In this document: positions 1 to 64,000 of the stretch, piece by piece
Position numbering within the stretch: the first letter of the stretch is position 1
How the letters are laid out: the number at the start of each line of letters is the position of its first letter
DNA from: Candidatus Vesicomyidisocius sp. Agig_15_S12
GTDB lineage: Bacteria > Pseudomonadota > Gammaproteobacteria > PS1 > Pseudothioglobaceae
Assembly: GCA_021730225.1 (NCBI GenBank)
Contig: CP072532.1
Location: 207,230 to 271,229, forward strand
DNA: 64,000 nucleotides
Direction: 5' to 3'
Notes under the pieces: generated by a model
What the model saw: the letters and a program-made list of their open reading frames with translations, nothing else
Database searches by the model: none
Told to the model about the DNA's origin: nothing
Made by a program: the position numbers and the translations under genes

Positions 1-1359
1 AGTAACAGCTATAAATCCTTGACCAATGCCTGTAATCAAGGTTTCTCCACGATACCAGGGCTTATGTTTATTAATTTTTTTCCAAGTTTTAGAAGGTAGT
101 ATTCCGGCGTTTTCTCCAGGAATATCAATATTTGTCTTTCTGCCAAAATTAAACAAGTTTAAATTATTGTGTAATTTGTCAATACCCAACTTATTTGCTA
201 AGTCATAAAAAAATACATCACATGATTGCGTGATTGAGTCTTTGACATTGACATGTCCATGTCCTGTTTTTTTCCAATCGTTAAATTTGCGTTTAACATT
301 CGGTAATTTGTAATAGCCTGGGCAGAAAGTGCTGCTTATATTAGTAATAACCCCCTCTTCTAAGCCTGCTAAAGCTACCATAGGTTTAATTGTAGATCCT
401 GGTGGGTATAATCCTTGAATTGCACGGTTAAGTTGAGGGATATTTTTTGATGTTTGTAATTGGTTATAGTTGGTGTGTGATATTCCATTTACAAACCAGT
501 TTGGATTATAAATAGGTGTACTAACGAGTGTTAATATTTCGCCATTTTTGACATCTATAACCACAATTGAACCTCGTTTTCCTTTCAGGAGTGTTTCTGC
601 TTTTTTTTGCATATCTAAGTCTATGCTTAGATATAAATTTTTACCAGTAATAGAAGGCTTAATGATTTTGGTTTGAATAACTCTACCATTTACATTTCGT
701 TCTATCTGTTGTAAGCCGTTAGTACCATGTAATAGTGTTTCGTATTGTTTTTCAATGCCAGTTTTACCTACAAATGAAGTCCCTAAATAATTTTTCTTAT
801 CGTAAATAAGTTCATCTTTTTTAGACATTCTAGAAACATAACCAATAACATGAACACTAGAATTTTGGTTGGGATAGATTCGATGGAAATAAGGTTCTAT
901 ATCTACACCAATAAAAATATTGCTAATTAAGAATTTTGCAACCTGAATCTCATTAAGGTTATATTTAATTGGAATACTATGAAATTTTTGATAATGCTTT
1001 ATATTTTGATTAAAGTTTTTAATATCCTTATCATTTATAAATCCAGACTGTTTTAGTTGTTGTAGTGTTTTGGTAATATTTTTAGTTTTTTCTTGTGTTA
1101 AGGTAAGTCGAAATGCTAGTTTGTTAGTAGCTAAAACATTACCATTACGATCAAATATTTTTCCTCTACTAGGTGTTATCGGCAGAGCATGTATTTGGTT
1201 GTCTAAAGCTTTTTTTAAGTAATATTGATGGTTTACTATTTGTAAATTGTAAATTCTAATTATTAACAAAGCAGTGAGTAAACAAATAAAAATAAGTGCT
1301 AGTCTAAGTCTAGAAAAGAGAATTTTGTTTTCAAATTGAGCATTATTTATGCTTTGCAT
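1..1359 (-). CDS. mrdA: Penicillin-binding protein 2 (elongasome transpeptidase), C-terminus cut by window edge
   Basis: Class B penicillin-binding protein that cross-links side-wall peptidoglycan with RodA and MreBCD. 453 codons are visible, against roughly 600-650 for the family. A single membrane anchor lies at about residues 17-35, followed by the PBP dimerisation region (PSRGKIFDRNG around 65) and the transpeptidase domain with the serine motif YPPGSTIKP (Ser322 of STIK) and an SCD box. The KTG box should lie beyond the left edge. I start it at the ATG at 1359, which overlaps the end of mreD by 13 bp. The later ATG at 1343 is out of frame and stops after 14 codons. It is last of the visible mreB-mreC-mreD-mrdA operon, the usual gammaproteobacterial order. 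Identity is sure; completeness cannot be judged. Confidence 0.95.
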   Translation of the reverse strand, partial: MQSINNAQFENKILFSRLRLALIFICLLTALLIIRIYNLQIVNHQYYLKKALDNQIHALPITPSRGKIFDRNGNVLATNKLAFRLTLTQEKTKNITKTLQQLKQSGFINDKDIKNFNQNIKHYQKFHSIPIKYNLNEIQVAKFLISNIFIGVDIEPYFHRIYPNQNSSVHVIGYVSRMSKKDELIYDKKNYLGTSFVGKTGIEKQYETLLHGTNGLQQIERNVNGRVIQTKIIKPSITGKNLYLSIDLDMQKKAETLLKGKRGSIVVIDVKNGEILTLVSTPIYNPNWFVNGISHTNYNQLQTSKNIPQLNRAIQGLYPPGSTIKPMVALAGLEEGVITNISSTFCPGYYKLPNVKRKFNDWKKTGHGHVNVKDSITQSCDVFFYDLANKLGIDKLHNNLNLFNFGRKTNIDIPGENAGILPSKTWKKINKHKPWYRGETLITGIGQGFIAVT

Positions 1360-1817
1360 TTTGATAGTAAGAACTGAACGATTGGCCAAATGAATGCACT
1401 AGTAAATGGTGCTAAAAATAAGTAATAGTTAATGATAAAACCTTGTGTTAATACAAAAATTAGTAAGAAAAATACTAGATAAATACTGCTAGATATAAAT
1501 ACATAAACTTGTTGAGTGCTTATGTTAGATAAAAAAAATGATTGTTTTATATTGCTAATAAATAGGCTACTAAAAATAAGCGCTAAGGCATTTTGTCCTA
1601 AAATATCACCATGTATAATATCAATAAGTGTGCCAAGAATAAGCGCAATAAAAAATGTTATTTTGCTTGAAAAATATACTATCCAGTAGATATAAAGAAG
1701 TAATAACCAAAATGCAGATGCGCCTAATAACAGCTTATTTAGAGGTATTACACTTAAAATTAATGCAAAGAAAGTAATTTTTATTAGAAATATATAGGGA
1801 CGACGTTGTGCATTCAT
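1347..1817 (-). CDS. mreD: Rod shape-determining protein MreD
   Basis: 156-residue integral membrane protein, nearly all hydrophobic, with about five predicted membrane segments, a length typical of MreD (about 160). It joins MreC to the cytoplasmic MreB filament and the PBP2/RodA enzymes. Sequence conservation in this family is low, so the call rests mainly on topology, size and its place between mreC (2 bp gap) and mrdA (13 bp overlap). Tight packing implies one transcript with translational coupling. No inactivating change is visible. Confidence 0.92.
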   Translation of the reverse strand: MNAQRRPYIFLIKITFFALILSVIPLNKLLLGASAFWLLLLYIYWIVYFSSKITFFIALILGTLIDIIHGDILGQNALALIFSSLFISNIKQSFFLSNISTQQVYVFISSSIYLVFFLLIFVLTQGFIINYYLFLAPFTSAFIWPIVQFLLSKCKA

Positions 1818-1819
1818 GG

Positions 1820-2614
1820 TTAGTCGGTTACAATAATGACAAATTCTAATTGTTCTGGTATTTGAGCAGATTTTAATTGGATATGTAAGAATGGTTCGTT
1901 TTGGTTTTTTTCTACGCTAATTACCGTTCCTACTGGGTATCCATCTGGAAATTTTGATCCGATAGCACTACTTAAAAATACATCACCTACTTTAACGTCT
2001 AAATTAGGTTCAATAAATTCAACATTTAATAGATGATTATTCTCAGCTATACCTTTACTAATACCTCGAACACCACTACGTTCATTTTTAACAGGAACGT
2101 GTTGTGTGGGATCACTAGCCATTAATATAGTTGAATACAGTGGTGTTGTTCTCGATATTTGCCCAATAATACCTTTAGAACTTAGAGCTACTTGTCCAAT
2201 TTTAATGCCATTACTACTACCTTTGTTAATAATAATTTGTTTTTTAAGTCTAGATTGGCTAAGTTCACTTATTCGTGCTAAAGTAAAGTTTTGTTGTTTT
2301 ACGGAATAACTTGAACCTAATAGTGCTTGGAGTTTTTTATTTTCAAGTGCTAAGGCATTGTAGGTCTGTAATTTAGCTTTAAGCTTTAATAGTTCACGAT
2401 GTAAATTATTATTATTTATGGTTAATTGATCTTTACTAGTACCTTGCTTATCAATCCAAATATAGATCTGTGAAGGTAAGTCTACCAGCATATAGATGGG
2501 CGATATTAAGGTTTCAATTGATTGTCTTAGATGGTTAAGATGTGAAAATTTATAATCAGATAGTATAAGTAATATAGAGATAATAACAGGGATAAAAAGT
2601 TCAAGAAACTTCAT
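1820..2614 (-). CDS. mreC: Rod shape-determining protein MreC
   Basis: 264-residue periplasmic scaffold of the elongasome. A signal-anchor covers residues about 5-22, a coiled-coil about 60-110 (KLKAKLQTYNALALENKKLQ), and the two-lobed beta domain follows with the family-typical run around GSSNGIKIGQVALSSKGIIGQ, then DPTQHVPVKNERSGVRGI. It is somewhat shorter than the E. coli protein (367), which has a long C-terminal tail. It lies 36 bp after mreB and 2 bp before mreD. MreC activates PBP2 and links it to MreB. Confidence 0.95.
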   Translation of the reverse strand: MKFLELFIPVIISILLILSDYKFSHLNHLRQSIETLISPIYMLVDLPSQIYIWIDKQGTSKDQLTINNNNLHRELLKLKAKLQTYNALALENKKLQALLGSSYSVKQQNFTLARISELSQSRLKKQIIINKGSSNGIKIGQVALSSKGIIGQISRTTPLYSTILMASDPTQHVPVKNERSGVRGISKGIAENNHLLNVEFIEPNLDVKVGDVFLSSAIGSKFPDGYPVGTVISVEKNQNEPFLHIQLKSAQIPEQLEFVIIVTD

Positions 2615-2650
2615 ATTGGTAAGCCCTGTGAATAGTTAATTAATATTTAA

Positions 2651-3730
2651 CTATTCAGCAGCTAAAAATCCTATATTATGTTTAGAGATCATATTAAGTG
2701 CAACTCCACCACCACGAGCAACACAAGTGAGTGGATCGTCAGCAATACGTACTGGCAGATTAGTTTCTTGACTAATAAGCTTATTAAGACCATCTAAGAG
2801 TGCTCCACCACCTGTGAGGACTAAGCCATTTTCGGCAATGTCAGAACTTAACTCTGGCGGGGTTTTTTCTAATGCAGTTTTAATAGAACCGATAATTATC
2901 TTAAGTGGTTCTTTCAATGTTTGTAAAATTTCAGTATTAGTTATATTGAAGCTTACTGGAATTCCCTTAGCAACATCACGCCCTCTAAATTGCATTTCTT
3001 TAACAGCGCTTGATTTGAATGCTGATCCCACCTCTTCTTTAATCTTTTCAGCAGTTGAGTATCCGATAATAATGCCATGTTCACGACGTATAAATTTGAC
3101 AATTGTATCATCAAACACATCGCCACCTATACGTAATGAGTCAGAATATACAATACCATTAAGTGACATAATTGCAATCTCAGTTGTGCCTCCGCCAATA
3201 TCAATAACCATAGCTCCTGAAGCTTCTTCAATTGCCATGCCTGCACCAAGCGCTGCTGCCATTGGTTCTTCAATTAAATAAACATCACGTGCACCTGCAC
3301 CAACAGCACTTTCTTTAATAGCACGACGCTCAACTTGAGTTGCACCGCAAGGTACACAAATAAGTACTTTAGGGCTTGGTGAAAAAAATCCAGAGCGTAA
3401 AACCTTACGAATAAAATGTTGCAACATTTTTTCAGTAATTTTAAAATCAGCAATAACACCATCTTTCATAGGTCTGATAGCTTCAATAGAACCGGGTGTC
3501 CTACCTAGCATATTTTTAGCATCTTGACCTACAGCAATAACAGTTGATTCTAGCGATCTTCTGTCATTATGAATAGCAACTACTGATGGTTCATTTAATA
3601 CTACAGCACCATCCATACAAATTAATGTATTAGCTGTACCTAAGTCGATAGAAAGACTTTGCCCTTTTAAAAAATCAAGACTTTGCCCTTTTAAAAAATC
3701 AAGACTTTGCCCTTTTAAAAAATTAAACAT
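2651..3730 (-). CDS. mreB: Rod shape-determining actin homologue MreB with repeated N-terminus
   Basis: Actin-like ATPase that forms membrane-bound filaments and directs side-wall synthesis. Phosphate-1 loop DLGTANT lies at residues 29-35; phosphate-2 [10 protein letters not shown] and the adenosine motif [11 protein letters not shown] are present. Length is 359, against 347 in E. coli. I choose ATG 3730 because GGGA sits about 6 bases upstream; a longer in-frame reading begins with TTG. The oddity is the N-terminus: FLKGQSLD occurs at residues 4-11 and 12-19 and again as FLKGQSLS at 20-27, encoded by a 24-bp tandem repeat. In E. coli this position holds a short amphipathic membrane-binding stretch (MLKKFRGMF), so the repeat likely multiplies the membrane contact. 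First gene of the operon and divergent from fumarase. Confidence 0.97.
3655..3723 (-). repeat. 24-bp tandem repeat (about 2.9 copies) inside mreB
   Basis: Units at 3655-3678, 3679-3702 and 3703-3723 are identical apart from the truncated third copy, which diverges after 21 bases. The unit length is a multiple of three, so the frame is preserved; each copy encodes FLKGQSLD. Perfect identity between copies suggests a recent duplication or ongoing slippage. Confidence 0.97.
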
Positions 3731-3809
3731 AAAAATTCCCAATTAAATATTTGTAAAATAAAGAGATATAATACTATAAATAATTAGTAATAATTAATAC
3801 CTTATAAAT

Positions 3810-5300
3810 ATGAAAATTCAACAAAAACATGTTATAGAAAGTATTTTTAATGCTTTGCAATATATCTCTTATTATCATAGTCCTGATTTTATTCAAGCGA
3901 TGACAAGTGCTTATGAAAAAGAAACTCACAAAGCCGCAAAAAATGCTATTACACAAATTCTTATTAACTCAAAAATGGCAGTCTTTGGTAAACGTCCAAT
4001 ATGTCAAGATACTGGTGTTGTTAATGTGTTTGTTGAGGTGGGTATGGAAGTTACTTGGATAGCTAATTTATCATTAGAAGATATGATTAATGAAGGAGTT
4101 AGACAGGCATTTACTTATGTAAATAATCCTCTTAGAGCTTCTATTGTAAAAGATCCATTATTTACTAGAGTTAACACCAAGGATAATACGCCAGCAGTTA
4201 TTCACATGAAAGTTGTTAAGGGCAAGCAGCTTAATTTTATTGTTGCGGCTAAAGGCGGTGGTTCTGAAAATAAGGCGAAGTTTAGCATGCTTGAACCAGA
4301 TGTTGATATTGTTGATTGGGTTTTAAGAGCTATACCAACTATGGGCGCTGGTTGGTGCCCGCCAGGTATTATTGGTATTGGTGTTGGTGGTACAGCTGAA
4401 AAAGCAATGTTAATGGCGAAACAGAGTTTGATGGAACCAATTGATATCAAAGATATTGCTCAGAAACCTAATCCAAGTAACATTGAAAAATTACGTCTTG
4501 AGTTATTTGATAAAATTAATCATTTAGGTATTGGCGCACAAGGTTTGGGCGGTTTGACAACAGTGCTAGATGTTAAAATTAAAGACTATCCAACTCATGC
4601 TGCTTCTCAAGCGGTGGCAATGATTCCTAATTGTGCGGCAACACGTCATTTGCATTTTTCACTTGATGGCTCAGGGGTGGCGCAACTACCTCAGGTAGAT
4701 ATGGATAGTTATCCTCAATTAGAGATGGACTATACTCAATATAAAAAAATTGATCTAAGTAATTTAACTCGTGAAAAAATGGCTCTATGGCATATTGGAG
4801 ATACCTTATTGTTATCAGGCTCAATCATTACTGGGAGAGATGTAGCGCATAAGTACCTTAAAGAAATGATTGATAATGGTGAAGGCTTGCCAGATGGTGT
4901 AAATTTTGATAATAAATTTATTTATTATGTTGGTCCAGTGGATGCTGTTGGTGATGAAGTAATTGGTCCATCAGGCCCTACCACTGCTACACGTATGGAT
5001 AAATTTACCGATATGATATTGGATAATACTAATATTTTGGGTATGATTGGCAAGGCAGAACGTGGTGAGGCTAGTATACAAATTATTAAGAAACATAGGG
5101 TTACGTATCTTATTGCAGTTGGCGGTGCAGCTTATTTGATTTCTAAGTCTATTAAAAAAGCTAAAAAAATTGCGTTTAAAGAAATGGGCATGGAGGCAAT
5201 TTATGAGTTTGAAGTGAAAGACATGCCGGTTACAGTTGCAGTTGATACTCAAGGTAATAATATTCATAGTATATTTAAAGATATTCAGATAATTTATTAA
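3810..5300 (+). CDS. fumA: Class I (iron-sulfur) fumarate hydratase
   Basis: Converts fumarate to malate in the TCA cycle using an oxygen-labile [4Fe-4S] cluster. Three cysteines match the cluster ligands of the family: Cys65 in PICQDTG, Cys184 in GWCPPG and Cys276 in PNCAATRH, with spacing (119 and 92 residues) very close to that of characterised class I enzymes. The C-terminal catalytic half is present (GPTTATRMD, MIGKAERG). At 496 residues it is of the shorter class I type (E. coli FumA is 548). It stands alone, divergent from mreB with about 80 bp between start codons, so that gap should hold both promoters. It could be named fumB equally well; E. coli has both. Confidence 0.93.
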   Translation: MKIQQKHVIESIFNALQYISYYHSPDFIQAMTSAYEKETHKAAKNAITQILINSKMAVFGKRPICQDTGVVNVFVEVGMEVTWIANLSLEDMINEGVRQAFTYVNNPLRASIVKDPLFTRVNTKDNTPAVIHMKVVKGKQLNFIVAAKGGGSENKAKFSMLEPDVDIVDWVLRAIPTMGAGWCPPGIIGIGVGGTAEKAMLMAKQSLMEPIDIKDIAQKPNPSNIEKLRLELFDKINHLGIGAQGLGGLTTVLDVKIKDYPTHAASQAVAMIPNCAATRHLHFSLDGSGVAQLPQVDMDSYPQLEMDYTQYKKIDLSNLTREKMALWHIGDTLLLSGSIITGRDVAHKYLKEMIDNGEGLPDGVNFDNKFIYYVGPVDAVGDEVIGPSGPTTATRMDKFTDMILDNTNILGMIGKAERGEASIQIIKKHRVTYLIAVGGAAYLISKSIKKAKKIAFKEMGMEAIYEFEVKDMPVTVAVDTQGNNIHSIFKDIQIIY

Positions 5301-5373
5301 GTAAATTGGTAAAGATTCCAGTGAAATTATTTTTTTGAGTAAATTTAAGAGTTTTAGAGATGTAAGTTTAGAG

Positions 5374-5379
5374 TATAAT
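5374..5379 (+). promoter_or_regulatory. -10 element of the rnpB promoter
   Basis: A perfect TATAAT ends exactly 7 bases before the predicted first base of the RNase P RNA at 5386, the normal -10 to +1 spacing. No good -35 hexamer is seen; the best candidates about 17 bases upstream are poor matches. Confidence 0.7.
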
Positions 5380-5385
5380 TATCTC

Positions 5386-5724
5386 GAAGTTGGTCGGATG
5401 GTCGCTGGAGATTGATTTTCAGAGGAAAGTCCGGGCTCCATAGAGCAAAGTGTTAGCTAACAGCTAGGTATGGTGACATAACGGAAAGTGATGCAGAGAT
5501 TTAGACCGCCTATTTTAATGGGTAAGGGTGAGAAGGTGTGGTAAGAGCGCACCGCGGGATTGGTGACAATCGTGGCAAGGAAAACCCCACTTGGAGTAAG
5601 CTCAAATAGACTAACGATAACGTTGCTCGCGAAGTTTGTGGGTAGAGTGCTAAAGCGTTTTGGTAACAAAACACGTAGATGAATGACCATTTATTACAGA
5701 ACCCGGCTTATAGACCGACTTCTT
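5386..5724 (+). ncRNA. rnpB: RNase P catalytic RNA (bacterial type A)
   Basis: Ribozyme that removes the 5' leader from pre-tRNAs. The universally conserved parts are readable in order: GAAGTTGGTCGGAtGGTCGC at the 5' end, GAGGAAAGTCCGGGCTCC, GGTAAGGGTGAgAAGGTG, GGTAAGAGCGCACCG, CAAATAGAC, TAGATGAATGACC, and the closing ACAGAACCCGGCTTATagACCgACTTCT, which pairs with the 5' end as helix P1. At about 339 nt it is shorter than the E. coli RNA (377). Much of the difference is in helix P3, where only a short CTGG..TTCAG hairpin stands in place of the longer E. coli arm. A T-rich run follows the 3' end. Any open frames across this interval are not genes. Confidence 0.97.
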
Positions 5725-6564
5725 TTGTTTTATATTTTTTATTTTATTGTAAAATATGATCTTTAAAAGAATTATTCAATTAATGTTATTTACCATATCA
5801 ACTAATAATTATTTGCATAATATTGTATGTAACTAAATATTCCTATTATTTATAATTTTGATTGAGGAGAATATGTTTTTAATTGGAAAAATACTGTTAA
5901 ATAGATTTAATCTATGGTAAGTAATTTTAATCAAGTTTTGGATAGAAAGAAGGTTAGAATTATTGAGATTTAAAGACCATAAAAGTTATCAACCTTACCT
6001 GAATTTGAATTATTGATAGTACAATTTATCAGAATCATATTTTGTTTAAGCGTAACTCTTTAAAGATAGGATAGTTTATTGATTAAGTTGAACAATTATT
6101 AGTACGTGTAAGATAATTGTTTATCAGTATTAAATATGTATAATTATCCTTTTAAGTAAGTTGCTAGACGTATACTAAAATAATAGAAGAAGGTTGTGGG
6201 ATGATTTTACCTTATCCATGCTTGAGACGCAAATAATAGCATTGGAGATGGTTTTTTGTAATAGTACTTGAGAATTGTACTAATCAATAACGCTTGTAGA
6301 ATCGACAAGTAATGAACTGATAGGGAAAAAAGGAGGATAAATAAATACTCCTGGTATATTGTTAAATACCTCTTTCATAGCTAGCTTCTAATGAGTTATG
6401 TATCAAGTTTTGTGTTTATATAATGATACCCAATTCCTAAGTGAATCGATATAGAAAGCCATTATAGTTGCCATTTTGGTTGTTTAAAAAGATTTAATTA
6501 GTATTATAATAAATAATTAAAATGATAATTGTTGAAATAAATATAGTAAATTATCGCATGTCGA
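5725..6564. other. 840-bp non-coding stretch after rnpB
   Basis: No intact gene. A well-formed ribosome-binding site (TTGAGGAGAAT) precedes an ATG at 5873 whose frame stops after 15 codons; see the separate low-confidence mraZ remnant. A small inverted repeat AGGAG...CTCCT lies near 6331-6352. The rest has stops in all frames. Confidence 0.7.
5873..6360 (+). pseudogene. Possible mraZ remnant
   Basis: Seen: a strong Shine-Dalgarno (GAGGAG) and ATG opening MFLIGKILLN, then stops. Further fragments in the same frame include VILIKFWIERRLE and, later, an NST-stop-ELY stretch. These loosely recall the start of MraZ (MF..G...LNLD..GR.AIP..FR) and its later HATELELD region. Known: in Pseudomonas, rnpB is followed by mraZ at the head of the division/wall cluster. 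Similarity is weak and could be chance; the synteny is the better half of the argument. Confidence 0.3.
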
Positions 6565-7350
6565 TTATTTAATTTGTGCTAAAACTGCACGGTTTTTTTG
6601 GTTATAGTCTTTAAATTTTTGAATGTTGAAGAAATTATCTTTTAATAATTGTATGATTTTCTGTTGTTGATTGAAACCATGTTCTAATAATAGATAGCCT
6701 TTTTTATTGAGAAATTGTGGTACATTATTAATGATAGTTTTAATATCATCTAAACCATCTTTACCAGAAATAAGCGCACTTTGTGGCTCAAATCTTAGTT
6801 TATTAAGATGAATATCATTTTGTTTGATATAAGGTGGGTTGGAGATAATTAAATCGAATGTTTGATTAGGTGTAGCTTCGAACCAATTACCTAGTTGAAA
6901 ATTAATATTTGTTTTTGTGTTTTGTTTAGCAACTGCAAGTGCATTGATTGAAAAATCAGTTGCAGTTAAATGCCAGTTTGGATTTTTATCACTTATTGTT
7001 ATAGCAATAACGCCACTACCAGTACCCAAATCAAGTACTTCACAAGTTTTATTTTGATTGAATAAGCTTAAAGCGATGTCAATTAATAGTTCAGTTTCAG
7101 GTCTAGGTATGAGTGTATCAGGAGTAACTTTAAAATCAAGATGATAAAATCCTTTTGTTCCGCTTAAATAAGCAAATGGAATACCGGACTGTCTATGTTT
7201 GATGAATTGATTGAGTTGATTTTTTTCGTTACTACTTAGTTGATAATTATTATGAGAAATAAGTTGAGCATGGTTTTTATCAAGAGTTAGAGATAGTAGT
7301 AGTGCTATATCAATTATGTCACTGCTTAAATAATTTTGAATAGTATCCAA
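6565..7350 (-). CDS. prmC: Release factor glutamine methyltransferase PrmC (HemK)
   Basis: Methylates the glutamine of the GGQ motif in release factors, using SAM. Features: N-terminal helical domain, IPRPETE at about 81-87, SAM loop DLGTGSGVIAI at 107-117, and the N-methyltransferase signature NPPYI at 171-175. Length 261 against 277 in E. coli. It usually follows prfA in a hemA-prfA-prmC operon; here prfA lies about 46 kb away, so the operon has been split. No promoter is obvious in the 246-bp upstream gap. Confidence 0.95.
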   Translation of the reverse strand: MDTIQNYLSSDIIDIALLLSLTLDKNHAQLISHNNYQLSSNEKNQLNQFIKHRQSGIPFAYLSGTKGFYHLDFKVTPDTLIPRPETELLIDIALSLFNQNKTCEVLDLGTGSGVIAITISDKNPNWHLTATDFSINALAVAKQNTKTNINFQLGNWFEATPNQTFDLIISNPPYIKQNDIHLNKLRFEPQSALISGKDGLDDIKTIINNVPQFLNKKGYLLLEHGFNQQQKIIQLLKDNFFNIQKFKDYNQKNRAVLAQIK

Positions 7351-7596
7351 GATTTATAAATTAAAGATTGTTAAATCCTAATGCTTTTGTTTTATCCTTT
7401 AAATGTGTATAAAAAATGTGATGATAGTGTTAGGAGTAACACTTGCAATAGTTATTTAATTAGGCATTTATGTATCAATAACCGAGATAAGTATATCATA
7501 TTCACTTACTGATATTAGAATTCTTCTGTGATTAGTTTAGGGGTAAAAACTATAGATTCTATTGTGTTTATTTTGGTAAAAATATTATTAATTGGT

Positions 7597-8238
7597 TTAT
7601 AATTTTTTTCTTTTCAAATCGTATTTATTTTTCATTGCTACAATAAGTCCTAAACCAATAAATGCTCCTGGTGGTAAAATAGCTAATAAAGTGCCTTGAT
7701 AATTTTTAAACACAGTAATACTAAGTGTATTGCCAAAATCACCCAGTATTAATACAGATTGATCAAATAAAGTACCATTACCAATTAATTCACGCATTGC
7801 ACCTAATATAATAAGCACAATAGAGAAGCCAATACCCATCATTAATCCATCCAGTATAGATTTATCCCAAGTGTTCTTACTAGCAAATGCTTCAGCACGT
7901 CCTAAAATAGCGCAGTTAGTTACAATTAGCGGTACAAAAATACCTAATATTAAATATAAGTCATAAAAATATGACTGCATCATCAATTCAACAATTGTTA
8001 CAAATGAAGCAATCAATAGAACAAAAACAGGAATACGAATTTCTTTTGAAATATGATTACGAAAAATAGAAACAGTTACATTAGACATTACTAAAACAAA
8101 GGTAGTTGCCAGACCAAGTCCGATTGCATTAACAATATTATTGGTGACTGCTAATAATGGACATAGACCTAAAATAGCAACTAAGGCTTGATTGTTATTC
8201 CACAGCCCATTTTTTATAATTTTATTATAGTTACCCAT
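7597..8238 (-). CDS. rsxE: Electron transport complex subunit RsxE/RnfE
   Basis: Integral membrane subunit (about six segments) of the Rnf/Rsx complex, which couples NADH-ferredoxin electron transfer to ion movement or keeps SoxR reduced. Recognised by [21 protein letters not shown] near residue 12, the [17 protein letters not shown] stretch near 105, and [13 protein letters not shown]. Length 213 is typical (E. coli 231). In other gammaproteobacteria it is the last gene of rsxABCDGE, but here it stands alone: 260 bp of empty DNA upstream, then clpB. It works only if the partners are encoded elsewhere. Confidence 0.93.
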
Positions 8239-8498
8239 AATGGTTAATTATATACTTAATGAAATGTTAATTTTCTAGTAATATATTCTTAATAAGGAAT
8301 ATACATTGCATAAACAAACCTGTTTTTAGAAAGTATTTTTTGTGATAAATAGTTCTAGAGTATTATTGTTTATCTGCTATAAAATACTTTTTTTTCTAAA
8401 AGAATTATATTTTTGAGAGAATTAGTAGTTCCTATATTGTATTGTAATATAAAATTTGATCTAGTAGCAGTAGAGTTTTTTGATTATATAAAAGTTGA

Positions 8499-11057
8499 TT
8501 AATAGAAAACGATTTTTCCATCTTTAACATCTCCATGAATGGTTGAGTCTGATAAAAATTCTCCAGCAAGGATTTTTTTTGACAAGGGATTTTCTAATAA
8601 TTGTTGTATGGTACGTTTGAGAGGTCTAGCGCCAAATACAGGGTTATAGCCTTTGTTAACAATCATGCTTATGACCGTATCGCTTAATGTTATTCTAAGA
8701 TTAAGCTTGGATAAACGTGATGATAAGATCTCAATTTGTCTGAGTGCAATACCTTTAATTTGAGATTTTTCTAGTGTTTTAAAGGTTATGATTTCATCAA
8801 TACGATTTACAAATTCAGGTCTAAAGTGCTCATTAACAATTTTAGCAAGTTCAACAGACATATCTTTTCCTGGGTTTTGTTGAATTAAGTGAGAACCTAG
8901 GTTTGAAGTCATGATAATAATAGTATTTTTAAAATCAACTGTTCGACCTTGATTATCTGTTAGCCGACCATCATCTAGTACTTGTAATAGAATATTAAAC
9001 AAATCTGAATGGGCTTTTTCGATTTCATCAAGTAAAATGATTGAATAAGGCTTGCGACGTACAGCCTCAGTTAATACACCACCTTTTTCATAACCAATAT
9101 AGCCTGGAGGTGCGCCAATCAAACGTGCAACTGAGTGTTTTTCCATAAATTCGCTCATATCAATGCGTACAATGGCTTGTTCGGTATCAAATAAGAAGTC
9201 TGCTAAGGCTTTGGTAAGTTCAGTTTTTCCCACACCAGTAGGACCCATAAATAGAAACGAACCATCAGGCCGGTTCGGGTCAGATAGGCCACTTCGCGCA
9301 CGACGCACAGCATCTGAAATAACTTTAATAGCCTTATCTTGACCAACTAAGCGTTTGTGAATAATAGTTTCCATCTGTAGTAGTTTATCCTTTTCACCTG
9401 CCATCATTTTATCCACAGGAATACCTGTCCAACGGGCAACAATATGGGCGATTTCATCTTCAGTAACTTTATTTCTAAGTAATGTCATTTGTTCTGTGTT
9501 GGCATTTTCAGCCATGTTAATTTTCTGTTCTAATTCAGGAATAATACCGTATTGAAGTTCACTCATTTTGGCTAAATTATTGTTACGATGTGCATTTTCT
9601 AAATCAGATTTTGCTTGTTCTAGTTCTTCTTTAAGATGGTGTGCACTTTGGACTACTAGTTTTTCTTTTTTCCAAATTTTTTCCAAATTAGCGTACTCTT
9701 TTTCTAGTGATTTAATTAATTTCACTAATTCCTCTAATCGTGTTTTAGAAGCTTTGTCTTTTTCTTTTTTGAGTGCCATACGTTCAATTTTAAGTTGTAC
9801 TAATTTACGGTCAAGTTTATCCATTGACTCTGGTTTTGAGTCAATTTCCATGCGGATTTGTGAGGCTGCTTCATCAATCAAATCAATGGCTTTATCTGGT
9901 AATTGTCTGTCAGTAATATATCTGGTTGAATAAGTGACAGCGACAATAATAGCAGGATCTGTGATTTCTACACCATGATGAACTTCGTATTTTTCCTTAA
10001 GACCCCGTAAAATAGCGATAGTGTCTTGTTCGGTTGGCTCTTCTACTAATACTTTTTGGAAGCGACGTTCTAAAGCAGAATCTTTTTCAATATATTGTCG
10101 ATATTCATCTAGTGTAGTAGCACCTATACAGTGTAGGTCACCACGAGCTAAAGCTGGTTTTAATATATTCCCAGCATCCATAGAACCATCGGATTTACCA
10201 ATACCAACCATGGTGTGTAATTCATCAATAAATAAAATGATTTGACCTTGTTTGTCTTCTAATTCTTTAAGTACGACTTTTAGTCGCTCTTCAAATTCGC
10301 CTCGATATTTAGCACCTGCTATCAGTGCTGTCATGTCTAGAGATAAAACACGTTTGCCTTTGATACCTTCTGATACTTCATGGTTGATAATACGTTGTGC
10401 TAAACCTTCAACAATAGCAGTTTTACCCACACCAGGCTCGCCAATTAAAACTGGATTATTTTTAGTTCGTCGTTGTAATACTTGAATGGCACGACGAATT
10501 TCACTATCACGACCAATTACAGGGTCAAGCTTACCGTCAATGGCTAATTGAGTTAAATCTTGAGTGTATTTATTTAGCGTGTTTCGGTTATTTTCTGCGT
10601 TTTGATTATTCATGTTTTTACCTCCTCTAAGGTTATCAATTGCTTGATCTAAATTAATCTCATTTACACCATGTGCTTTTAAAAGTTTTGTAGCTGTATC
10701 ATTGCCTTTTATGGTGGCCAATAAAAATATCTCAGTTGATAGATACGAATCTTTTTTATTGAAAGCTAATTTTTCCATCTTATTTAATAGGCGTAACAAG
10801 TTCTGAGAAATATTAACATTACCACTTGGATTGATGATTGTGGCTAGTGTATTAATTTCTTTATCAGTTTCTTGTTTAAGTTGATGAATATCAATACCAA
10901 TGCTTGATAATAAATTACTAATACCGCTATCATTATCTTGCAACATGCTACTTAGAATATGTACTGCTTCTATAGTACTGTGATTTTTTGTAATAGCGAT
11001 GGATTGTGCAGTGCCTAAGTCTTTTTGGAATTGTGCAGTTAGTTTATCAAAATTCAT
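8499..11057 (-). CDS. clpB: ATP-dependent disaggregase ClpB
   Basis: Hsp104-family AAA+ chaperone that threads aggregated proteins with DnaK. Order: Clp-N domain 1-145, first AAA module with GEPGVGKT at 206-213, the long coiled-coil M-domain about 400-530 (rich in K, E, L), second AAA module with GPTGVGKT near 600, and a ClpB C-terminal domain containing [11 protein letters not shown]. Length 852 against 857 in E. coli, with no ClpP-binding loop seen. Intact. Flanked on both sides by non-coding DNA, so likely monocistronic; no clear heat-shock promoter was recognised. Confidence 0.98.
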
Positions 11058-11433
11058 AGAATTATCATATTCTTTATTGTATATAAAAATTATCTATGGG
11101 ATGATTGATAAATTTCAAGTATTAATATCTGCTTTTGTTAGTAGCATCATCACTTTTATGATTCGATACCAGACTCGAATATAATTATTCTTAAATTATT
11201 TAAATAGTGTTTACACTATTAGTAAGTTAATGAGTTTTGAATATTAAATATAAAATATTTGATATTCAAGGCAAAACAAAGTTATTAATTTTAGATATTT
11301 TAAAATAAATTAAAGATAGTATTTGAAAATATTTTAGGTTGATTTTATCTACAAGTAATAAATAAATCTTATCATATCTTTCAATGGTAGTAAGTGTTAC
11401 TATTAATCCAAGAATTAAAATTAAAAAATCTAT
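11058..11433. other. 376-bp non-coding stretch between clpB and fmt
   Basis: No gene on either strand. A 27-codon frame beginning at 11101 on the plus strand (MIDKFQVLISAFVSS...) looks like a membrane start but has no good ribosome site and no known match. rsmB usually follows fmt; nothing of it is recognisable here. Confidence 0.6.
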
Positions 11434-12405
11434 TTATTGGATTAATTCAATAAATAGATTAGTAAGTGTATAGGCATTGCTAAAATCTTTAATATTAAGC
11501 GCTTTCTTGCCTGAAAGTTGTAAAGTTTCTAGACTTAGTGCGCCATCTCCAGTGGCAACGATACATATCTCTTTGTTATGTTTAATAATATTTCCTGGAC
11601 TGTAATTATTGTTAGTCACTACTATAGAAGCAGAAAAAATACGTATAATTTTAGTAGTAAATCTATTACTTGATGCATGAGTTTGGGTAATAGGATAGGG
11701 GTTAAATGCTCTAATTTTCTGATGGATTTGTATGGCGCTTTGAGTCCAGTCAATCCAAGCTTCGTTTTTTTTGAGTTTTTTAGCGTAAGTGATGTTATTT
11801 TTACTTTGTGCTGTTGGTGATAAATTACCAAGATTATCTAGGACTTCAACAATAGCATTAGAGCCAAGTTTAGCTAGTTTATTATGTAAGGATTGCGCTG
11901 TATCGTTAAGCATGATTGGACAAATTTTTTTAAGTAATATATCTCCTGTATCTAAATTCTTATTCATTTGTATAATGCTGATACCTGTTGTTTTATCACC
12001 TGCTAAAATTGCTCGCTGGATAGGTGCTGCACCACGCCAACGTGGTAATAATGAGCTATGGATGTTAAGACAGCCATATTTGAGCATGTTGAGAATTCTT
12101 TCAGGCAATATTTGTCCATAAGATACTACTATCATCACATCCGCATTTAGCTTAGCTAAGGCCTGTTGGGTTTGGGTATTTTGTAAGTTTTTAGGCTGAA
12201 AAATTTTTAAGTTATATTCTAATGCTTTTTCTTTAACAGGGCAGGCTGTTAAGATTCTTCCACGCCCTTTAGGGCGGTCTGGTTGGCAATATACTCCAAC
12301 AATATTATGTTTGGCATAAATTAGTGTTTCTAAGATAGCTACTGAAAACTTAGTTGTGCCTGCAAAGGCTATACGAGCTTTAAAAGAAGTGCTTTTAGAG
12401 TGCAT
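11434..12405 (-). CDS. fmt: Methionyl-tRNA formyltransferase
   Basis: Formylates initiator Met-tRNA using 10-formyl-THF. The catalytic N-terminal domain carries the signature NIHSSLLPRWRGAAPIQ at residues 114-130 (catalytic Asn114 and His116), followed by the C-terminal OB-fold. Length 323 against 315. The start overlaps the argH stop by one base (ATGA-type coupling). The usual partner def (peptide deformylase) is not adjacent. Confidence 0.97.
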   Translation of the reverse strand: MHSKSTSFKARIAFAGTTKFSVAILETLIYAKHNIVGVYCQPDRPKGRGRILTACPVKEKALEYNLKIFQPKNLQNTQTQQALAKLNADVMIVVSYGQILPERILNMLKYGCLNIHSSLLPRWRGAAPIQRAILAGDKTTGISIIQMNKNLDTGDILLKKICPIMLNDTAQSLHNKLAKLGSNAIVEVLDNLGNLSPTAQSKNNITYAKKLKKNEAWIDWTQSAIQIHQKIRAFNPYPITQTHASSNRFTTKIIRIFSASIVVTNNNYSPGNIIKHNKEICIVATGDGALSLETLQLSGKKALNIKDFSNAYTLTNLFIELIQ

Positions 12406-13847
12406 TATTTTAGACTTTCTCTTGCTATTTTAATAGTTTGTTTAACTTGGTTGGGGCTGGTTGCTCCTAAATGATTGCGTGCATTTAATGAACCTTTTAG
12501 TGAGAGCACTTTAAATACATCATTTTCAATGCGACTATCAAAAGTTTGTAGTTCTTTCAAACTAAGTTCGCTTAAATCTTTTTGGTGTTTAATTCCGTAA
12601 GAGACTGATTTTCCTACTACTGTATGCGCATCTCTAAAAGGTAAGCCTTTGTTGACTAAATAATCAGCTAAATCAGTAGCTGTGGTATAACCTTGTTTAG
12701 TTGAGTTATACATATTATCACATTTTATTTGAATGGTTGGTATCATGTCTGCAAAGACACGTAAACAGGCTTTTAAAGTATCAACTGTATCAAATAATGG
12801 TTCTTTGTCTTCTTGATTGTCTTTGTTATAAGCTAGTGGCTGAGATTTCATAATAGTAAGGAGTGAGGTTAAATTACCATACACACGTCCTGTTTTTCCT
12901 CGAACTAATTCAGGAACATCTGGGTTTTTCTTTTGTGGCATGATGGATGAACCTGTACAAAAACTATCATGTAATTCGATAAAGTTAAATTGTGTACTTG
13001 ACCATAAAATTAATTCTTCTGAAAAACGTGAAAGATGCATCATGATTATGCTTGCTATGGATAAAAATTCAATAGCAAAATCTCGATCACTTACTCCATC
13101 AAGTGAATTAAGACAAATACGTTCAAATCCCAATAATTTAGCTGTACGTGTACGTTTAATGGGATAAGTGGTACCTGCTAATGCAGCTGAACCTAACGGC
13201 ATCGAGTTGATGCGCTTACGACAATCAAATAAGCGTTCTACATCACGTGCTAACATTTCAAAATAAGCCATCATATGGTGGCCAAAACTGATGGGTTGTG
13301 CGGCTTGAAGATGGGTAAAACCAGGCATGATTGTGTTTATCTCTCTTTCAGCTAAATTAGTTAATACTAGCTGTAAGCGTTTAATTTTTTTAATAATATT
13401 ATCAACTTGATCACGTAAATAAAGACGGATATCAGTTGCTATTTGGTCATTACGAGAACGTCCTGTGTGTAGTTTTTTTCCTGTATCTCCAATCATCTTA
13501 ATTAAATACGCCTCAATATTCATATGTACATCTTCAAGTGTTACTGACCACTTAAATTCACCAGTTTTGATTTTATTTAAAATCTTATCAAGCCCTTTAA
13601 TGATTTGATTTTTTTCATATTTAGTGAGCAACCCTACTTCTTGCAACATGGTGGCGTGAGCAATTGAACCTTGAATATCGTAAGGTGCTAAAATCTTATC
13701 AAAAAATATTGATGCACTAAAAATTTTAACAAACTCATTTGTTGGTTCTCTAAAACGTCCACCCCAAGATTGGTTAGTTTGTGTTATCTGTTTAGATTTT
13801 TTCTTAGGGACTGCTGTATGTTGTTTTTGCTTTGTTTTGCTGGTCAT
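12405..13847 (-). CDS. argH: Argininosuccinate lyase
   Basis: Last step of arginine synthesis: argininosuccinate to arginine plus fumarate. Family signature [12 protein letters not shown] at residues 299-310 with the catalytic serine, TGRSRNDQ at 128-135, and TFTHLQ-like [10 protein letters not shown] at 176-185. Length 480 against 457 in E. coli. The surplus is a Lys/Gln-rich N-terminal extension of about 25 residues before the normal opening WGGRF; no better start codon exists inside the frame. Overlaps fmt by one base, so the two are co-transcribed. Confidence 0.97.
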
Positions 13848-13886
13848 TATTTTTTCTTTTATTGTTTAAGTTTAGTGATTACTTTG

Positions 13887-14279
13887 TTAAGTTTGGTCTA
13901 ATAATAGTTCATTTTGGACGCGCTTAACTATTTTGTATAAGTTTGTACCAAATTTGTCTACAAAGAATACTGCAGGATAAAAATTAGTTTTATTTTGATT
14001 AGTATTTTTATTGTTAGAATCCTTTGTGTTTTTTAGTGTACTAGTACTAACATAGAGAATAATGGTTTTATTTTTATTTTCACTTGATTTATTTATAGGT
14101 GTAGTGACTTTTTGTTTTATTTTTGGATAATAATGATTATTAGGAAGGGAAATCTTTATTAAAGTAGTCGTTTTATCCTTAGGTATTAACTGAGCATCTT
14201 TTAAGAGATTTTTTGTTAAATCTTGTGATACAGAAAAATTAGAGATGAACACAAGCAATAATAGATAAGATCGAAACAT
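13887..14279 (-). CDS. Small exported protein of unknown function
   Basis: 130 residues with a clear signal peptide (MFRSYLLLLVFISNFSVSQ, likely cut near 18-19), then a Lys/Asn/Thr-rich, low-complexity middle (about 65-95), and a more ordered C-terminus containing FYPAVFFVDKFGTNLYKIVKRVQ. I do not recognise the family. It is read away from hemC with only 31 bp between the start codons and lies 39 bp upstream of argH in the same direction. Presence of a signal peptide and an unbroken frame in a genome this decayed suggests it is expressed. Confidence 0.7.
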   Translation of the reverse strand: MFRSYLLLLVFISNFSVSQDLTKNLLKDAQLIPKDKTTTLIKISLPNNHYYPKIKQKVTTPINKSSENKNKTIILYVSTSTLKNTKDSNNKNTNQNKTNFYPAVFFVDKFGTNLYKIVKRVQNELLLDQT

Positions 14280-14310
14280 ATAGCTATTTTAATATAAACT
14301 CTTTTTAAGC

Positions 14311-15225
14311 ATGAATAAAATCCTGAAAATTGCAACTCGACAATCTCCATTGGCATTATGGCAAGCAAACCATGTTAAATCTAGATTAGAAAAAATTTAT
14401 TCTAATCTAACGGTTATTTTGGTGAAAATGACTACTAAAGGTGATCAAATTTTGAATTCATCTTTATCAAAGATTGGCGGTAAGGGCTTATTTATTAAGG
14501 AATTAGAAGTTAGTATTATGAAAGGCATGAGTGATATTGCTGTACACTCTATGAAAGATGTTCCTTATGAAATACCTCAAGAGTTTGAATTAGGAGCAAT
14601 TTTAAAATGTGAAAATCCATTTGATGCTTTTGTTTCTAATCATTTTTCTAGTATTGATGATTTGCCAAAAAATGCTAAAGTTGGTACGTGTTCAATGCGT
14701 CGTATTGTGCAACTTAAAGTTATCCGACCTGATTTGCAAATTATAGATTTGCGTGGCAATGTTAATACTCGATTAAAAAAATTAGATGATGGAGATTTTG
14801 ATGCCATTATTCTTGCTTGTGCAGGGCTTATTCGTTTAGGTTTTGGAAATAGAATTAAGCAACAAATTCCAGAGAATCAAAATCTTCCAGCGGTTGGTCA
14901 AGGTGCGATTGGTATTGAGATTCGTGAAAATGATACGGAAATTTTAGACTTAATTAAACCTTTGATTGATATTGAGACCTCTTATAGAATAATTGCAGAA
15001 CGGGCAATGAATACACGACTTGAGGGTGGTTGTTCGGTACCAGTTGCAGGCTTTGCGACAATTAATAATAAGCAAATAACATTAACAGGTTTAGTAGGTA
15101 ATATTAATACTGGTGTGATATTAAAAGAGAAAATTTTTGGTCATGTTTCTCAAGCAGAAATTTTGGGTATTGAGTTGGCAAATAAACTCATATTATTAGG
15201 GGCAAAGGATATTTTAAAAGATTAA
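14311..15225 (+). CDS. hemC: Porphobilinogen deaminase (hydroxymethylbilane synthase)
   Basis: Joins four porphobilinogens into hydroxymethylbilane for haem and sirohaem. The dipyrromethane cofactor cysteine is Cys241 in GGCSVPVAG, the catalytic Asp83 lies in HSMKDVP, and the arginine-rich binding surface (CSMRR, LRGNVNTR) is present. Length 304 against 313. No Shine-Dalgarno is seen in the 31-bp gap shared with the divergent upstream gene. hemD normally follows directly but is absent: the next 1.45 kb is non-coding. Confidence 0.97.
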   Translation: MNKILKIATRQSPLALWQANHVKSRLEKIYSNLTVILVKMTTKGDQILNSSLSKIGGKGLFIKELEVSIMKGMSDIAVHSMKDVPYEIPQEFELGAILKCENPFDAFVSNHFSSIDDLPKNAKVGTCSMRRIVQLKVIRPDLQIIDLRGNVNTRLKKLDDGDFDAIILACAGLIRLGFGNRIKQQIPENQNLPAVGQGAIGIEIRENDTEILDLIKPLIDIETSYRIIAERAMNTRLEGGCSVPVAGFATINNKQITLTGLVGNINTGVILKEKIFGHVSQAEILGIELANKLILLGAKDILKD

Positions 15226-16681
15226 AATGTGAATACACAATTTGATTTAAAGATATTGTTTAAATTATTAAATTAGATAATGCTTGATGATTAATCTAAC
15301 TAAATTTTTTTTGATTTTACTTAGGTTTTTGGTTTTGTAACACATATTATTATCAAGATCTTGATAATAAATCATCATCTATAATTGATCAAATATTCAT
15401 AGAATTATTGTGATTTATTTAACCATATATAATGAAATGAGGTCTTAATTACTCAACTGAATGTTGAATTAGCCAATAAATTATTGATATTTTTGATTAT
15501 ACAAGCAAGTTAATATGTTGGTTTTTATTGAGAAAAACTCTTTGATTATTATGGCAACGTTTTGGTTCATTATTTGTATTGGTTTCAATAATAGTTAATA
15601 TGGGACTAAGAGCAGTTGGTTATGAAAAAAATATTTGACGAGGTCTTTAATAAAATAGGAATCTAATTTAGATTCAAAGTTAATCCTTATATAAAAAATA
15701 TTGCAATTGGTTTGTGTGAAATCTTTAGAAAATTAATCATATAGATGTTTAATATTGGAATTTGATTATATTGATATGACCAAATATTTGAAAAATAAGT
15801 TAACTATATAACAAAAGGTAATCTATTAAAAATTGATATCGTTAAAGTCTAATAAATGATAGGTATCATTATTGTTTTTAGGTATAACCGTTGTCGTTTT
15901 AAATTTTTTTATTATGTTTTTAATGACATTAGCTATGTTGCGTATTGAATAAAATATTAGAAATATAATCTCACTATAATTATTCTAAAATTATTTGCAT
16001 TTTTGGCTCACTTAATATTAGTTGTGTTTTTTAAATCAGAAATTATATTAATAATGCTATATATGGGGTGTATGAATTTAATATTTCTCCAGTTTAATTT
16101 CATAAATTTTGACATTAATATTATGTATTTTTAACCTTTTTTTGGTTTTATTAGGAACTAATTATATAATTTCTAAATCTATATATGAAGAAACCAGACT
16201 ATCGTATAATTCTTTTTTTAAAGTTTTAGTTGCTGGTTGTTAAAATTTTGCTAATATGTTTTTTTGATATTTTATAAATAGCCCATTTTTAGTTTTTCTT
16301 GTATGCTGTATAATTGATACTAGTAAATCAAAGGTAGGCTGAATTAGATTGAGTAACTTGTAAATTAAATCTGTATTAATGGTTATGTATTTATAAGACC
16401 TTTATTTTTTATCGATTTTAATTGTTTATTCTGGGTCTGCTGGTTAGGTATTTTAAGTAATAGTAGTAATCAAAACATTCATAATGTTTACCTAAATTTC
16501 TCTTTATTGAAAAACAAAGAAAGATTAATTAAGATTTTCATTTTCATAATTATTTTGTTGAAAAAGTTATGAAAATATTGTTCTAATAACGCGTTATTTT
16601 TGTAGATTAATAGCTAATAAATATTCGCAATAATAAATAAAGAATTTTTTAAAAGAATATTTTAAACTTATAATAACTATA
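15226..16681. other. 1.45-kb non-coding stretch after hemC
   Basis: The longest stretch without any recognisable gene or remnant. It sits where hemD (and hemX/hemY) follow hemC in relatives. Reading the plus strand gives only short open pieces broken by stops; a hydrophobic run near 15990-16120 (AFLAHLILVVFF...) may be relic membrane protein but is not identifiable. I see no RNA gene or strong hairpin. Confidence 0.6.
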
Positions 16682-17641
16682 TTATTGATCAAATAAAGCA
16701 TTTATAAATTCTTTAGGTTGAAAGATTTTAAGATCATCAATCCCTTCACCTATACCAATATAGCGAATAGGTAAATTAAGTTCATCAGCAATCGAAAACA
16801 AACCTCCGCCTTTAGCAGTACCATCCAGTTTAGTGATACTAATACCACTTAGGTTAACTGCCTTATTAAACTCTTTAGCTTGATTGATGACATTTTGTCC
16901 TGATCCTCCGTCAATAACTAGCATAGTTTCATGTGGCGCATTTATATTTTGTTTAGTAATAACGCGTTTAATTTTTGTTAATTCTTGCATAAGATTGTCT
17001 TGTGTATGTAATCGTCCCGCAGTATCAGCAAGTAGAATATCAATATTCTTGGCTTGTGCTGATTGATAGGCATCAAAAATAACAGAAGCAGTATCAGCAC
17101 CTAAAGTTTTTGCTATAACAGGAATATTATTGCGTTGTCCCCATATTTTGAGTTGTTCAATAGCTGCAGCTCGGAAAGTATCACCTGCTGCTAGCATAAC
17201 TGATTTGCCTTGATTTTGAAAAGATTTTGCTAATTTACCAATCAAGGTAGTTTTACCAGCGCCATTAACACCTACTACTAGAATAACAAAAGTTTCATTA
17301 ATGCTAATATTTAGTTGGTTGTTTTCAATAAACAATTTAGCTAATTCATCTTTTAAAAATTTATACAAGCTTTCAGCATTTTTTAAGGTTTTTCTAGAAG
17401 CATTTTTACGTGTAGATTTCAGTATTTTATCTGTAGTGTTAATACCGACATCAGCAGTGATTAATAGTGTTTCTAGTTTTTCTAATAAATTCTCATCAAT
17501 TTCTTTTTTTCCTAATAATAAAGAAGATAAGCTATATCCTAATTTTTGTCTAGATTTGTCTAGGCGTTGCTTTAATGAAGTTGGTTTGTTTGCCTCTAGA
17601 TTTTCTGATTTTGACTGATTTTTTTTTAAAAAATTAAACAT
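16682..17641 (-). CDS. ftsY: Signal recognition particle receptor FtsY
   Basis: SRP-type GTPase docking ribosomes to the membrane with Ffh. NG domain only: N helices 25-110, G1 GVNGAGKT at 124-131, DTAGR at 206-210, TKLDG at 270-274, closing GIGEGIDDL. Length 319; E. coli FtsY (497) has a long acidic A domain that is absent here, as in many bacteria. A small oddity is DGGSGQN at 244-250, where most FtsY proteins have DA(T/S)TGQN. The gene stands alone between two long empty stretches; ftsE and ftsX do not follow. Confidence 0.97.
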   Translation of the reverse strand: MFNFLKKNQSKSENLEANKPTSLKQRLDKSRQKLGYSLSSLLLGKKEIDENLLEKLETLLITADVGINTTDKILKSTRKNASRKTLKNAESLYKFLKDELAKLFIENNQLNISINETFVILVVGVNGAGKTTLIGKLAKSFQNQGKSVMLAAGDTFRAAAIEQLKIWGQRNNIPVIAKTLGADTASVIFDAYQSAQAKNIDILLADTAGRLHTQDNLMQELTKIKRVITKQNINAPHETMLVIDGGSGQNVINQAKEFNKAVNLSGISITKLDGTAKGGGLFSIADELNLPIRYIGIGEGIDDLKIFQPKEFINALFDQ

Positions 17642-18264
17642 AATAATTCAAGTATAAAAAAATTAATTTTACTATCTTTTATTTTTATCAAAGTGAAATT
17701 TTTTGCATATTTAACGATATATAATACGAATTCCAACTCATTTTGTAAATTTTAATAATGCAAGAAATGTTGAATACTATGTTGTCAATTAGATTTACTA
17801 TTTTATTCGTCATAGAATCTTAGTATAAATAAATTTATCGTATAGTTAGTATAAAGAATTTATTTCTAATATATATTTGTTACATATATTCTTGTATTTA
17901 TTATAACAAAAGTATAATTAAATCATGCTTTTAATTAATACTATTTTTTGATTTTAGATTTTTAATATAACTTTTAACTACAGCTATGGTAGCAATTTTA
18001 TTGTGAATAAATAAACGAATATTATTATAATATATCAGTTTATTTAGGGTAATAATCACATTCTCATTAGGGGACATTAATGGAGTTATTATTAATATCG
18101 TAAAAAACGATACACAATTTATTTGTCAAAATAGAACATGTAGTTGTAGGGAATTTCATTATTTTGTTTCAATTAATTATTGAAGTAAATTTATATGACT
18201 ATAATTGATGTTTGAATGATGTATATTAATTCTAAAAAGCTTTAATAAAGGTCGGAGGTTTTGC
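17642..18264. other. 623-bp non-coding stretch between ftsY and hemJ
   Basis: Extremely AT-rich, stops in all frames, no recognisable relic. A small hairpin (TATCGT/ACGATA) lies at 18096-18112. Promoters for the divergent ftsY and hemJ must lie here but none is convincing. GGAGG at 18255-18259 is the hemJ ribosome site. Confidence 0.55.
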
Positions 18265-18687
18265 ATGTTGTGGATAAAAGCTTTTCATATTATTAGTGTG
18301 ATTACTTGGTTTGCATCACTGTTTTATTTACCACGTCTTTTTGTTTATCATTCAATGAGTCAAGACAAGCTTAGTATTGATCGTTTTAAAGTGATGGAAT
18401 ACAAGCTTTATACAGGTATAATGATGCCGAGTTTTATCCTATCTAGTGTATTAGGATTATGTTTAAGCATTAACGGTTGGGCATATTATTCAATTCAATA
18501 TTGGTTATATGTTAAATTATTATTAGTCATGTTGTTGATAGTATATCATTTTTTTTGTGGTTACTTAGTGGATGTTTTTAAGGCTGATGAAAACACTCTA
18601 TCTCATGTTTTTTATCGTTGGTTTAACGAGTTTCCTGTATTCATATTAATTGGTGTTGTTGCACTTGTTGTGGTTAAACCGTTTTAG
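18265..18687 (+). CDS. hemJ: Protoporphyrinogen IX oxidase HemJ
   Basis: Four-helix membrane protein that oxidises protoporphyrinogen IX in haem synthesis. Family marks: WIKAFHIISVITWFASLFYLPRLFVYH at the start with His8 (the likely haem-binding histidine), YRWFNEFPV near 119, and the characteristic terminal VVKPF. Length 140 is typical. Start supported by GGAGG six bases upstream. Its stop overlaps the convergent clcA by 14 bp. It stands in for hemG/hemY, neither of which is in the window. Confidence 0.93.
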   Translation: MLWIKAFHIISVITWFASLFYLPRLFVYHSMSQDKLSIDRFKVMEYKLYTGIMMPSFILSSVLGLCLSINGWAYYSIQYWLYVKLLLVMLLIVYHFFCGYLVDVFKADENTLSHVFYRWFNEFPVFILIGVVALVVVKPF

Positions 18688-19957
18688 TTTTTTGTGTTAA
18701 CTTTAAGTAACTATTAGCCAATGCTTCGTAGATTGGAGTGGTGGATATTTGTTTAGATATCCAATTAGCGATAAAGGCGATAATCAATGCTGGAATAAGT
18801 AAATTAAGTGTATTTGTCATTTCTAAGATGACAAATGTACAAGTAAGTGGTGTCCTAATGACAGCGGTTAAATAAGCAATCATCGACATTATGATAATAA
18901 TTTGTGGATTTATCTGTGAATAATAATTACTCATTTCACTACCAATACCAGCGCCGATAGAAATACTAGGCATAAACAAACCACCAGGAATAGTAGAAGC
19001 TAAAGAACTTAGGGTTGATAAATATTTCATCACAATAAAATCATTACCAAATTTATAGCCAGCTAATATTAACAATACTTCTTCATGACCAGAACCGGCA
19101 ATCTGACCTTTAGATAAATAATTAAATAGCGCAATAATTAAGCCTAATATTAATGCAATCATAATAACTTTGATTTTGGTGTAAACGGTAAATATTTTAA
19201 TCAAGTAAAGAGTTATTTTTGAGAATAAACCGCCTAAAATACCGGATAATATCACTAATGGTATTAATTGCCAAATTAGTATTAAATCAATAGAATTAGC
19301 TGACATATCTTTTAAATAGATATTATTACCACGATATATAATTGCTAATAAGTAAACTCCCCCACTAACGATGGCGATTAAAATAAGTGCTTGTTTTTTT
19401 AGTTTACGGCCTATTTCCTCAAAACTAAACATAAAACCTGCAATTGGCGCATTGAAGGCGACGATAAGTCCAGTGCTACCACCAATTGCAATAAGTGAAT
19501 GGATAAACAGTTTACGTTTAAATTTGATGAACTTATTAAATCCAAAGAATATCGAACCTCCAATATGAATACTAGGTCCTTCAATACCAATAGGTGCACC
19601 ACCAAGCATTCCTGCAAAAATAAGTACAATCTTTCCAGTTGCCACTCTAAATGATAAGAGCTTTTTACGTATAGATTTATTACGAGAATCATTGGCAATA
19701 ATTAGTTGGGGAATCCCACTACCTTGAACATAATGGCAAAAGTACTTAGTAATATACACAACTAAGACAAAAACAATAGGTGTGATAACAAAACTTAAAT
19801 AAGGCTTTGAAGAAATTAAATGCTTAAATGTATTCTGGGCATGCTCACTATAAGTGAGAAAGAAATCAATAACAATAACAGTAATCATACTGCTCAGTGC
19901 TAAGAATATATAAATTTTTAGTTTACTAGGGAGTTGGTGAGAGAGGTATCTTCTCAA
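18674..19957 (-). CDS. clcA: ClC-type chloride/proton antiporter
   Basis: ClC family channel/exchanger, about 10+ membrane helices, 427 residues (E. coli ClcA 473). Selectivity-filter motifs: GSGIP at 79-83, GIEGPSIH at 124-131 (gating Glu126; the usual Arg of GREGP is Ile), and the proton-path Glu in SFEEIG at about 181. The anion-coordinating Tyr lies in PIYEAL near the C-terminus. Both glutamates present argues for an exchanger rather than a channel. No CBS domains. Overlaps cysM upstream by 4 bp and hemJ downstream by 14 bp. Confidence 0.9.
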   Translation of the reverse strand: MRRYLSHQLPSKLKIYIFLALSSMITVIVIDFFLTYSEHAQNTFKHLISSKPYLSFVITPIVFVLVVYITKYFCHYVQGSGIPQLIIANDSRNKSIRKKLLSFRVATGKIVLIFAGMLGGAPIGIEGPSIHIGGSIFFGFNKFIKFKRKLFIHSLIAIGGSTGLIVAFNAPIAGFMFSFEEIGRKLKKQALILIAIVSGGVYLLAIIYRGNNIYLKDMSANSIDLILIWQLIPLVILSGILGGLFSKITLYLIKIFTVYTKIKVIMIALILGLIIALFNYLSKGQIAGSGHEEVLLILAGYKFGNDFIVMKYLSTLSSLASTIPGGLFMPSISIGAGIGSEMSNYYSQINPQIIIIMSMIAYLTAVIRTPLTCTFVILEMTNTLNLLIPALIIAFIANWISKQISTTPIYEALANSYLKLTQKTKTV

Positions 19958-20841
19958 CTAAATAGACCAGTTGAAAGGTAGCGGTCTCCTCGGTCACAAG
20001 CAATAGTAACAATAGTGGCATTATTAATTTTTTTGGATAATTCAATAGCTGAAAATATAGCACCTCCAGAGGATACACCAGCAAAAATACCTTCTATTGT
20101 TGCTAGGTTTCGTGTGGTCTGCTCTGCTGATATTTGTGAAATATTCATAATAGTATCTATTTTAGAGAGATTAAAGATTTTTGGTAAGTGTGTTTTTGGC
20201 CAACGGCGAATTCCAGCAATTTGTGCACCATCTTCAGGTTGAACGCCAATAATTTGAATTGTTGGGTTTTTTTCTTTTAAACTATCTGATACACCAATAA
20301 TAGTGCCAGTAGTCCCCATAGCAGAGATAAAATGAGTGATTGATCCTTGTGTATCTCGCCATATTTCTTCAGCAGTTGTATTGAAGTGGGCATTGGGATT
20401 ATCTAGATTAGAAAATTGATTAAGCTGCTTACCTGTACCTTGTTTTTCCATTTTATCAGCTAAATCTCTAGCGCCCTCCATGCCTTCATCCTTAGTAACT
20501 AAGATAAGTTGGGCGCCATAAGCATTCATGGCATCACGCCTTTCTTGTGAAAGATAATCAGGCATGATTAAAATCATTTTATAGCTTTTAATAGCTGCTA
20601 TCATGGCTAATGCAATACCAGTATTACCACTGGTAGCTTCAATTAGGGTATCGCCAGGAGATATTTCACCTCGTTTTTCACTATTTAAAACCATGTTAAG
20701 TACAGATCTATCTTTAACTGATCCTGCAGGGTTGTTACCCTCTAGTTTGAGCAATATGGTGTTTGATGGATTAGGGTTTAGACGTTGTAGTTTTACTAAA
20801 GGTGTATTGCCAATGGTTTGATCAATAGTTTTGAATATCAT
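19954..20841 (-). CDS. cysM: Cysteine synthase B
   Basis: PLP enzyme forming cysteine from O-acetylserine and sulfide or thiosulfate. PLP lysine Lys43 in AGSVKDR, phosphate/substrate loop TSGNTG at 70-75, GxxGT-type SAMGTTGT near 180. Length 295 fits CysM (303) better than CysK (323), and the opening IDQTIGNTPLVKLQRL is CysM-like. Overlaps clcA by 4 bp and lies 18 bp after thrC, so hom-thrC-cysM-clcA look like one minus-strand transcript. Confidence 0.93.
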   Translation of the reverse strand: MIFKTIDQTIGNTPLVKLQRLNPNPSNTILLKLEGNNPAGSVKDRSVLNMVLNSEKRGEISPGDTLIEATSGNTGIALAMIAAIKSYKMILIMPDYLSQERRDAMNAYGAQLILVTKDEGMEGARDLADKMEKQGTGKQLNQFSNLDNPNAHFNTTAEEIWRDTQGSITHFISAMGTTGTIIGVSDSLKEKNPTIQIIGVQPEDGAQIAGIRRWPKTHLPKIFNLSKIDTIMNISQISAEQTTRNLATIEGIFAGVSSGGAIFSAIELSKKINNATIVTIACDRGDRYLSTGLFS

Positions 20842-20859
20842 AACTATCTTTAGTTGGAG

Positions 20860-21924
20860 TTACATGTTGTTGAAAATAGCATTTTTGACTTCACTTATTA
20901 CTGGGTTAATATTGATTATGTGATTGTTGCATTGTGAAATTGCTGTATCAGAGTCTTTTAAACCATGACCTGTTAGTGTGCATACGATTTTAGAACCGTT
21001 TATAATTTTACCGCTTTTAATATCATGGATTGCACCTGCTAGTGCAGTTGCTGAAGCAGGTTCGCAGAAAATCCCCTCTCTTTCAGAAAGTAATTTTTGT
21101 GTACTTAAAATCTTTTCATCAGTTAATGAGCTAAACCATCCTTTTGATTCTTTCTTAACTTTTTGTGCTAAATCCCAGTTTTGAGGATGACCAATACGAA
21201 TAGCAGTTGCAATAGTTTCAGGGTTATCTATCATAATTCCTTTAACAAAAGGTGCAGATCCTGCTGCTTGATAGCCTATCATTTTAGGCATATTGTCTAC
21301 CTTTCCTTCTTTATATAATTCTGAATATCCTATACAATGTGATGAAATATTACCTGCATTTCCAACAGGTAGACAATGATAATCTGGTGCAAATCCAAGT
21401 TCTTCTATAATTTCAAAAGCGGCAGTTTTTTGACCTTGTAAACGAAACGGATTAATTGAATTGACAATAGATACAGAAACATGTTCGGATACTTCTTTAA
21501 CCAAACGCATACCATCATCAAAGTTACCTTTGATTTGAATAATAATAGCACTGTGCATCATTGCTTGAGCTAATTTACCTAGTGTAATTTTACCTTCAGG
21601 GATTAGTACAAATGCCTTAATACCAGCACGTGCTGCGTAAGCTGCGGCGGATGCAGAAGTATTGCCTGTAGAAGCGCAAATAATTGCTTTAGAGCCAGAC
21701 TCTACCGCTTTAGTAACTGCCATAGTCATACCGCGATCTTTAAATGAACCTGTAGGATTTAGACCTTCATATTTGATATAAATATCAACGTCTTTACTTA
21801 ATTCTTTAGGTAAATTTATCAACTGAATAAGTGGTGTATTTCCTTCTCCTAAACTAATCAGTTTGGTGTTATCATCTACAGGGAGCCTATCTTTATAGTG
21901 TTCAATTAAACCTGTATATCTCAT
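20860..21924 (-). CDS. thrC: Threonine synthase
   Basis: Converts O-phosphohomoserine to threonine with PLP. Lys62 in TGSFKDRG is the Schiff-base lysine; CASTGNTSASAAAYAARAG follows, then the phosphate-binding VGNAGN. 354 residues, the Bacillus-like shorter class. I start at ATG 21924 (MRYTGLIEHY) because AAGGAG lies 7 bases upstream; a longer reading would overlap hom. It lies 10 bp after hom, the usual pairing for threonine synthesis. Confidence 0.96.
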   Translation of the reverse strand: MRYTGLIEHYKDRLPVDDNTKLISLGEGNTPLIQLINLPKELSKDVDIYIKYEGLNPTGSFKDRGMTMAVTKAVESGSKAIICASTGNTSASAAAYAARAGIKAFVLIPEGKITLGKLAQAMMHSAIIIQIKGNFDDGMRLVKEVSEHVSVSIVNSINPFRLQGQKTAAFEIIEELGFAPDYHCLPVGNAGNISSHCIGYSELYKEGKVDNMPKMIGYQAAGSAPFVKGIMIDNPETIATAIRIGHPQNWDLAQKVKKESKGWFSSLTDEKILSTQKLLSEREGIFCEPASATALAGAIHDIKSGKIINGSKIVCTLTGHGLKDSDTAISQCNNHIININPVISEVKNAIFNNM

Positions 21925-21934
21925 TAAATTCTCC

Positions 21935-23221
21935 TTAATTAAGTGTTTCAACAAAAATTATTTTAATCTCATCTATAATGTAATCATATTTTTGAATATC
22001 TGTTACTGCCTTGTTTATTTTACTGTTATTAGTAAGGTTAGTAATAAGAGCAATATGTAAATTATTTTTTTGGTTAATCTTCTTTTGAAGAATGCCTTCT
22101 ATATTAATATCATAATTAGCTAAAGTTTTTTTAATATCTTTTAAAATCCCTGATTTATTAGTGACTAATAAACGTAAGTAGAAAATACTTGCAATATTAT
22201 CAGTATTGCACTTTGCAATATTTATTAATGATTTCCAACCAAAAATATCATGGTTTGCAGTATTTCTGATAATATCAATTAAATCAGCAATAACACTACT
22301 TGCCGTTGCTTCATCACCAGCACCAGCACCGTAATAAAGTGTTTCACCAACTGCATTTCCTTTGATTAATATACCATTCATTACCCCATTAACATTAGAT
22401 AGTAAATGTGTTGTAGGTACTAAAGTTGGTCGTACATGCATTTGCAATTTATCATCTAGTTTTTTAGCAATTCCAATATGTTTAATGGTATAACCTAGTT
22501 TAGTTGCATAAGCAATATCTTCGATACTAATATTGCTAATTCCTTCGGTTGTAATTTGATTAAATTGTAATTCACATCCGAATGCCATTGAGGCAAGAAT
22601 CGCTAATTTATGCGCTGTATCAATACCTTCTACATCAAAATCAGGGTTAGCTTCGGCATAACCAAGTACTTTTGCTTCTTGAAGGGCGTCCTGAAAATTT
22701 CTGTCTTTGTTATGCATTTGAGTTAATATAAAGTTACTTGTTCCATTAATAATCCCAGCAACTAGTTCAATTTGATTAGCACTTAAGCCGTCTTTTAAAG
22801 ATTTTAAAACAGGAATCCCACCAGCAACGGCTGCTTCAAATAAAAGATGTGTGTTGTAATCTTTTGCTAAAGCTAGTAATTCGTTACCATATGTAGCAAT
22901 TAGAGCTTTGTTAGCAGTTACAACATGTTTGCCGTTTTTAATTGCTTGTTCTATTAAGTTTTTAGCTAATCCTACGCCACCCATTAATTCTAAAACCACA
23001 CTAATATTATCATCATTTACAATTTTAAACGGGTCCTGAGTAAGTTTAATATTTTCAGTAGGGCAAATTCGTGTTTGAGTTACATCTCTCACAGCTGCAT
23101 GAGTTACATTAATATTATTACCAGATCGACGTACAATCTGTTTTTGGTTTTTATTTAATACGTTTACTACACCACCACCGACAGTGCCTAGTCCTAAAAT
23201 TCCAATATTCACAAGCAACAT
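21935..23221 (-). CDS. hom: Homoserine dehydrogenase
   Basis: Reduces aspartate semialdehyde to homoserine. Rossmann loop GLGTVGGG near the start, VTANKALI near 110, and the catalytic stretch containing LGYAEANPDFDVEGIDTAHKL. The last 80 residues form an ACT domain (LRLLVTNKSGILKDI...), the site of threonine feedback in the family. Stand-alone, not fused to aspartokinase. The start is ambiguous: ATG 23221 (MLLVNIGIL) or GTG 23212 (VNIGILGLG); TAGGA sits 1 and 10 bases upstream respectively, so GTG may be the real one. First gene of hom-thrC-cysM-clcA. Confidence 0.95.
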   Translation of the reverse strand: MLLVNIGILGLGTVGGGVVNVLNKNQKQIVRRSGNNINVTHAAVRDVTQTRICPTENIKLTQDPFKIVNDDNISVVLELMGGVGLAKNLIEQAIKNGKHVVTANKALIATYGNELLALAKDYNTHLLFEAAVAGGIPVLKSLKDGLSANQIELVAGIINGTSNFILTQMHNKDRNFQDALQEAKVLGYAEANPDFDVEGIDTAHKLAILASMAFGCELQFNQITTEGISNISIEDIAYATKLGYTIKHIGIAKKLDDKLQMHVRPTLVPTTHLLSNVNGVMNGILIKGNAVGETLYYGAGAGDEATASSVIADLIDIIRNTANHDIFGWKSLINIAKCNTDNIASIFYLRLLVTNKSGILKDIKKTLANYDINIEGILQKKINQKNNLHIALITNLTNNSKINKAVTDIQKYDYIIDEIKIIFVETLN

Positions 23222-23725
23222 TCCTATATTAAATACAATCAAATAGTACATTATACTCACAGGATATTTATGCGTACATTAGTTATTAAAGGGCAAGTAA
23301 TTTATTAATTCAAAGTTAATCCTATTTTCAATAGCGCGTCAATAGTTTACTTATATCTAACTATCAAATTCTACTTGTGAAAGTGCGATATTTTTTTATA
23401 TGAGGTCAAATGTAACAAATCACTAATCTGAGTTTTTTTGATAGATACATATAAATTTTGGTTTATGCCTAATATGATAATCAAGTAAATCGTAGCGTAA
23501 CTATTTTACTATTTTGTTTAGTAACGTTTATTTATTTACAGTATTCAACTTCTTTAGATAAATTTTGAAAAAGAGAGTCCAGTTTATTCTAGTTAAAATG
23601 ATAATGATCAATAATTTTGCTTAAAGTATTTACCAAAATTATAGTTTATCATTGTTAATAACAATGATAATATTAATACGATATTCCTCTCGGTTATTAA
23701 TTAGGTTATATTTTTTTGTTATAAA
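23222..23725. other. About 500 bp non-coding between BI-1 gene and hom
   Basis: No gene remnant recognised. Contains a 25-nt near-perfect palindrome (separate entry). Promoter(s) for the hom operon must lie here, but none stands out from the AT background. Confidence 0.55.
23646..23670. repeat. Palindrome, 12-bp perfect arms around one base
   Basis: TTATCATTGTTA-A-TAACAATGATAA. It lies 56 bp past the BI-1 stop codon and about 425 bp upstream of hom. As RNA it would form a stable hairpin, but no good U-run follows on the minus strand. It may be a transcript end, an operator, or relic. It resembles a Fur-box half-site only loosely. Confidence 0.85.
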
Positions 23726-24385
23726 CTAATCTTCTCCAGAAAACACTCCTAGTAATTGCAATAAACTTAAAAATAAGTTATAAATTGAAATAAACAGTGT
23801 TACTGTTGCCATAATGTAATTAGTTTCACCACCGTGGATAATGTTTGAAGTCTCAAACAAAATTAATCCACTCATTAATAAAATAAATATCACAGATATA
23901 GTCAATGATAATGCTGGTATATTAAAAAAGTAAGCGGCAATTCCTGCTAAAAATGCTACAATAATACCTGCTGTTAGGAAACCAGATAAAAAACTAAAAT
24001 CTTTACCTGAAGTAATGGCATAAAAAGACAAAGATAAAAAGATAAGACCCGTGCCTGTCATTGCCATAGCAATTAGTTCAGAGCCATTTGAAAAAGTTGT
24101 TGTATAAGCACCAATAATAGGTCCTAATGTTAGTCCCATAAAGCCTGTTAATGCGAATACTGTTAAAATTCCGTAACTTGAATTTTTAAATTTATTGGTT
24201 AAATATAGCAAGCCAAAATAACCACCAATAGTGATTAAAAAACCAAAGTTTGGCAGGTTCAAAGACATAGCAAAATAAGCCATTAGCCCACTAAATAACA
24301 AGGTTGCAGATAGTAATTGGTAAGTATTTCTTAAAATGCTATTAATGTTAATGTCACGTATTTGAGTATTGATTTTTGTATTCAT
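23726..24385 (-). CDS. Bax inhibitor-1/YccA family membrane protein
   Basis: 219 residues, seven hydrophobic segments, of the BI-1/YbhL/YccA family of pH-sensitive membrane channels. Marks: NTYQLLSATLLFSGLMAYFA near 24-43, FALTGFMGLTLGP near 97, and the C-terminal run SLYLNLFL-like ISIYNLFLSLLQLLG with a final acidic tail. In bacteria YccA modulates FtsH and YbhL is of unknown role; which applies here cannot be told. Stands alone, divergent from murD with 50 bp between starts. Confidence 0.9.
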   Translation of the reverse strand: MNTKINTQIRDININSILRNTYQLLSATLLFSGLMAYFAMSLNLPNFGFLITIGGYFGLLYLTNKFKNSSYGILTVFALTGFMGLTLGPIIGAYTTTFSNGSELIAMAMTGTGLIFLSLSFYAITSGKDFSFLSGFLTAGIIVAFLAGIAAYFFNIPALSLTISVIFILLMSGLILFETSNIIHGGETNYIMATVTLFISIYNLFLSLLQLLGVFSGED

Positions 24386-24435
24386 GAATTATATCTCGTA
24401 TATAAAATAAAGCTATTTTACAGAGAAAAAGCTAT

Positions 24436-25728
24436 ATGAAATTAATTTTAGGCTTAGGAAAAACAGGATTTTCAATTGCCCGTTTTCTATCAGAACAAAA
24501 TATTAATTATAAAATTGCTGATAGTCGCATGAGCCCGCCTTATTTATCTAAATATACTAGTTTGCTTTTCAAGTCAACACCCATTCTTGGGATGTGGACA
24601 TCCAGTCTACTAACAGAAGTAGATGAGGTTTTTATTTCTCCTGGTATTGCTCAGAGTGAAACGATTGTTGGTTGGGCAATGAAAAAAAATATTCCTATTA
24701 TTAGTGATATTGAATTATTTTCAAGATTTGCAAAAGCACCTGTCATTGGTATTACAGGTTCTAATGGCAAATCCACCGTGACTAAATTATTAACACAAAT
24801 GATTGTTGATTCAGGCATGTTAGTTGCTATAGGTGGAAATATTGGCATTCCTGCACTGGATTGTTTAAATGAAAAAATAGAATATTACGTATTAGAATTA
24901 TCTAGTTATCAATTAGATTATAGCTATCACTTGAATCTAATAACAGGTGTTGTTCTTAACATTACACCTGATCATCTTGATCGATACAAAAGTTTTGAGT
25001 ATTACATTAATTCTAAATTAAGTCTATATCAATATTGCCAATATTCGGTAGTTAATTTAGACGAACCACTTATTCCTAAACAAACTAATGTTAAATATTT
25101 TGGTATTAATATACCTAAAAAAGCAAATGATTTTGGTACAGTTACTTACCATAACATTTGTTATTTACTTAAAGGTGATAATATATTGATGAGTATTGAT
25201 GAAGTACAACTAATTGGGGAACACAATACAAAGAATATACTTGCAGCCCTTGCTTTAGGTGATCAAATAAAGCTACCAATATCGTCTATGATACAAAGTA
25301 TTAAAAATTTTAAAGCATTAGAACATCGACTTGAATGGGTAGCTAAAAAACAAAACATTGATTATTACAATGATTCAAAAGCTACTAACGCAACCTCTAC
25401 CATAATAGCAATCCAAGCTTTAATGTACAAACATCAAAATATTGTATTAATTTTAGGCGGTATTGCCAAAAAAGAAGACTACACTTTATTATTTAAATTC
25501 ATCAATAAGGGTATTACTGGAGTTGTCCTTATAGGGCAAAGCACCCACAAATTTTCGCAAGAAATTAACACTAACACCACTATCTATGCCAATACTATGC
25601 AAGAGGCTGTTAATATTGCCCGTTCAATGATTAATAACGGTGTAATTCTATTATCTCCTGGGTGTGCTAGTTTTGATATGTTTGATAATTTTGAGCATAG
25701 AGGACATGTGTTTAAAGATTGTATTTAA
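24436..25728 (+). CDS. murD: UDP-MurNAc-L-alanine:D-glutamate ligase
   Basis: Cytoplasmic Mur ligase adding D-Glu to the peptidoglycan precursor. ATP loop GITGSNGKST at 105-114, LELSSYQLD near 155, the conserved NITPDHLDRY, and YNDSKATN in the third domain. 430 residues (E. coli 438). Normally inside mraY-murD-ftsW-murG-murC of the dcw cluster; here it stands alone, convergent with miaA (17 bp gap), 6 kb from murC. Confidence 0.96.
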   Translation: MKLILGLGKTGFSIARFLSEQNINYKIADSRMSPPYLSKYTSLLFKSTPILGMWTSSLLTEVDEVFISPGIAQSETIVGWAMKKNIPIISDIELFSRFAKAPVIGITGSNGKSTVTKLLTQMIVDSGMLVAIGGNIGIPALDCLNEKIEYYVLELSSYQLDYSYHLNLITGVVLNITPDHLDRYKSFEYYINSKLSLYQYCQYSVVNLDEPLIPKQTNVKYFGINIPKKANDFGTVTYHNICYLLKGDNILMSIDEVQLIGEHNTKNILAALALGDQIKLPISSMIQSIKNFKALEHRLEWVAKKQNIDYYNDSKATNATSTIIAIQALMYKHQNIVLILGGIAKKEDYTLLFKFINKGITGVVLIGQSTHKFSQEINTNTTIYANTMQEAVNIARSMINNGVILLSPGCASFDMFDNFEHRGHVFKDCI

Positions 25729-25745
25729 TTTAGTTTAGATTTATT

Positions 25746-26663
25746 CTATGAGTTGATGAATGTGACTGCTTTAGCAAGATTGGAATTGTTTAAAACTAAA
25801 GCGTATTTTTCACTTTTTAGCCAAGTGCTTTGGCGTTTACATAGTTGTCGAGTGGCAATGATGATTTTTTCTATCATTTCTGTTTTATCTATTTTCCCGT
25901 TTAAATATTGCCATGCTTGTCGGTAGCCAACACAACGGATTGAAGATAAATTTTGGTGTAGGTTTGGATTTTGTTTAAGACGTTGAACTTCATTTAAAAA
26001 TCCATTCTTCATCATTAATAAAAAGCGAGTTTCAATTTTTGCATGTAGTACATTTCGTTTAGGCATGAGAATTATTTTTTTAATAGGATGGTTAATAATA
26101 GGTTTTTTATTGCCTTGTAATTCACTAATTGTTTTTCCACTTAGGTTAAATACTTCAAGTGCACGTATGATTCTTTGTGAATCATTTGGGTGAATTTTAT
26201 TAGCTGCTTGAGGGTCAATTTTTTTAAGGTCTTGGTGTAGTTTAATTGTACCTTTACTTCTAAGTAATTGGTTAAATTTTTCTTTGGACTTGGTGCTTGA
26301 TTCTGGCAAATTGGATAATCCGTATTCCAGTACATGAAAATAAAATGAGGTACCACCTACTAAAATGGGTAATTCATTTTTAGCAAAAGCGGTTTTGATT
26401 TGTTTGTTAGCATCACGTATAAAATCAAAGACTGAATATGAACTTTCTGGGTTGCAAATATTAATTAAGTGGTGAGGATATTTTTTTAAGGTTGCTTTAT
26501 CTGGTTTAGCAGTGCCAATGTTCATTCCTTTGTAAATAAGGGCAGAATCAACACTAATAAGCCGAGTTTTAAATTGTTGGCTTAATTTAATGGCTAAATT
26601 AGTTTTACCTGAGGCGGTAGGACCCATTAAAAATATCACAGTTTTGTTGATTTTGATTGGCAT
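25746..26663 (-). CDS. miaA: tRNA dimethylallyltransferase
   Basis: Adds the isopentenyl group to A37 of tRNAs reading UNN codons; MiaB (also in this window) then methylthiolates it. P-loop GPTASGKT at 14-21, DSALIYKGMNIGTAKP near 38-53, and the CVGYRQAWQYL region. 305 residues (E. coli 316). Monocistronic; hfq, which usually follows, is not adjacent. Confidence 0.96.
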   Translation of the reverse strand: MPIKINKTVIFLMGPTASGKTNLAIKLSQQFKTRLISVDSALIYKGMNIGTAKPDKATLKKYPHHLINICNPESSYSVFDFIRDANKQIKTAFAKNELPILVGGTSFYFHVLEYGLSNLPESSTKSKEKFNQLLRSKGTIKLHQDLKKIDPQAANKIHPNDSQRIIRALEVFNLSGKTISELQGNKKPIINHPIKKIILMPKRNVLHAKIETRFLLMMKNGFLNEVQRLKQNPNLHQNLSSIRCVGYRQAWQYLNGKIDKTEMIEKIIIATRQLCKRQSTWLKSEKYALVLNNSNLAKAVTFINS

Positions 26664-27562
26664 AAAAAGCTTTTAATTACTAGGTATTAATGAAGCATAA
26701 CTTATATTATAATGTCAATGTCAAATTTATTAAATATAAACATATGTTTACAATTGAAAATCAATTCAAGGGTAGGATTTTCCAATCTAATGCTGAGGAT
26801 AATATTATAAATGATGTATTGGTGTATGGAGTAAAAACCAATGTTTATTTGGTAGTGTTAGGTTTTAGGAAATATTGTAGATATTAAAGTGATAACATTG
26901 TCTTGTAAAGTTCAAAGTATTTTTAAAAATTATTAGCTCTAATTTGTTTCAATATTTAGTATGGTAATGTATTGATTTAGTTCATCCTGATTTTGATTAT
27001 CATGCTTTTTTTATTGCTAATACACCTAGTGACAGTGATTTGATTGAACTTCGCGTTCGTTTAATTGAAAATGTGAAATTTACCAATTTTGTCTTTAAGG
27101 AGATGTAAGAAAAATAATTATTACTTAAAATTAAAGGACCTGAATGGAATTTTTATCCTAGAGAAAAAAGTGAAAAATTCGTTATTTTAGTAGCTGGTAA
27201 AACGTAATCTAGCCCTATTATAGTGATAGTTAAGCGTGTAATTGATATTAAATTTAGGAGAATAATATATATTTATTGCGGGGTGTAAGAGATAAGATAG
27301 ATTTGTCTAAACAATAGACTAAAAACCATAAAAATATTAACCTTATTCCTATATTATTACAAGTAAATAATACTTGTAAGTTGAAAGTAGGTTATATGTA
27401 CGGGGGTGTATTGTCTAACTTTGATCGTTTAGTAGATTATAAGATTTATGCTTGTGACTTTTGTTAATAGTTAAAACTATAGTAGATATTTTAGTGAAAC
27501 AAGATATTTTTAGAGAAAATTTATTCTCTAATATTTCTGAATTTTTTTAAAGGTAGTGTGAT
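26664..27562 (+). pseudogene. About 900 bp of decayed sequence upstream of bolA, origin unknown
   Basis: Open fragments in changing frames suggest dead gene(s) on the plus strand. One reads FDYHAFFIANTPSDSDLIEL then RVRLIENVKFTNFVFKEM (about 26992-27107); after a frameshift comes LLKIKGPEWNFYPREK then SEKFVILVAGKT (about 27120-27206); and near 27360-27465 QVNNTCKLKVGYMYGGVLSN then FDRLVDYKIYACDFC. I cannot name the family. A 65-codon frame at 26690-26887 has no ribosome site and is probably not a gene. Confidence 0.5.
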
Positions 27563-27871
27563 ATGAGTAATATGCAACAACATTTAACTGAACAATTGCA
27601 AATAGCATTAACTCCCAGTTATCTTGAGGTTTTTAATGAATCTCATAACCATTCTGGTCCTAGTAGTGAATCTCATTTTAAGTTAATTGTAGTAAGTGAT
27701 TATTTTGATGATTTAAAACTGATTGAAAGGCATCGTTTTATTAACCAATTATTTAAAGAAGAGATGACTTATATTCATGCATTATCAATGCATACTTATA
27801 CATCTTATGAGTGGCATATGAAAAATGGTGTACCAGATTCGCCTAAATGTGCAGGTAGTTCAACATCTTAA
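27563..27871 (+). CDS. bolA: BolA family protein
   Basis: 102-residue BolA/IbaG-type protein with the central fold including the conserved region NHSGPSSESHFKLIVVSDYFDD and HRFINQLFKEE. Such proteins pair with monothiol glutaredoxins to handle Fe-S clusters; the longer form here matches BolA itself (105). The histidine in the NESHNHSG stretch fits the cluster-binding position. The C-terminal tail carries a Cys (PKCAGSSTS). It survives intact between two decayed regions. Confidence 0.93.
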   Translation: MSNMQQHLTEQLQIALTPSYLEVFNESHNHSGPSSESHFKLIVVSDYFDDLKLIERHRFINQLFKEEMTYIHALSMHTYTSYEWHMKNGVPDSPKCAGSSTS

Positions 27872-27879
27872 AGTTTTGT

Positions 27880-29431
27880 AAACTATTTTTTATTTTTTTC
27901 TATTATTTGGTGTTTGTGAGGGTGCTATAGCTTCAAATAATCTTACAAAAAGTAGTGTCAAATCCTATACAAATTAATACTATTAATAACTTGGTTATTG
28001 AGAAAGATCTGTGGTGTTAGATTTTCAATATTTATATATTAAGCGGTACCTCCAGAATTATTTTGGTCATATTGATTGGTTTAAAAAAATTCTGACTATT
28101 TAACGCGTATTACTAAGCGTGCACGGGCCCCTTATAATTCATATTTAGCAAAAACGGAAGTAGAACGTGTTAGGTTGCCGATTGAGATTGTTTTAATGCC
28201 AATTATTGAATTAACTTATTATCCATTTTCTTATTTACATGGTATGGCCTCAGGTTTGTGGTATTTTATTCCTTTGACTGGAAAAACTCTATGGTTTAGA
28301 AAGTAATTAGTGGTATGACGCTCGTCATGATGTACTTGTTTCAACTAAGGAGCTAAGGAGGCAGTTAAGTATCTAAAAAATCTTAATAAACTGTTTAATG
28401 GAGATAGTTTATTAGCAATTGTTTCTTATAATTTAGTCCCAGGGTGTGTACAAAAAGCTATTACTACAAATAAACAACAAGATAAACTAGTTGATTTTGA
28501 CATCTAGATTTACCAGAAGAAACTAGAGTGGCTATGTGCTATAAATTATTGGTAGTAGCAGAACTTGTTAAGAATTCTAAAACATATGGACAAATACTCA
28601 CAACAGTTAATAATACACCTCAAGTTCAAGCTATTAAGTTTGATTAGCAATTTTATTTAGTGTTAATTTTTGAATTGGCGGCAACTAGATTTAGAATAAT
28701 TATATATTTTAAATTCAGTATTTAAACGCTAGATAACATCAATCGAGGGTTCTTATAATTTGCTATTACCTATTGATAATAGTTGCAATCTTTACAGAAA
28801 ATTTGTCCAACTATCTAAAAAGTAATAGAGTGAAATGGGTACGTTATTATATTAATTATGGTGATAGTTTAAGTAAGATTGTTTATCGATTATAACATTA
28901 TAATAAGTCAGATAAAAAGTGTTAATAATTTGTATAAAAATGTATTTAAAGTAGACTAATATTTGATTCTACCAGTTTCACAAAACCATGATCAATATTA
29001 TTTTACCTTAAAAGAACAAAGAGAATTTTAAAAAATAAATGTGAAAAAATGGTACTAAAGTAGTTTATACGGTTGTGAATGGCGATAGTTTATGGCGTAT
29101 CGATAGAAAATATAATATTAATGAGGGATAATATCGCAAAGTGGAATTATATTGTTAAAACAAGATTGCTTAGAGTAGGTAAAGAATTGGTATTATAGCA
29201 ATATAACTCAAGAAAACCTAAAGATTTGTCAGAATTAATCAATGTAGATATAGGCATTGATAGGAAAGTTATCTATTACGTTAAGAGTGGCGATAATTTG
29301 TCTACCATTGCGTATAAATTTGGTATGCAAATTAGTCAACTTAAAAATGGAATCAATTGATAGGTAAAAACCATTACAGCCTAGACAAAAATTAATTGTT
29401 ATTATTAATGTTATTAATTCTAATATGCAAT
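27880..29431 (+). pseudogene. mltD: mltD pseudogene (membrane-bound lytic transglycosylase D with three LysM repeats)
   Basis: Clear homology in several frames. TRITKRARAPYNSYLAK then VERVRLPIEIVLMPIIEL and FSYLHGMASGLWYFIPLTGK (28100-28300) match the MltD catalytic core, including the catalytic Glu in PIIEL. LKNLNKLFNGDSLLAIVSYN then GCVQKAITTNKQQDKLVDFD follows, then DLPEETRVAMCYKLLVVAEL. Three LysM relics: WVRYYINYGDSLSKIVYRL near 28840, VVYTVVNGDSLWRIDRKYNI near 29060, and VIYYVKSGDNLSTIAYKFGM near 29275. Many stops and shifts make it non-functional. Loss removes a peptidoglycan-cleaving enzyme. Confidence 0.95.
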
Positions 29432-29855
29432 AAAAATATAAATGTATTATTGATTAATAAGGTAATACCGCTAAGAGTATTGCCTTTGCATTTCTGAATT
29501 TACAATAAATACTATAAATTTATATTCTACTAATGCTAATTTATACTCTATTTTTTATAGTTTTTCTGATATTCTTGTCAAAATGAATACTGTTTTAGTA
29601 GAAAAAGAAGTTGCTTGATAATATCGATAGTATATTTTATTGTTATTTTTGTGGAATATTTAACGCATTCAATTAAATATGTATTTTTTTAGTTATTTTA
29701 ATCACTTGTAATTTTATCAATTTTCTAATCAATATCAACTTTTAATAATTCACTTAGATGAGTATTTTCTATGTTTTATATAACAAGTTCAAATAGAATA
29801 ATAGATAGTAGTTTGAATATGGGTTGACCAGTAGGTTTTTAACCTATTTATACGC
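29432..29855. other. Non-coding remainder between mltD relic and ddl
   Basis: Begins with a probable terminator (separate entry), then 360 bp with stops in all frames. ftsQ would normally lie downstream of ddl on the minus strand here; I find nothing resembling it. Confidence 0.6.
29461..29488 (+). terminator. Stem-loop after mltD relic, probable fossil terminator
   Basis: GGTAATAC...GTATTGCC (one G-T pair) with an 8-base loop, followed by TTTGCATTTCT. Located 30 bp after the end of the mltD reading frame. Confidence 0.55.
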
Positions 29856-30737
29856 TTATATTTCATTGATAATTGACGTTACCAGTTTATTAAAGCTTAT
29901 GCCTATTGCTTTTGCCGCCATAGGAACTAATGAATGTGAAGTCATACCTGGAACGGTATTTATTTCTAATAAATAAGGTTTATTATGTTGGTTAATAATG
30001 AAATCTACTCGTCCCCATCCTTTGGCATTAATAGCAAAAAATGCTTTAAGTGCAATGGCTTGTAATTCTTTTTCCTGAGTTAGGCTTAGATTACAAGGGC
30101 ATAAATATTGAGTCTTATTCGAGTGATATTTTGACTCATAATCATAAAAATTTTGATCAGTTATAATTCTTACAACTGGTAAGGCTTTATCACCTAAAAT
30201 TGCTACTGTATATTCATCACCTTTAATCCATTGCTCAATTAAAGCATATGGGGCATATTGCCAGGCAATCATTAGTGCATTATCTAATTGCATTTGATTA
30301 TCAACTTTACTAATTCCAATGCTGGAACCTTCTAAAGTAGGTTTAACTGCCCAAGGTAATGGAAAGTTAATAGGATTAACAGGTTGATCAATAGTTGCAA
30401 CAATAGAAGGTGCAAGTGTGAGATTGTATTGTTCCAAGATTATTTTGGTGCGTGCTTTGTCCATGCTATTATGACTAGCATTCGAATCAGATCCTGTATA
30501 ACAAATACCTCGGTTTTCTAGTTGTTTTTGAATATATCCGTCTTCACCACCACGACCATGTAATATAATAAATACTTGGTCAAATTCCTGCTGCCAAAGT
30601 TTTGATAAGTTATTCCCACACCAGTCAAATGTAAAACAATCAATATTTTGATTGTTGAGTGTCTGATAAATAGCTTCGCCACTTTTAAGAGAAATTGCTC
30701 TTTCTGTTGAATTTCCACCCATTAATACTACAATCAT
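29856..30737 (-). CDS. ddl: D-alanine--D-alanine ligase
   Basis: ATP-grasp enzyme making the D-Ala-D-Ala cap of the precursor. Opens VVLMGGNSTERAISLKSGEA (ATP-site glycines), with PWAVKPTLEGSSIGI near 130, GRVDFIINQHNKPYLLEINT with the metal-binding Glu/Asn, and PGMTSHSLVPMAAKA. 293 residues, slightly shorter than DdlB (306). Overlaps murB by 4 bp. Last of the ispD-ispF-murC-murB-ddl run; ftsQ-ftsA-ftsZ do not follow. Confidence 0.96.
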   Translation of the reverse strand: MIVVLMGGNSTERAISLKSGEAIYQTLNNQNIDCFTFDWCGNNLSKLWQQEFDQVFIILHGRGGEDGYIQKQLENRGICYTGSDSNASHNSMDKARTKIILEQYNLTLAPSIVATIDQPVNPINFPLPWAVKPTLEGSSIGISKVDNQMQLDNALMIAWQYAPYALIEQWIKGDEYTVAILGDKALPVVRIITDQNFYDYESKYHSNKTQYLCPCNLSLTQEKELQAIALKAFFAINAKGWGRVDFIINQHNKPYLLEINTVPGMTSHSLVPMAAKAIGISFNKLVTSIINEI

Positions 30738-31567
30738 TTAATTACAACCTCTAACTCTAAGTCAATATCAAAGTTCGATTTTACGGTTTGTTGAATGTGT
30801 GTAATTAAATTTATAATATCAGAACTACTGGCTTTATTTTGATTAATAATAAAATTAGTATGTTTGTTTGATATGCAAGCACCACCTATACAAACACCTT
30901 TCAATTGGCTCTCTTCAATTAATTTTGCTGCAAAATAATTTTTTGAATTTTTAAATACACTGCCACAACTTGCTTTACCAGTAGGCTGACATTGATTACG
31001 TTTGTCCAGTAATTGTTTGATATCTCTTTGTTGATTTGGTTGATTAAATTTTAATGTTGCATTAATAAAATATTCGTTGGAGTGTTGAGCGTGAACATGC
31101 CGATATCCAATATCAAAATTATTTTTCGTTCGTTTAAATACAATACCTAATTGATTGATAGTAGTTACACTAACAACATGTTGCCAAAATTCAAAACCGA
31201 ACGCACCTGCATTCATCATTAGTGCTCCACCAACAGTACCTGGAATTGCAGATAAGAACTCACCACCGTATAGACAGTTTGCATAGCATAATCTAGATAG
31301 TTTTGCTAATGTTACACCCGCCTCAACCCATAGAGTATTTTTTTTAACTTTTGTTTGTTTTAAGTTGCTCAACTTAATTACTACACCTTTAAAGCCTTGG
31401 TCACGTATAAGTAAGTTACTTCCTAATCCTAAAAATAATAATGGTTTGGTATTTGTTTTAAGAAAATTAGATAAATCTTTTAAATCGTTTGGGATAAAGA
31501 AATATTGTGCTAATCCACCTGTTCTAAATGAACAATGTGAATTCATGGATTCATTACGTAATATCAA
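30734..31567 (-). CDS. murB: UDP-N-acetylenolpyruvoylglucosamine reductase
   Basis: FAD enzyme reducing enolpyruvyl-UDP-GlcNAc to UDP-MurNAc. LGLGSNLLIRD at 46-56 and IPGTVGGALMMNAGAFG at 108-124 bind FAD; the catalytic Ser203 lies in CGSVFKN and a Glu in the terminal VKSNFDIDLELEVVIK tail. 277 residues: the short type II form lacking the extra fold of E. coli MurB (342). Co-transcribed between murC and ddl. Confidence 0.96.
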   Translation of the reverse strand: MILRNESMNSHCSFRTGGLAQYFFIPNDLKDLSNFLKTNTKPLLFLGLGSNLLIRDQGFKGVVIKLSNLKQTKVKKNTLWVEAGVTLAKLSRLCYANCLYGGEFLSAIPGTVGGALMMNAGAFGFEFWQHVVSVTTINQLGIVFKRTKNNFDIGYRHVHAQHSNEYFINATLKFNQPNQQRDIKQLLDKRNQCQPTGKASCGSVFKNSKNYFAAKLIEESQLKGVCIGGACISNKHTNFIINQNKASSSDIINLITHIQQTVKSNFDIDLELEVVIK

Positions 31568-31578
31568 ATCAGTTATTC

Positions 31579-32988
31579 TTAGGTATAGTTGAATTTTAGC
31601 AACTCAGGTAATGTATGAATATCGCCTGCACCCAAAGTTAATAGCACGTCGTTATTGTGTACAATGTTAGGTAATATAGCTAAGATTTTGTTTGGGTTTT
31701 TTATCACTACTGGATCTAGGCTAGAATATTTTCTAATTGCATCAGCTAAGGTGGAAGAATTAATATGAGCAATTGGTTTTTCTTGGGCTGGGTATATATC
31801 TAGTAATATGAGTGCATCGGCAGTGCTAAGTATATGGGTAAAATTATCAAATAAATCCTGTGTTCTAGAATAGCGATGTGGCTGAAAAATAACAACTAAA
31901 CGTTTATTTTGATAAGTATCTTTAAGTGATTCAAATACAGCACTTATTTCCTTTGGATGATGACCATAATCATCAAACAAAGATATTTGGAGATTGTTAA
32001 TCTTTAATTTTCCATGGTAATCAAGTCGTCTAGCAACGCCAGAAAAGTTAGCTAATGCTTTTTGGATAATGTTAATCTTAATATTAAGTTCACAGCAAAT
32101 ACCAATGGCTGCTAACGCGTTAAGAATATTATGTTTGCCAATTAAATTTAGCTTAACAGAGAATGGTTTGGTATATTTATCATAAATAATATCAAAATGC
32201 ATTTGCATAGCAACTTGCTTAACATTAATGGCTTTAATATCAGCACCATTATTAAAACCATAAGTTATGATTGGTCTATGAATGTCGCCTAATATTTCGT
32301 TCACACCTTTATCGTCTATGCATATAATACATGTACCATAAAACGGTAAATTAGCACTAAAACTAATAAAGGCATCTTTTAAGTTTTGGTAGTCATTGTC
32401 ATAGGTTGCCATATGTTCATGGTCAATATTGGTAATTACACTTAACATGGATTGTAAGTGTAAGAATGAAGCATCAGATTCATCTGCTTCAGCAATTAAA
32501 TAGTCACTTTCACCTAATTTAGCATTAATTCCACTTGAATTTAATATTCCCCCAATAATATAAGTTGGGTCAAGTTCAGCCATATTAAGAATGTGGGTAA
32601 TAATACTTGTAGTGGTGGTTTTTCCATGAGTGCCTGCAATTGCGATACCAAATCTAAAACGCATCAATTCTGCTAACATTTCTGCGCGAGGCACGATTGG
32701 GATGTTGAGCTGATGTGCTTTTATTATTTCTGGATTATTATCTTTAATTGCACTAGAAATAACAACCGCTTGTGCATTTTTTATATTATCCTGATGGTGG
32801 TTATAATAAATTTGACAACCCATTTCTTTCAATCTATTGGTAATTTTATTTTGGTTAATATCCGAACCAGATACACCATAACCAAGATTATGCAGCACCT
32901 CAGCAATACCACTCATACCAGATCCAGCAATACCAACAAAATGAATATTGGTTATTCTAGATTTAAACACCATGCGTAAATCTTTCAT
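31579..32988 (-). CDS. murC: UDP-N-acetylmuramate--L-alanine ligase
   Basis: First Mur ligase. UDP-binding VGIAGSGMSGIAEVL at 18-32, ATP loop GTHGKTTTT at 119-127, EADESDASFL and NIDHEHM, DDYGHHPKEI in domain 3, FQPHRYSRT. 469 residues (E. coli 491). A start at Met6 (MVFKSRITNIHF) is also possible; ATG 32988 overlaps the ispF stop by one base (TAATG) and so favours coupling. Confidence 0.96.
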   Translation of the reverse strand: MKDLRMVFKSRITNIHFVGIAGSGMSGIAEVLHNLGYGVSGSDINQNKITNRLKEMGCQIYYNHHQDNIKNAQAVVISSAIKDNNPEIIKAHQLNIPIVPRAEMLAELMRFRFGIAIAGTHGKTTTTSIITHILNMAELDPTYIIGGILNSSGINAKLGESDYLIAEADESDASFLHLQSMLSVITNIDHEHMATYDNDYQNLKDAFISFSANLPFYGTCIICIDDKGVNEILGDIHRPIITYGFNNGADIKAINVKQVAMQMHFDIIYDKYTKPFSVKLNLIGKHNILNALAAIGICCELNIKINIIQKALANFSGVARRLDYHGKLKINNLQISLFDDYGHHPKEISAVFESLKDTYQNKRLVVIFQPHRYSRTQDLFDNFTHILSTADALILLDIYPAQEKPIAHINSSTLADAIRKYSSLDPVVIKNPNKILAILPNIVHNNDVLLTLGAGDIHTLPELLKFNYT

Positions 32989-33458
32989 TATTTTATCACC
33001 GTAACAATACTCAAAACTTGAATGCCATTACCTTTTCCAAACTCAGTTAGCCCTTCGTTAGTAGTTGCAGTAATTCCCACATCTTCGAGTGTGATGTTTA
33101 GTAATTTAGAAATACTAAGTTTCATTTTTCCAATCATGGGTGAAATTTTAGGATGTAAACATTCAATAGAAATAGCAACATGTTGAATTTTCCATTTGTT
33201 TAAATCATTAAATGCTAATTTTAAATATTCAATACTATCAGTCACGCCTTGTTTACATAAAGTATCTGCTTTAGTACCTAATATGTTAATACCAGTAATA
33301 GAAGAAATAGCATTTGTGATTGAATGAAAAACCACGTCACCATCACTATTAGCATTAAGACTTTTTGGATAGTCAAACACAACACCTGCTAAAATAAGTA
33401 ATTTATTTGTATCACAAAATGCGTGGGAATCTTGTCCTAGTCCAGTTTTTATTTTCAT
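32988..33458 (-). CDS. ispF: 2-C-methyl-D-erythritol 2,4-cyclodiphosphate synthase
   Basis: MEP-pathway enzyme. Metal ligands in GQDSHAF (Asp10, His12) and His in SDGDVVFHSITNAI; ITATTNEGLTEFGKGNGIQ at the C-terminus matches the family TTTEKLGFTGRGEGI. 156 residues (E. coli 159). Overlaps ispD by 4 bp (ATGA). The usual ispDF pair feeding isoprenoids, including the undecaprenyl lipid carrier used by the Mur pathway downstream. Confidence 0.96.
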   Translation of the reverse strand: MKIKTGLGQDSHAFCDTNKLLILAGVVFDYPKSLNANSDGDVVFHSITNAISSITGINILGTKADTLCKQGVTDSIEYLKLAFNDLNKWKIQHVAISIECLHPKISPMIGKMKLSISKLLNITLEDVGITATTNEGLTEFGKGNGIQVLSIVTVIK

Positions 33459-34183
33459 TCTTTATATTGGGTTAAGTAAAAATTTGCCAGTTTTAAATCT
33501 TCTAAGTTAGTAATTTTAATATTGCTTTTACTAGATTTAATTAAAACCGACTTTAGTCTTAAATATTCAATGGCATTAGCTTCGTCGGTAATATTTATAC
33601 CATCATTAATAACAGTATTTAAGGCTTTTAATAATACGCCAAAACGATACATTTGTGGTGTTTGAGCTTGCCAAAGATTTGACCTGTCAATAGTAGTATT
33701 AACAATATTATTGCTAGCTTGTTTAATGGTATCTATAACCTTAGTTGCAAGTAATCCACCTATTTTATTATGTTCTAGTTGGTTCATTAAATTGATTATT
33801 TCTGATGTTTTAACACATGGACGAACACTGTCGTGAACTAATATCCAATCATCGTCTTTAGCAAAATCTGTTAGTGCTTTAAGTCCATTAAAAACAGAGT
33901 TCATTCTCTCTTTTCCACCAATAACTGTTGTTATTAACTTTGAGTGGTTGTTAAATATTGATTTAGTGAATAAATAATCTTTATTTGCAAGTGCAATAAT
34001 ACAACCTTTTATTTGATCAATACTAAGTAATATTTTTAATGTTTGGTCGAGTATAGTTAGTCCATTATCTAATTTTAGGTATTGTTTAGCAATTTTAGTT
34101 TTCCTGTTAATATTGTCCTTGTTAGAATGCATACGTGTACCTGTACCACCAGCAGGAATAATTAAATAGTAATCGTTAGACAT
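33455..34183 (-). CDS. ispD: 2-C-methyl-D-erythritol 4-phosphate cytidylyltransferase
   Basis: Transfers CMP to methylerythritol phosphate. Nucleotide loop IPAGGTGTRM at about 9-18, Lys in NRKTKIAKQYLKL, VHDSVRPCV near 122, and DEANAIEYL. 242 residues (E. coli 236). Slightly unusual insertion (SNKDNINRKTKIAK) after the glycine loop. 14 bp after ftsB. Confidence 0.95.
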   Translation of the reverse strand: MSNDYYLIIPAGGTGTRMHSNKDNINRKTKIAKQYLKLDNGLTILDQTLKILLSIDQIKGCIIALANKDYLFTKSIFNNHSKLITTVIGGKERMNSVFNGLKALTDFAKDDDWILVHDSVRPCVKTSEIINLMNQLEHNKIGGLLATKVIDTIKQASNNIVNTTIDRSNLWQAQTPQMYRFGVLLKALNTVINDGINITDEANAIEYLRLKSVLIKSSKSNIKITNLEDLKLANFYLTQYKE

Positions 34184-34197
34184 TTTTCAATTAAATC

Positions 34198-34428
34198 TTA
34201 TCTTGATTGACTCATTGGATAATATTTCTCATCTTTTTTAAGTAGTTCAGGTTTACATCTATCAATAGATTCAGAAATTTGTTTCTGATTTAGTTTTAAG
34301 ATTAATTTATAGTTGTTTATTTTTTTTATTAAGCGTTTGATTAGTTTAATTTTTTTTGAGTAATAATTTTTTATCATAAAGTACAAAACAAAAATTGTTA
34401 TCCAAAAAGATTTAACGAACGAGTGCAA
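34198..34428 (-). CDS. ftsB: Probable cell-division protein FtsB, short and diverged
   Basis: 76 residues: one membrane segment (about 7-19) followed by a Lys/Ile-rich helix with coiled-coil character and a tail ELLKKDEKYYPMS that recalls the FtsB ending (LSMTRPGETFYRLV). Known: ftsB lies directly before ispD-ispF in gammaproteobacteria, exactly as here. E. coli FtsB is 103 residues. Length and low similarity mean it could be failing. If functional it would be one of few divisome genes in this region. A second start at Met18 would destroy the membrane segment. Confidence 0.6.
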   Translation of the reverse strand: MHSFVKSFWITIFVLYFMIKNYYSKKIKLIKRLIKKINNYKLILKLNQKQISESIDRCKPELLKKDEKYYPMSQSR

Positions 34429-34453
34429 TTAATACACTAAGAGAATAATTATA

Positions 34454-34482
34454 AAAAATCCAAATAGATTATTTGGATTTTT
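34454..34482 (-). terminator. Rho-independent terminator
   Basis: Perfect 12-bp stem AAAAATCCAAAT / ATTTGGATTTTT with a 5-base loop. T-runs on both strands make it bidirectional in form. It lies 57 bp past the stop of the minus-strand small membrane gene at 34539 and 26 bp before ftsB, so it most likely ends that transcript. Confidence 0.85.
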
Positions 34483-34538
34483 CTACTCTTGGATAAACTG
34501 TATAAACGTTTTGATATTCAACTGAATAAGTGATAATA

Positions 34539-34778
34539 TTAACCATCAAAAAGTTGTTTACTATCTTTCAAATCTTGGGTAAACATCCAAATGGTACCTA
34601 CAATAATATAAATCATAGATGTTATGACTGCAAATGCATAGATATATTCAGACGTACCAGAGATAATACCGATATAAGATAAGATAATTAATATTAGTGG
34701 TAATATAAAAGTTATAATTAAGGTGCTTAACATAAGAATATTGCCTCTTATGTTACTATTATTGACTGTTGAACTCAT
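34539..34778 (-). CDS. Small two-helix membrane protein, unknown
   Basis: 79 residues (MSSTVNNSNIRGNILML...) with two membrane segments (about 14-36 and 43-65) and a short charged tail (DLKDSKQLFDG). I choose ATG 34778 because GGGAAC lies 6-11 bases upstream and TATATAAGATAT just before that; a longer in-frame reading adds 10 residues that look non-coding. It has its own terminator at 34454, so it is probably a single-gene unit. Family not recognised. Confidence 0.7.
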   Translation of the reverse strand: MSSTVNNSNIRGNILMLSTLIITFILPLILIILSYIGIISGTSEYIYAFAVITSMIYIIVGTIWMFTQDLKDSKQLFDG

Positions 34779-34808
34779 TTTTTGTTCCCAATATCTTATA
34801 TAATACAT

Positions 34809-35257
34809 AATATTATAGCATAGGTTTTTTGTCGGTAATGTTAATACAAATCAATTTTTGTAGTGTAATGCTCTATTTCTTTTATCACATAATTGATATT
34901 AAATAAAACTAAACCAAAAATTGGAATTAAATTAATTAAATGAACACTTATTTGTGAGCAATATTGTTGTTGTTTATTTAATTTTTAATCTTTCATATCT
35001 ATTGTTTTTTTCACCTTTGTTAACTCAAAATAGGGTTAAGTTATTGATATGAATTACTATATAAAATATAGCATAACGAACCTAAAATTGTATGATCTTT
35101 GAGAGAAAAATACCAATGACCTGATTGATGTTACGCCGTGTTAAATTAGATATTCCCTTTTGTAGCTGCAAGTAGGAATATTATTTTCAATATTTTTATT
35201 GCAGACAGATAGATAAAACTAGAGATTGTGTAGACCTTGTCAATATTAAAGACAAAC
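34809..35257. other. 449-bp non-coding stretch
   Basis: No frame of interest on either strand and no recognised relic. Several A/T homopolymers. Lies downstream of the Smr gene and upstream of the small membrane gene (both minus). Confidence 0.55.
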
Positions 35258-35740
35258 TTAGTTTTGTTTTAAAAGGGTAAATACTGCACCTGTGCCACCA
35301 TCTTTAGGCGGGCAAGAATTAAAAGCTAATACCTCAGGATGTTGACGTAAAAAACTAGCCACTTGGCTTTTTAAAATACTATTATCCTGGCTAGAATTAT
35401 AACCTTTTCCATGAATAATATGGATAAATTTCTGGTGTTGATGGTAGTGAATAAATTTAGATAATGATTGACATGCTTCAATGGTAGTTTGGCCGTGTAA
35501 ATCTAATATTGGTGCGTGACTGATATTACCTTGTTTCATTCTTTTAATTATTTTTGGTGAAACGCTATTTTGGGCATAGTTAATTATAGCTGAACCAGCT
35601 AGACTGCCGTGAGTAATATAGTTATAGGCTTTAAAGGCTTTTTTCTTAGCTAAGTTTTGAAGTGCGATTTTGTCTTTATTAACAGGAACACTGTCTTCAA
35701 TGGTACTTCTAAATAATATTTTGTCTGACTTGCTTATCAT
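35258..35740 (-). CDS. Smr-domain protein
   Basis: 160 residues; the C-terminal half is an Smr domain with LDLHGQTTIEA near 80 and HIIHGKGYNSSQDNSILKSQV near 107-127, ending with the PPKDGGTGAVFTLLK tail of the SmrA/SmrB group. The N-terminal 70 residues are basic. In E. coli SmrB cleaves mRNA at collided ribosomes; SmrA is less understood. Which one this is cannot be told: the DLHG motif fits the active group. Confidence 0.88.
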   Translation of the reverse strand: MISKSDKILFRSTIEDSVPVNKDKIALQNLAKKKAFKAYNYITHGSLAGSAIINYAQNSVSPKIIKRMKQGNISHAPILDLHGQTTIEACQSLSKFIHYHQHQKFIHIIHGKGYNSSQDNSILKSQVASFLRQHPEVLAFNSCPPKDGGTGAVFTLLKQN

Positions 35741-35842
35741 GATACTTTCTATGAAAATTGATTATGATGAGGTATTAGTATAACTAATCTTTTGAAAAAT
35801 TATACCTTTTAAAAAGATTTTATACTATTGTATAAAGGAGAA

Positions 35843-35874
35843 TATCACAAACTCCTTTTAAGGAGTTTGTGATA
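35843..35874 (-). terminator. Stem-loop after rpsT
   Basis: 14-bp perfect stem (TATCACAAACTCCT / AGGAGTTTGTGATA) with loop TTTA, 16 bp past the rpsT stop. On the minus strand only a weak U-rich tail follows, so it may act as a 3'-protecting hairpin rather than a classical terminator. Confidence 0.7.
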
Positions 35875-35889
35875 ACTTTAGTGCTAATT

Positions 35890-36150
35890 TTATAATGCTT
35901 TGATTTGTGAATTTAAGCGTGATTTTTTTCTAGCCGCTTGGTTTTTGTGTATTAACCCTTTATTAGTTGCTTGGTCAATCATCTTTTGCATCATTGTAAA
36001 ACAAATTTGTGCTTGTTCCTTATTACCTGCTTCTAAAGCGTAAGTAACTTTTTTAATAAAAGTACGAACTTTAGCGCGAATTTGTGAATTGTGTTTATTG
36101 CGTTTAACCGCTTGTCTTGCACGTTTTCTAGAACTTGCTGAATTAGCCAT
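35890..36150 (-). CDS. rpsT: 30S ribosomal protein S20
   Basis: 86 residues, basic, three-helix S20: MANSASSRKRARQAVKRNKHN at the start and NKGLIHKNQAARKKSRLNSQI at the end are family-typical (E. coli 87). Single gene with its own 3' hairpin at 35843-35874. In E. coli S20 represses its own translation; no specific signal is visible here. Confidence 0.97.
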   Translation of the reverse strand: MANSASSRKRARQAVKRNKHNSQIRAKVRTFIKKVTYALEAGNKEQAQICFTMMQKMIDQATNKGLIHKNQAARKKSRLNSQIKAL

Positions 36151-36236
36151 TATGTTAAATGAGGTAATAAAATATATTTAATATGGATGTTATTATAGAC
36201 TCATTAATGATAAAAGTCTACAAGGTGTCTGAATTA

Positions 36237-36848
36237 TTAATTTAATCCTTCTAACGTATTAATTAAATTAAGTATCTTTTTTTTATTTAGCAATAAATGC
36301 CAAGTTTTACCGCCTTGAGATTTCCATAAAGATACTGCTCGAATACCCGCTAATAATAACGCTCTAATGTGATTTGAAGTATGTTTATTAGATAAGTAAA
36401 TTTGTTGGCCGTTGATCATAATTTTAGGATTTAAACTACCTAGGGTTGATTTATAAAGCTGAGCCAAACGTGCCACTGAGTTTATATGAGAAATCTCAAA
36501 AAAATCTTGATTTTTAATTAAGTTAATTTCTAAAGTGATTTGATTGAGTAGTGTTTGATTTTTCATTAATTTTTTTTCAAGGTTAATCAAGGCTAATGCG
36601 TAAAATATTATATGTTGTATGCATTTAGTTTTATTACCTAATACAACCTTCAATGCATCGATACCAACTAATAAATCTTGTTTTTGATTAAACACTTCTT
36701 CAAGTTTGGTACTACTGGTAATAATACTTTTTAAGCTGGCTTGATTGCTATTTGCATCACAGGTCCCGGTTGAAGCAAGTTGGTCAATTAGTGTTGTAGT
36801 TTGTAATATACTAGCTAGCGCTAGAGTTTGTTCGCGTAATTTGTTCAT
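36237..36848 (-). CDS. hflD: HflD homologue
   Basis: 203 residues, mostly helical, matching HflD/YcfC (E. coli 213), which attaches to the inner membrane and binds phage lambda CII; its host function is unclear. Recognised by EQTLALASILQTTTLIDQLA at 5-24 and NHIRALLLAGIRAVSLWKSQGG near 162-183. It lies 2 bp after mnmA, the conserved pairing in gammaproteobacteria, which is the strongest support. Confidence 0.92.
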   Translation of the reverse strand: MNKLREQTLALASILQTTTLIDQLASTGTCDANSNQASLKSIITSSTKLEEVFNQKQDLLVGIDALKVVLGNKTKCIQHIIFYALALINLEKKLMKNQTLLNQITLEINLIKNQDFFEISHINSVARLAQLYKSTLGSLNPKIMINGQQIYLSNKHTSNHIRALLLAGIRAVSLWKSQGGKTWHLLLNKKKILNLINTLEGLN

Positions 36849-36850
36849 TA

Positions 36851-37942
36851 TTATCTGTACTCAATAATTGCACCGCCAAGACAAGTTTCATTATCATAAA
36901 AAACAATGGATTGTCCTGGAGTAATTGCACGTTGGGGTTTATTAAAAATAATTTTTAATTTCTTGTTATTATCCTGACTAATCATACAAGATTGTGATTG
37001 CTGACGATAGCGTATTTTGGCGTTGCATGTCAGTGGTAGTGTTGGTGGTGTGTTAATCCAATAAGGTTTAGAAGTATTTAAGGTTTGATAATATAACAGT
37101 GTGTGATCACCTTGTACGACTACTAGTTCATTACGTTCAATACATTTATCTGCTACAAACCAGGGTTTACCTGATTTACCAAAACCTCCACCAATTTCTA
37201 ATCCTTTGCGCTGACCTATTGTATAAAAAGCTAAACCTTGATGGTGCTTAATAAATTGTCCTTGTTCACCTACAATATTGCCTTGTTGTTTTGGTAGATA
37301 GGTTGCTAAGAATTCAGTAAATTTACGTTTACCAATAAAACAAATACCAGTTGAATCTTTCTTTTTAGCAGTGATAAAACCATTTTCTGTGGCAATATTA
37401 CGTACATCAATTTTATTGGTCTCACCCAAGGGAAATAGACTTTTTGAGAGTTGATATTGACTTAAAAGATGTAAAAAATAACTTTGGTCTTTGTTGTTGT
37501 CTAAACCTGTTTTGAGTTGATAAGTTCCATTTTTTTTAGCAATACGAGCATAATGTCCTGTAGCAATTTTATCTGCACCTAGTGATGATATAGCATGGTT
37601 TAAAAATGTTCCAAATTTAATCTTTTTATTGCATAAAATATCAGGATTAGGTGTTCGACCTTTTTTGTATTCTTTTAGAAAATGGGTAAATACATCGTTC
37701 CAATAATCTACTGAAAAATTAATAGTATGTAATTTTATACTAAGTTTATCGGTAATACTTTGTGCATCAGATAAGTCTTGTTTAGCGCTACAATATCTGC
37801 CTTTGTCGTCTTCTTCCCAATTTTTCATAAACAATGCTTCTACCTGGTAGCCTTGTTTAAGTAATAATAGTGCAGTTACTGAAGAATCAACTCCGCCTGA
37901 TAAACCAACTATAACTTTAGTATTTTTATTTAAATTTTTCAT
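36851..37942 (-). CDS. mnmA: tRNA 2-thiouridylase MnmA
   Basis: Thiolates U34 of Lys, Glu and Gln tRNAs. PP-loop SGGVDSSV at 15-22, Cys in NPDILCNKKIKFG (about 103) and catalytic Cys in STGICFIGKR (about 200), GQRKGLEIGG. 363 residues (E. coli 368). Upstream is 1.3 kb of empty DNA, so it must carry its own promoter. Confidence 0.97.
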   Translation of the reverse strand: MKNLNKNTKVIVGLSGGVDSSVTALLLLKQGYQVEALFMKNWEEDDKGRYCSAKQDLSDAQSITDKLSIKLHTINFSVDYWNDVFTHFLKEYKKGRTPNPDILCNKKIKFGTFLNHAISSLGADKIATGHYARIAKKNGTYQLKTGLDNNKDQSYFLHLLSQYQLSKSLFPLGETNKIDVRNIATENGFITAKKKDSTGICFIGKRKFTEFLATYLPKQQGNIVGEQGQFIKHHQGLAFYTIGQRKGLEIGGGFGKSGKPWFVADKCIERNELVVVQGDHTLLYYQTLNTSKPYWINTPPTLPLTCNAKIRYRQQSQSCMISQDNNKKLKIIFNKPQRAITPGQSIVFYDNETCLGGAIIEYR

Positions 37943-38342
37943 ACATTAAAATGATGCACTGTATTAATTTATATCTAACAATGTTTTTAGATATAAAATG
38001 ATAAAATAGAATTTTATTCTATTGTGGTGTTTCTTGTCTCATTTAAAATTTATACCTAGTATAAATATTAGTGATATTAGTTACACTATCTTAAGTACAT
38101 TTTATCCAGGAATTGAAGTTCATTATTTCATACACTTTATCATAAATAAGAGTCAATCTTTTTATTCATATTGCCAGATAAAAATCTAATTTTTTCCTCA
38201 ACTATAGAACGTACTAGAATTAGTTGGCATATATTATATTATATTATTTTATTTTAATGGGTGCGTGTTACTGAAAAATAAGTCTTATAGCATAGCACTC
38301 TTTGTAGTTTTTCATATTATTTACATAGTTTTGTTGATTTTA

Positions 38343-38387
38343 ATTACGCATATTAAATCAATTTACCCTTGATTTAATATGCGTAAT
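38343..38387. repeat. Long perfect hairpin, 19-bp arms, 7-base loop
   Basis: ATTACGCATATTAAATCAA, loop TTTACCC, then the exact reverse complement. No open frame surrounds it and the closest genes are over 400 bp away. No adjoining T-run of terminator type. Function unknown. Confidence 0.95.
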
Positions 38388-39043
38388 CTCATTTTGTTAA
38401 GTTATTATTTTATGTGAGTGATTATGTGCTGTTTATTTTCTATAATATTATAATCTCCATTATTGGTAATTTAAACAAATAAATATCTAAATTATTTATA
38501 ATAGGGTTTAAGTACTAGTCAAAATTACTCAAAAATATTTGATTAATTGTCTTGTATTGTTAATTTTAATGATGAAATTACATTTCGTATATTTTATTAT
38601 TAAAAACCATTATTTTTGTAGATGTATAGATTGGTATTAATTAAATAGAAAGCTTTGCATAATTATCATCATATTGATTCTTATTAATATTGAAGAATAA
38701 AATATGTATAGATGATTTATGTTAATAAAAATAGAGTGTATGTTATCTATGTAACAAAGTGTTAAGTTTTTTACAATATATTTGATCCAGAGCTATAAAT
38801 AAGTGGAGATTAATTTGGATTTGGATAATAAACAGCACAATCAAAATTCTGTTGAATTAGGTTGTAATAAGCTGTCGTTAATATTTATCAAAAATTAACG
38901 TATAGGATATTATAGTTGCTAAAACGAAATAATATTTTGTTTTTATAGACAAACGTATATGTAGTTCTTCTACAGTCATTTGAAATAATATTCAGTTAAA
39001 AATGCTGTGATAGTTTTTGGCTATTCGTGCCTCGTCTATTTTG

Positions 39044-39072
39044 TTGACATCATAATAAAATTTTTGTATTTT
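39044..39072 (+). promoter_or_regulatory. Candidate promoter for the PCuAC gene
   Basis: Perfect -35 TTGACA at 39044-39049, 17-base spacer, then TATTTT at 39067-39072 (four of six to TATAAT). About 180 bp upstream of the start codon. Confidence 0.45.
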
Positions 39073-39182
39073 TTTTATTAAGGATTATAGTATAGTTTAT
39101 GGTATATGATATGCTAGAAGCAGTTGGATTTTAGCATGATACTTTTTTGCGTTTTTAATAGGAATAAGCGCGAAGATATGTT

Positions 39183-39215
39183 GTTATTCTGTTTCTAATT
39201 TGAGAACAGAATAAC
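39183..39215. promoter_or_regulatory. Inverted repeat upstream of the PCuAC gene
   Basis: GTTATTCTGTT...AACAGAATAAC, 11-bp perfect arms, with inner CT/AG pairing extending the stem. It sits 36 bp upstream of the PCuAC start, downstream of the candidate promoter. It could be a repressor site or a 5'-leader hairpin; no T-run follows. Confidence 0.6.
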
Positions 39216-39250
39216 AGTAACAACTTTAATTCTTAAGAAAGGTAAAAATT

Positions 39251-39751
39251 ATGTTTAATAAAGTAAAGAAACTTATATTAGCATTTATTATTTTAATAAT
39301 TTTGTATGTATCCATTGTAATGGAACATCATCAAATGAACCAGATTACATCTGAAATTGTTATAAATGATCCATGGATACGTTTAGCACCAACTAATGCA
39401 TCAGTATTGGGTCTTTTTATGCAAATTAATAATAATACAAATCATGATATTAAATTACTTTCTGTAAATGCTGTCGACTATAAGCGTATTGAATTGCACA
39501 GAACTGTGATGCAAGATGATATGATGAAAATGGTTAAACAGGAATTTATGATAATTCCAGCCAAAGGTAAGCTACATTTAAAACCAGGTAGTTGGCACAT
39601 TATGTTAGTTAGTCCTAAGTTAGTGTTACATAAAGGTGATATAGTGATGATTGAGTTGATTTTTGACAATGGTTTGACAAAAAGCGTACATGCTGAAGTT
39701 AGAACAGGAAAGAAAATGATAGATAATCACCATAGTATAATGCATGAGTAA
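39251..39751 (+). CDS. Periplasmic copper chaperone PCuAC
   Basis: Delivers Cu(I) to the CuA site of cytochrome c oxidase. 166 residues: N-terminal hydrophobic anchor/signal (7-24), then the PCuAC domain (INDPWIRLAPTNASVLGLFMQI). The copper motif H-x10-M-x21-H-x-M is exact: His83, Met94, His116, Met118. An extra His/Met-rich tail (NHHSIMHE) and an N-terminal MEHHQM could add copper binding. Ribosome site AAAGG. Followed after 390 bp by an SCO gene with the same purpose. Confidence 0.92.
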   Translation: MFNKVKKLILAFIILIILYVSIVMEHHQMNQITSEIVINDPWIRLAPTNASVLGLFMQINNNTNHDIKLLSVNAVDYKRIELHRTVMQDDMMKMVKQEFMIIPAKGKLHLKPGSWHIMLVSPKLVLHKGDIVMIELIFDNGLTKSVHAEVRTGKKMIDNHHSIMHE

Positions 39752-40145
39752 TAAATATTTTAAAAAAGATTTTGCTTAATTAATGTTAAGCTATAAAAAA
39801 TAATATAGTACAGAGGTATACTACTAAAAGTTTTAACTTTTTTTATTAAAGTAAAAACTACATCATTATCACTTACTCATGTAAAAATCTCTAGAAGATG
39901 ATTTATTTCTTGTTAGGAGTAAATCTGTTTAAGATTTACTTAAGAGTTTTATCAAAGATAATGGTGTAGTTATTACATGTTCGAAAATAGTTGGATTTGA
40001 TTATGCTAATTTTATTAATAGTGTGGAAATAGGAAGTCTAGAGAACTTATTTCAAATCTATTATTTAATCCTATAGTTGAAAGTTAAAATCCTTTCTTGG
40101 TAGTTCGCCAATAAAGTAAAAATCTTACATAATTAAGGAAATATA
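39752..40145. other. 394-bp gap between the PCuAC and SCO genes, probably a relic
   Basis: One open piece of about 39 codons (DNGVVITCSKIVGFDYANFI..., 39958-40076) suggests a decayed gene between the two copper genes; not identifiable. AAGGAAATATA at 40134-40144 is the ribosome site of the SCO gene. Confidence 0.45.
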
Positions 40146-40853
40146 ATGAGTAATCATTATATTATTAGTCTTATGAATAATAAATTATTTAGTGGTATTG
40201 TAGTGGTTGTGTTGGTCATTTCGATATTCTATTTTATAAGTCCTAGTAAAAGTTATCAAGATTTAGAAAAACAACTTAAAGTCTCTTATATCCTTTATAA
40301 TCTTGATAAAAAATTACCTTCTTTTTCGCTAGTTGACCATAACAATAATAAATTTGATAATAATAACTTGAAAGGAAAATGGACGTTACTATCCTTTATT
40401 TATACACACTGTCCAGATGTATGTCCTACTGTATTAATAGATATGTCAATACTCAAATCCACTTTGATTAAAAGAGGTGTAAATATTATACCAAACCTTG
40501 TTGCTATTACCTTTGATCCAGCTAGAGATACACCTAGTATATTAAAAACTTATGTGACTCATTTTGATAAAGACTTTTTAGGCGTGTCTGGTAATCAAGT
40601 ACAAATTAATCAGCTTATTAAGCCCTTTGGTGTATATTATGAACGGGTGTTTTATGAAAAAAATGGTAAGTTAATAGTACTTAAAAATGATGAGCCATTG
40701 TCAAAAGGTATTCTAGAATCTGGCTACTTAATTAATCATACCGCTTGGATTTATCTACTCAATCCAGATGGGCAAATATTTGCAGGTTTTCCTACTCCGC
40801 ATGACCCGATTAAAATTGCAGATGATATTGAATTTATCATCAAAAATTATTGA
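40146..40853 (+). CDS. SCO1/SenC-type copper chaperone
   Basis: Membrane-anchored thioredoxin-fold protein for assembling the CuA centre of cytochrome oxidase. 235 residues: anchor at about 14-32, YTHCPDVCPT with Cys89 and Cys93, DPARDTP near 124, and the copper-ligand His198 in INHTAWIYLLNPDG. All three ligands are present, so it should be active. Works with the PCuAC protein upstream. The oxidase genes themselves are not in the window. Confidence 0.94.
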   Translation: MSNHYIISLMNNKLFSGIVVVVLVISIFYFISPSKSYQDLEKQLKVSYILYNLDKKLPSFSLVDHNNNKFDNNNLKGKWTLLSFIYTHCPDVCPTVLIDMSILKSTLIKRGVNIIPNLVAITFDPARDTPSILKTYVTHFDKDFLGVSGNQVQINQLIKPFGVYYERVFYEKNGKLIVLKNDEPLSKGILESGYLINHTAWIYLLNPDGQIFAGFPTPHDPIKIADDIEFIIKNY

Positions 40854-41126
40854 AAGATAAATATTAGTACATAAAATATTGTTATGATTTATTTTAGAAA
40901 CAAAGCCGTTTATTATTAATTTGTATAATAGATAGATATGGGGTTCATTGGTAAAATAGCTACAATTTGCCATCTTAATTCACAAAAGTAAGATAAAAAT
41001 AGTTCTCAAGTAAAAAATTATTTCTTGTCTTATATATACTTAGTAAAATACATTAAGTTGCCAATATAATCATGGTTACAAGGAAGGATTTGTAAATTCT
41101 TATTTCTTTTTAAAATCAGTCTAAAC

Positions 41127-42449
41127 TTAAGTTAGCAAATCACCCATTAAAGAATTACCACGACCTTTGGTGATTTTTACATTAACAATTTGACCAATTA
41201 GAGATTTGTCACCTTTAAAATGCGTGTTACGCATATTTTCTGTACGTCCAAATAATTCATTTTCTTTTTTAGTTATATTTTCTACCAATACTTTTTGTAT
41301 ACTACCAATCATTAATTTAGAGATGTGTTCAGTGTTGTTGTTTATTGTTTTTTGTATCAGTGCTAGACGCTGTTTTTTAACCTGCATATCGACATTATCA
41401 GGATAACTTGCAGCTGGTGTACCAGGTCGAGCGGAATAGATAAAGCTAAATGATTTATCAAAGCCAATTTCATCAATCAGTGTCATGGTATCAAGAAAAT
41501 CTTTCTCATTTTCACCTGGAAAACCGATAATAAAATCACTTGATATAGAGATATTGTGGCGAATTTTACGTAATTTTCTAATTTTCGATTTGTATTCAAT
41601 AGACATATATCCGCGTTTCATTAATCTAAGAATTTTATCAGAACCACTTTGAACAGGTAAGTGTAAATGTGAAACCAATTCTGGTACTTCGGCGTAAGCT
41701 TCTATTAAACTATCGCTAAATTGAGTTGGGTGTGAGGTAGTATATCGAATACGTTTAATGCCGCTAATTTGTGCTACAATATTAATTAACAGTGCTAGAT
41801 CAGAAATCTCTCCATCATTCATAGAACCTTGATATGCATTGACATTTTGTCCAAGTAAATTAATCTCTCTAACACCTTGGCTGGCTAAAATTTTAACTTC
41901 ATTTATGATATCATTAAATGGACGTGATATTTCTTCACCGCGTGTATAAGGTACAATACAAAATGTACAATATTTACTACAACCTTCCATAATTGAGACA
42001 AAAGCGGTAACAGAATTGGTTTTTGGCTTTGGTAAGTGATCAAATTTTTCAATTTCTGGAAATGAAATATCAATACTAGTTTTCTTATTATTGATTGTAT
42101 CATTGAGCATCTTCGGCAATCTATGTAAGGTTTGTGGACCAAAAATAATATCTACATAGGGCGTACGCTTAAGGATTAATTCACCTTCTTGTGAAGCGAC
42201 ACAACCGCCTACTCCAATAATTAAATTAGGATTTTTGTCTTTTAATTTATTCCAACGACCGAGCTGATGGAATAATTTATCTTGGGTTTTTTCACGAATT
42301 GAACAAGTGTTAAGCAATAATACGTCAGCACTAGTTGCATCATTAGTTAGTGTTAGGTCATGGGAATGTTTAAGTATATCAACTATTTTATTAGAATCAT
42401 ATTCGTTCATTTGACACCCAAAAGTACGAATGTATAATTTATTCATCAA
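41127..42449 (-). CDS. miaB: tRNA-2-methylthio-N6-dimethylallyladenosine synthase
   Basis: Radical-SAM methylthiotransferase acting on the base made by MiaA. UPF0004 domain cysteines Cys12 (FGCQMNEYD), Cys49 (NTCSIREK), Cys83 (GGCVASQEG); radical-SAM cluster Cys157-x3-Cys161-x2-Cys164 ([16 protein letters not shown]); C-terminal TRAM domain. 440 residues (E. coli 474). ybeZ-ybeY, its usual companions, are not next to it. Confidence 0.97.
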
Positions 42450-42617
42450 TGGTTATTTTGCATTTTAGATATGCATCCTTTAGTGAGAAAGTGTAGTGTT
42501 TGTGTTGGGTAATAAGTTTCAGTACTGTATTTTGAATAATTTGCACAATAGCCTGACAAGATGTTATTTTTTTTAAAAAACCATTCATTGATTTTATTTT
42601 AATTAATTTTTAGTTTA

Positions 42618-43094
42618 TTATTTTAGATACTTGAGTGGGTTAATTGGTTGTTGAAACTTTTTCATTTCAAAGTAAAATGGAACTTTACTGGTAATTGCAA
42701 TTATTTGTCCTTTGGTAACAGAATCCCCATTCTTCACCATTAAGGTTTTGTTTTGTGTGTATGAGCTGTAAAATCCAAAAGGGTGACGAATAATAATCAT
42801 TTTTCCGTGATTTTTTGTTTTATTACCTGCATAGACTACCTTGCCATCACGAATAGTGCGTACATTTTTTCCAGTGTTGGTATCAAAAGTTAATCCTAAA
42901 TGTTCATTTTTTATTGAGAAGGTCTTGCTTATATTACCTTCAACTGGTATAGACCATCTGTTGATTTTTTTGCTTATCTTTTTAATATTTTGTAGATTGG
43001 TAGACTTCTCAATAATAATCACTTCTTGTTGAGAATAAAAACAACTTGTTATTAATAACAAGTTTAGTCCAAGAGCTAAAAATTTAACTGGCAT
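42618..43094 (-). CDS. nlpD: NlpD-like lipoprotein with degenerate M23 domain
   Basis: About 158 residues: lipoprotein signal MPVKFLALGLNLLLITSC with lipobox ITSC (Cys18), short linker, then an M23/LytM domain (GKNVRTIRDGKVVYAGN, GKMIIIRHPFGFYSSY, PINPLKYLK). No LysM domain is left, so it is much shorter than NlpD (379). Zinc ligands are missing: HLGLT replaces HxGxD and FYFE replaces LHFE. Known: NlpD activates the AmiC amidase rather than cutting itself. I start at ATG 43094; GTG 43103 is an alternative. It overlaps yqaA by 11 bp; rpoS, the usual next gene, is absent. Confidence 0.8.
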   Translation of the reverse strand: MPVKFLALGLNLLLITSCFYSQQEVIIIEKSTNLQNIKKISKKINRWSIPVEGNISKTFSIKNEHLGLTFDTNTGKNVRTIRDGKVVYAGNKTKNHGKMIIIRHPFGFYSSYTQNKTLMVKNGDSVTKGQIIAITSKVPFYFEMKKFQQPINPLKYLK

Positions 43095-43656
43095 ACCAAA
43101 CACCTAGTGTGATAACTATAATTAGAATATAGCCTAAATGATTGATATATTTTTTTAGCCACTTATCATATTGTTGACCATAAGTTTTGATTAGTGAAAC
43201 AACTAGATAATATCTAGTTGCACGTGAAACTAGTGAAATAATAATAAATGGCAATAATGCCATAGACATAGTGCCAGCAGTAATGGTAGCCAATTTATAA
43301 GGAATGGGGCTAAATGCTACAATACCAACCACCCAAATACCATAAGTATTAAAAGATGTTTTTATATGCGTAACTGATTCTGGCTTGATAAGTTCAAAAT
43401 TCAGCAAAAATTGTAATAATACCTCACCTAGAAAGTATCCGATTAAGCCTCCGAATACTGAAAAAATAGTACAAATAAAAGCAAAATAGTATGCTTTTTC
43501 AGGGTGTTTGAGTGTCATTGGCACTAGTATTATATCAGGTGGCGGGTAAGGTAAAATACTAGCCTCTAAAAAACTGATTACTGATAAGTAATAAATGGTA
43601 TATTTGCTTTCAACCAAGTTAATAATCCTTAAATAAATTTTGGAAAATATATTCAT
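43084..43656 (-). CDS. yqaA: YqaA-type DedA/VTT-family membrane protein
   Basis: 190 residues, about five membrane segments, with the VTT motif region SFLEASILPYPPPDIILVPM and SPIPYKLATITAGTMSM; these proteins are linked to lipid flipping and membrane potential. It is followed by nlpD, as in the surE-pcm-yqaA-nlpD-rpoS arrangement of many gammaproteobacteria; pcm and surE are not on its other side, where glyQ lies 2 bp upstream. Confidence 0.88.
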   Translation of the reverse strand: MNIFSKIYLRIINLVESKYTIYYLSVISFLEASILPYPPPDIILVPMTLKHPEKAYYFAFICTIFSVFGGLIGYFLGEVLLQFLLNFELIKPESVTHIKTSFNTYGIWVVGIVAFSPIPYKLATITAGTMSMALLPFIIISLVSRATRYYLVVSLIKTYGQQYDKWLKKYINHLGYILIIVITLGVWYAS

Positions 43657-43657
43657 G

Positions 43658-44581
43658 TTATTTTGTATTTGGTTTGACTTTTTTGAGTTGTTTAAGCATT
43701 GGAAAGTTTAAAGCTTTTCGTGAGTCGTAATAAGTTTGTGCTACTTTTTGACTCATAGCACGTACTTTACGAATAAACCGTACGCGATCTGTTACGCTAA
43801 TAGCGTGACGTGCATCAAGTAAATTAAATAAATGTGAAGCCTTAATGACTTGTTCATGAGCAGGGTAGGGTAATAATCTCTTAATTAGTTTTTCATGCAT
43901 AGTTTCTGCTTCATCGAATTGTCTAAATAATACTTCGGTATTAGCAATCTCAAAGTTATATTGTGATTGTTCAACTTCATTTTGATGAAACACATCAGAA
44001 TAATTAACACCTTCAACCCAAATCAAATCAAATACACTATCAACACTTTGTAGGTACATAGATAAACGTTCTAATCCGTAAGTAAGTTCTCCTGATACAG
44101 GTTTACAAGTTAAGCCGCCAACTTGTTGAAAATAGGTAAATTGAGAAATTTCCATACCGTTTAACCAAACTTCCCAACCCAAACCCCAAGCTCCTAAAGT
44201 TGGTGATTCCCAGTTGTCTTCTACAAAGCGGATATCATGCTTAGTTAAATCAATATTAATTCTAGATAACGATTCTAAATATAAATCTTGAATATTTACT
44301 GGTGATGGTTTGAGTAATACTTGAAATTGATAATAATGTTGTAATCGATTTGGATTTTTTCCATAGCGACCATCGGTAGGGCGACGTGATGGTTGTACAT
44401 AAGCTACCTTCCAAGGTTCAGGACCAATAGCTCTTAGAAATGTAGCAGGGTGAAAGGTTCCAGCACCCATTTCCATATCAAAAGGTTGCAATAGAGCACA
44501 TCCTTTTGAGCTCCAAAAGGTTTGTAGTTTTAAGATTAAATTTTGGAATGAAACACAAGTATCCAAATTTGGAATTGACAT
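43658..44581 (-). CDS. glyQ: Glycyl-tRNA synthetase alpha subunit
   Basis: Catalytic class II subunit of the tetrameric bacterial enzyme. [37 protein letters not shown]-like region (motif with GAGTFHP) near 20-55, [12 protein letters not shown] near 78, [22 protein letters not shown]. 307 residues (E. coli 303). Its partner glyS is 15 kb away on the other strand, whereas they are adjacent in almost all relatives. Confidence 0.97.
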
Positions 44582-44671
44582 ATTAATTCAATAAAAATAA
44601 CAAAAAATTTTACCGTAAAATTATTATAAAAGTCTTGTACCAGAATATTTTTTTAAAACATCTAATACGGC

Positions 44672-46042
44672 TTAATATTTATAACTCTCAGGCTTGAATG
44701 GGCCGTTTTTTGGGACATTGATGTAATTAGCTTGAGTGTCTGTCAGTATCGTAAGCACGCCATTAAAGCCATTCACCATACCTGCAGCTACCTCTTCGTC
44801 CAGTTTTTTAGGAAGAACTTTAACATAAATATTACCTCCATTATCGGCAAATTTTGCATTAAACAAGTGAATTTGTGCCAAGACTTGATTGGCAAACGAG
44901 CCATCCATAATGCGGCTCGGATGTCCTGTTGCATTGCCTAAATTTACTAAACGTCCTTCAGACAATAAAATTAAATAGTCATTTTTATTGTCTGTTCTAA
45001 AAATACGATGAACTTGAGGTTTGATCTCATCCCAACGCCAATTATCACGCATATATTGAGTGTCAATTTCATTATCAAAATGTCCAATATTGCAAACTAC
45101 TGCTCCTGGTTTAAGAGTTTGCAGCATGGCATTGTCACAAACATTGATATTACCTGTAGCAGTGACGATTAAATCAGTTGTATTTAGTAGATCTTTATTA
45201 ATGTCATCAATTAAACCTGTATTGATGCCGTTGATATAAGGAGAAATAATTTCAAAACCATCCATACAAGCTTGCATTGCACAAATTGGGTCAATTTCAC
45301 TGATTTTAACAATCATGTTTTCTTGACGTAGGCTTTGTGCAGAACCCTTACCAACATCGCCATATCCAATTACTAGTACTTTTTTGCCTGACATGAGCAT
45401 ATCAGTACTACGTTTAATAGCATCATTTAGAGAGTGGCGACAACCGTATTTATTGTCATTTTTTGACTTAGTCACTGAGTCGTTTACATTAATAGCAGGG
45501 ACTTTAAGTGAGCCTTCTTTCATCATTTCTAATAAGCGATGGACACCTGTTGTGGTTTCCTCAGAAATACCGTGAATGTTAGCTAATATCTTTGGATATT
45601 TTTCGTGTAATATTTGGGTTAAATCCCCACCATCATCAAGCACCATATTGGCTGCCCAAGGTTTACCATTTTTTAAGATAGTTTGTTTAATACACCATAA
45701 AAACTCCTCTTCAGTTTCACCTTTCCAGGCAAAGGTTGGGATGTCAGCTGCTACCATAGCACTAGCAGCGTGATCTTGAGTGGAGAAAATGTTGCAACTT
45801 GACCAACGTACTTGTGAACCTAAATCGATCAGTGTTTCAATTAAAACAGCGGTTTGAATAGTCATGTGGATACAACCAATAATTTTGGCATTTTTTAAAG
45901 GTTGTTTGCTTTTATATTTCTCTCGAAGAGCCATAAGTGTTGGCATTTCCATTTCTGCAAGCTCTATTTCTTTACGACCATAATCGGCCAGTTTCATGTC
46001 AGCGACTTTATAATCTTTACTATTTAAGGTTGAGTTATTCAC
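44672..46042 (-). CDS. ahcY: S-adenosylhomocysteine hydrolase
   Basis: Splits S-adenosylhomocysteine into adenosine and homocysteine, completing the SAM cycle. NAD loop GYGDVGKG at 226-233, DDGGD at 136-140, [14 protein letters not shown]-like [18 protein letters not shown] near 81-98, and the terminal PxYKY (FKPESYKY). 456 residues. It lies 24 bp after metK and shares its leader, so both SAM genes answer to the same signal. Confidence 0.97.
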
Positions 46043-46066
46043 TTTGATTATTATACCAATAATTAT

Positions 46067-47200
46067 TTATCTTAGTAAATGAGCGCGATCAGTTTTTTCC
46101 CAACTAATGTCATTTTCTGTACGTCCAAAGTGGCCATAACTAGCGGTTTGTTGATAGATAGGGCGTTTAAGATCAAGCATTTCAATTAAGCCTTTAGGAC
46201 GTAAATCAAAGTGTTTATGTATTAAATGTTCAATTGCTTGATTACTGATTTTTCCTGTACCAAAGGTTTCTACATTAATTGAGATAGGTTCTGCTACACC
46301 AATAGCATAAGAGACTTGAATCTCACATCTATCAGCTAAACCAGCAGCAACAATGTTTTTAGCTATATAACGTGTTGCATATGCTGTAGAACGGTCAACT
46401 TTTGATGGGTCTTTACCAGAAAATGCACCACCACCATGTCGGGCCATACCTCCATAAGTATCGACAATAATTTTACGGCCTGTTAGGCCTGCATCACCTA
46501 CTGGACCCCCAATGACAAAATGACCTGTTGAGTTGATGTGATACTGAGTTTTATTACTTAGCCATTTACTAGGTAGTACAGGCTTTATTACTTTCTCTAA
46601 GATAACTTTTCGTAAATCTGTAAGAGAAATATCATTATCATGTTGGGTTGATAAAACAACGGCATCAATACCTACTATTTTATGACCGTTATAAATCATG
46701 GATACTTGAGATTTTGCATCTGGGCGTAACCAAGGTAATACACCATCTTTCATTAGTTTTGCTTGACGTGCAACCAAAAGATGTGCATATAGAATAGGGG
46801 CTGGCATTAATGTATCAGTTGTATTACAAGCATAACCAAACATTAAACCTTGGTCGCCTGCTCCTTGTTCGTGATTAGATGATTCGTTAACACCTATAGC
46901 AATGTCTTGAGATTGTTCGCCGAGTAAATTGGTAATATTGCAAGTGTTGCCGTTAAAACCATATTCTTGTTTGTCATAACCAATATCAATAATAGTATTA
47001 CGCACAATTTTTTCATAATCAATATTGGCTCCTGTGGTAATTTCTCCAGCTAGTACGACATGATTACCTTTAACTAATGTTTCAACAGCAACACGTGAGT
47101 TTTTATCTTGTGTTAATGCTGCATCTAAGATAGCATCAGAAATTTGATCACAAATCTTATCAGGGTGCCCAGCAGATACAGATTCAGAAGTGAATATCAT
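46067..47200 (-). CDS. metK: S-adenosylmethionine synthetase
   Basis: Makes SAM from methionine and ATP. GHPDK at 11-15, [12 protein letters not shown] at 113-124, [19 protein letters not shown]-like stretch near 245. 377 residues (E. coli 384). I start at ATG 47200 because AAGGAG lies 7 bases upstream; a longer in-frame reading runs through the terminator hairpin and is not protein. Followed by ahcY. Regulation: the leader holds a probable SAM riboswitch, terminator and sequestered ribosome site (separate entries). Confidence 0.98.
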
Positions 47201-47204
47201 TTTT

Positions 47205-47257
47205 TTCTCCTTTATAAAACAAAAAGCCCTTAAAGCGGGCTTCCAAATAAAGGAGAA
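47205..47257 (-). terminator. metK expression platform: intrinsic terminator nested in an anti-SD/SD helix
   Basis: Reading the minus strand: UUCUCCUUUAU (47257-47247), then AAGCCC-GCUUUAA-GGGCUUUUUGUUUU (stem 47242-47237 with 47229-47224, followed by a U-run), then AUAAAGGAGAA (47215-47205), which holds the metK Shine-Dalgarno. The first and last segments are perfectly complementary over 11 bp, so the ribosome site can be hidden, while the inner stem is a textbook intrinsic terminator. Confidence 0.88.
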
Positions 47258-47259
47258 CA

Positions 47260-47326
47260 CCTACTTTAGCTTGTTTTAGCTTCCTATTTTGGTAGCAACG
47301 CTAGCAATCGGGACAAATCAGCGTGT
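47260..47326 (-). promoter_or_regulatory. SAM-II-like riboswitch aptamer upstream of metK-ahcY
   Basis: The leader begins ACACGCUGAUUUGUCCCGAU-UGCUAGCGU. Stem P1 pairs ACGCU (47324-47320) with AGCGU (47302-47298), enclosing GAUUUG..CCCGAUUGC, close to the SAM-II loop (P1-GAUUU...CCGUAUUGCA-P1'). Downstream, GCUAAAGUAGG (47270-47260) matches the SAM-II 3' element GCUAAAAAGGG, whose G's pair back into the loop (here with CCC). A second GCUAAAA lies just before it. Known: SAM-II binds SAM and represses methionine genes, mainly in alphaproteobacteria. Position upstream of metK fits. It could be SAM-V or a new variant. Confidence 0.65.
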
Positions 47327-47333
47327 AATTAAA

Positions 47334-47339
47334 ATTATA
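47334..47339 (-). promoter_or_regulatory. -10 element of the metK promoter
   Basis: TATAAT on the minus strand; the expected start of transcription is 47327-47326, immediately before the aptamer. No clear -35 hexamer. Confidence 0.65.
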
Positions 47340-47353
47340 GCACAAGTAACTGA

Positions 47354-48019
47354 TTATTCTAGGCTTATCTTTAAAGCAATACTACTAATAAATGGTGCGC
47401 TCATTAAACTTACCATGAGAATGGTAGCTAAAAAATACAATTGACCTGTAATTCCTAAACCAAATTGTGCTTGGGAGACAGCACTTGAAGCAAAAATAAG
47501 AATAGGAATATACAGAGGTAGTATCAGCAAAGATAATAACATGCCAGAATTTTTTATACCAACAATAAGTGAAGCCCCAATAGCTCCAATAAGACTTAAA
47601 CTTGGCGTGGCTAATAATAGCGTTATCATTAATACATAAACACCATTATTATCAAGAAATAAAAGCAATCCAAATAAAGGAGATAGTAGAATAATAGGAA
47701 TACCAGTCAAAATCCAATGAGCAGTAATTTTTGATAGAATAAGTAAAGGTAGTGAATGGTGAGAAATCACCATTTGTTCTAAAACACCATTATCAAAATC
47801 ATGATGAAATAAAGCATTAAGTGAAAGTAACATTGAGAGCATTGAAGTAACCCAGATAATGCCTGACCCAATTGGGGAGAGTATGGTAGCCTCAGAACTA
47901 ATAGCTAAGGGAAATAATGATACTGATATTATAAAAAATAACAGAGGGTTTAGTATGCTAGAAGGGTTGCGAATAGCAATATGCAAGTCACGTTTTAGAG
48001 CTTTTAGGTAAATATTCAT
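47354..48019 (-). CDS. ccmB: Haem exporter membrane protein CcmB
   Basis: Six-helix ABC permease of the cytochrome c maturation system I. 221 residues (E. coli 220); opens with AHRDLHIAIRNPSSILNPLLFF-like KRDLHIAIRNPSSILNP and holds FHHDFDNGVLEQM near 72. Overlaps ccmA by 4 bp. ccmC and the rest of the cluster do not follow; the next gene is metK. Confidence 0.93.
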   Translation of the reverse strand: MNIYLKALKRDLHIAIRNPSSILNPLLFFIISVSLFPLAISSEATILSPIGSGIIWVTSMLSMLLSLNALFHHDFDNGVLEQMVISHHSLPLLILSKITAHWILTGIPIILLSPLFGLLLFLDNNGVYVLMITLLLATPSLSLIGAIGASLIVGIKNSGMLLSLLILPLYIPILIFASSAVSQAQFGLGITGQLYFLATILMVSLMSAPFISSIALKISLE

Positions 48020-48612
48020 AGTGCTAACACTTTTTGATTAAGGATATCTGAATTTTGATGTGTAGTAAACAAGCATAATCCGCCTTGTTTGCAATGTTTT
48101 GTAATTCTACTTTCAATAATTGTTACACCATTAGCATCAAGTGCAGTAAAAGGCTCATCTAATAGCCAAATTTTAGCATCAGAAATGAATAACCCTGCTA
48201 GGATAACACGTCGTTTCTGTCCTGCTGAAAGCTTGTTGCAGTATTCATTCTCATAACCTTTTAAACCGATCCTGCTTAATGCTTTAGTTAATTGTATTTG
48301 TTTGGTAGATTTATTAAGTTTTGTCAAAAATTCAAGATTCTCAAGAGTACTTAATTTTTCACTAAGCGTTGACAAGTGACCTAAATAAAAAATTTCTTGT
48401 TGGTAGGCTTCTGACTTGAGCTTATGATTGTCTAAAAAAACATTACCTTGTTCTTGAACATCAAGCCCGGCTAGAATCTTAAGAAGTGAAGTTTTACCAC
48501 TACCATTAGTGCCAGTAATGCGTAAAATATCACCTGAGTTAACTTTAAAAGAAAGATTGCTGAATAAAAGGTTGTAGCCTTTTTGGCAACTAAGATTATC
48601 TACTTTTAACAT
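48016..48612 (-). CDS. ccmA: Haem exporter ATPase CcmA
   Basis: ABC ATPase driving release of holo-CcmE in cytochrome c maturation. Walker A GTNGSGKTS at 34-42, signature LSAGQKRRV near 128, Walker B IWLLDEPFTALD near 147. 198 residues (E. coli 207). Divergent from sppA with only 15 bp between start codons. ccmAB together form the transporter half; ccmCDEFGH must be elsewhere. Confidence 0.94.
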   Translation of the reverse strand: MLKVDNLSCQKGYNLLFSNLSFKVNSGDILRITGTNGSGKTSLLKILAGLDVQEQGNVFLDNHKLKSEAYQQEIFYLGHLSTLSEKLSTLENLEFLTKLNKSTKQIQLTKALSRIGLKGYENEYCNKLSAGQKRRVILAGLFISDAKIWLLDEPFTALDANGVTIIESRITKHCKQGGLCLFTTHQNSDILNQKVLAL

Positions 48613-48627
48613 AAATGAAGATTATAT

Positions 48628-49587
48628 ATGAAACGTACTGCTGATGAACAACTAGCCGATATTGCACAAGAATTTGTACGTCAAAATAAATCCAAATATC
48701 GTTGGCGTGTTATATTTAGCATATTATTTATCAGTTATTTTATTTTTATATCTTATATTGGTGTAAGCGAAAATGGCGTATTAAAGACAGCGCTTAAAAA
48801 AGAATCTCCTTTTGTTGCTGAAGTAGTGTTAAGTGGTACCATTCAAAGTTCAGGTTCAATTGATGCTGATGAGACTATTGAGTTATTACGTAGTGCATTT
48901 AAGTTAGAAAATGCAAAAGCTATTATTTTAAGAATTAACTCACCAGGTGGTTCACCTGTACAATCCAGTAGGATTTATAAGGCTATTATCCGTTTAAAAA
49001 AACAATTTGATAAAAAATTTTATGTGGTGGTTGAAGATGTTTGTGCTTCAGGTTGTTATTATATAGCTTCAGCTGCTGATGAAATATATGCAGATGAATC
49101 TTCAATTATTGGTAGTATTGGTGTTATTATGTCCAGTTTTGGCGCGGTTGATGCCATTAAAAAATTAGGTATTAAAAGACGGCTCTATACCGCAGGAAAA
49201 TATAAAGGCTTGTTAGACTCTTTTTCTCCAGAAAATGAAAAAATATTAGCGCATATTCAAACTCATATATTAGATAAATTACATCAAAATTTTATTAATG
49301 CTGTTAAAACAGGTAGAGGTAACAGGTTATCAAAACATAAAGATTTGTTTACAGGTTTGATTTGGCTAGGGCAAGATGCTAATAAATTAGGGTTAATAGA
49401 TGGTATTGCAGATACGAATTACGTTGCTAAGAATATTATTGGTATTGATTCAAGAGTCTTATTTGAAAAAGAAAAGACTCTATTAGAACAGTTAACCGAA
49501 GCAAGTATTAATGGCATTGTATTGGCTATTAGTGATAAGTTAATATCTAAAAATTTAATTGGTTTTTTACAGGTAGGTAATTATTAG
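48628..49587 (+). CDS. sppA: Signal peptide peptidase, SppA/S49 family (short form)
   Basis: Membrane-bound serine protease that clears cleaved signal peptides. 319 residues: anchor at about 26-44, LRINSPGGSPVQS near 101-113, nucleophile Ser141 in VCASGCYYIASAA, and the lysine base in TAGKYKG near 191. One S49 domain only (E. coli SppA is 618 with two), the common short form. GCYY replaces the usual GGYY beside the serine. A small AUACC/GGUAU stem with seven U's at 49593-49610 may end its transcript. Confidence 0.92.
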   Translation: MKRTADEQLADIAQEFVRQNKSKYRWRVIFSILFISYFIFISYIGVSENGVLKTALKKESPFVAEVVLSGTIQSSGSIDADETIELLRSAFKLENAKAIILRINSPGGSPVQSSRIYKAIIRLKKQFDKKFYVVVEDVCASGCYYIASAADEIYADESSIIGSIGVIMSSFGAVDAIKKLGIKRRLYTAGKYKGLLDSFSPENEKILAHIQTHILDKLHQNFINAVKTGRGNRLSKHKDLFTGLIWLGQDANKLGLIDGIADTNYVAKNIIGIDSRVLFEKEKTLLEQLTEASINGIVLAISDKLISKNLIGFLQVGNY

Positions 49588-49646
49588 AATTTATACCAAG
49601 GTATTTTTTTATTAACAACTTATTTATTATCGACATTATTTTCTAT

Positions 49647-50153
49647 TTAATTTGTTAATTTACGAATAGGGTTGTTTGGATCACTCTTTAATATTTTATT
49701 TTTAGACAAATCTTTTTCTCTAGTAATTTTTACTACTACTTTAGCTTTCTCTGATGCTTGTTTATCTCTAATACGTTTGTTCTCTATTTTTCTTTCTTTA
49801 TCAGTTAACTGTGATAATGAGTTAATACCACTGGTATTAATATGTATCAAATTATTATTATTAAACTTCAATATCAGACGATAGTGAATATCATCTTTTT
49901 TATGTAAAGTAGAGTGATTAATATAATCCCACTGGTTATTATGAAATGTATCAATAATGCTTGGTGAACCAATTAGGTTTTGTACTTGAGCTTTTGACAT
50001 TCCTAATTTTAACTGATTAACTTTAAATCTTTCCAATATTGAACCTTGATGGATATCATTTTTATACAATATTGGTAATGATACGTCTTGTATTTTAGGT
50101 AAACATGCAGATAGAAATATAAATAAGAATGCAATCAAAGTTAATTTATTCAT
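49647..50153 (-). CDS. bamE: Outer-membrane assembly lipoprotein BamE
   Basis: 168 residues; lipoprotein signal with lipobox LSAC (Cys17), BamE/SmpA domain with LKLGMSKAQVQNLIGSPSII near 48-67 and NQWDYI near 74. A Lys/Arg-rich C-terminal tail (about 118-168) is an addition beyond the usual 113 residues. Component of the BAM complex. Divergent from fur, the classic omlA/bamE-fur arrangement, with 65 bp between them. Reaching the outer membrane would need the Lol system, whose lolB looks dead here. Confidence 0.92.
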   Translation of the reverse strand: MNKLTLIAFLFIFLSACLPKIQDVSLPILYKNDIHQGSILERFKVNQLKLGMSKAQVQNLIGSPSIIDTFHNNQWDYINHSTLHKKDDIHYRLILKFNNNNLIHINTSGINSLSQLTDKERKIENKRIRDKQASEKAKVVVKITREKDLSKNKILKSDPNNPIRKLTN

Positions 50154-50218
50154 TTACTGATTTTTTAATTTAAAATAGTTGAAAATTATTAACTAATTTT
50201 ACATTAAGGATATTAGAT

Positions 50219-50626
50219 ATGGATGCTCATGATTTAAAAAGTGCGGGGCTTAAAGTTACACTACCAAGATTAAAAATTTTGGAAATTTTAGAAACTAGTG
50301 ATAATCATCATATGAGCGCCGAGGATATTTATCGTACTTTGATGATGCAAGGTGCAGAGGTGGGCGTAGCGACAATTTATAGAGTACTTACTCAGTTCGA
50401 AGAGGCAGGTATGGTAAATAAACTTAACTTTGATAACGGACAAAGTGTCTTTGAGTTGTCAAATGTAGATCATCATGATCATCTAGTATGTGTTAAGTGT
50501 GGTAAAATTGATGAATTTTCTGATGAGGTAATTGAGCAACATCAACATGATATTGCTAATAAATATGGTTACCAACTAACAGATCATTGCTTGTATTTAT
50601 ACGGTTTTTGTAAGGGTTGTCACTAA
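50219..50626 (+). CDS. fur: Ferric uptake regulator Fur
   Basis: Iron-responsive repressor. Residues 4-26 (DLKSAGLKVTLPRLKILEIL) and the winged helix are almost identical to E. coli Fur; metal-site HHDH at 85-88, Cys91/Cys94 and Cys131/Cys134 pairs. 135 residues (E. coli 148). Rather than Zur: the sequence is Fur-like throughout, and it is divergent from bamE. The stop overlaps the znuB start. No clear Fur box was found in its promoter gap. Confidence 0.96.
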   Translation: MDAHDLKSAGLKVTLPRLKILEILETSDNHHMSAEDIYRTLMMQGAEVGVATIYRVLTQFEEAGMVNKLNFDNGQSVFELSNVDHHDHLVCVKCGKIDEFSDEVIEQHQHDIANKYGYQLTDHCLYLYGFCKGCH

Positions 50627-51420
50627 TTAATTTGGAAGATTTTATCTTTAGAGCTATTTTAGCAGCCGTTGGCATTTCAATTATTTCAGGTTCATTGGGT
50701 TGTTTTGTTATTTGGAAACGTATGAGTTATTTTTCAGAATCTATTTCACATTCAGCACTTTTGGGTACATCTTTAGGGTTTGCTAGTGGCTTAGGAATGC
50801 ATTTTGGTTTGGTAATGGTAGGTGCAATATTTGCAATATTTATCGTTATCTTGCAACGAAAAAATTTTTTATCTAATGATACTATTTTAGGTATTTTTTC
50901 ACATATTTTTTTATCGTTAGGTATTGTTGTTTTAGGTTTTATCGGCGAAACTAATACGGATTATTTTTCACTATTATTTGGTGATATTTTATCTATCACT
51001 AACTCTGATATTATTTGGGTGTATGTAATTTTGACGGTACTTGGATTACTACTCCTTATTTTTTGGCAGCGTTTATTATTACTAACTCTAAATGAAGAAT
51101 TAGCAGTTGCACAAGGACTTAATAGAGATTTTTATCAGTTGTTATTTATGCTAATGATTGCGTTAGCTGTGTCTGTTTCAGTACAAATTGTGGGCGTGCT
51201 TTTAATTACCTCCTTACTTATTATCCCACCAGCCGTTGCTAGAGTATTTTCCAATACACCTAGCGGCATGGTATTTCAGTCAGTTATTGTTTCTATGGTT
51301 GCAGTTACTATCGGTATTAGTGCTTCAATGTTTTATGATGTAGCAACAGGGCCAGCAATCGTAATTACTCTAGGTGGGTTATTCTTATTATCACAACTTG
51401 CGTATAAAAAATTAATTTAA
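50617..51420 (+). CDS. znuB: ABC zinc permease ZnuB
   Basis: 267 residues, eight or more membrane helices, ABC-3 family: LGCFVIWKRMSYFSESISHSALLG at about 27-50 and VGVLLITSLLIIPPAVAR near 196 are diagnostic. The start is uncertain: TTG 50617 overlaps fur by 10 bp, TTG 50632 is possible. Zinc uptake needs ZnuA (binding) and ZnuC (ATPase); neither is beside it, although fur/zur-znuC-znuB is common. It may share an ATPase encoded elsewhere or serve manganese or iron. Confidence 0.9.
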   Translation: MSLINLEDFIFRAILAAVGISIISGSLGCFVIWKRMSYFSESISHSALLGTSLGFASGLGMHFGLVMVGAIFAIFIVILQRKNFLSNDTILGIFSHIFLSLGIVVLGFIGETNTDYFSLLFGDILSITNSDIIWVYVILTVLGLLLLIFWQRLLLLTLNEELAVAQGLNRDFYQLLFMLMIALAVSVSVQIVGVLLITSLLIIPPAVARVFSNTPSGMVFQSVIVSMVAVTIGISASMFYDVATGPAIVITLGGLFLLSQLAYKKLI

Positions 51421-52112
51421 TATGGATTAATATAACTTATGAAATCTGTAAAGAACTTTATTATATTGCTGTAATTGTTATTTTTTTTGCTTTGAATAAA
51501 TATTCAAGAAGTTATTTATATTTAGAAAGAGAACGAATAAGATATGTTTTTTCAAAAAAATGTGAATAATATCTGATAGATTTATCAAAGTATTGGATCC
51601 ATTTATATTGTGAGAATAATTTTAATAAAAAACATTATTTAGCTTCCTTATCCAGCAATGTAAAGGAAATATAGTTTTGACTAGTCAAAATCGTTAATAC
51701 AAGATTCAATCCTATGTTTAGGATTATTATTATGAATAATGGTAGGTTTGTATTAACTCTTTTTACTAGATGGAAAGAACTCTTAAGTAAAATTATATTT
51801 TTTATGAAAGTAATATTTATTGTCTACTAACTTAGATTTCTGAGTAGATGTATTTATATCTGGAGGTTTTTATCACCTTTATTTGTATCTTAGTCTACCA
51901 TTATCAATAATAATGGTTTTTTGTTTAAAAAGTGTGGTTATTTTAATATTTTGATTAAGGTCTTTTAAGTGATAAGTAATAGTTTAAAAATCGTATAAAT
52001 TGCATCTTAAATTCTAAATATTAATAGAATCTTATTTTATCTAAATAATTATAGGAATTAGCTATTTTTTTATAAATATGGTTTTTCCTATATTTGATTG
52101 ATATAGTAGTTT
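51421..52112. other. 692-bp non-coding stretch after znuB
   Basis: No gene recognised. A 16-bp perfect palindrome TTTTGACTAGTCAAAA lies at 51675-51690, and a terminator at 51897-51922 (separate entry) implies that a transcript formerly or still ends here, nearly 480 bp past znuB. Confidence 0.6.
51897..51922 (+). terminator. Rho-independent terminator
   Basis: ACCATTAT-CAATA-ATAATGGT, 8-bp perfect stem, followed by TTTTTG on the plus strand. It lies far from any plus-strand stop codon. Confidence 0.7.
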
Positions 52113-53198
52113 CTAAGTATTATTTAATTCCGTTAGTTGATTAGTTTGTTGTTCAATAATTAACGGTTTAATGATTGCACTTAAATTGCCTTCCATAATT
52201 TCTGTTAGTTTGTACAAGGTTAGATTAATGCGATGGTCGGTAATGCGTCCTTGCGGGTAATTATAGGTACGAATACGTTGTGAGCGATCGCCGCTACCTA
52301 TTAACTTTTTACGAGTTGATGATTGTTGTTTTTGTTGTTCTTGTTGTTGTGCATCAAGAATGCGTGATGCTAACACTGACATTGCTTGGGCTTTATTTTT
52401 ATGTTGTGAACGACCATCTTGGCATTCAACTACAGTTCCAGTTGGAAGATGTGTTACGCGTACAGCAGAATCAGTTTTATTAACATGTTGACCGCCTGCA
52501 CCACTAGCTCTGAAAGTATCAATACGAACATCATTTATGTTAATATTGATTTCTTCAATATTTTTAACTTCAGGCATGATGGCAACGGTACAAGCAGAAG
52601 TATGTATTCGACCTTGACTTTCAGTTGTTGGCACGCGTTGTACACGATGTGCACCAGATTCAAATTTTAATTTTGAGTAAACATTTATTCCACTAATTCG
52701 GGCAATAATTTCTTTAAAACCGCCGTGTTCACCAATACTAGAGCTAATAATTTCTATTGTCCATTTTTGCTTTTCACTGTATCGACAGTATATTTTAAAC
52801 AAATCACCTGAAAAAATACTGGCTTCATCGCCGCCTGTACCTGCTCTAATTTCAATAATAATATTTCTAGAATCATTAGGGTCTTTTGGTAAGATAGATT
52901 TCTTAAGTTTTAAATCGAGCTGACTTAAAAATTTTTTAGCATTAAGTATTTCTTCTTTAGCCATAGTTTTTATTTCTATGTCGTCTTCAAATAGCATTAA
53001 TCGTGCATCTTCTAGGTTTTTTTGATGTGATAAATAGGTTTGAAATTGTTGGTTGACTGGGGTTAATTGAGCGTATTCAATGGACAGTTTTGTGAACCTT
53101 TTAACGTTACTAACTACCTCTGGATCGGATAGCATAATACTTATTTCTTCAAGACGCATTGATAATTTTTCTAATTTAGTCAGGATAGATGAATTCAT
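52113..53198 (-). CDS. prfA: Peptide chain release factor 1
   Basis: Terminates translation at UAA/UAG. GGQ at 235-237 (SGAGGQHVN), the methylation target of PrmC; codon-recognition tripeptide PTT at 190-192 (PxT type, confirming RF1); AGTGGDEA near 119. 361 residues (E. coli 360). Joined to hemA by a 1-bp overlap. prmC, the third member of the usual operon, is at 6.6 kb. Confidence 0.97.
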
Positions 53199-54448
53199 TA
53201 TTTTTTAATATTGAGTATACAATCTTCGCACTGAGATAAATTATCAGCAGAGGTTTGTTTGATATTTTGAGAAGGTAAATGTAATAGTTTGTTAGTTAGC
53301 TGGTCAGCAAATTTACGAATAATATTCTCATAATTACCACTATGTTTAATTTGTTTGATGGCTTTTTCTAAGAGTTTATCTTTAATTAAGTTAGCATTAG
53401 AACGGTAAGATCGTACTAATTGTTCATTAGGTAAAACTTTCAACCATTGATTAAATACTTGGTTTTGTTTGATTATAATTTCCTGTGCTAGATTTTTTTC
53501 TTTTTCTCTATTGCCGATGTTATCATTGATTACTTGTTCTAAATCATCAATAGTGTATAAGTAGATATCATCTAATTGTCCTACTTCAGGTTCAATATCA
53601 CGAGGTATGGCAATATCAAGCATAAATATTGGTTTATGCTTGCGTTTTTTCAAGGCGCTTTCAATTAATCCTTTGCCAATAATTGGTACTGAAGCTGCTG
53701 TTGAAGAAATAATAATATCTGCTTTGTGTATAATAGATGAAAATTGTTTCAATCCAATAGATTGTGCCTGATATAAGTTAGCAATTTTTTGTGCATTTTC
53801 AATGGTTCTATTAGCAATAATCATGTTACTCACCTTTTTTTTGTTTAGGTATTGTGCACATAATTCAATCATTTCTCCTGCACCGATGAGTAAAACAGTT
53901 TGTTCAGATAAACGTTCAAAAATTTTTTCACTAAGTTTAACCGAATAATAAGCAATTGAAACAGGTGAAACACCAATTTTAGTATTAGTACGTACTTTTT
54001 TAGCAGTCGAAAATGCGTGTTGGAATAGTTTTTCTAATAATTTATTTAAGGTTTTGGCTTCTTTTGCTATATGGTATGCATCTTTTAGTTGGCCTAGAAT
54101 CTGAGGCTCTCCTAGTACTAATGAATCAAGACCTGTGGCAACATTGCAAACATGTGTAAGAGCTTCATTGTCCTCAAAATAATTTAAATAAGGATTAATT
54201 TTGTCACGTGTGATATTGTGTATTTTGGCAAGATAGTTACTTAATACTTCCTTAGGGTTTTCATTGCCAGAATTAACATAAATCTCTACACGATTACAGG
54301 TAGACAGAATAATGCAAGCATAAATACCATAAATACCATGAAGATCAGTTAATGCTTGAGTTAATTTATCTGCTGTAAAAGCGACTTTTTCTCGCACTTC
54401 AACAGGCGCAAGTTGATGGTTGATACTTAAAATTGCAATTTGCGACAT
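53198..54448 (-). CDS. hemA: Glutamyl-tRNA reductase
   Basis: First committed step of C5-pathway haem synthesis. Catalytic Cys51 in [34 protein letters not shown] near 107-129, NADPH loop LLIGAGEM near 190. 416 residues (E. coli 418). Heads the hemA-prfA unit; its divergent partner lolB is a relic. Together with hemC and hemJ it shows haem is made de novo. Confidence 0.97.
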
Positions 54449-54526
54449 AAATTCAGCAAAACTAACTCAAATAAATGTTTAATTATACCCAAATGACAAG
54501 TTTCACGCTACAATAGGATTGCTTAT

Positions 54527-54990
54527 ATGAAACGAATAATAATGGTTTTTACCTTGTTTATATCAAGTTGTAAGTACTTGATATTCAATCTATAAAGTTG
54601 GTATTTCAATAAACTTTACCAAGTATTTGGAAAATGTATGATAAATTGAGTGTGAGCGTTAATAATGATACAAAATATTAGGTTTGGGGGTGAGTTTTCA
54701 CTACCATGATTATTAATCTATATTAAGCATAGCTTTTGGTTTTGCTTAGATTGAGTCTAGTCAGAAAAAAATATTGATTAATAGCGAGTTAATTAGGATA
54801 ATTTTTAATCAATGTATGATGAGTAAAATGGCATGGTACTTGTTTATTGATATTTTAGTAAAGATATTGTTTAAAAATGAGATAAATAGCACTCGTTATT
54901 GGCTAATTAAATTTAGTCGTTATTAATTTGGTTAATGGTATTTAATATCCGAGAGTTATTCGTTTTAATCATATGAGCAAATTAATCATA
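54527..54990 (+). pseudogene. lolB: Probable lolB pseudogene
   Basis: Starting with ATG 54527, MKRIIMVFTLFISSC is a clean lipoprotein signal with lipobox ISSC, then stops begin. Further pieces read WKMYDKLSVSVNNDTKY (like the LolB opening W...GRLSV) and, near the end, NSTRYWLIKF (like the LolB YW.G motif). Known: lolB is divergent from hemA in gammaproteobacteria, exactly this position. LolB receives lipoproteins at the outer membrane. Multiple stops and shifts argue it is dead. The signal-plus-synteny case is good; sequence likeness is moderate. Confidence 0.6.
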
Positions 54991-55069
54991 TGAGCAAACT
55001 TATCAAAATCAAACTACTAATTAATGAAGTTTAATCAGTTAAAATAGCATAAAAATTAAGTAATTTAGC

Positions 55070-56095
55070 ATGATAGAAGAAGATTTTTTAATAGATGAAA
55101 AAGACCAGGAAAATGAAGATTTGGTAATAACTTCTATACGTCCAAATTCTTTAGAGAATTATATTGGGCAAAATGATATTAAGTCGCAAATGATGCTGTT
55201 TATTAAAGCAGCAAAAAAACGTAAGGATACATTAGATCACTGTTTAATTTATGGCCCTCCTGGTTTAGGTAAAACTACATTAGCAAATGTAATTGCCAAT
55301 CAAATGTCTACAAGTATTAAGAAAACCTCTGGTCCAGTATTAGAGCGTTCAGGAGATTTGGCAGCAATTTTGACAAAACTTGATCCTTATGATATTTTGT
55401 TTATTGACGAAATTCATCGCCTTAACTCTGTGGTTGAAGAAACCCTTTATCCAGCTTTAGAAGATTTTAAATTAGATATTATGGTGGGCGAAGGCTTGGC
55501 TTCGCATTCTGTACAACTTGAATTACCACCTTTTACGTTAATTGGCGCTACTACTCGTGCTGGTATGTTAACTTCACCTCTTCGAGATCGTTTTGGTATT
55601 ATTCAACGCTTACAGTTTTACAATGTTGAAGATTTAAAAATGATTATTGAACGTTCGGCGGGTATTTTAGATATTCAAATTGAATCAAAAGGTGCGTTAG
55701 AGATTGCTAAGCGTTCTCGCGGAACGCCTAGAATTGCGAATCGGTTATTACGTCGTGTTCGTGATTTTGCCGATGTAAAAGCCAATAGTATGATTCATCA
55801 AGATATTGCCAAAGAAGCATTAATAATACTTAAAGTAGATGAAGCGGGGCTTGAACAATTAGACCGTGATTATCTATCTATTATTATGAATAAATTTTCT
55901 GGTGGTCCTGTTGGTTTGGATACAATAGCAACTTCTATTGGTGAAGAACGTGGAACTTTAGAAGATATGGTAGAACCATATTTGATTCAACAGGGTTTTA
56001 TTATGCGTACACCACGTGGTCGTAGTACTACAGATGCAGCTTATGCACATTTGGGCTTAATTAACGGTTTAAAAGTGAATGACTTATTTAATTAA
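55070..56095 (+). CDS. ruvB: Holliday junction branch-migration helicase RuvB
   Basis: AAA+ motor working with RuvA. Walker [11 protein letters not shown] at 61-70, Walker B FIDEIHRL at 110-117, sensor and arginine finger TSPLRDRFG, winged-helix C-terminus ([17 protein letters not shown]). 341 residues (E. coli 336). ruvC and ruvA normally precede it; here the upstream DNA holds only the lolB relic. Followed after 390 bp by tolQRA. Confidence 0.96.
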
Positions 56096-56485
56096 TAAGC
56101 AAGTTAAATGTTCTTATTTATATATGAGAATATTGTTAATGCTAGCGTAGTCTTATTCTTTTAAATTTATTTAAATAGGACATAGAAAACTTTCATAATA
56201 GTTAGGTTTTGAGTAATATCGATTAAATATAGCATCAAGCTATTATTTTTTACTGTCAAATTATTTGTATTTTGAGTGTTGACTTTTAGTCAAATTTAAT
56301 GATTCATTAATCGTTTATTGTGAAATAATAAAAATTATAATACGCTAATCTTTGGTTTTTTGCAAAAAATAATGGGTTTATAACAAAATAAGGTATTATT
56401 TATAACAAATAATAACTATGCCTTGTTTGAATGTAATTAATCTTAAATATTTGTGATATTCCTAATGTAATTTTGGAGAAAATAA
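56096..56485. other. 390-bp non-coding stretch between ruvB and tolQ
   Basis: ybgC usually sits here, but I find no trace. A perfect TATAAT at 56336-56341, with TTTATT 16 bases upstream, is a candidate tol promoter. A TTGAC/GTCAA hairpin lies near 56278-56292. GGAG at 56475 is the tolQ ribosome site. Confidence 0.5.
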
Positions 56486-57160
56486 ATGGATGATAGTTTA
56501 TCAATTTTTAGCTTAATTCTTAGTGCTGGTTTTGTGGTACAAGTAGTGATGTTTATTTTGGTATTGATGAGTATTTATTCATGGACGCTTATTTTATCAA
56601 AAAAGAAAATCTTGGTTGATACTAACAAGAGTATTAAGTTTTTTTATCAAAAGTTTTCAACTAATGTTGATTTAGAAAAATTAGCATATCAAACTCTTCA
56701 AGAAGCTACTAATCAAAGTCCAATGGATCGTATTTTTAACGCAGGTTATCAGGAGCTTAACTATACTACTTCAGATTCTAATCAAGAATTAATAATAAAT
56801 GCTGAGCGTGCTTATCGTATCATGAATATTATAGCTAATAATGAAGTTGATTATCTAGATGACAGCTTAAGTATTTTAGCTATGATTGCCTCATCTAGCC
56901 CATATATTGGATTATTTGGTACGGTTTGGGGGGTTATGCATTCTTTTATTGGCTTGGCATCAGTTAAGCAGGCAACTATTGCCATTGTTGCTCCTGGAAT
57001 TGCTGAAGCACTTATTGCAACGGCATTTGGTTTATTTTCTGCTATTCCTGCTACTATTGCCTATAATCGTTTAATTACTCAAGTAGGCATGATTAATAAT
57101 AAATATTCAGCTTTTGTTGAACAATTGTTTGTTTTGTTCCAAAGACAAAAAATAAGTTAA
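56486..57160 (+). CDS. tolQ: Tol-Pal proton channel subunit TolQ
   Basis: Inner-membrane stator/motor protein of the Tol system that pulls the outer membrane inward at division. 224 residues (E. coli 230), three membrane helices at about 15-37, 132-155 and 165-190, with SSPYIGLFGTVWGVMHSF and GIAEALIATAFGLFSAIPA as the ExbB/TolQ channel motifs. Start supported by GGAG 7 bases upstream. Followed by tolR after 9 bp. Confidence 0.97.
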   Translation: MDDSLSIFSLILSAGFVVQVVMFILVLMSIYSWTLILSKKKILVDTNKSIKFFYQKFSTNVDLEKLAYQTLQEATNQSPMDRIFNAGYQELNYTTSDSNQELIINAERAYRIMNIIANNEVDYLDDSLSILAMIASSSPYIGLFGTVWGVMHSFIGLASVKQATIAIVAPGIAEALIATAFGLFSAIPATIAYNRLITQVGMINNKYSAFVEQLFVLFQRQKIS

Positions 57161-57169
57161 AAATAGATA

Positions 57170-57619
57170 ATGATTAAATTATTAAAACGTCACAGACTTG
57201 CTATAGATGCACAAATTAATATTGTGCCATATATTGATGTGATGTTAGTGTTATTGGTAATTTTTATGATGACTACGCCTATTATTGAACAAGGTATTGA
57301 AGTTAATTTACCTCTCGCTGAGGCAAAAATCGTGGATTTTACGCAACAACCTACGATTATTACCATTGATAAACAAGGTAAATATTTTATCAATTCACTT
57401 AATGAGGTGGATTTTGATATTGTTATAGGTGAAGAGCTACCATTAGGTGTTATTGTAGGTCGTGTTAACGCTAGGCTTGAGATCTATCCGAAAATGAATG
57501 TGTTTGTTCGTGGCGATAGACAAGTGGATTACGGTTCTGTTGTATCTTTAATGTCTATTTTACAAAAAAATGGAGTTGATAAAGTTGGTATTGTGACTGA
57601 ATCTCCAGATGTAAGATAA
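57170..57619 (+). CDS. tolR: Tol-Pal proton channel subunit TolR
   Basis: 149 residues (E. coli 142). Short cytoplasmic start, membrane helix at about 20-38 with the proton-carrying Asp23 (VPYIDVMLVLLVIFM), then the periplasmic ExbD/TolR domain ending with KVGIVTES. Its stop overlaps the tolA start (TAATG), so translation is coupled. Confidence 0.96.
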   Translation: MIKLLKRHRLAIDAQINIVPYIDVMLVLLVIFMMTTPIIEQGIEVNLPLAEAKIVDFTQQPTIITIDKQGKYFINSLNEVDFDIVIGEELPLGVIVGRVNARLEIYPKMNVFVRGDRQVDYGSVVSLMSILQKNGVDKVGIVTESPDVR

Positions 57620-58458
57620 TGAAATTTAATTTATTTAAAGAAATTAAATTACCTAAAATCGTTAGACAACGTCCTATTGCTTTTTGGGTGGCAACTGCTC
57701 TTCATGTTGGTTTGGTTGCTGGCTTGTTATATTCAAATATTCAACGCTGGGAAGTTCCAAAACAGACTGTCAAGTTAGATGAAATACCAAAAGCAATAAT
57801 GATTGACCTAACTGAAATTGAAAAAGAAAAACAACGGTTAATTAATATTAAGCAAAAGCGAGAAAATCGTCTTAAAGAACTAAAGCGTACAGAAAAAAAA
57901 GTTGAAAATGAGCGTTACAAGGAACAGCAACTCTTGAAGCAACTAAAGACTAAGATTAAACAAGAAAAGAAAGCCAAAATTATTGCTGAAATTAAGAGAA
58001 AACAAGCTGAAAAAGAAGCTATTGAGGCTGAAAATAAAAAACAAGAGATTGAAAAATTACGTCAAGTAGCAGATAAAAAATTTAAAAAAGAACAAAATAA
58101 ACGTTTATTAAAAAAAGAAGTTCAGGCTGAAGAAGACCAAGATAGGCTAATTGCTCAAGAAGATATTTTAAATGAGCTAAAGTTAAATTATATCAATCAA
58201 ATCGCGTCAAGAATAAAAGAAAAATGGCATTACCAAGGTGCTAAAGATAGTTGGAGTTGTGATGTGCAGATTTTACAAGATTTAGATGGCCAAGTAAAGA
58301 GTGTTAACCTTAAATCTTGTAATATTGATGATAGTATCAAGGTACAATCATTTAAAGATTCAATTGAGCGTGCTGTTTATAAAGCTTCTCCGTTACCATA
58401 TGCTCCTGATATGAGTGTATTTGATGCACAAGTCTTGTTTCACTTTAAGGTTAATTAA
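57619..58458 (+). CDS. tolA: Tol envelope linker protein TolA
   Basis: Spans the periplasm between TolQR and Pal. 279 residues: membrane helix about 22-42, a long Lys/Glu/Arg-rich coiled-coil helix about 70-185, and a C-terminal globular domain (INQIASRIKEKWHYQG..., with Cys216 and Cys234 placed to form the usual disulfide, ending AQVLFHFKVN). Shorter than E. coli TolA (421) because the helical domain is cut down. Coupled to tolR before it and to the Xre/MbcA-domain gene after it. Confidence 0.95.
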   Translation: MKFNLFKEIKLPKIVRQRPIAFWVATALHVGLVAGLLYSNIQRWEVPKQTVKLDEIPKAIMIDLTEIEKEKQRLINIKQKRENRLKELKRTEKKVENERYKEQQLLKQLKTKIKQEKKAKIIAEIKRKQAEKEAIEAENKKQEIEKLRQVADKKFKKEQNKRLLKKEVQAEEDQDRLIAQEDILNELKLNYINQIASRIKEKWHYQGAKDSWSCDVQILQDLDGQVKSVNLKSCNIDDSIKVQSFKDSIERAVYKASPLPYAPDMSVFDAQVLFHFKVN

Positions 58459-58859
58459 TGGATATTTTAAAGTTAGATATTAAGACTCAATCAAACCTTA
58501 CTTTGCAGTTATTTAAAATCTTAGAGAATTGGCATTTAGCAGATATTGAGCAACTGAAGCTATTAGATTTGTATGGGGTCATTAAGCCTAGACATTTGTG
58601 TTTATATAGGAATTTATATAAATCATTTGATTTTGATGAGAGATTGATGAAACGCACTGAAATAATTTTAGGGGTTAGTGAGTCTTTAGGTACAACATTT
58701 CCAATTAATAAGGAATATGGAACAATTTGGTTAAAGCGCCCGGTTAAAAAATTTAAATATAAAACTCCATTGGAGCTTATGTTAAGTGGCTATACTGGTA
58801 TGATGCGCGTTTGGTATTTTTTAGATTGTACACAAGAATGGAAAAATGAATTAATTTGA
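58458..58859 (+). CDS. MbcA/ParS/Xre antitoxin-domain (DUF2384-like) protein
   Basis: 133 residues. The C-terminal third (TIWLKRPVKKFKYKTPLELM then LSGYTGMMRVWYFLDC, about 95-125) has the pattern of the antitoxin toxin-binding domain (WL..PN..L.G.TPLELL.S..G...V...L). The N-terminal half is helical and fits the Xre-like part. No RES/COG5654 toxin follows; the next 740 bp is decayed. The start codon overlaps the tolA stop (TAATG), so it is translated with the Tol proteins, in the place of tolB. Whether it is a solo antitoxin relic or an adopted regulator is open. Confidence 0.72.
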   Translation: MDILKLDIKTQSNLTLQLFKILENWHLADIEQLKLLDLYGVIKPRHLCLYRNLYKSFDFDERLMKRTEIILGVSESLGTTFPINKEYGTIWLKRPVKKFKYKTPLELMLSGYTGMMRVWYFLDCTQEWKNELI

Positions 58860-59601
58860 GATTAAAGCTAAAACTGAAATATTGTATGCATCTCAAGAGT
58901 GCAATATGAATGATATTGATACATTAGTTCAAGAAATTAGTACTTTAAGTTGTTACAATAGACAGAACAATATGTATCTGTTATTTCCCAAATTAGGGAA
59001 ATAACATTTATCTGAGAATAATTTAGCAGTATTGGTTAAAATATTGACGCAAAATAATATGGTAGGTGTAGTGGGTAGTAGTGGTAATTCGCTTAGATAA
59101 ACTAGATTTGATCGATTTTTCTAAGATTTGTGGTAGCATAGTTCTGTATTTGCTCAGCTATTTAAATTTAATAAAATTAAGACAAGTCAAAAAAATTATC
59201 AAAATAATGTTAATTTTATGTCATGATAAATTTATATATAGCATATAAAGGTGGGGTTGGTGAAGTGAATTTTTTGAGTAGATTATTGTAAAAGATAGTA
59301 ATTTGATTATTTTAGATAAGACTAAATGGAAGTACTATAGTTATATCGTTTGGCTATATTTATGATTTATAAAGAGTTATATAAAGGAAAGGTATTCGAA
59401 GGTATCTGTTTACTGGTATTTAGGGTAATAAGAAAACCATGATTTTCCAGTATTTTAACGCACAATTAATCTTTAATTTTGATGATTATAAGCGATTTAT
59501 ATTGCGCTTATCATATTATATATTATTAGAGCGGTTATCGATTTATTAGTCGGAAAGTTTAGATTTTAAATTATTTAAGTAAAATATACATTCAAACTTT
59601 T
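58860..59601 (+). pseudogene. 742 bp of decayed sequence after the antitoxin-domain gene
   Basis: Plus-strand pieces in one frame read MNDIDTLVQEISTLSCYNRQ then NNMYLLFPKLGK (58906-59001), stop, HLSENNLAVLVKILTQNNMV then GVVGSSGNSLR (about 59008-59097), stop, and later FAQLFKFNKIKTSQKNYQNN. This looks like one dead gene of at least 100 codons that followed in the operon. I do not recognise the family; it does not look like tolB or pal, nor a RES toxin. The last 300 bp before glyS has nothing visible except a small ATAAGCG/CGCTTAT hairpin near 59488. Confidence 0.5.
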
Positions 59602-61635
59602 ATGGATACACAAGACTTTTTATTAGAACTAGGATGTGAAGAGCTTCCACCGAAAAGCTTGCAACATCTATCTAATGCGCTTACATACAACTTAACTACT
59701 GAATTTGATAAGCTTAAGTTGTCTTATTCAAGTGTTGAGTCTTTTGCCACGCCTCGTCGTTTAGCGGTATTGATTAACGACCTTCAACTTCAGCAAAATA
59801 ATCAAACTATTGAACGTAAAGGGCCATTAATTAGTGAACTTGATAAAGCTATTGAAGGCTTTGCTAAATCTTGTGGTGTCGCTAAGAATATGTTAACGCA
59901 AAAAGCATTTGGTAAGACACAATATTATTTCTTTACCAAACAACAAACAGGTTTAAAAACGATAGATCTACTTGAATCTGCTGTTAATATTGCTATTCAG
60001 AATATCCCTATTGCCAAACCTATGTGCTGGAGTAATTTAGATATGTATTTTGTACGTCCAATACATTGGTTGATTATGATGTTAGGATCTGATGTTGTAC
60101 CAGCTTCAATCATGGGTTTGATTTCTAGCAACATCACCAGAGGGTTACGCTTCACAGGTGAATGTATTTTTGATATTAGTTGTGCTAAAGATTATCAAAA
60201 AACCCTTCTTGAAAAGGCTCAAATTGAGGTTAATTTTGATATGCGCAAGGCTATTATTCGTAAACAGATAATTAAGGTATCGCAAAATAACAATGCTACT
60301 GCGGTTATTGATGAACCTTTGCTTGATGAAGTTTGTGCATTGGTTGAATATCCATGTGCATTTTCAGGTAATTTTTCATCTAAATTTTTGGATATTCCAG
60401 AAGAAGTGCTTATTTCTGTGATGAAATCGCATCAAAAATATTTTCATATGTTAGATATGAATGGTAATTTGATGCCATCATTTATTTCAGTTGCTAATAT
60501 TGAGTCTAGTGATTTATCAGTTATTATTGATGGTAATGAGCGTGTTATTCGTTCCCGTTTAAGTGATTCAGAATTTTTCTGGATACAAGATAAGGCGCAC
60601 AGCCTTGAATTTCGTCTAGATAGGTTAAACCAAGTTTTATTTATGAAATCTTTGGGTTCCATGGGTGATAAAGCTAAACGTATTGAGATGCTTTCAGGAT
60701 ATATTGCTGGCGTTATTGGTGCTAATATTAAAGACAGTAGCCGTGCTGGCTTACTTTGTAAAAGTGATTTGGTTACATATATGGTAGGTGAGTTTGCTGA
60801 ACTTCAAGGTATAATGGGGGGATATTATGCCCTTAATGATTGCGAAAATAAAGCAGTATCAGTGGCTATTAGTGAACATTATCAGCCAAAATTTTCAGGT
60901 GATTCTTTACCAAATACAAGCGAAGGTTTAGTAGTTTCGATTGCTGATAAATTAGATACAATTACTGGTATTTTTGGTATTGGCCAGGATCCAACTGGCT
61001 CTAAAGATCCGTATGCACTGAGAAGGATGGCATTAGGTTTATTAAGGATTATATTGGAGTCAAAATTTCATATTAATCTTAAAGAACTGATTAGTAAATC
61101 ATTAAATGCTCATTTATCTGTTGTAAATACTAATAAAGCTAATGATATTTATCAATTTATGATGGAGCGTTTGCGGGCCTATTACAAGAAGCATCAGGTC
61201 AGTATGCAGGTCTTTGATGCAGTTTTGGCAGTGTGTCCAGAATCACCTTATGATTTTCATCTACGTATTAGAGCACTTAATACATTCACTAACAATCAAG
61301 AATTAAAAAATCTGATTGAAATAAATAAACGTATTGCTAATATATTGAAGAATTGCTCGGACTTATCAATCAAAGTTAATGATTCAGTTTTGATAGAAAT
61401 AGAGGAAAAAACACTATTTAAGGCAACAAAAATACTTGCTAAACGCATTTCTAATTCTATTAACTACACAAAAAATATGAAAGAACTTATTGCCCTTAAG
61501 GATATAATCGATGAGTTTTTTGATAAAGTTATGGTTAATACTGATGATGTTGCATTAAGACAAGCGCGTTTAAATTTAATTAACTGGGTTAGATCTTTAT
61601 TTTTGTCAGTTGCTGACATTTCATATCTTGCTTAA
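59602..61635 (+). CDS. glyS: Glycyl-tRNA synthetase beta subunit
   Basis: 677 residues (E. coli 689). Opens [22 protein letters not shown], with [12 protein letters not shown] near 49, ERKGP near 72, [14 protein letters not shown] near 273, and a GTGSGDPYALRR-like [18 protein letters not shown] near 465; the anticodon-binding region forms the C-terminus. It binds tRNA and works with GlyQ, which is 15 kb away and on the opposite strand. Followed immediately by a dtd relic. Confidence 0.97.
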
Positions 61636-61637
61636 TA

Positions 61638-62058
61638 ATGAAAACTTTAATTTAACGCATAACGAATGCTAAAGTTAAAGTAAATAGTGAATTATGGAAA
61701 AAATCAATCAAAGATTGATAGTTTTATTGATAATGAAAAATATGATAAACAAGTAAAAGCAGAGAAAATGATTAAATCATTGTTATTATATTAGTCATTT
61801 TATGACGAAAACCAAAAGGATGAGTCTATTGGTTAAAGATATGTTGGATGTGACATTGGTTATTTTTCAATTGATTTCTAGTAACTAATACTAATTTAGG
61901 CATAAGAGCTAGTTTTTTTACCGATAGGTTATAAGAGGCATTATTTAATTATTTTTTGACTAAAATAAGAGTTAATTATTAGTGGTAATTTTAGTGCTAA
62001 TATACAAGTATCTTTAACCAATGATGGATCTGTGATATTTTATTATTATGTTAGATAG
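61638..62058 (+). pseudogene. dtd: dtd pseudogene (D-aminoacyl-tRNA deacylase)
   Basis: ATG 61638 reads MKTLI-stop-RITNAKVKVNSE, matching the Dtd start (M..LIQR V..A.V.V..E) with the Gln6 codon CAA now TAA. After shifts come QVKAEKMIKSLLLY, LVTNTNLGIRASFFTDRL-stop-EALFNYF (Dtd: L.ADT.RG.RPSF......EALYDYF) and finally GNFSANIQVSLTNDGSVIFY, matching the family end [20 protein letters not shown]. The SQ.T catalytic region is damaged. The enzyme removes D-amino acids from tRNA. It ends within the start of the next gene. Confidence 0.93.
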
Positions 62059-62458
62059 TATAGTAGTACTTATAAATCAATTAGAAGATATACTATTAAT
62101 CATAGGTATAATTTTTGGAATGATTTTTATCATTAGTTTATTTTTAATACCTTATTTATTAGGGCTAATGCCATTGAATTATTTTCTAAAAAACTCAGAA
62201 AATAAATTAAAAATAAGAAGACCTTTTAATTTGATGAAATTGATACTTAAGACATTAACTGGTTTTATATTATTAATTATTGGTATTATCATGTTAGTAA
62301 CGCCAGGCCAAGGATTAATATCAATTTTATTAGGTTTATTTTTGATGGAATTTCCAGGTAAACGACAACTAGAACTTAAATTAATCAATCATAACTTAAC
62401 CTTTAAAACACTTAATTGGTTACGTTCTAAAGCTAATAAACCCCCATTTAAGCGATAA
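62048..62458 (+). CDS. PGPGW-type small transmembrane protein
   Basis: 136 residues with two strong membrane segments (about 15-42 and 72-105) and a basic tail. The motif VTPGQGLISILLGLFLMEFP then GKRQLELKL is characteristic of the putative transmembrane PGPGW family (function unknown). Starts inside the end of the dtd relic, formerly a coupled pair, and is 3 bp from the next gene. Confidence 0.8.
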   Translation: MLDSIVVLINQLEDILLIIGIIFGMIFIISLFLIPYLLGLMPLNYFLKNSENKLKIRRPFNLMKLILKTLTGFILLIIGIIMLVTPGQGLISILLGLFLMEFPGKRQLELKLINHNLTFKTLNWLRSKANKPPFKR

Positions 62459-62461
62459 TTA

Positions 62462-63091
62462 ATGATAGAAAGTAAAATAATATCAATAACATTATTATTA
62501 GCAGTAGTAATATTTACTCTATTTTACCTATTTACTCGTAATATACAAATGCCACAAAATCAATCTATGCCGTGGCAAAGTTTTATCAATAGTCAAGGTA
62601 ATACGGTTGTGTTTAATTTAACCATGGGCCATAGTAGTCTTATCGATGCAATGCATTTATTTGGCTCTGAGATTGAGATTGCTATGTTTGGAAGTGAGAG
62701 TAAAGAGCAGGAATTAGAAGTATTCTTTTCTAACACAAAAGTGGGTGGTATTGGTGCTAATGTTATTTTAAATTTAATATTTGATCAAAAAGATACTAAA
62801 TATTTAAATAACAACATTAAAAAATTGAGAGTTATGTCTTCAAGTGTTAGGAAAACAACGTTTAATTTGATGGCTGAAATATCAATGTTAGATCTAAAAA
62901 TCAAATCATTAACCTTTATACCTAAAGTAGATTTATCAAAAGAGATAATTATTAATCTATTTGGTAAGCCTAGTAGAGTGGAGCTGGTTAGTCAGAGTGT
63001 ATCATATTGGTATTATTTAATCAAAGGTATACGTATAATTATTGATGACGATAATAAAGAGATTTTAGAATTTTATAATGAGGTAGTTTAA
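62462..63091 (+). CDS. Membrane-anchored protein of unknown function
   Basis: 209 residues: N-terminal anchor (about 6-26), then a soluble, presumably periplasmic domain without cysteines. Notable stretch TMGHSSLIDAMHLFGSEIEIAMFG (about 57-80), and a later segment INLFGKPSRVELVSQSVSYW then YYLIKGIRIIIDDDNKE that resembles the small-molecule-like BamE/SmpA turn (LFGKPS... followed by a tyrosine/tryptophan strand). Family not recognised. Intact, overlapping the next gene by one base, so expressed as part of glyS-(dtd)-PGPGW-this-arsC-like. Confidence 0.75.
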   Translation: MIESKIISITLLLAVVIFTLFYLFTRNIQMPQNQSMPWQSFINSQGNTVVFNLTMGHSSLIDAMHLFGSEIEIAMFGSESKEQELEVFFSNTKVGGIGANVILNLIFDQKDTKYLNNNIKKLRVMSSSVRKTTFNLMAEISMLDLKIKSLTFIPKVDLSKEIIINLFGKPSRVELVSQSVSYWYYLIKGIRIIIDDDNKEILEFYNEVV

Positions 63092-63417
63092 TGATTACAA
63101 TGTATGGGATTAAAAATTGTAATACCATTAAAAAAGCACAAAAATTCTTAATCAACCATCAGGTTAATTTTGAATTTATTGATTTTCGTGATAATCCGAT
63201 TGATAAAACTAAGTTGCAAACATTTGTAGATAAGGTCACTTGGGAAAGGCTTATTAATAAGCGTTCTACTACTTATCGAAATTTAAATGATGAAGAAAAA
63301 GGTAATATTACTTTAGAATTAGTACTGAAAAATCCAACACTTATCAAACGCCCAATATTGATAATTGGTGATGATATCATGGTTGGATTTAGTGAAAAAA
63401 ATTATTTAAAATTATAA
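63091..63417 (+). CDS. ArsC/Spx-family reductase-like protein (YffB type)
   Basis: 108 residues: thioredoxin-like fold with YGIKNCNTIKKAQKFL (Cys10, no second Cys in the loop), FIDFRDNPID, and the IKRPILI strand. This matches the YffB/arsenate reductase-like group (glutathione-dependent thiol reductase proposed), not a true arsenate reductase. Start overlaps the previous stop. dapE, which often follows yffB, is absent. Convergent with thioredoxin. Confidence 0.88.
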   Translation: MITMYGIKNCNTIKKAQKFLINHQVNFEFIDFRDNPIDKTKLQTFVDKVTWERLINKRSTTYRNLNDEEKGNITLELVLKNPTLIKRPILIIGDDIMVGFSEKNYLKL

Positions 63418-63423
63418 TAATAA

Positions 63424-63783
63424 TTATTTTTTCTTTTTAATTTCTTCACGTATTTTGTGCATATCAAATGCCTTGGCTTTAGTAATAACATCTTCTAAAT
63501 TAGAACCTGACATTGCTCCTGGTTGAGAGAATACTTCAATTTGTTCTCTGAAAATCATTAGAGTAGGAATAGATCGAATTTGAAAATTACTTGCTAGTTT
63601 TTGTTCATCTTCGGTGTTTATTTTAGCAAAAATAACATTATCTACTTTGTTAGAAACTTCATCATAAGTGGGTGAAAATTGTTTGCAAGGACCACACCAT
63701 GGAGCCCAAAAGTCTAGTACAACAATGTCATTATTTTGAATGGTTTCATCAAAATTACTTAGATTTAGTTCTAATACTGCCAT
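63424..63783 (-). CDS. trxA: Thioredoxin
   Basis: 119 residues: active site WAPWCGPCK with Cys30 and Cys33, cis-proline loop RSIPTLMIF near 70. The usual C-terminal GA(LxxxL) follows in modified form (GAMSGSNLEDVITKAKAFDM), plus a Lys/Glu-rich tail of about ten residues (KIREEIKKKK) beyond the normal thioredoxin length of 108. Disulfide reductant for cytoplasmic proteins. Could be a thioredoxin paralogue; the symbol is tentative. Confidence 0.9.
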   Translation of the reverse strand: MAVLELNLSNFDETIQNNDIVVLDFWAPWCGPCKQFSPTYDEVSNKVDNVIFAKINTEDEQKLASNFQIRSIPTLMIFREQIEVFSQPGAMSGSNLEDVITKAKAFDMHKIREEIKKKK

Positions 63784-63885
63784 TTGTTTTAATCCTTAAA
63801 ATTTAAAAGTATATCATAAGGGTGTAATATGTGTTAGATAAACCTATAAAAATTATTAAATATTTTTTAATGAAATTTTAGGGGT

Positions 63886-64000
63886 TTATTTTGGTTTAAG
63901 AATAACAGATTTCGGTTTAATTGAGTCTAATAATCTTAAATTTAATGGTTTCGTATATTGGCTAAGCATATTATTACTAATTTTATATAAATCTAGTAAA
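63886..64000 (-). CDS. C-terminal 37 codons of a gene entering from the right edge
   Basis: Open minus-strand frame from the window end to TAA at 63886, reading LLDLYKISNNMLSQYTKPLN then LRLLDSIKPKSVILKPK. Too short to identify; could also be chance, since 37 codons without a stop is only mildly unusual. It lies about 100 bp upstream of trxA. Confidence 0.35.
   Translation of the reverse strand, partial: LLDLYKISNNMLSQYTKPLNLRLLDSIKPKSVILKPK

Follow-up and report, generated by a model that had tools for sequence, protein, structure and literature searches.

A perfect hairpin within a dead phoH gene of a clam symbiont, probably perfected by replication template switching

In Escherichia coli, template switching that perfects quasipalindromes is an established source of mutation (PMC7202029; PMC6357072). 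As described in the second of these, quasipalindrome mutations perfect the repeat, the leading strand is the more mutable of the two, and high constitutive rates are found in recB mutants, not in recA mutants (PMC6357072). Template switching can also create or repair the stems of hairpins (PMC8794818). The locus analyzed here, a hairpin in the genome of a bacterial symbiont of clams, resembles the E. coli cases (the Ripley model; the lacZ QP5/QP6 and thyA hotspots) in that an imperfect repeat has been perfected from the opposite arm (PMC7202029, PMC6357072), but differs from them in that the changes are read from sequences, as fixed differences between species, and that copying at this single site went both ways. 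With the stem-making template switches of Monttinen and Loytynoja (2022, PMC8794818) it shares multi-base reverse-complement changes and new perfect stems; the switches in that report lie in RNA genes, where selection also acts, whereas the present site lies in a dead gene, so that its matching changes require no RNA-level selection. Finally, the homogenization of inverted-repeat arms in Saccharomyces cerevisiae likewise yields multinucleotide mutations, some of them in coding genes (PMC8604942), but there is a difference in outcome—spacer inversion, a known result of template switching, was not seen at our hairpin, where the loop is not inverted.

Searching a limited literature collection, we found nothing that combined a vesicomyid genome with exonuclease VII (ExoVII), or quasipalindromes with ExoVII, and no report that we recognized as the same finding, judged by titles and the openings of abstracts. 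Most likely, the mechanism is a known mutational one that is here clearly seen in a symbiont, with the hairpin as a fresh instance of it.

The hairpin and its genomic setting

The window, by which we mean the whole 64-kb stretch analyzed from the genome of Candidatus Vesicomyidisocius sp. Agig_15_S12 (label G000; labels G001–G011 denote relatives of the same genus), contains a 45-nt hairpin at positions 38343–38387 (Table 1). An earlier note on this DNA had described an exact stem-loop with 19-bp arms, and this description is confirmed: the arms are 100% complementary, a 7-nt loop lies between them, and the predicted RNA fold reaches -21.9 kcal/mol (z = -5.98), with 0 of 200 dinucleotide shuffles equally stable. 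It is the longest perfect hairpin of the window (loops of 3–30 nt), compared with longest hairpins of at most 14 bp in 12 second-order Markov copies of the same 64 kb. The possibility of further genomic copies, also raised in the note, was settled by a search of the whole 1,033,397-base genome, in which the hairpin is single copy and the sole second match is its own reverse complement. An isolated palindrome in intergenic DNA might suggest a dispersed hairpin repeat or what is left of a mobile element; this reading is refuted by the single copy together with the aligned homologous site, where relatives carry phoH-derived sequence at the same place, and we give it practically no credence.

The hairpin had further been described as standing alone in a 1.3-kb gene-free stretch. 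The stretch (37943–39250) is indeed free of genes, and is bounded by mnmA on the minus strand and by a PCu(A)C-type copper chaperone gene on the plus strand, but it is not featureless, as two decayed reading frames lie in it, one of them phoH and the other a frame that is open in G002. At the corresponding place, G011 has an intact phoH of 305 aa (Pfam PhoH, E=1.1e-96). The gene is recognizable over its whole length in one match in G002 and G009, and is reduced to pieces in G001, G005, G006, and the Agig_15_S12 genome. In the last of these, tblastn with the G011 protein detects one piece, corresponding to residues 87–115 (E=0.002), and this match spans the hairpin, which is thus made of dead phoH coding sequence.

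The second decayed frame, at about 38720–39090 (+), corresponds to an open frame of 131 aa in G002 (L033 1343–1738) without a Pfam match. At 39182–39216, on the upstream side of the PCu(A)C gene, lies a 12-bp hairpin that can also be recognized in G006, G001, G005, G002, G009, and G010, and in G006 one of its pairs has changed from T-A to C-G; going by its sequence, it is either a candidate functional stem, and as such a better one than the hairpin in phoH, or possibly another paired conversion.

Table 1. Positions of the hairpin and neighboring features within the 64-kb window
Feature	Positions	Strand	Remarks
mnmA-type tRNA modification gene	36851..37942	-	Pfam PF03054; downstream of former phoH
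Decayed phoH, extent approximate	37950..38580	-	Limits from alignment with relatives
Left arm of hairpin	38343..38361	.	ATTACGCATATTAAATCAA; G -> TA, right arm as source
Loop of hairpin	38362..38368	.	TTTACCC here, TTTACGC in relatives; orientation kept
Right arm of hairpin	38369..38387	.	TTGATTTAATATGCGTAAT; AA -> CG from left arm; GG -> GA
PCu(A)C copper chaperone gene	39251..39751	+	Pfam PF04314; other flank of gene-free stretch

Arm changes specific to the Agig_15_S12 genome

We compared the site in an alignment of eight genomes (Agig_15_S12 and seven relatives) and in a four-species alignment, and found the perfect form of the hairpin in one of the eight. Conservation in sister species, which the earlier note had left as a question, does not hold in this between-species comparison. 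G001 and G006 carry ATTACGCATATGAATCAA / TTTACGC / TTGGTTTAATATGAATAAC, an imperfect inverted repeat with a bulge and mismatches; the repeat is likewise imperfect in G002, G009, and G010; the left arm and loop are deleted in G005; and G003 is diverged at the site. The predicted fold energies are -7.0 kcal/mol in G001 and G006 and about -2.4 to -3.0 kcal/mol in G002, G009, and G010, against -21.9 kcal/mol in Agig_15_S12.

Relative to its closest relatives, the Agig_15_S12 genome shows five substitutions and one insertion of its own in the arms, and all six restore pairing; a sixth substitution specific to this genome is the loop base. In the left arm, G has become TA, which equals the complement of the right arm. 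In the right arm, GG has become GA, AA has become CG (equal to the complement of the left arm), and the end base has changed from C to T, although this outermost base is ambiguous as a specific change because T is also found in G002 and G003. Two of the tracts reproduce several bases of the opposite arm, and the copying directions of the two are opposed. The site thereby bears the marks of quasipalindrome template switching—an imperfect ancestral repeat, changes complementary to the opposite arm, and clustered tracts.

Could independent point mutations have come to match by luck? The dead region does change fast, with 64 of 965 sites specific to this genome (6 of the 44 comparable sites, plus the one insertion, in the hairpin with its loop, vs 58 of 921 in the flanks). 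However, when six substitutions and one insertion were placed at random on a relative's sequence 40,000 times, perfect arms reached 13 bp at most and never 19; moreover, the observed changes are clustered (a two-base change and a substitution-plus-insertion), and such sites occur in excess across species, as described below. The chance of a lucky match is therefore negligible. An artifact of assembly or sequencing that copied one arm deserves mention insofar as the arms in this genome are known from the assembly consensus. Yet the copying direction differs between the two arms, the genome consists of one contig, and the separate genomes of relatives also hold long perfect inverted repeats, all of which make an artifact very improbable.

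As judged from the aligned sequences, we consider it highly probable that the hairpin is a mutational product, namely a quasipalindrome perfected by replication template switching inside the dead phoH, and it is probably without function. Because its arms would have been matched by copying errors in a dead gene, it informs on mutation, not on a working element. The phoH coding sequence would by chance have held a weak, imperfect inverted repeat; after the gene died in the clam-symbiont lineage, the nascent strand would sometimes have folded back during replication, copying one arm from the other. In one tract the left arm would have served as template for the right, so that TTACGCAT became ATGCGTAA; in another the right arm would have been the template for the left, turning TTTAATA into TATTAAA, with exact arms as the end result. 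Since the stem would be lengthened by each switch, the following switch should be easier, and the process would act as a small ratchet toward perfection.

The alignment itself shows that the ancestral repeat was imperfect, which changes are specific to this lineage, which way they ran, and that they fit the opposite arm exactly; from these observations we infer the replicational template switch, a count of two or more events, and the feedback. A single switch fails to account for all changes at the site, as both arms were copied and in opposite directions, a result that bears on the number of events rather than on the mechanism. Copying in two directions requires either two or more events or a single repair of a folded strand that left a mosaic. 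Under the latter alternative, one event of mismatch correction in an extruded hairpin or cruciform would leave a mosaic of both arms, and the derived arms are indeed a mosaic of left and right sequence that could be obtained at once in this way. MutS (TIGR01070), however, was found in 0 of the 12 same-genus genomes (11 of 14 controls were positive), making canonical mismatch repair an unlikely cause and mosaic repair of the folded strand less likely; overall we regard such a single correction event as unlikely.

The earlier note had proposed selection or recent origin to explain the perfect arms, reasoning that drift should quickly erode such symmetry in decaying DNA. Recent origin is supported by the restriction of the perfect form to one aligned genome, whereas neither selection nor a functional RNA is, and the premise of quick erosion leaves out the mutational process that makes symmetry. 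A selected RNA element might be a plus-strand terminator, a small RNA, or an insulator stopping stray transcription between the divergent genes. The very stable fold, the arms that are perfect with no later mismatch, and a loose consensus scan that finds the plus strand terminator-like (tail CTCATTTTGT; shuffle mean 0.1) are all compatible with this idea. Nevertheless, the hairpin lies between divergent genes and follows a gene end on neither strand, its sequence derives from phoH, and its stem is imperfect or lost in 7 of 7 aligned relatives. As for a terminator, only 4 of the 19 pairs are GC and the T tract is short, with four T in a row; the note's statement that no U-run makes this a standard terminator is qualified by the positive scan. 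Searched against Rfam at a relaxed E-value, the region gave chance-level matches only, none at or above the gathering score (the best, MIR7993, reached 22.9 bits vs a cut-off of 100). The dead gene, the divergent flanks, the lack of sister-species conservation, and the lack of an Rfam match at the gathering score leave selection unsupported, and a selected RNA element is in our estimation distinctly unlikely.

Converted inverted repeats in four sister species

The comparison was extended to the 64-kb window and the neighboring 100 kb (164 kb) in Agig_15_S12 and the orthologous stretches of G001, G005, and G006. As a conversion we counted a perfect inverted repeat with arms of at least 12 bp in which at least two lineage-specific substitutions gave at least two new pairs. 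Over both blocks and the four species there were 77 perfect inverted repeats with arms of at least 12 bp, and 16 of these were conversions (five in Agig_15_S12, six in G006, four in G005, and one in G001), whereas 60 replicates in which substitutions were permuted locally averaged 0.57 and never exceeded 3. With arms of at least 15 bp, eight conversions compare with a permutation mean of 0.03 and a maximum of 1 (60 replicates). Reading frames hold three of the 16—those of a CLC-type channel gene and of homoserine dehydrogenase (named by the window homologue) and a frame of 114 codons—and so not every conversion can be a terminator. A second set of 60 permutations, divided by place, gave a mean of 0.2 and a maximum of 2 in frames, and a mean of 0.78 and a maximum of 3 outside them.

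Mirror repeats, which template switching should not affect, served as a control: 4 of 13 were converted, two of the four being tandem arrays, so that it is only the number of conversions, and not the converted fraction, that is higher in inverted repeats. By this control the contrast is less extreme than by the permutations. We inspected 14 of the 16 conversions, and at least two of the 16 are poorly aligned (block T 20205 in Agig_15_S12 and block T 16538 in G006, both among the ten inspected in the four-species alignment). Clear two-way conversions were seen in G005 and G001, and one-way conversions in Agig_15_S12 and G006. The clearest companions of the phoH site are block T 68511 in Agig_15_S12, resting on two informative relatives, whose left arm has acquired GTTATGCTTC, complementary to the right arm, and block T 30175 in G005, with each arm altered to resemble the other's complement, as in phoH. 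At 35843–35874 a 14-bp hairpin with both arms changed relative to the relatives adjoins the 3' end of a frame that we take to be rpsT-like, and this conversion may be a selected terminator of that gene. With poorly aligned sites and a possible terminator among the 16, the excess is clear in its direction in these sequences and uncertain in its exact size.

Other long hairpins were also encountered. In G005, a perfect hairpin with 25-bp arms and a 3-nt loop (L146, about 1033–1085, homologous to about 8289 in the window) has a left arm with no aligned counterpart in the three sister species, which show a gap there, and from this alignment looks like a new inverted duplication. In the block G000:C1 271230–371229, at about 32060 within it, hairpins with the same core have arms of 22 bp in Agig_15_S12, 20 bp in G006, and 31 bp in G005; arm length thus varies between species.

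Repair gene content and implications for the symbionts

ExoVII suppresses quasipalindrome template-switch mutations in E. coli. Its large subunit, XseA (TIGR00237), is missing only in Agig_15_S12 among the 12 same-genus genomes; a remnant at 35032–35268 (-) corresponds to the first, N-terminal 77 codons of xseA (tblastn E=1.15e-10), and XseB is present. We looked for a raised conversion rate following the loss of ExoVII and saw no rise: by the lineage counts given above, conversions are no commoner in Agig_15_S12 than in G006, and for this reason we do not claim XseA loss as a cause. Among other repair proteins, SbcD exceeded its cut-off in 0 of 12 genomes, and the absence of SbcCD may let long hairpins persist. 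ExoI is present in all 12. RecA exceeded its cut-off in 7 of 12, and is absent in Agig_15_S12, G001, G005, and G006 and a fragment in G003; its lack in the genomes of the 1.0-Mb group agrees with clade I of PMC3202245. RecB did so in 0 of 12, with a model that clears the cut-off in only 1 of 14 controls.

We tentatively propose, as a possibility on which we would not yet rely, that the repair-poor genomes of vesicomyid clam symbionts allow a self-reinforcing ratchet of template switching, by which weak inverted repeats throughout the genome, in dead and even in coding DNA, would become long and perfect hairpins. The absence of MutS and SbcCD, together with the loss of RecA or, in Agig_15_S12 alone, of XseA, may contribute. 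If this proposal is true, paired, covariation-like changes would arise in these genomes without RNA-level selection. What merits further attention is the wider excess of conversions in these symbionts.

In a decaying genome, even a perfect hairpin that catches the eye does not have to serve a function, for symmetry can come from mutation. The excess among four sister species calls for caution in RNA discovery, where paired changes in both arms usually count as proof of a selected stem. At the same time the symbiont lineages, which differ in genes known or suspected to act against template switching, provide a natural system in which these ideas are testable.

Follow-up and report, generated by a model that had tools for sequence, protein, structure and literature searches.

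A divergent SAM-II-type riboswitch with a SAM-V-like hairpin almost certainly precedes metK in a clam-symbiont-type genome and its relatives

The window, which herein denotes the whole stretch of 64,000 nt that was analysed, comes from Candidatus Vesicomyidisocius sp. Agig_15_S12 (GCA_021730225.1, CP072532.1, 207,230-271,229). The genome has 1,033,397 bp, and two complete genomes of the same genus have 1,022,154 and 1,160,782 bp. On the minus strand of the window, metK is followed 24 nt downstream by ahcY. The metK leader contains, from 5' to 3' on that strand, a TATAAT box, about 7 nt, an element of 68 nt, an anti-Shine-Dalgarno (anti-SD)-like stretch, a hairpin with a U run, a Shine-Dalgarno (SD) sequence and the ATG of metK. 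RNase P RNA is the only match at Rfam gathering level across the window; it is of class A, lies at 5386-5726 (289.6 bits) and is ordinary. The features of the locus, in window coordinates, are as follows, R1 being a covariance model made from 29 metK leaders.

47334-47339, minus strand: extended -10 box TATAAT, TGCTATAAT, recognized by sequence
47258-47325, minus strand: whole SAM-II-type aptamer (R1, 87.7 bits, E 2.1e-19 in the window, a score that is not independent, since the window's own leader is among the 29 sequences of R1)
47320-47324, minus strand: 5' strand of P1, ACGCU, paired in 100% of 26 distinct sequences
47314-47319, minus strand: L1 and third strand of the triplex, GAUUUG, invariant in 29/29 and equivalent to U8-U10 of SAM-V (PMC6061858)
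47304-47311, minus strand: 5' strand of the pseudoknot, CCGAUUGC (P2a CC, P2b UUGC), nearly invariant, with pairs in 100% (P2b) and 98% (P2a) of cells
47298-47302, minus strand: 3' strand of P1, AGCGU, paired with the 5' strand in 100% of the 26 distinct sequences
47279-47296, minus strand: inserted hairpin P3 (GCUACC...GGAAGC), covarying, with one A.A mismatch in the window genome
47260-47270, minus strand: 3' strand of the pseudoknot, GCUAAAG-UA-GG, quoted as GCUAAAGUAGG, in which neither GCUAAAG nor GG varies across the 29 aligned sequences
47260-47268, minus strand: proposed 5' strand of an antiterminator, UAAAGUAGG, complementary to the terminator arm and loop and sharing bases with the pseudoknot 3' strand
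47247-47257, minus strand: anti-SD, UUCUCCUUUAU, whose pairing with the SD is kept in most genera with differing sequences
47231-47239, minus strand: proposed 3' strand of the antiterminator, CCCGCUUUA, equal to the terminator 5' arm and loop, assigned by complementarity
47222-47244, minus strand: intrinsic terminator hairpin (-11.1 kcal/mol), then a U tract
47205-47215, minus strand: SD region, AUAAAGGAGAA, with 11 bp of complementarity to the anti-SD
46067-47200, minus strand: metK, methionine adenosyltransferase (TIGR01034, 592.7 bits, E 2.6e-178), ATG at 47200-47198
46050-46055, minus strand: TATAAT box directly before ahcY, TGGTATAAT; its counterpart in relatives stands before an SAH riboswitch
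44672-46042, minus strand: ahcY, adenosylhomocysteinase (TIGR00936), with a GTG start in register with the ATG of relatives

All 25 leaders listed have a TATAAT box shortly upstream of P1, and transcription of metK is expected to start near 47327, 2-3 nt before P1, much as the first-pass annotation had predicted from this box. That annotation had also placed a SAM-II-like aptamer here, and the letters and coordinates that it quoted (P1 ACGCU/AGCGU, GAUUUG and the 3' strand) are right; it had omitted the minus strand. P1 encloses GAUUUG...CCCGAUUGC on the minus strand and is combined in H-type order with the pseudoknot P2, for which the published register is used (U20-A69, U19-A70, U68 unpaired). 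Depending on the helix, the 11 pairs that make up P1, P2a and P2b are all kept in 98-100% of cells. The first-pass annotation had looked to an alignment with related metK leaders for covarying P1 and pseudoknot pairs; the element proved to be conserved and P3 does covary, whereas the P1 and pseudoknot pairs barely vary across the leaders, so that covariation cannot prove the pseudoknot pairs. In P3, double-sided changes occur in four of five pairs (20 cells against 4.7 in shuffles, a score reached by 0/500 shuffles), and the paired fraction falls from 99% to at most 49% when the partners are slid. In a nested predictor, minimum-free-energy folding of the leader showed no pseudoknot and favoured the SD/anti-SD hairpin. 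In the crystal structure of SAM-V, SAM is held by three third-strand U residues, A18, U19, U20, G21, U47 and A48-A50, and the core superimposes on that of SAM-II (PMC6061858). The counterparts of these pocket positions (the GAUUU third strand, AUUGC and GCUAAA) are invariant in 29/29 aligned leaders; conservation, the covariation of P3 and the invariance of the pocket were all computed directly.

None of the SAM families of Rfam exceeded its gathering cut-off in the window, a cut-off that is a statistical rather than a biological criterion. The best-matching Rfam model at the metK leader, RF01726, aligns over its full length, at 18.0 bits against a gathering value of 44 (E 1.1 over 701 bases x 4227 families); hence the search with covariance models that the annotation had proposed produced a full-length alignment and no SAM-family model at its cut-off. 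From the window sequence alone, the likeness to SAM-II cannot be told apart from a chance match. RF00521 fails to single out the aptamer site in the window genome; RF01826 (SAM-V) matches neither the window leader nor the metK leaders of the family, the SAM-SAH family has no match in the window leader, and RF01057 (SAH riboswitch) has none in the window genome. Matches of the leader to freshwater-2, microRNA and Trp leader families were rejected, their scores being at chance level and mostly reflecting the SD/anti-SD hairpin. Across 60 genomes of the family RF01726, a model independent of R1, exceeded its cut-off in none, and its four best matches (26.2-27.9 bits) are the aptamer sites of metK leaders.

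The comparative evidence is decisive for the reality of the aptamer, predicted as it is from sequence. All 29 metK leaders examined bear the same element, and R1 locates a single copy per genome in 74/83 genomes of the order, with E values down to 2e-19, which bears out the aptamer that the first-pass annotation had proposed. The aptamer precedes metK in every distinct leader read but one, where the contig ends at the site. One further R1 match (L233) was taken as chance, since it lies inside a coding frame. In one family member that is 98% complete (G019, L234) no aptamer is recognizable; its metK leader keeps the TATAAT box and GCUAAAA..GGG. Among four close clam-symbiont-type genomes (L009-L012), the aptamer shows 0/372 differences, as against 9.4% at fourfold sites of metK, and the expression platform of the same four differs at 19.7% of positions, gaps counted. 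The SAM-II core was not found in the 400 nt before the match in 80 distant metK loci searched, and nothing was found in viral contigs with the DNA pattern of the aptamer.

The element stands upstream of a SAM gene, metK, where a SAM-II riboswitch is expected, and its features are spread over several known classes. With SAM-II proper (SAM_alpha, RF00521) it shares the H-type pseudoknot, the GAUUUG third strand, the UUGC/GCUAAAG core, a transcriptional platform and, as seen in another family of the class (L280-L282), metK as its target. It differs from RF00521 in having P3, in a P2a of only 2 bp, and in reading GAUUGC where SAM_alpha examples of the class mostly read CAGCUUGC. With the long-loop SAM-II of Bacteroidetes and marine sequences (RF01726; PMC2864571) it shares the order GAUUUG..GAUUGC..GCUAAAG and an insertion at the same place; unlike RF01726, it has a shorter P1 and an insert that is a covarying hairpin, and its scores of 18.0 bits in the window and at most 27.9 in relatives fall short of the gathering 44. 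As in SAM-V (RF01826), a P3 stem-loop comes directly after P1 and is followed by stacked A nucleotides, and P2a has 2 bp (PMC6061858). On the contrary, SAM-V reads UUGUG/CACUAA where the metK-leader aptamer reads UUGC/GCUAA, and P2a of SAM-V overlaps the SD, whereas the SD here lies about 50 nt downstream and is complementary to a separate anti-SD. The SAH riboswitch (RF01057) occupies the same locus in relatives, between metK and ahcY, but has another fold and another ligand and is absent from the window genome. SAM-II is stated to be without a P3 hairpin after P1 (PMC6061858); because a covarying P3 is present, we describe the element as a divergent SAM-II-type subfamily and not as a canonical member. 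Thus, the metK leader almost certainly carries, on the comparative evidence, a real and conserved SAM-II-type riboswitch that Rfam misses.

Downstream of the aptamer, a terminator-like hairpin with a U tract was found in 23/25 leaders, being weak in two (L014, -2.0; L249, -0.3), and the terminator was not recognized in two of the 25 leaders checked (L036 and L037). The terminator, the SD/anti-SD helix and the complementarity of the antiterminator strands were likewise computed directly. Summed over 26 leaders, the SD/anti-SD complementarity amounts to -275.4 kcal/mol, against -173.4 (sd 11.0) in shuffles (0/200), and that of the antiterminator to -166.1, against -116.0 (sd 8.5; 0/200), with the proviso that these pooled tests overstate independence, the leaders being related. 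Taken singly, most leaders have a terminator stronger than the antiterminator, and the latter is often non-significant on its own (p 0.1-0.6).

These features are very probably those of an OFF switch by which SAM controls metK through a terminator and a hidden SD; the ligand, the direction of the switch and the antiterminator itself, like the start of transcription, are what we infer. The metK transcript would begin at P1. Abundant SAM would bind the H-type pseudoknot and hold the strand GCUAAAG..GG in P2, which would then be unable to pair with the terminator 5' arm and loop (CCYGCUUUA), and the terminator would form. In any read-through transcript, the UUCUYCU stretch just past the aptamer would pair with the SD and block translation. 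With SAM bound, metK would thus be OFF at both levels, transcription and translation. At low SAM, UAAAG..GG would instead pair with the terminator arm and loop; the terminator would be broken, the anti-SD would be enclosed in a loop, and metK would be ON. A dual shut-off of metK by SAM, in transcription and in translation, is what the leader sequences probably encode.

The same aptamer might also act in translation only, through the anti-SD/SD helix, with the U-run hairpin serving as a structural spacer or a constitutive attenuator. The SD/anti-SD helix is indeed the strongest signal of the platform, and metK is still present where the terminator is weak or missing (L014, L036, L037 and L249). 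A stem and U tract across most genera, and a terminator loop whose complementarity to the aptamer strand exceeds chance expectation, speak against this purely translational control, and we consider it unlikely.

A second alternative concerns the ligand. The locus is metK-ahcY, and in Rhodobacterales metK is under the control of SAM/SAH switches (PMC4239095), so that the aptamer might sense SAH, or SAM and SAH alike, instead of SAM. This appears improbable: the SAM-specific core is conserved in full, including the U:A.U triple that surrounds the sulfonium in SAM-V; there is no SAM-SAH family match; and most relatives sense SAH separately through the Rfam SAH riboswitch, which stands before ahcY where it was read. 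RF01057 adjoins metK in 14/20 of the relatives' metK loci scanned and exceeds its cut-off in 62/83 genomes of the order. It was found neither in the window genome nor in its three closest relatives (G001, G005 and G006), and a further genome (G003) has no RF01057 over threshold and a shortened remnant of the SAH switch in the same place (L014). Comparison of window positions 46042-46066 with the metK-ahcY junctions of L009-L038 indicates that the window genome and its three sisters have lost the SAH riboswitch by deletion. The TATAAT box of ahcY survives in the window genome, about 8 nt before the start codon. Because this promoter-like box is kept just before ahcY, the gene may be transcribed separately, into a leaderless mRNA with GTG as its start codon. 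The first-pass annotation had placed SAM synthesis and SAH removal under one RNA sensor; in view of the SAH riboswitch in so many relatives and of the ahcY box kept in the window, joint control of metK and ahcY is possible and, in our view, doubtful.

A regulatory protein that binds the conserved leader, or a DNA operator within it, would be a third explanation, and the binding of a ligand by the RNA is itself a prediction from sequence. Nonetheless, the compensatory changes of P3 and an SD/anti-SD pairing that changes and is yet preserved act at the level of RNA, and the positions without variation fall on the SAM pocket of an aptamer already known. Moreover, MetJ is absent: metJ (PF01340) was found in 0/58 relatives, with a positive E. 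coli control; the first-pass annotation had contrasted the SAM-II-like aptamer with the MetJ that gammaproteobacteria usually use. A protein target or operator is therefore highly improbable. That the likeness to SAM-II is a chance similarity in one genome, as the E of 1.1 in the window scan might suggest, is refuted, since the element is conserved over the 74 genomes in which R1 finds its one copy, with zero aptamer changes among close relatives; such a coincidence is scarcely credible.

SAM-II had been regarded by the first-pass annotation as exceptional in gammaproteobacteria. A search of 369 Gammaproteobacteria (GTDB) found RF00521 over its cut-off in 30 and at E <= 0.001 in 117. In the GTDB, Gammaproteobacteria include the former beta-proteobacteria. 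Most of the 20 SAM_alpha loci read lie before a metZ/metY-like gene; in family f103, SAM_alpha stands directly before metK in 3/3 genomes found (L280, L281 and L282; TIGR01034), with an evident terminator in two. The published pictures of SAM-II distribution differ: one study already lists Gammaproteobacteria among its hosts (PMC2704228), and another, with about 200 genomes, found SAM_alpha in Rhizobiales and Rhodobacterales only (PMC4239095). The taxonomic surprise is thus smaller than had been claimed. In the open-access literature, no paper was found that describes metK of this lineage as being under a SAM-II switch. What is new is a divergent SAM-II subfamily that is invisible to Rfam and has a SAM-V-like P3.

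Other SAM-related aptamers were observed in the course of these scans. SAM-V riboswitches (RF01826, 26-45 bits, one over the cut-off) occur in the same family as the window genome (L274, L275, L276, L277 and L279), before a betaine-homocysteine methyltransferase gene in L275 and a metZ/metY-like gene in L279; with these copies, the family uses three SAM/SAH RNA classes. Elsewhere in the class, a SAM-II-type aptamer (L230 1501-1558; RF00521 28.2 bits, below cut-off) lies about 110 nt before metN, a gene of the methionine ABC transporter, in a complete genome of 2.0 Mb, and two tandem SAM-II-like aptamers about 90 nt apart (L265) occur in a genome with five SAM_alpha matches (G327). Family f108, which we guess to be beta-proteobacterial, has SAM-II-type aptamers and a terminator before metX (L231 1501-1567; L232 1501-1554, RF00521 32.1 bits, below cut-off). 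The f108 aptamers may be the 'metXZ element' of beta-proteobacteria that was left unassigned in an earlier study (PMC4239095).

The finding offers an explanation of how SAM synthesis may be controlled in a marine and symbiotic order without MetJ, and it indicates that the SAM-II models of Rfam miss a whole clade. The combination of SAM-II and SAM-V features should be useful for the question of whether the two classes share an ancestry. We give an even chance to the full reading, by which a subfamily with a SAM-II core and a SAM-V-like P3 acts before metK through one aptamer on two elements, a terminator and a sequestered ribosome site, and by which this aptamer, the sole SAM/SAH RNA sensor found in clam-symbiont-type genomes, would have been kept letter for letter while the adjacent SAH riboswitch was deleted. 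The relatives also provide a series in which regulation erodes as symbiont genomes shrink: the SAH switch decays and vanishes, and the SAM switch stays under strong constraint.
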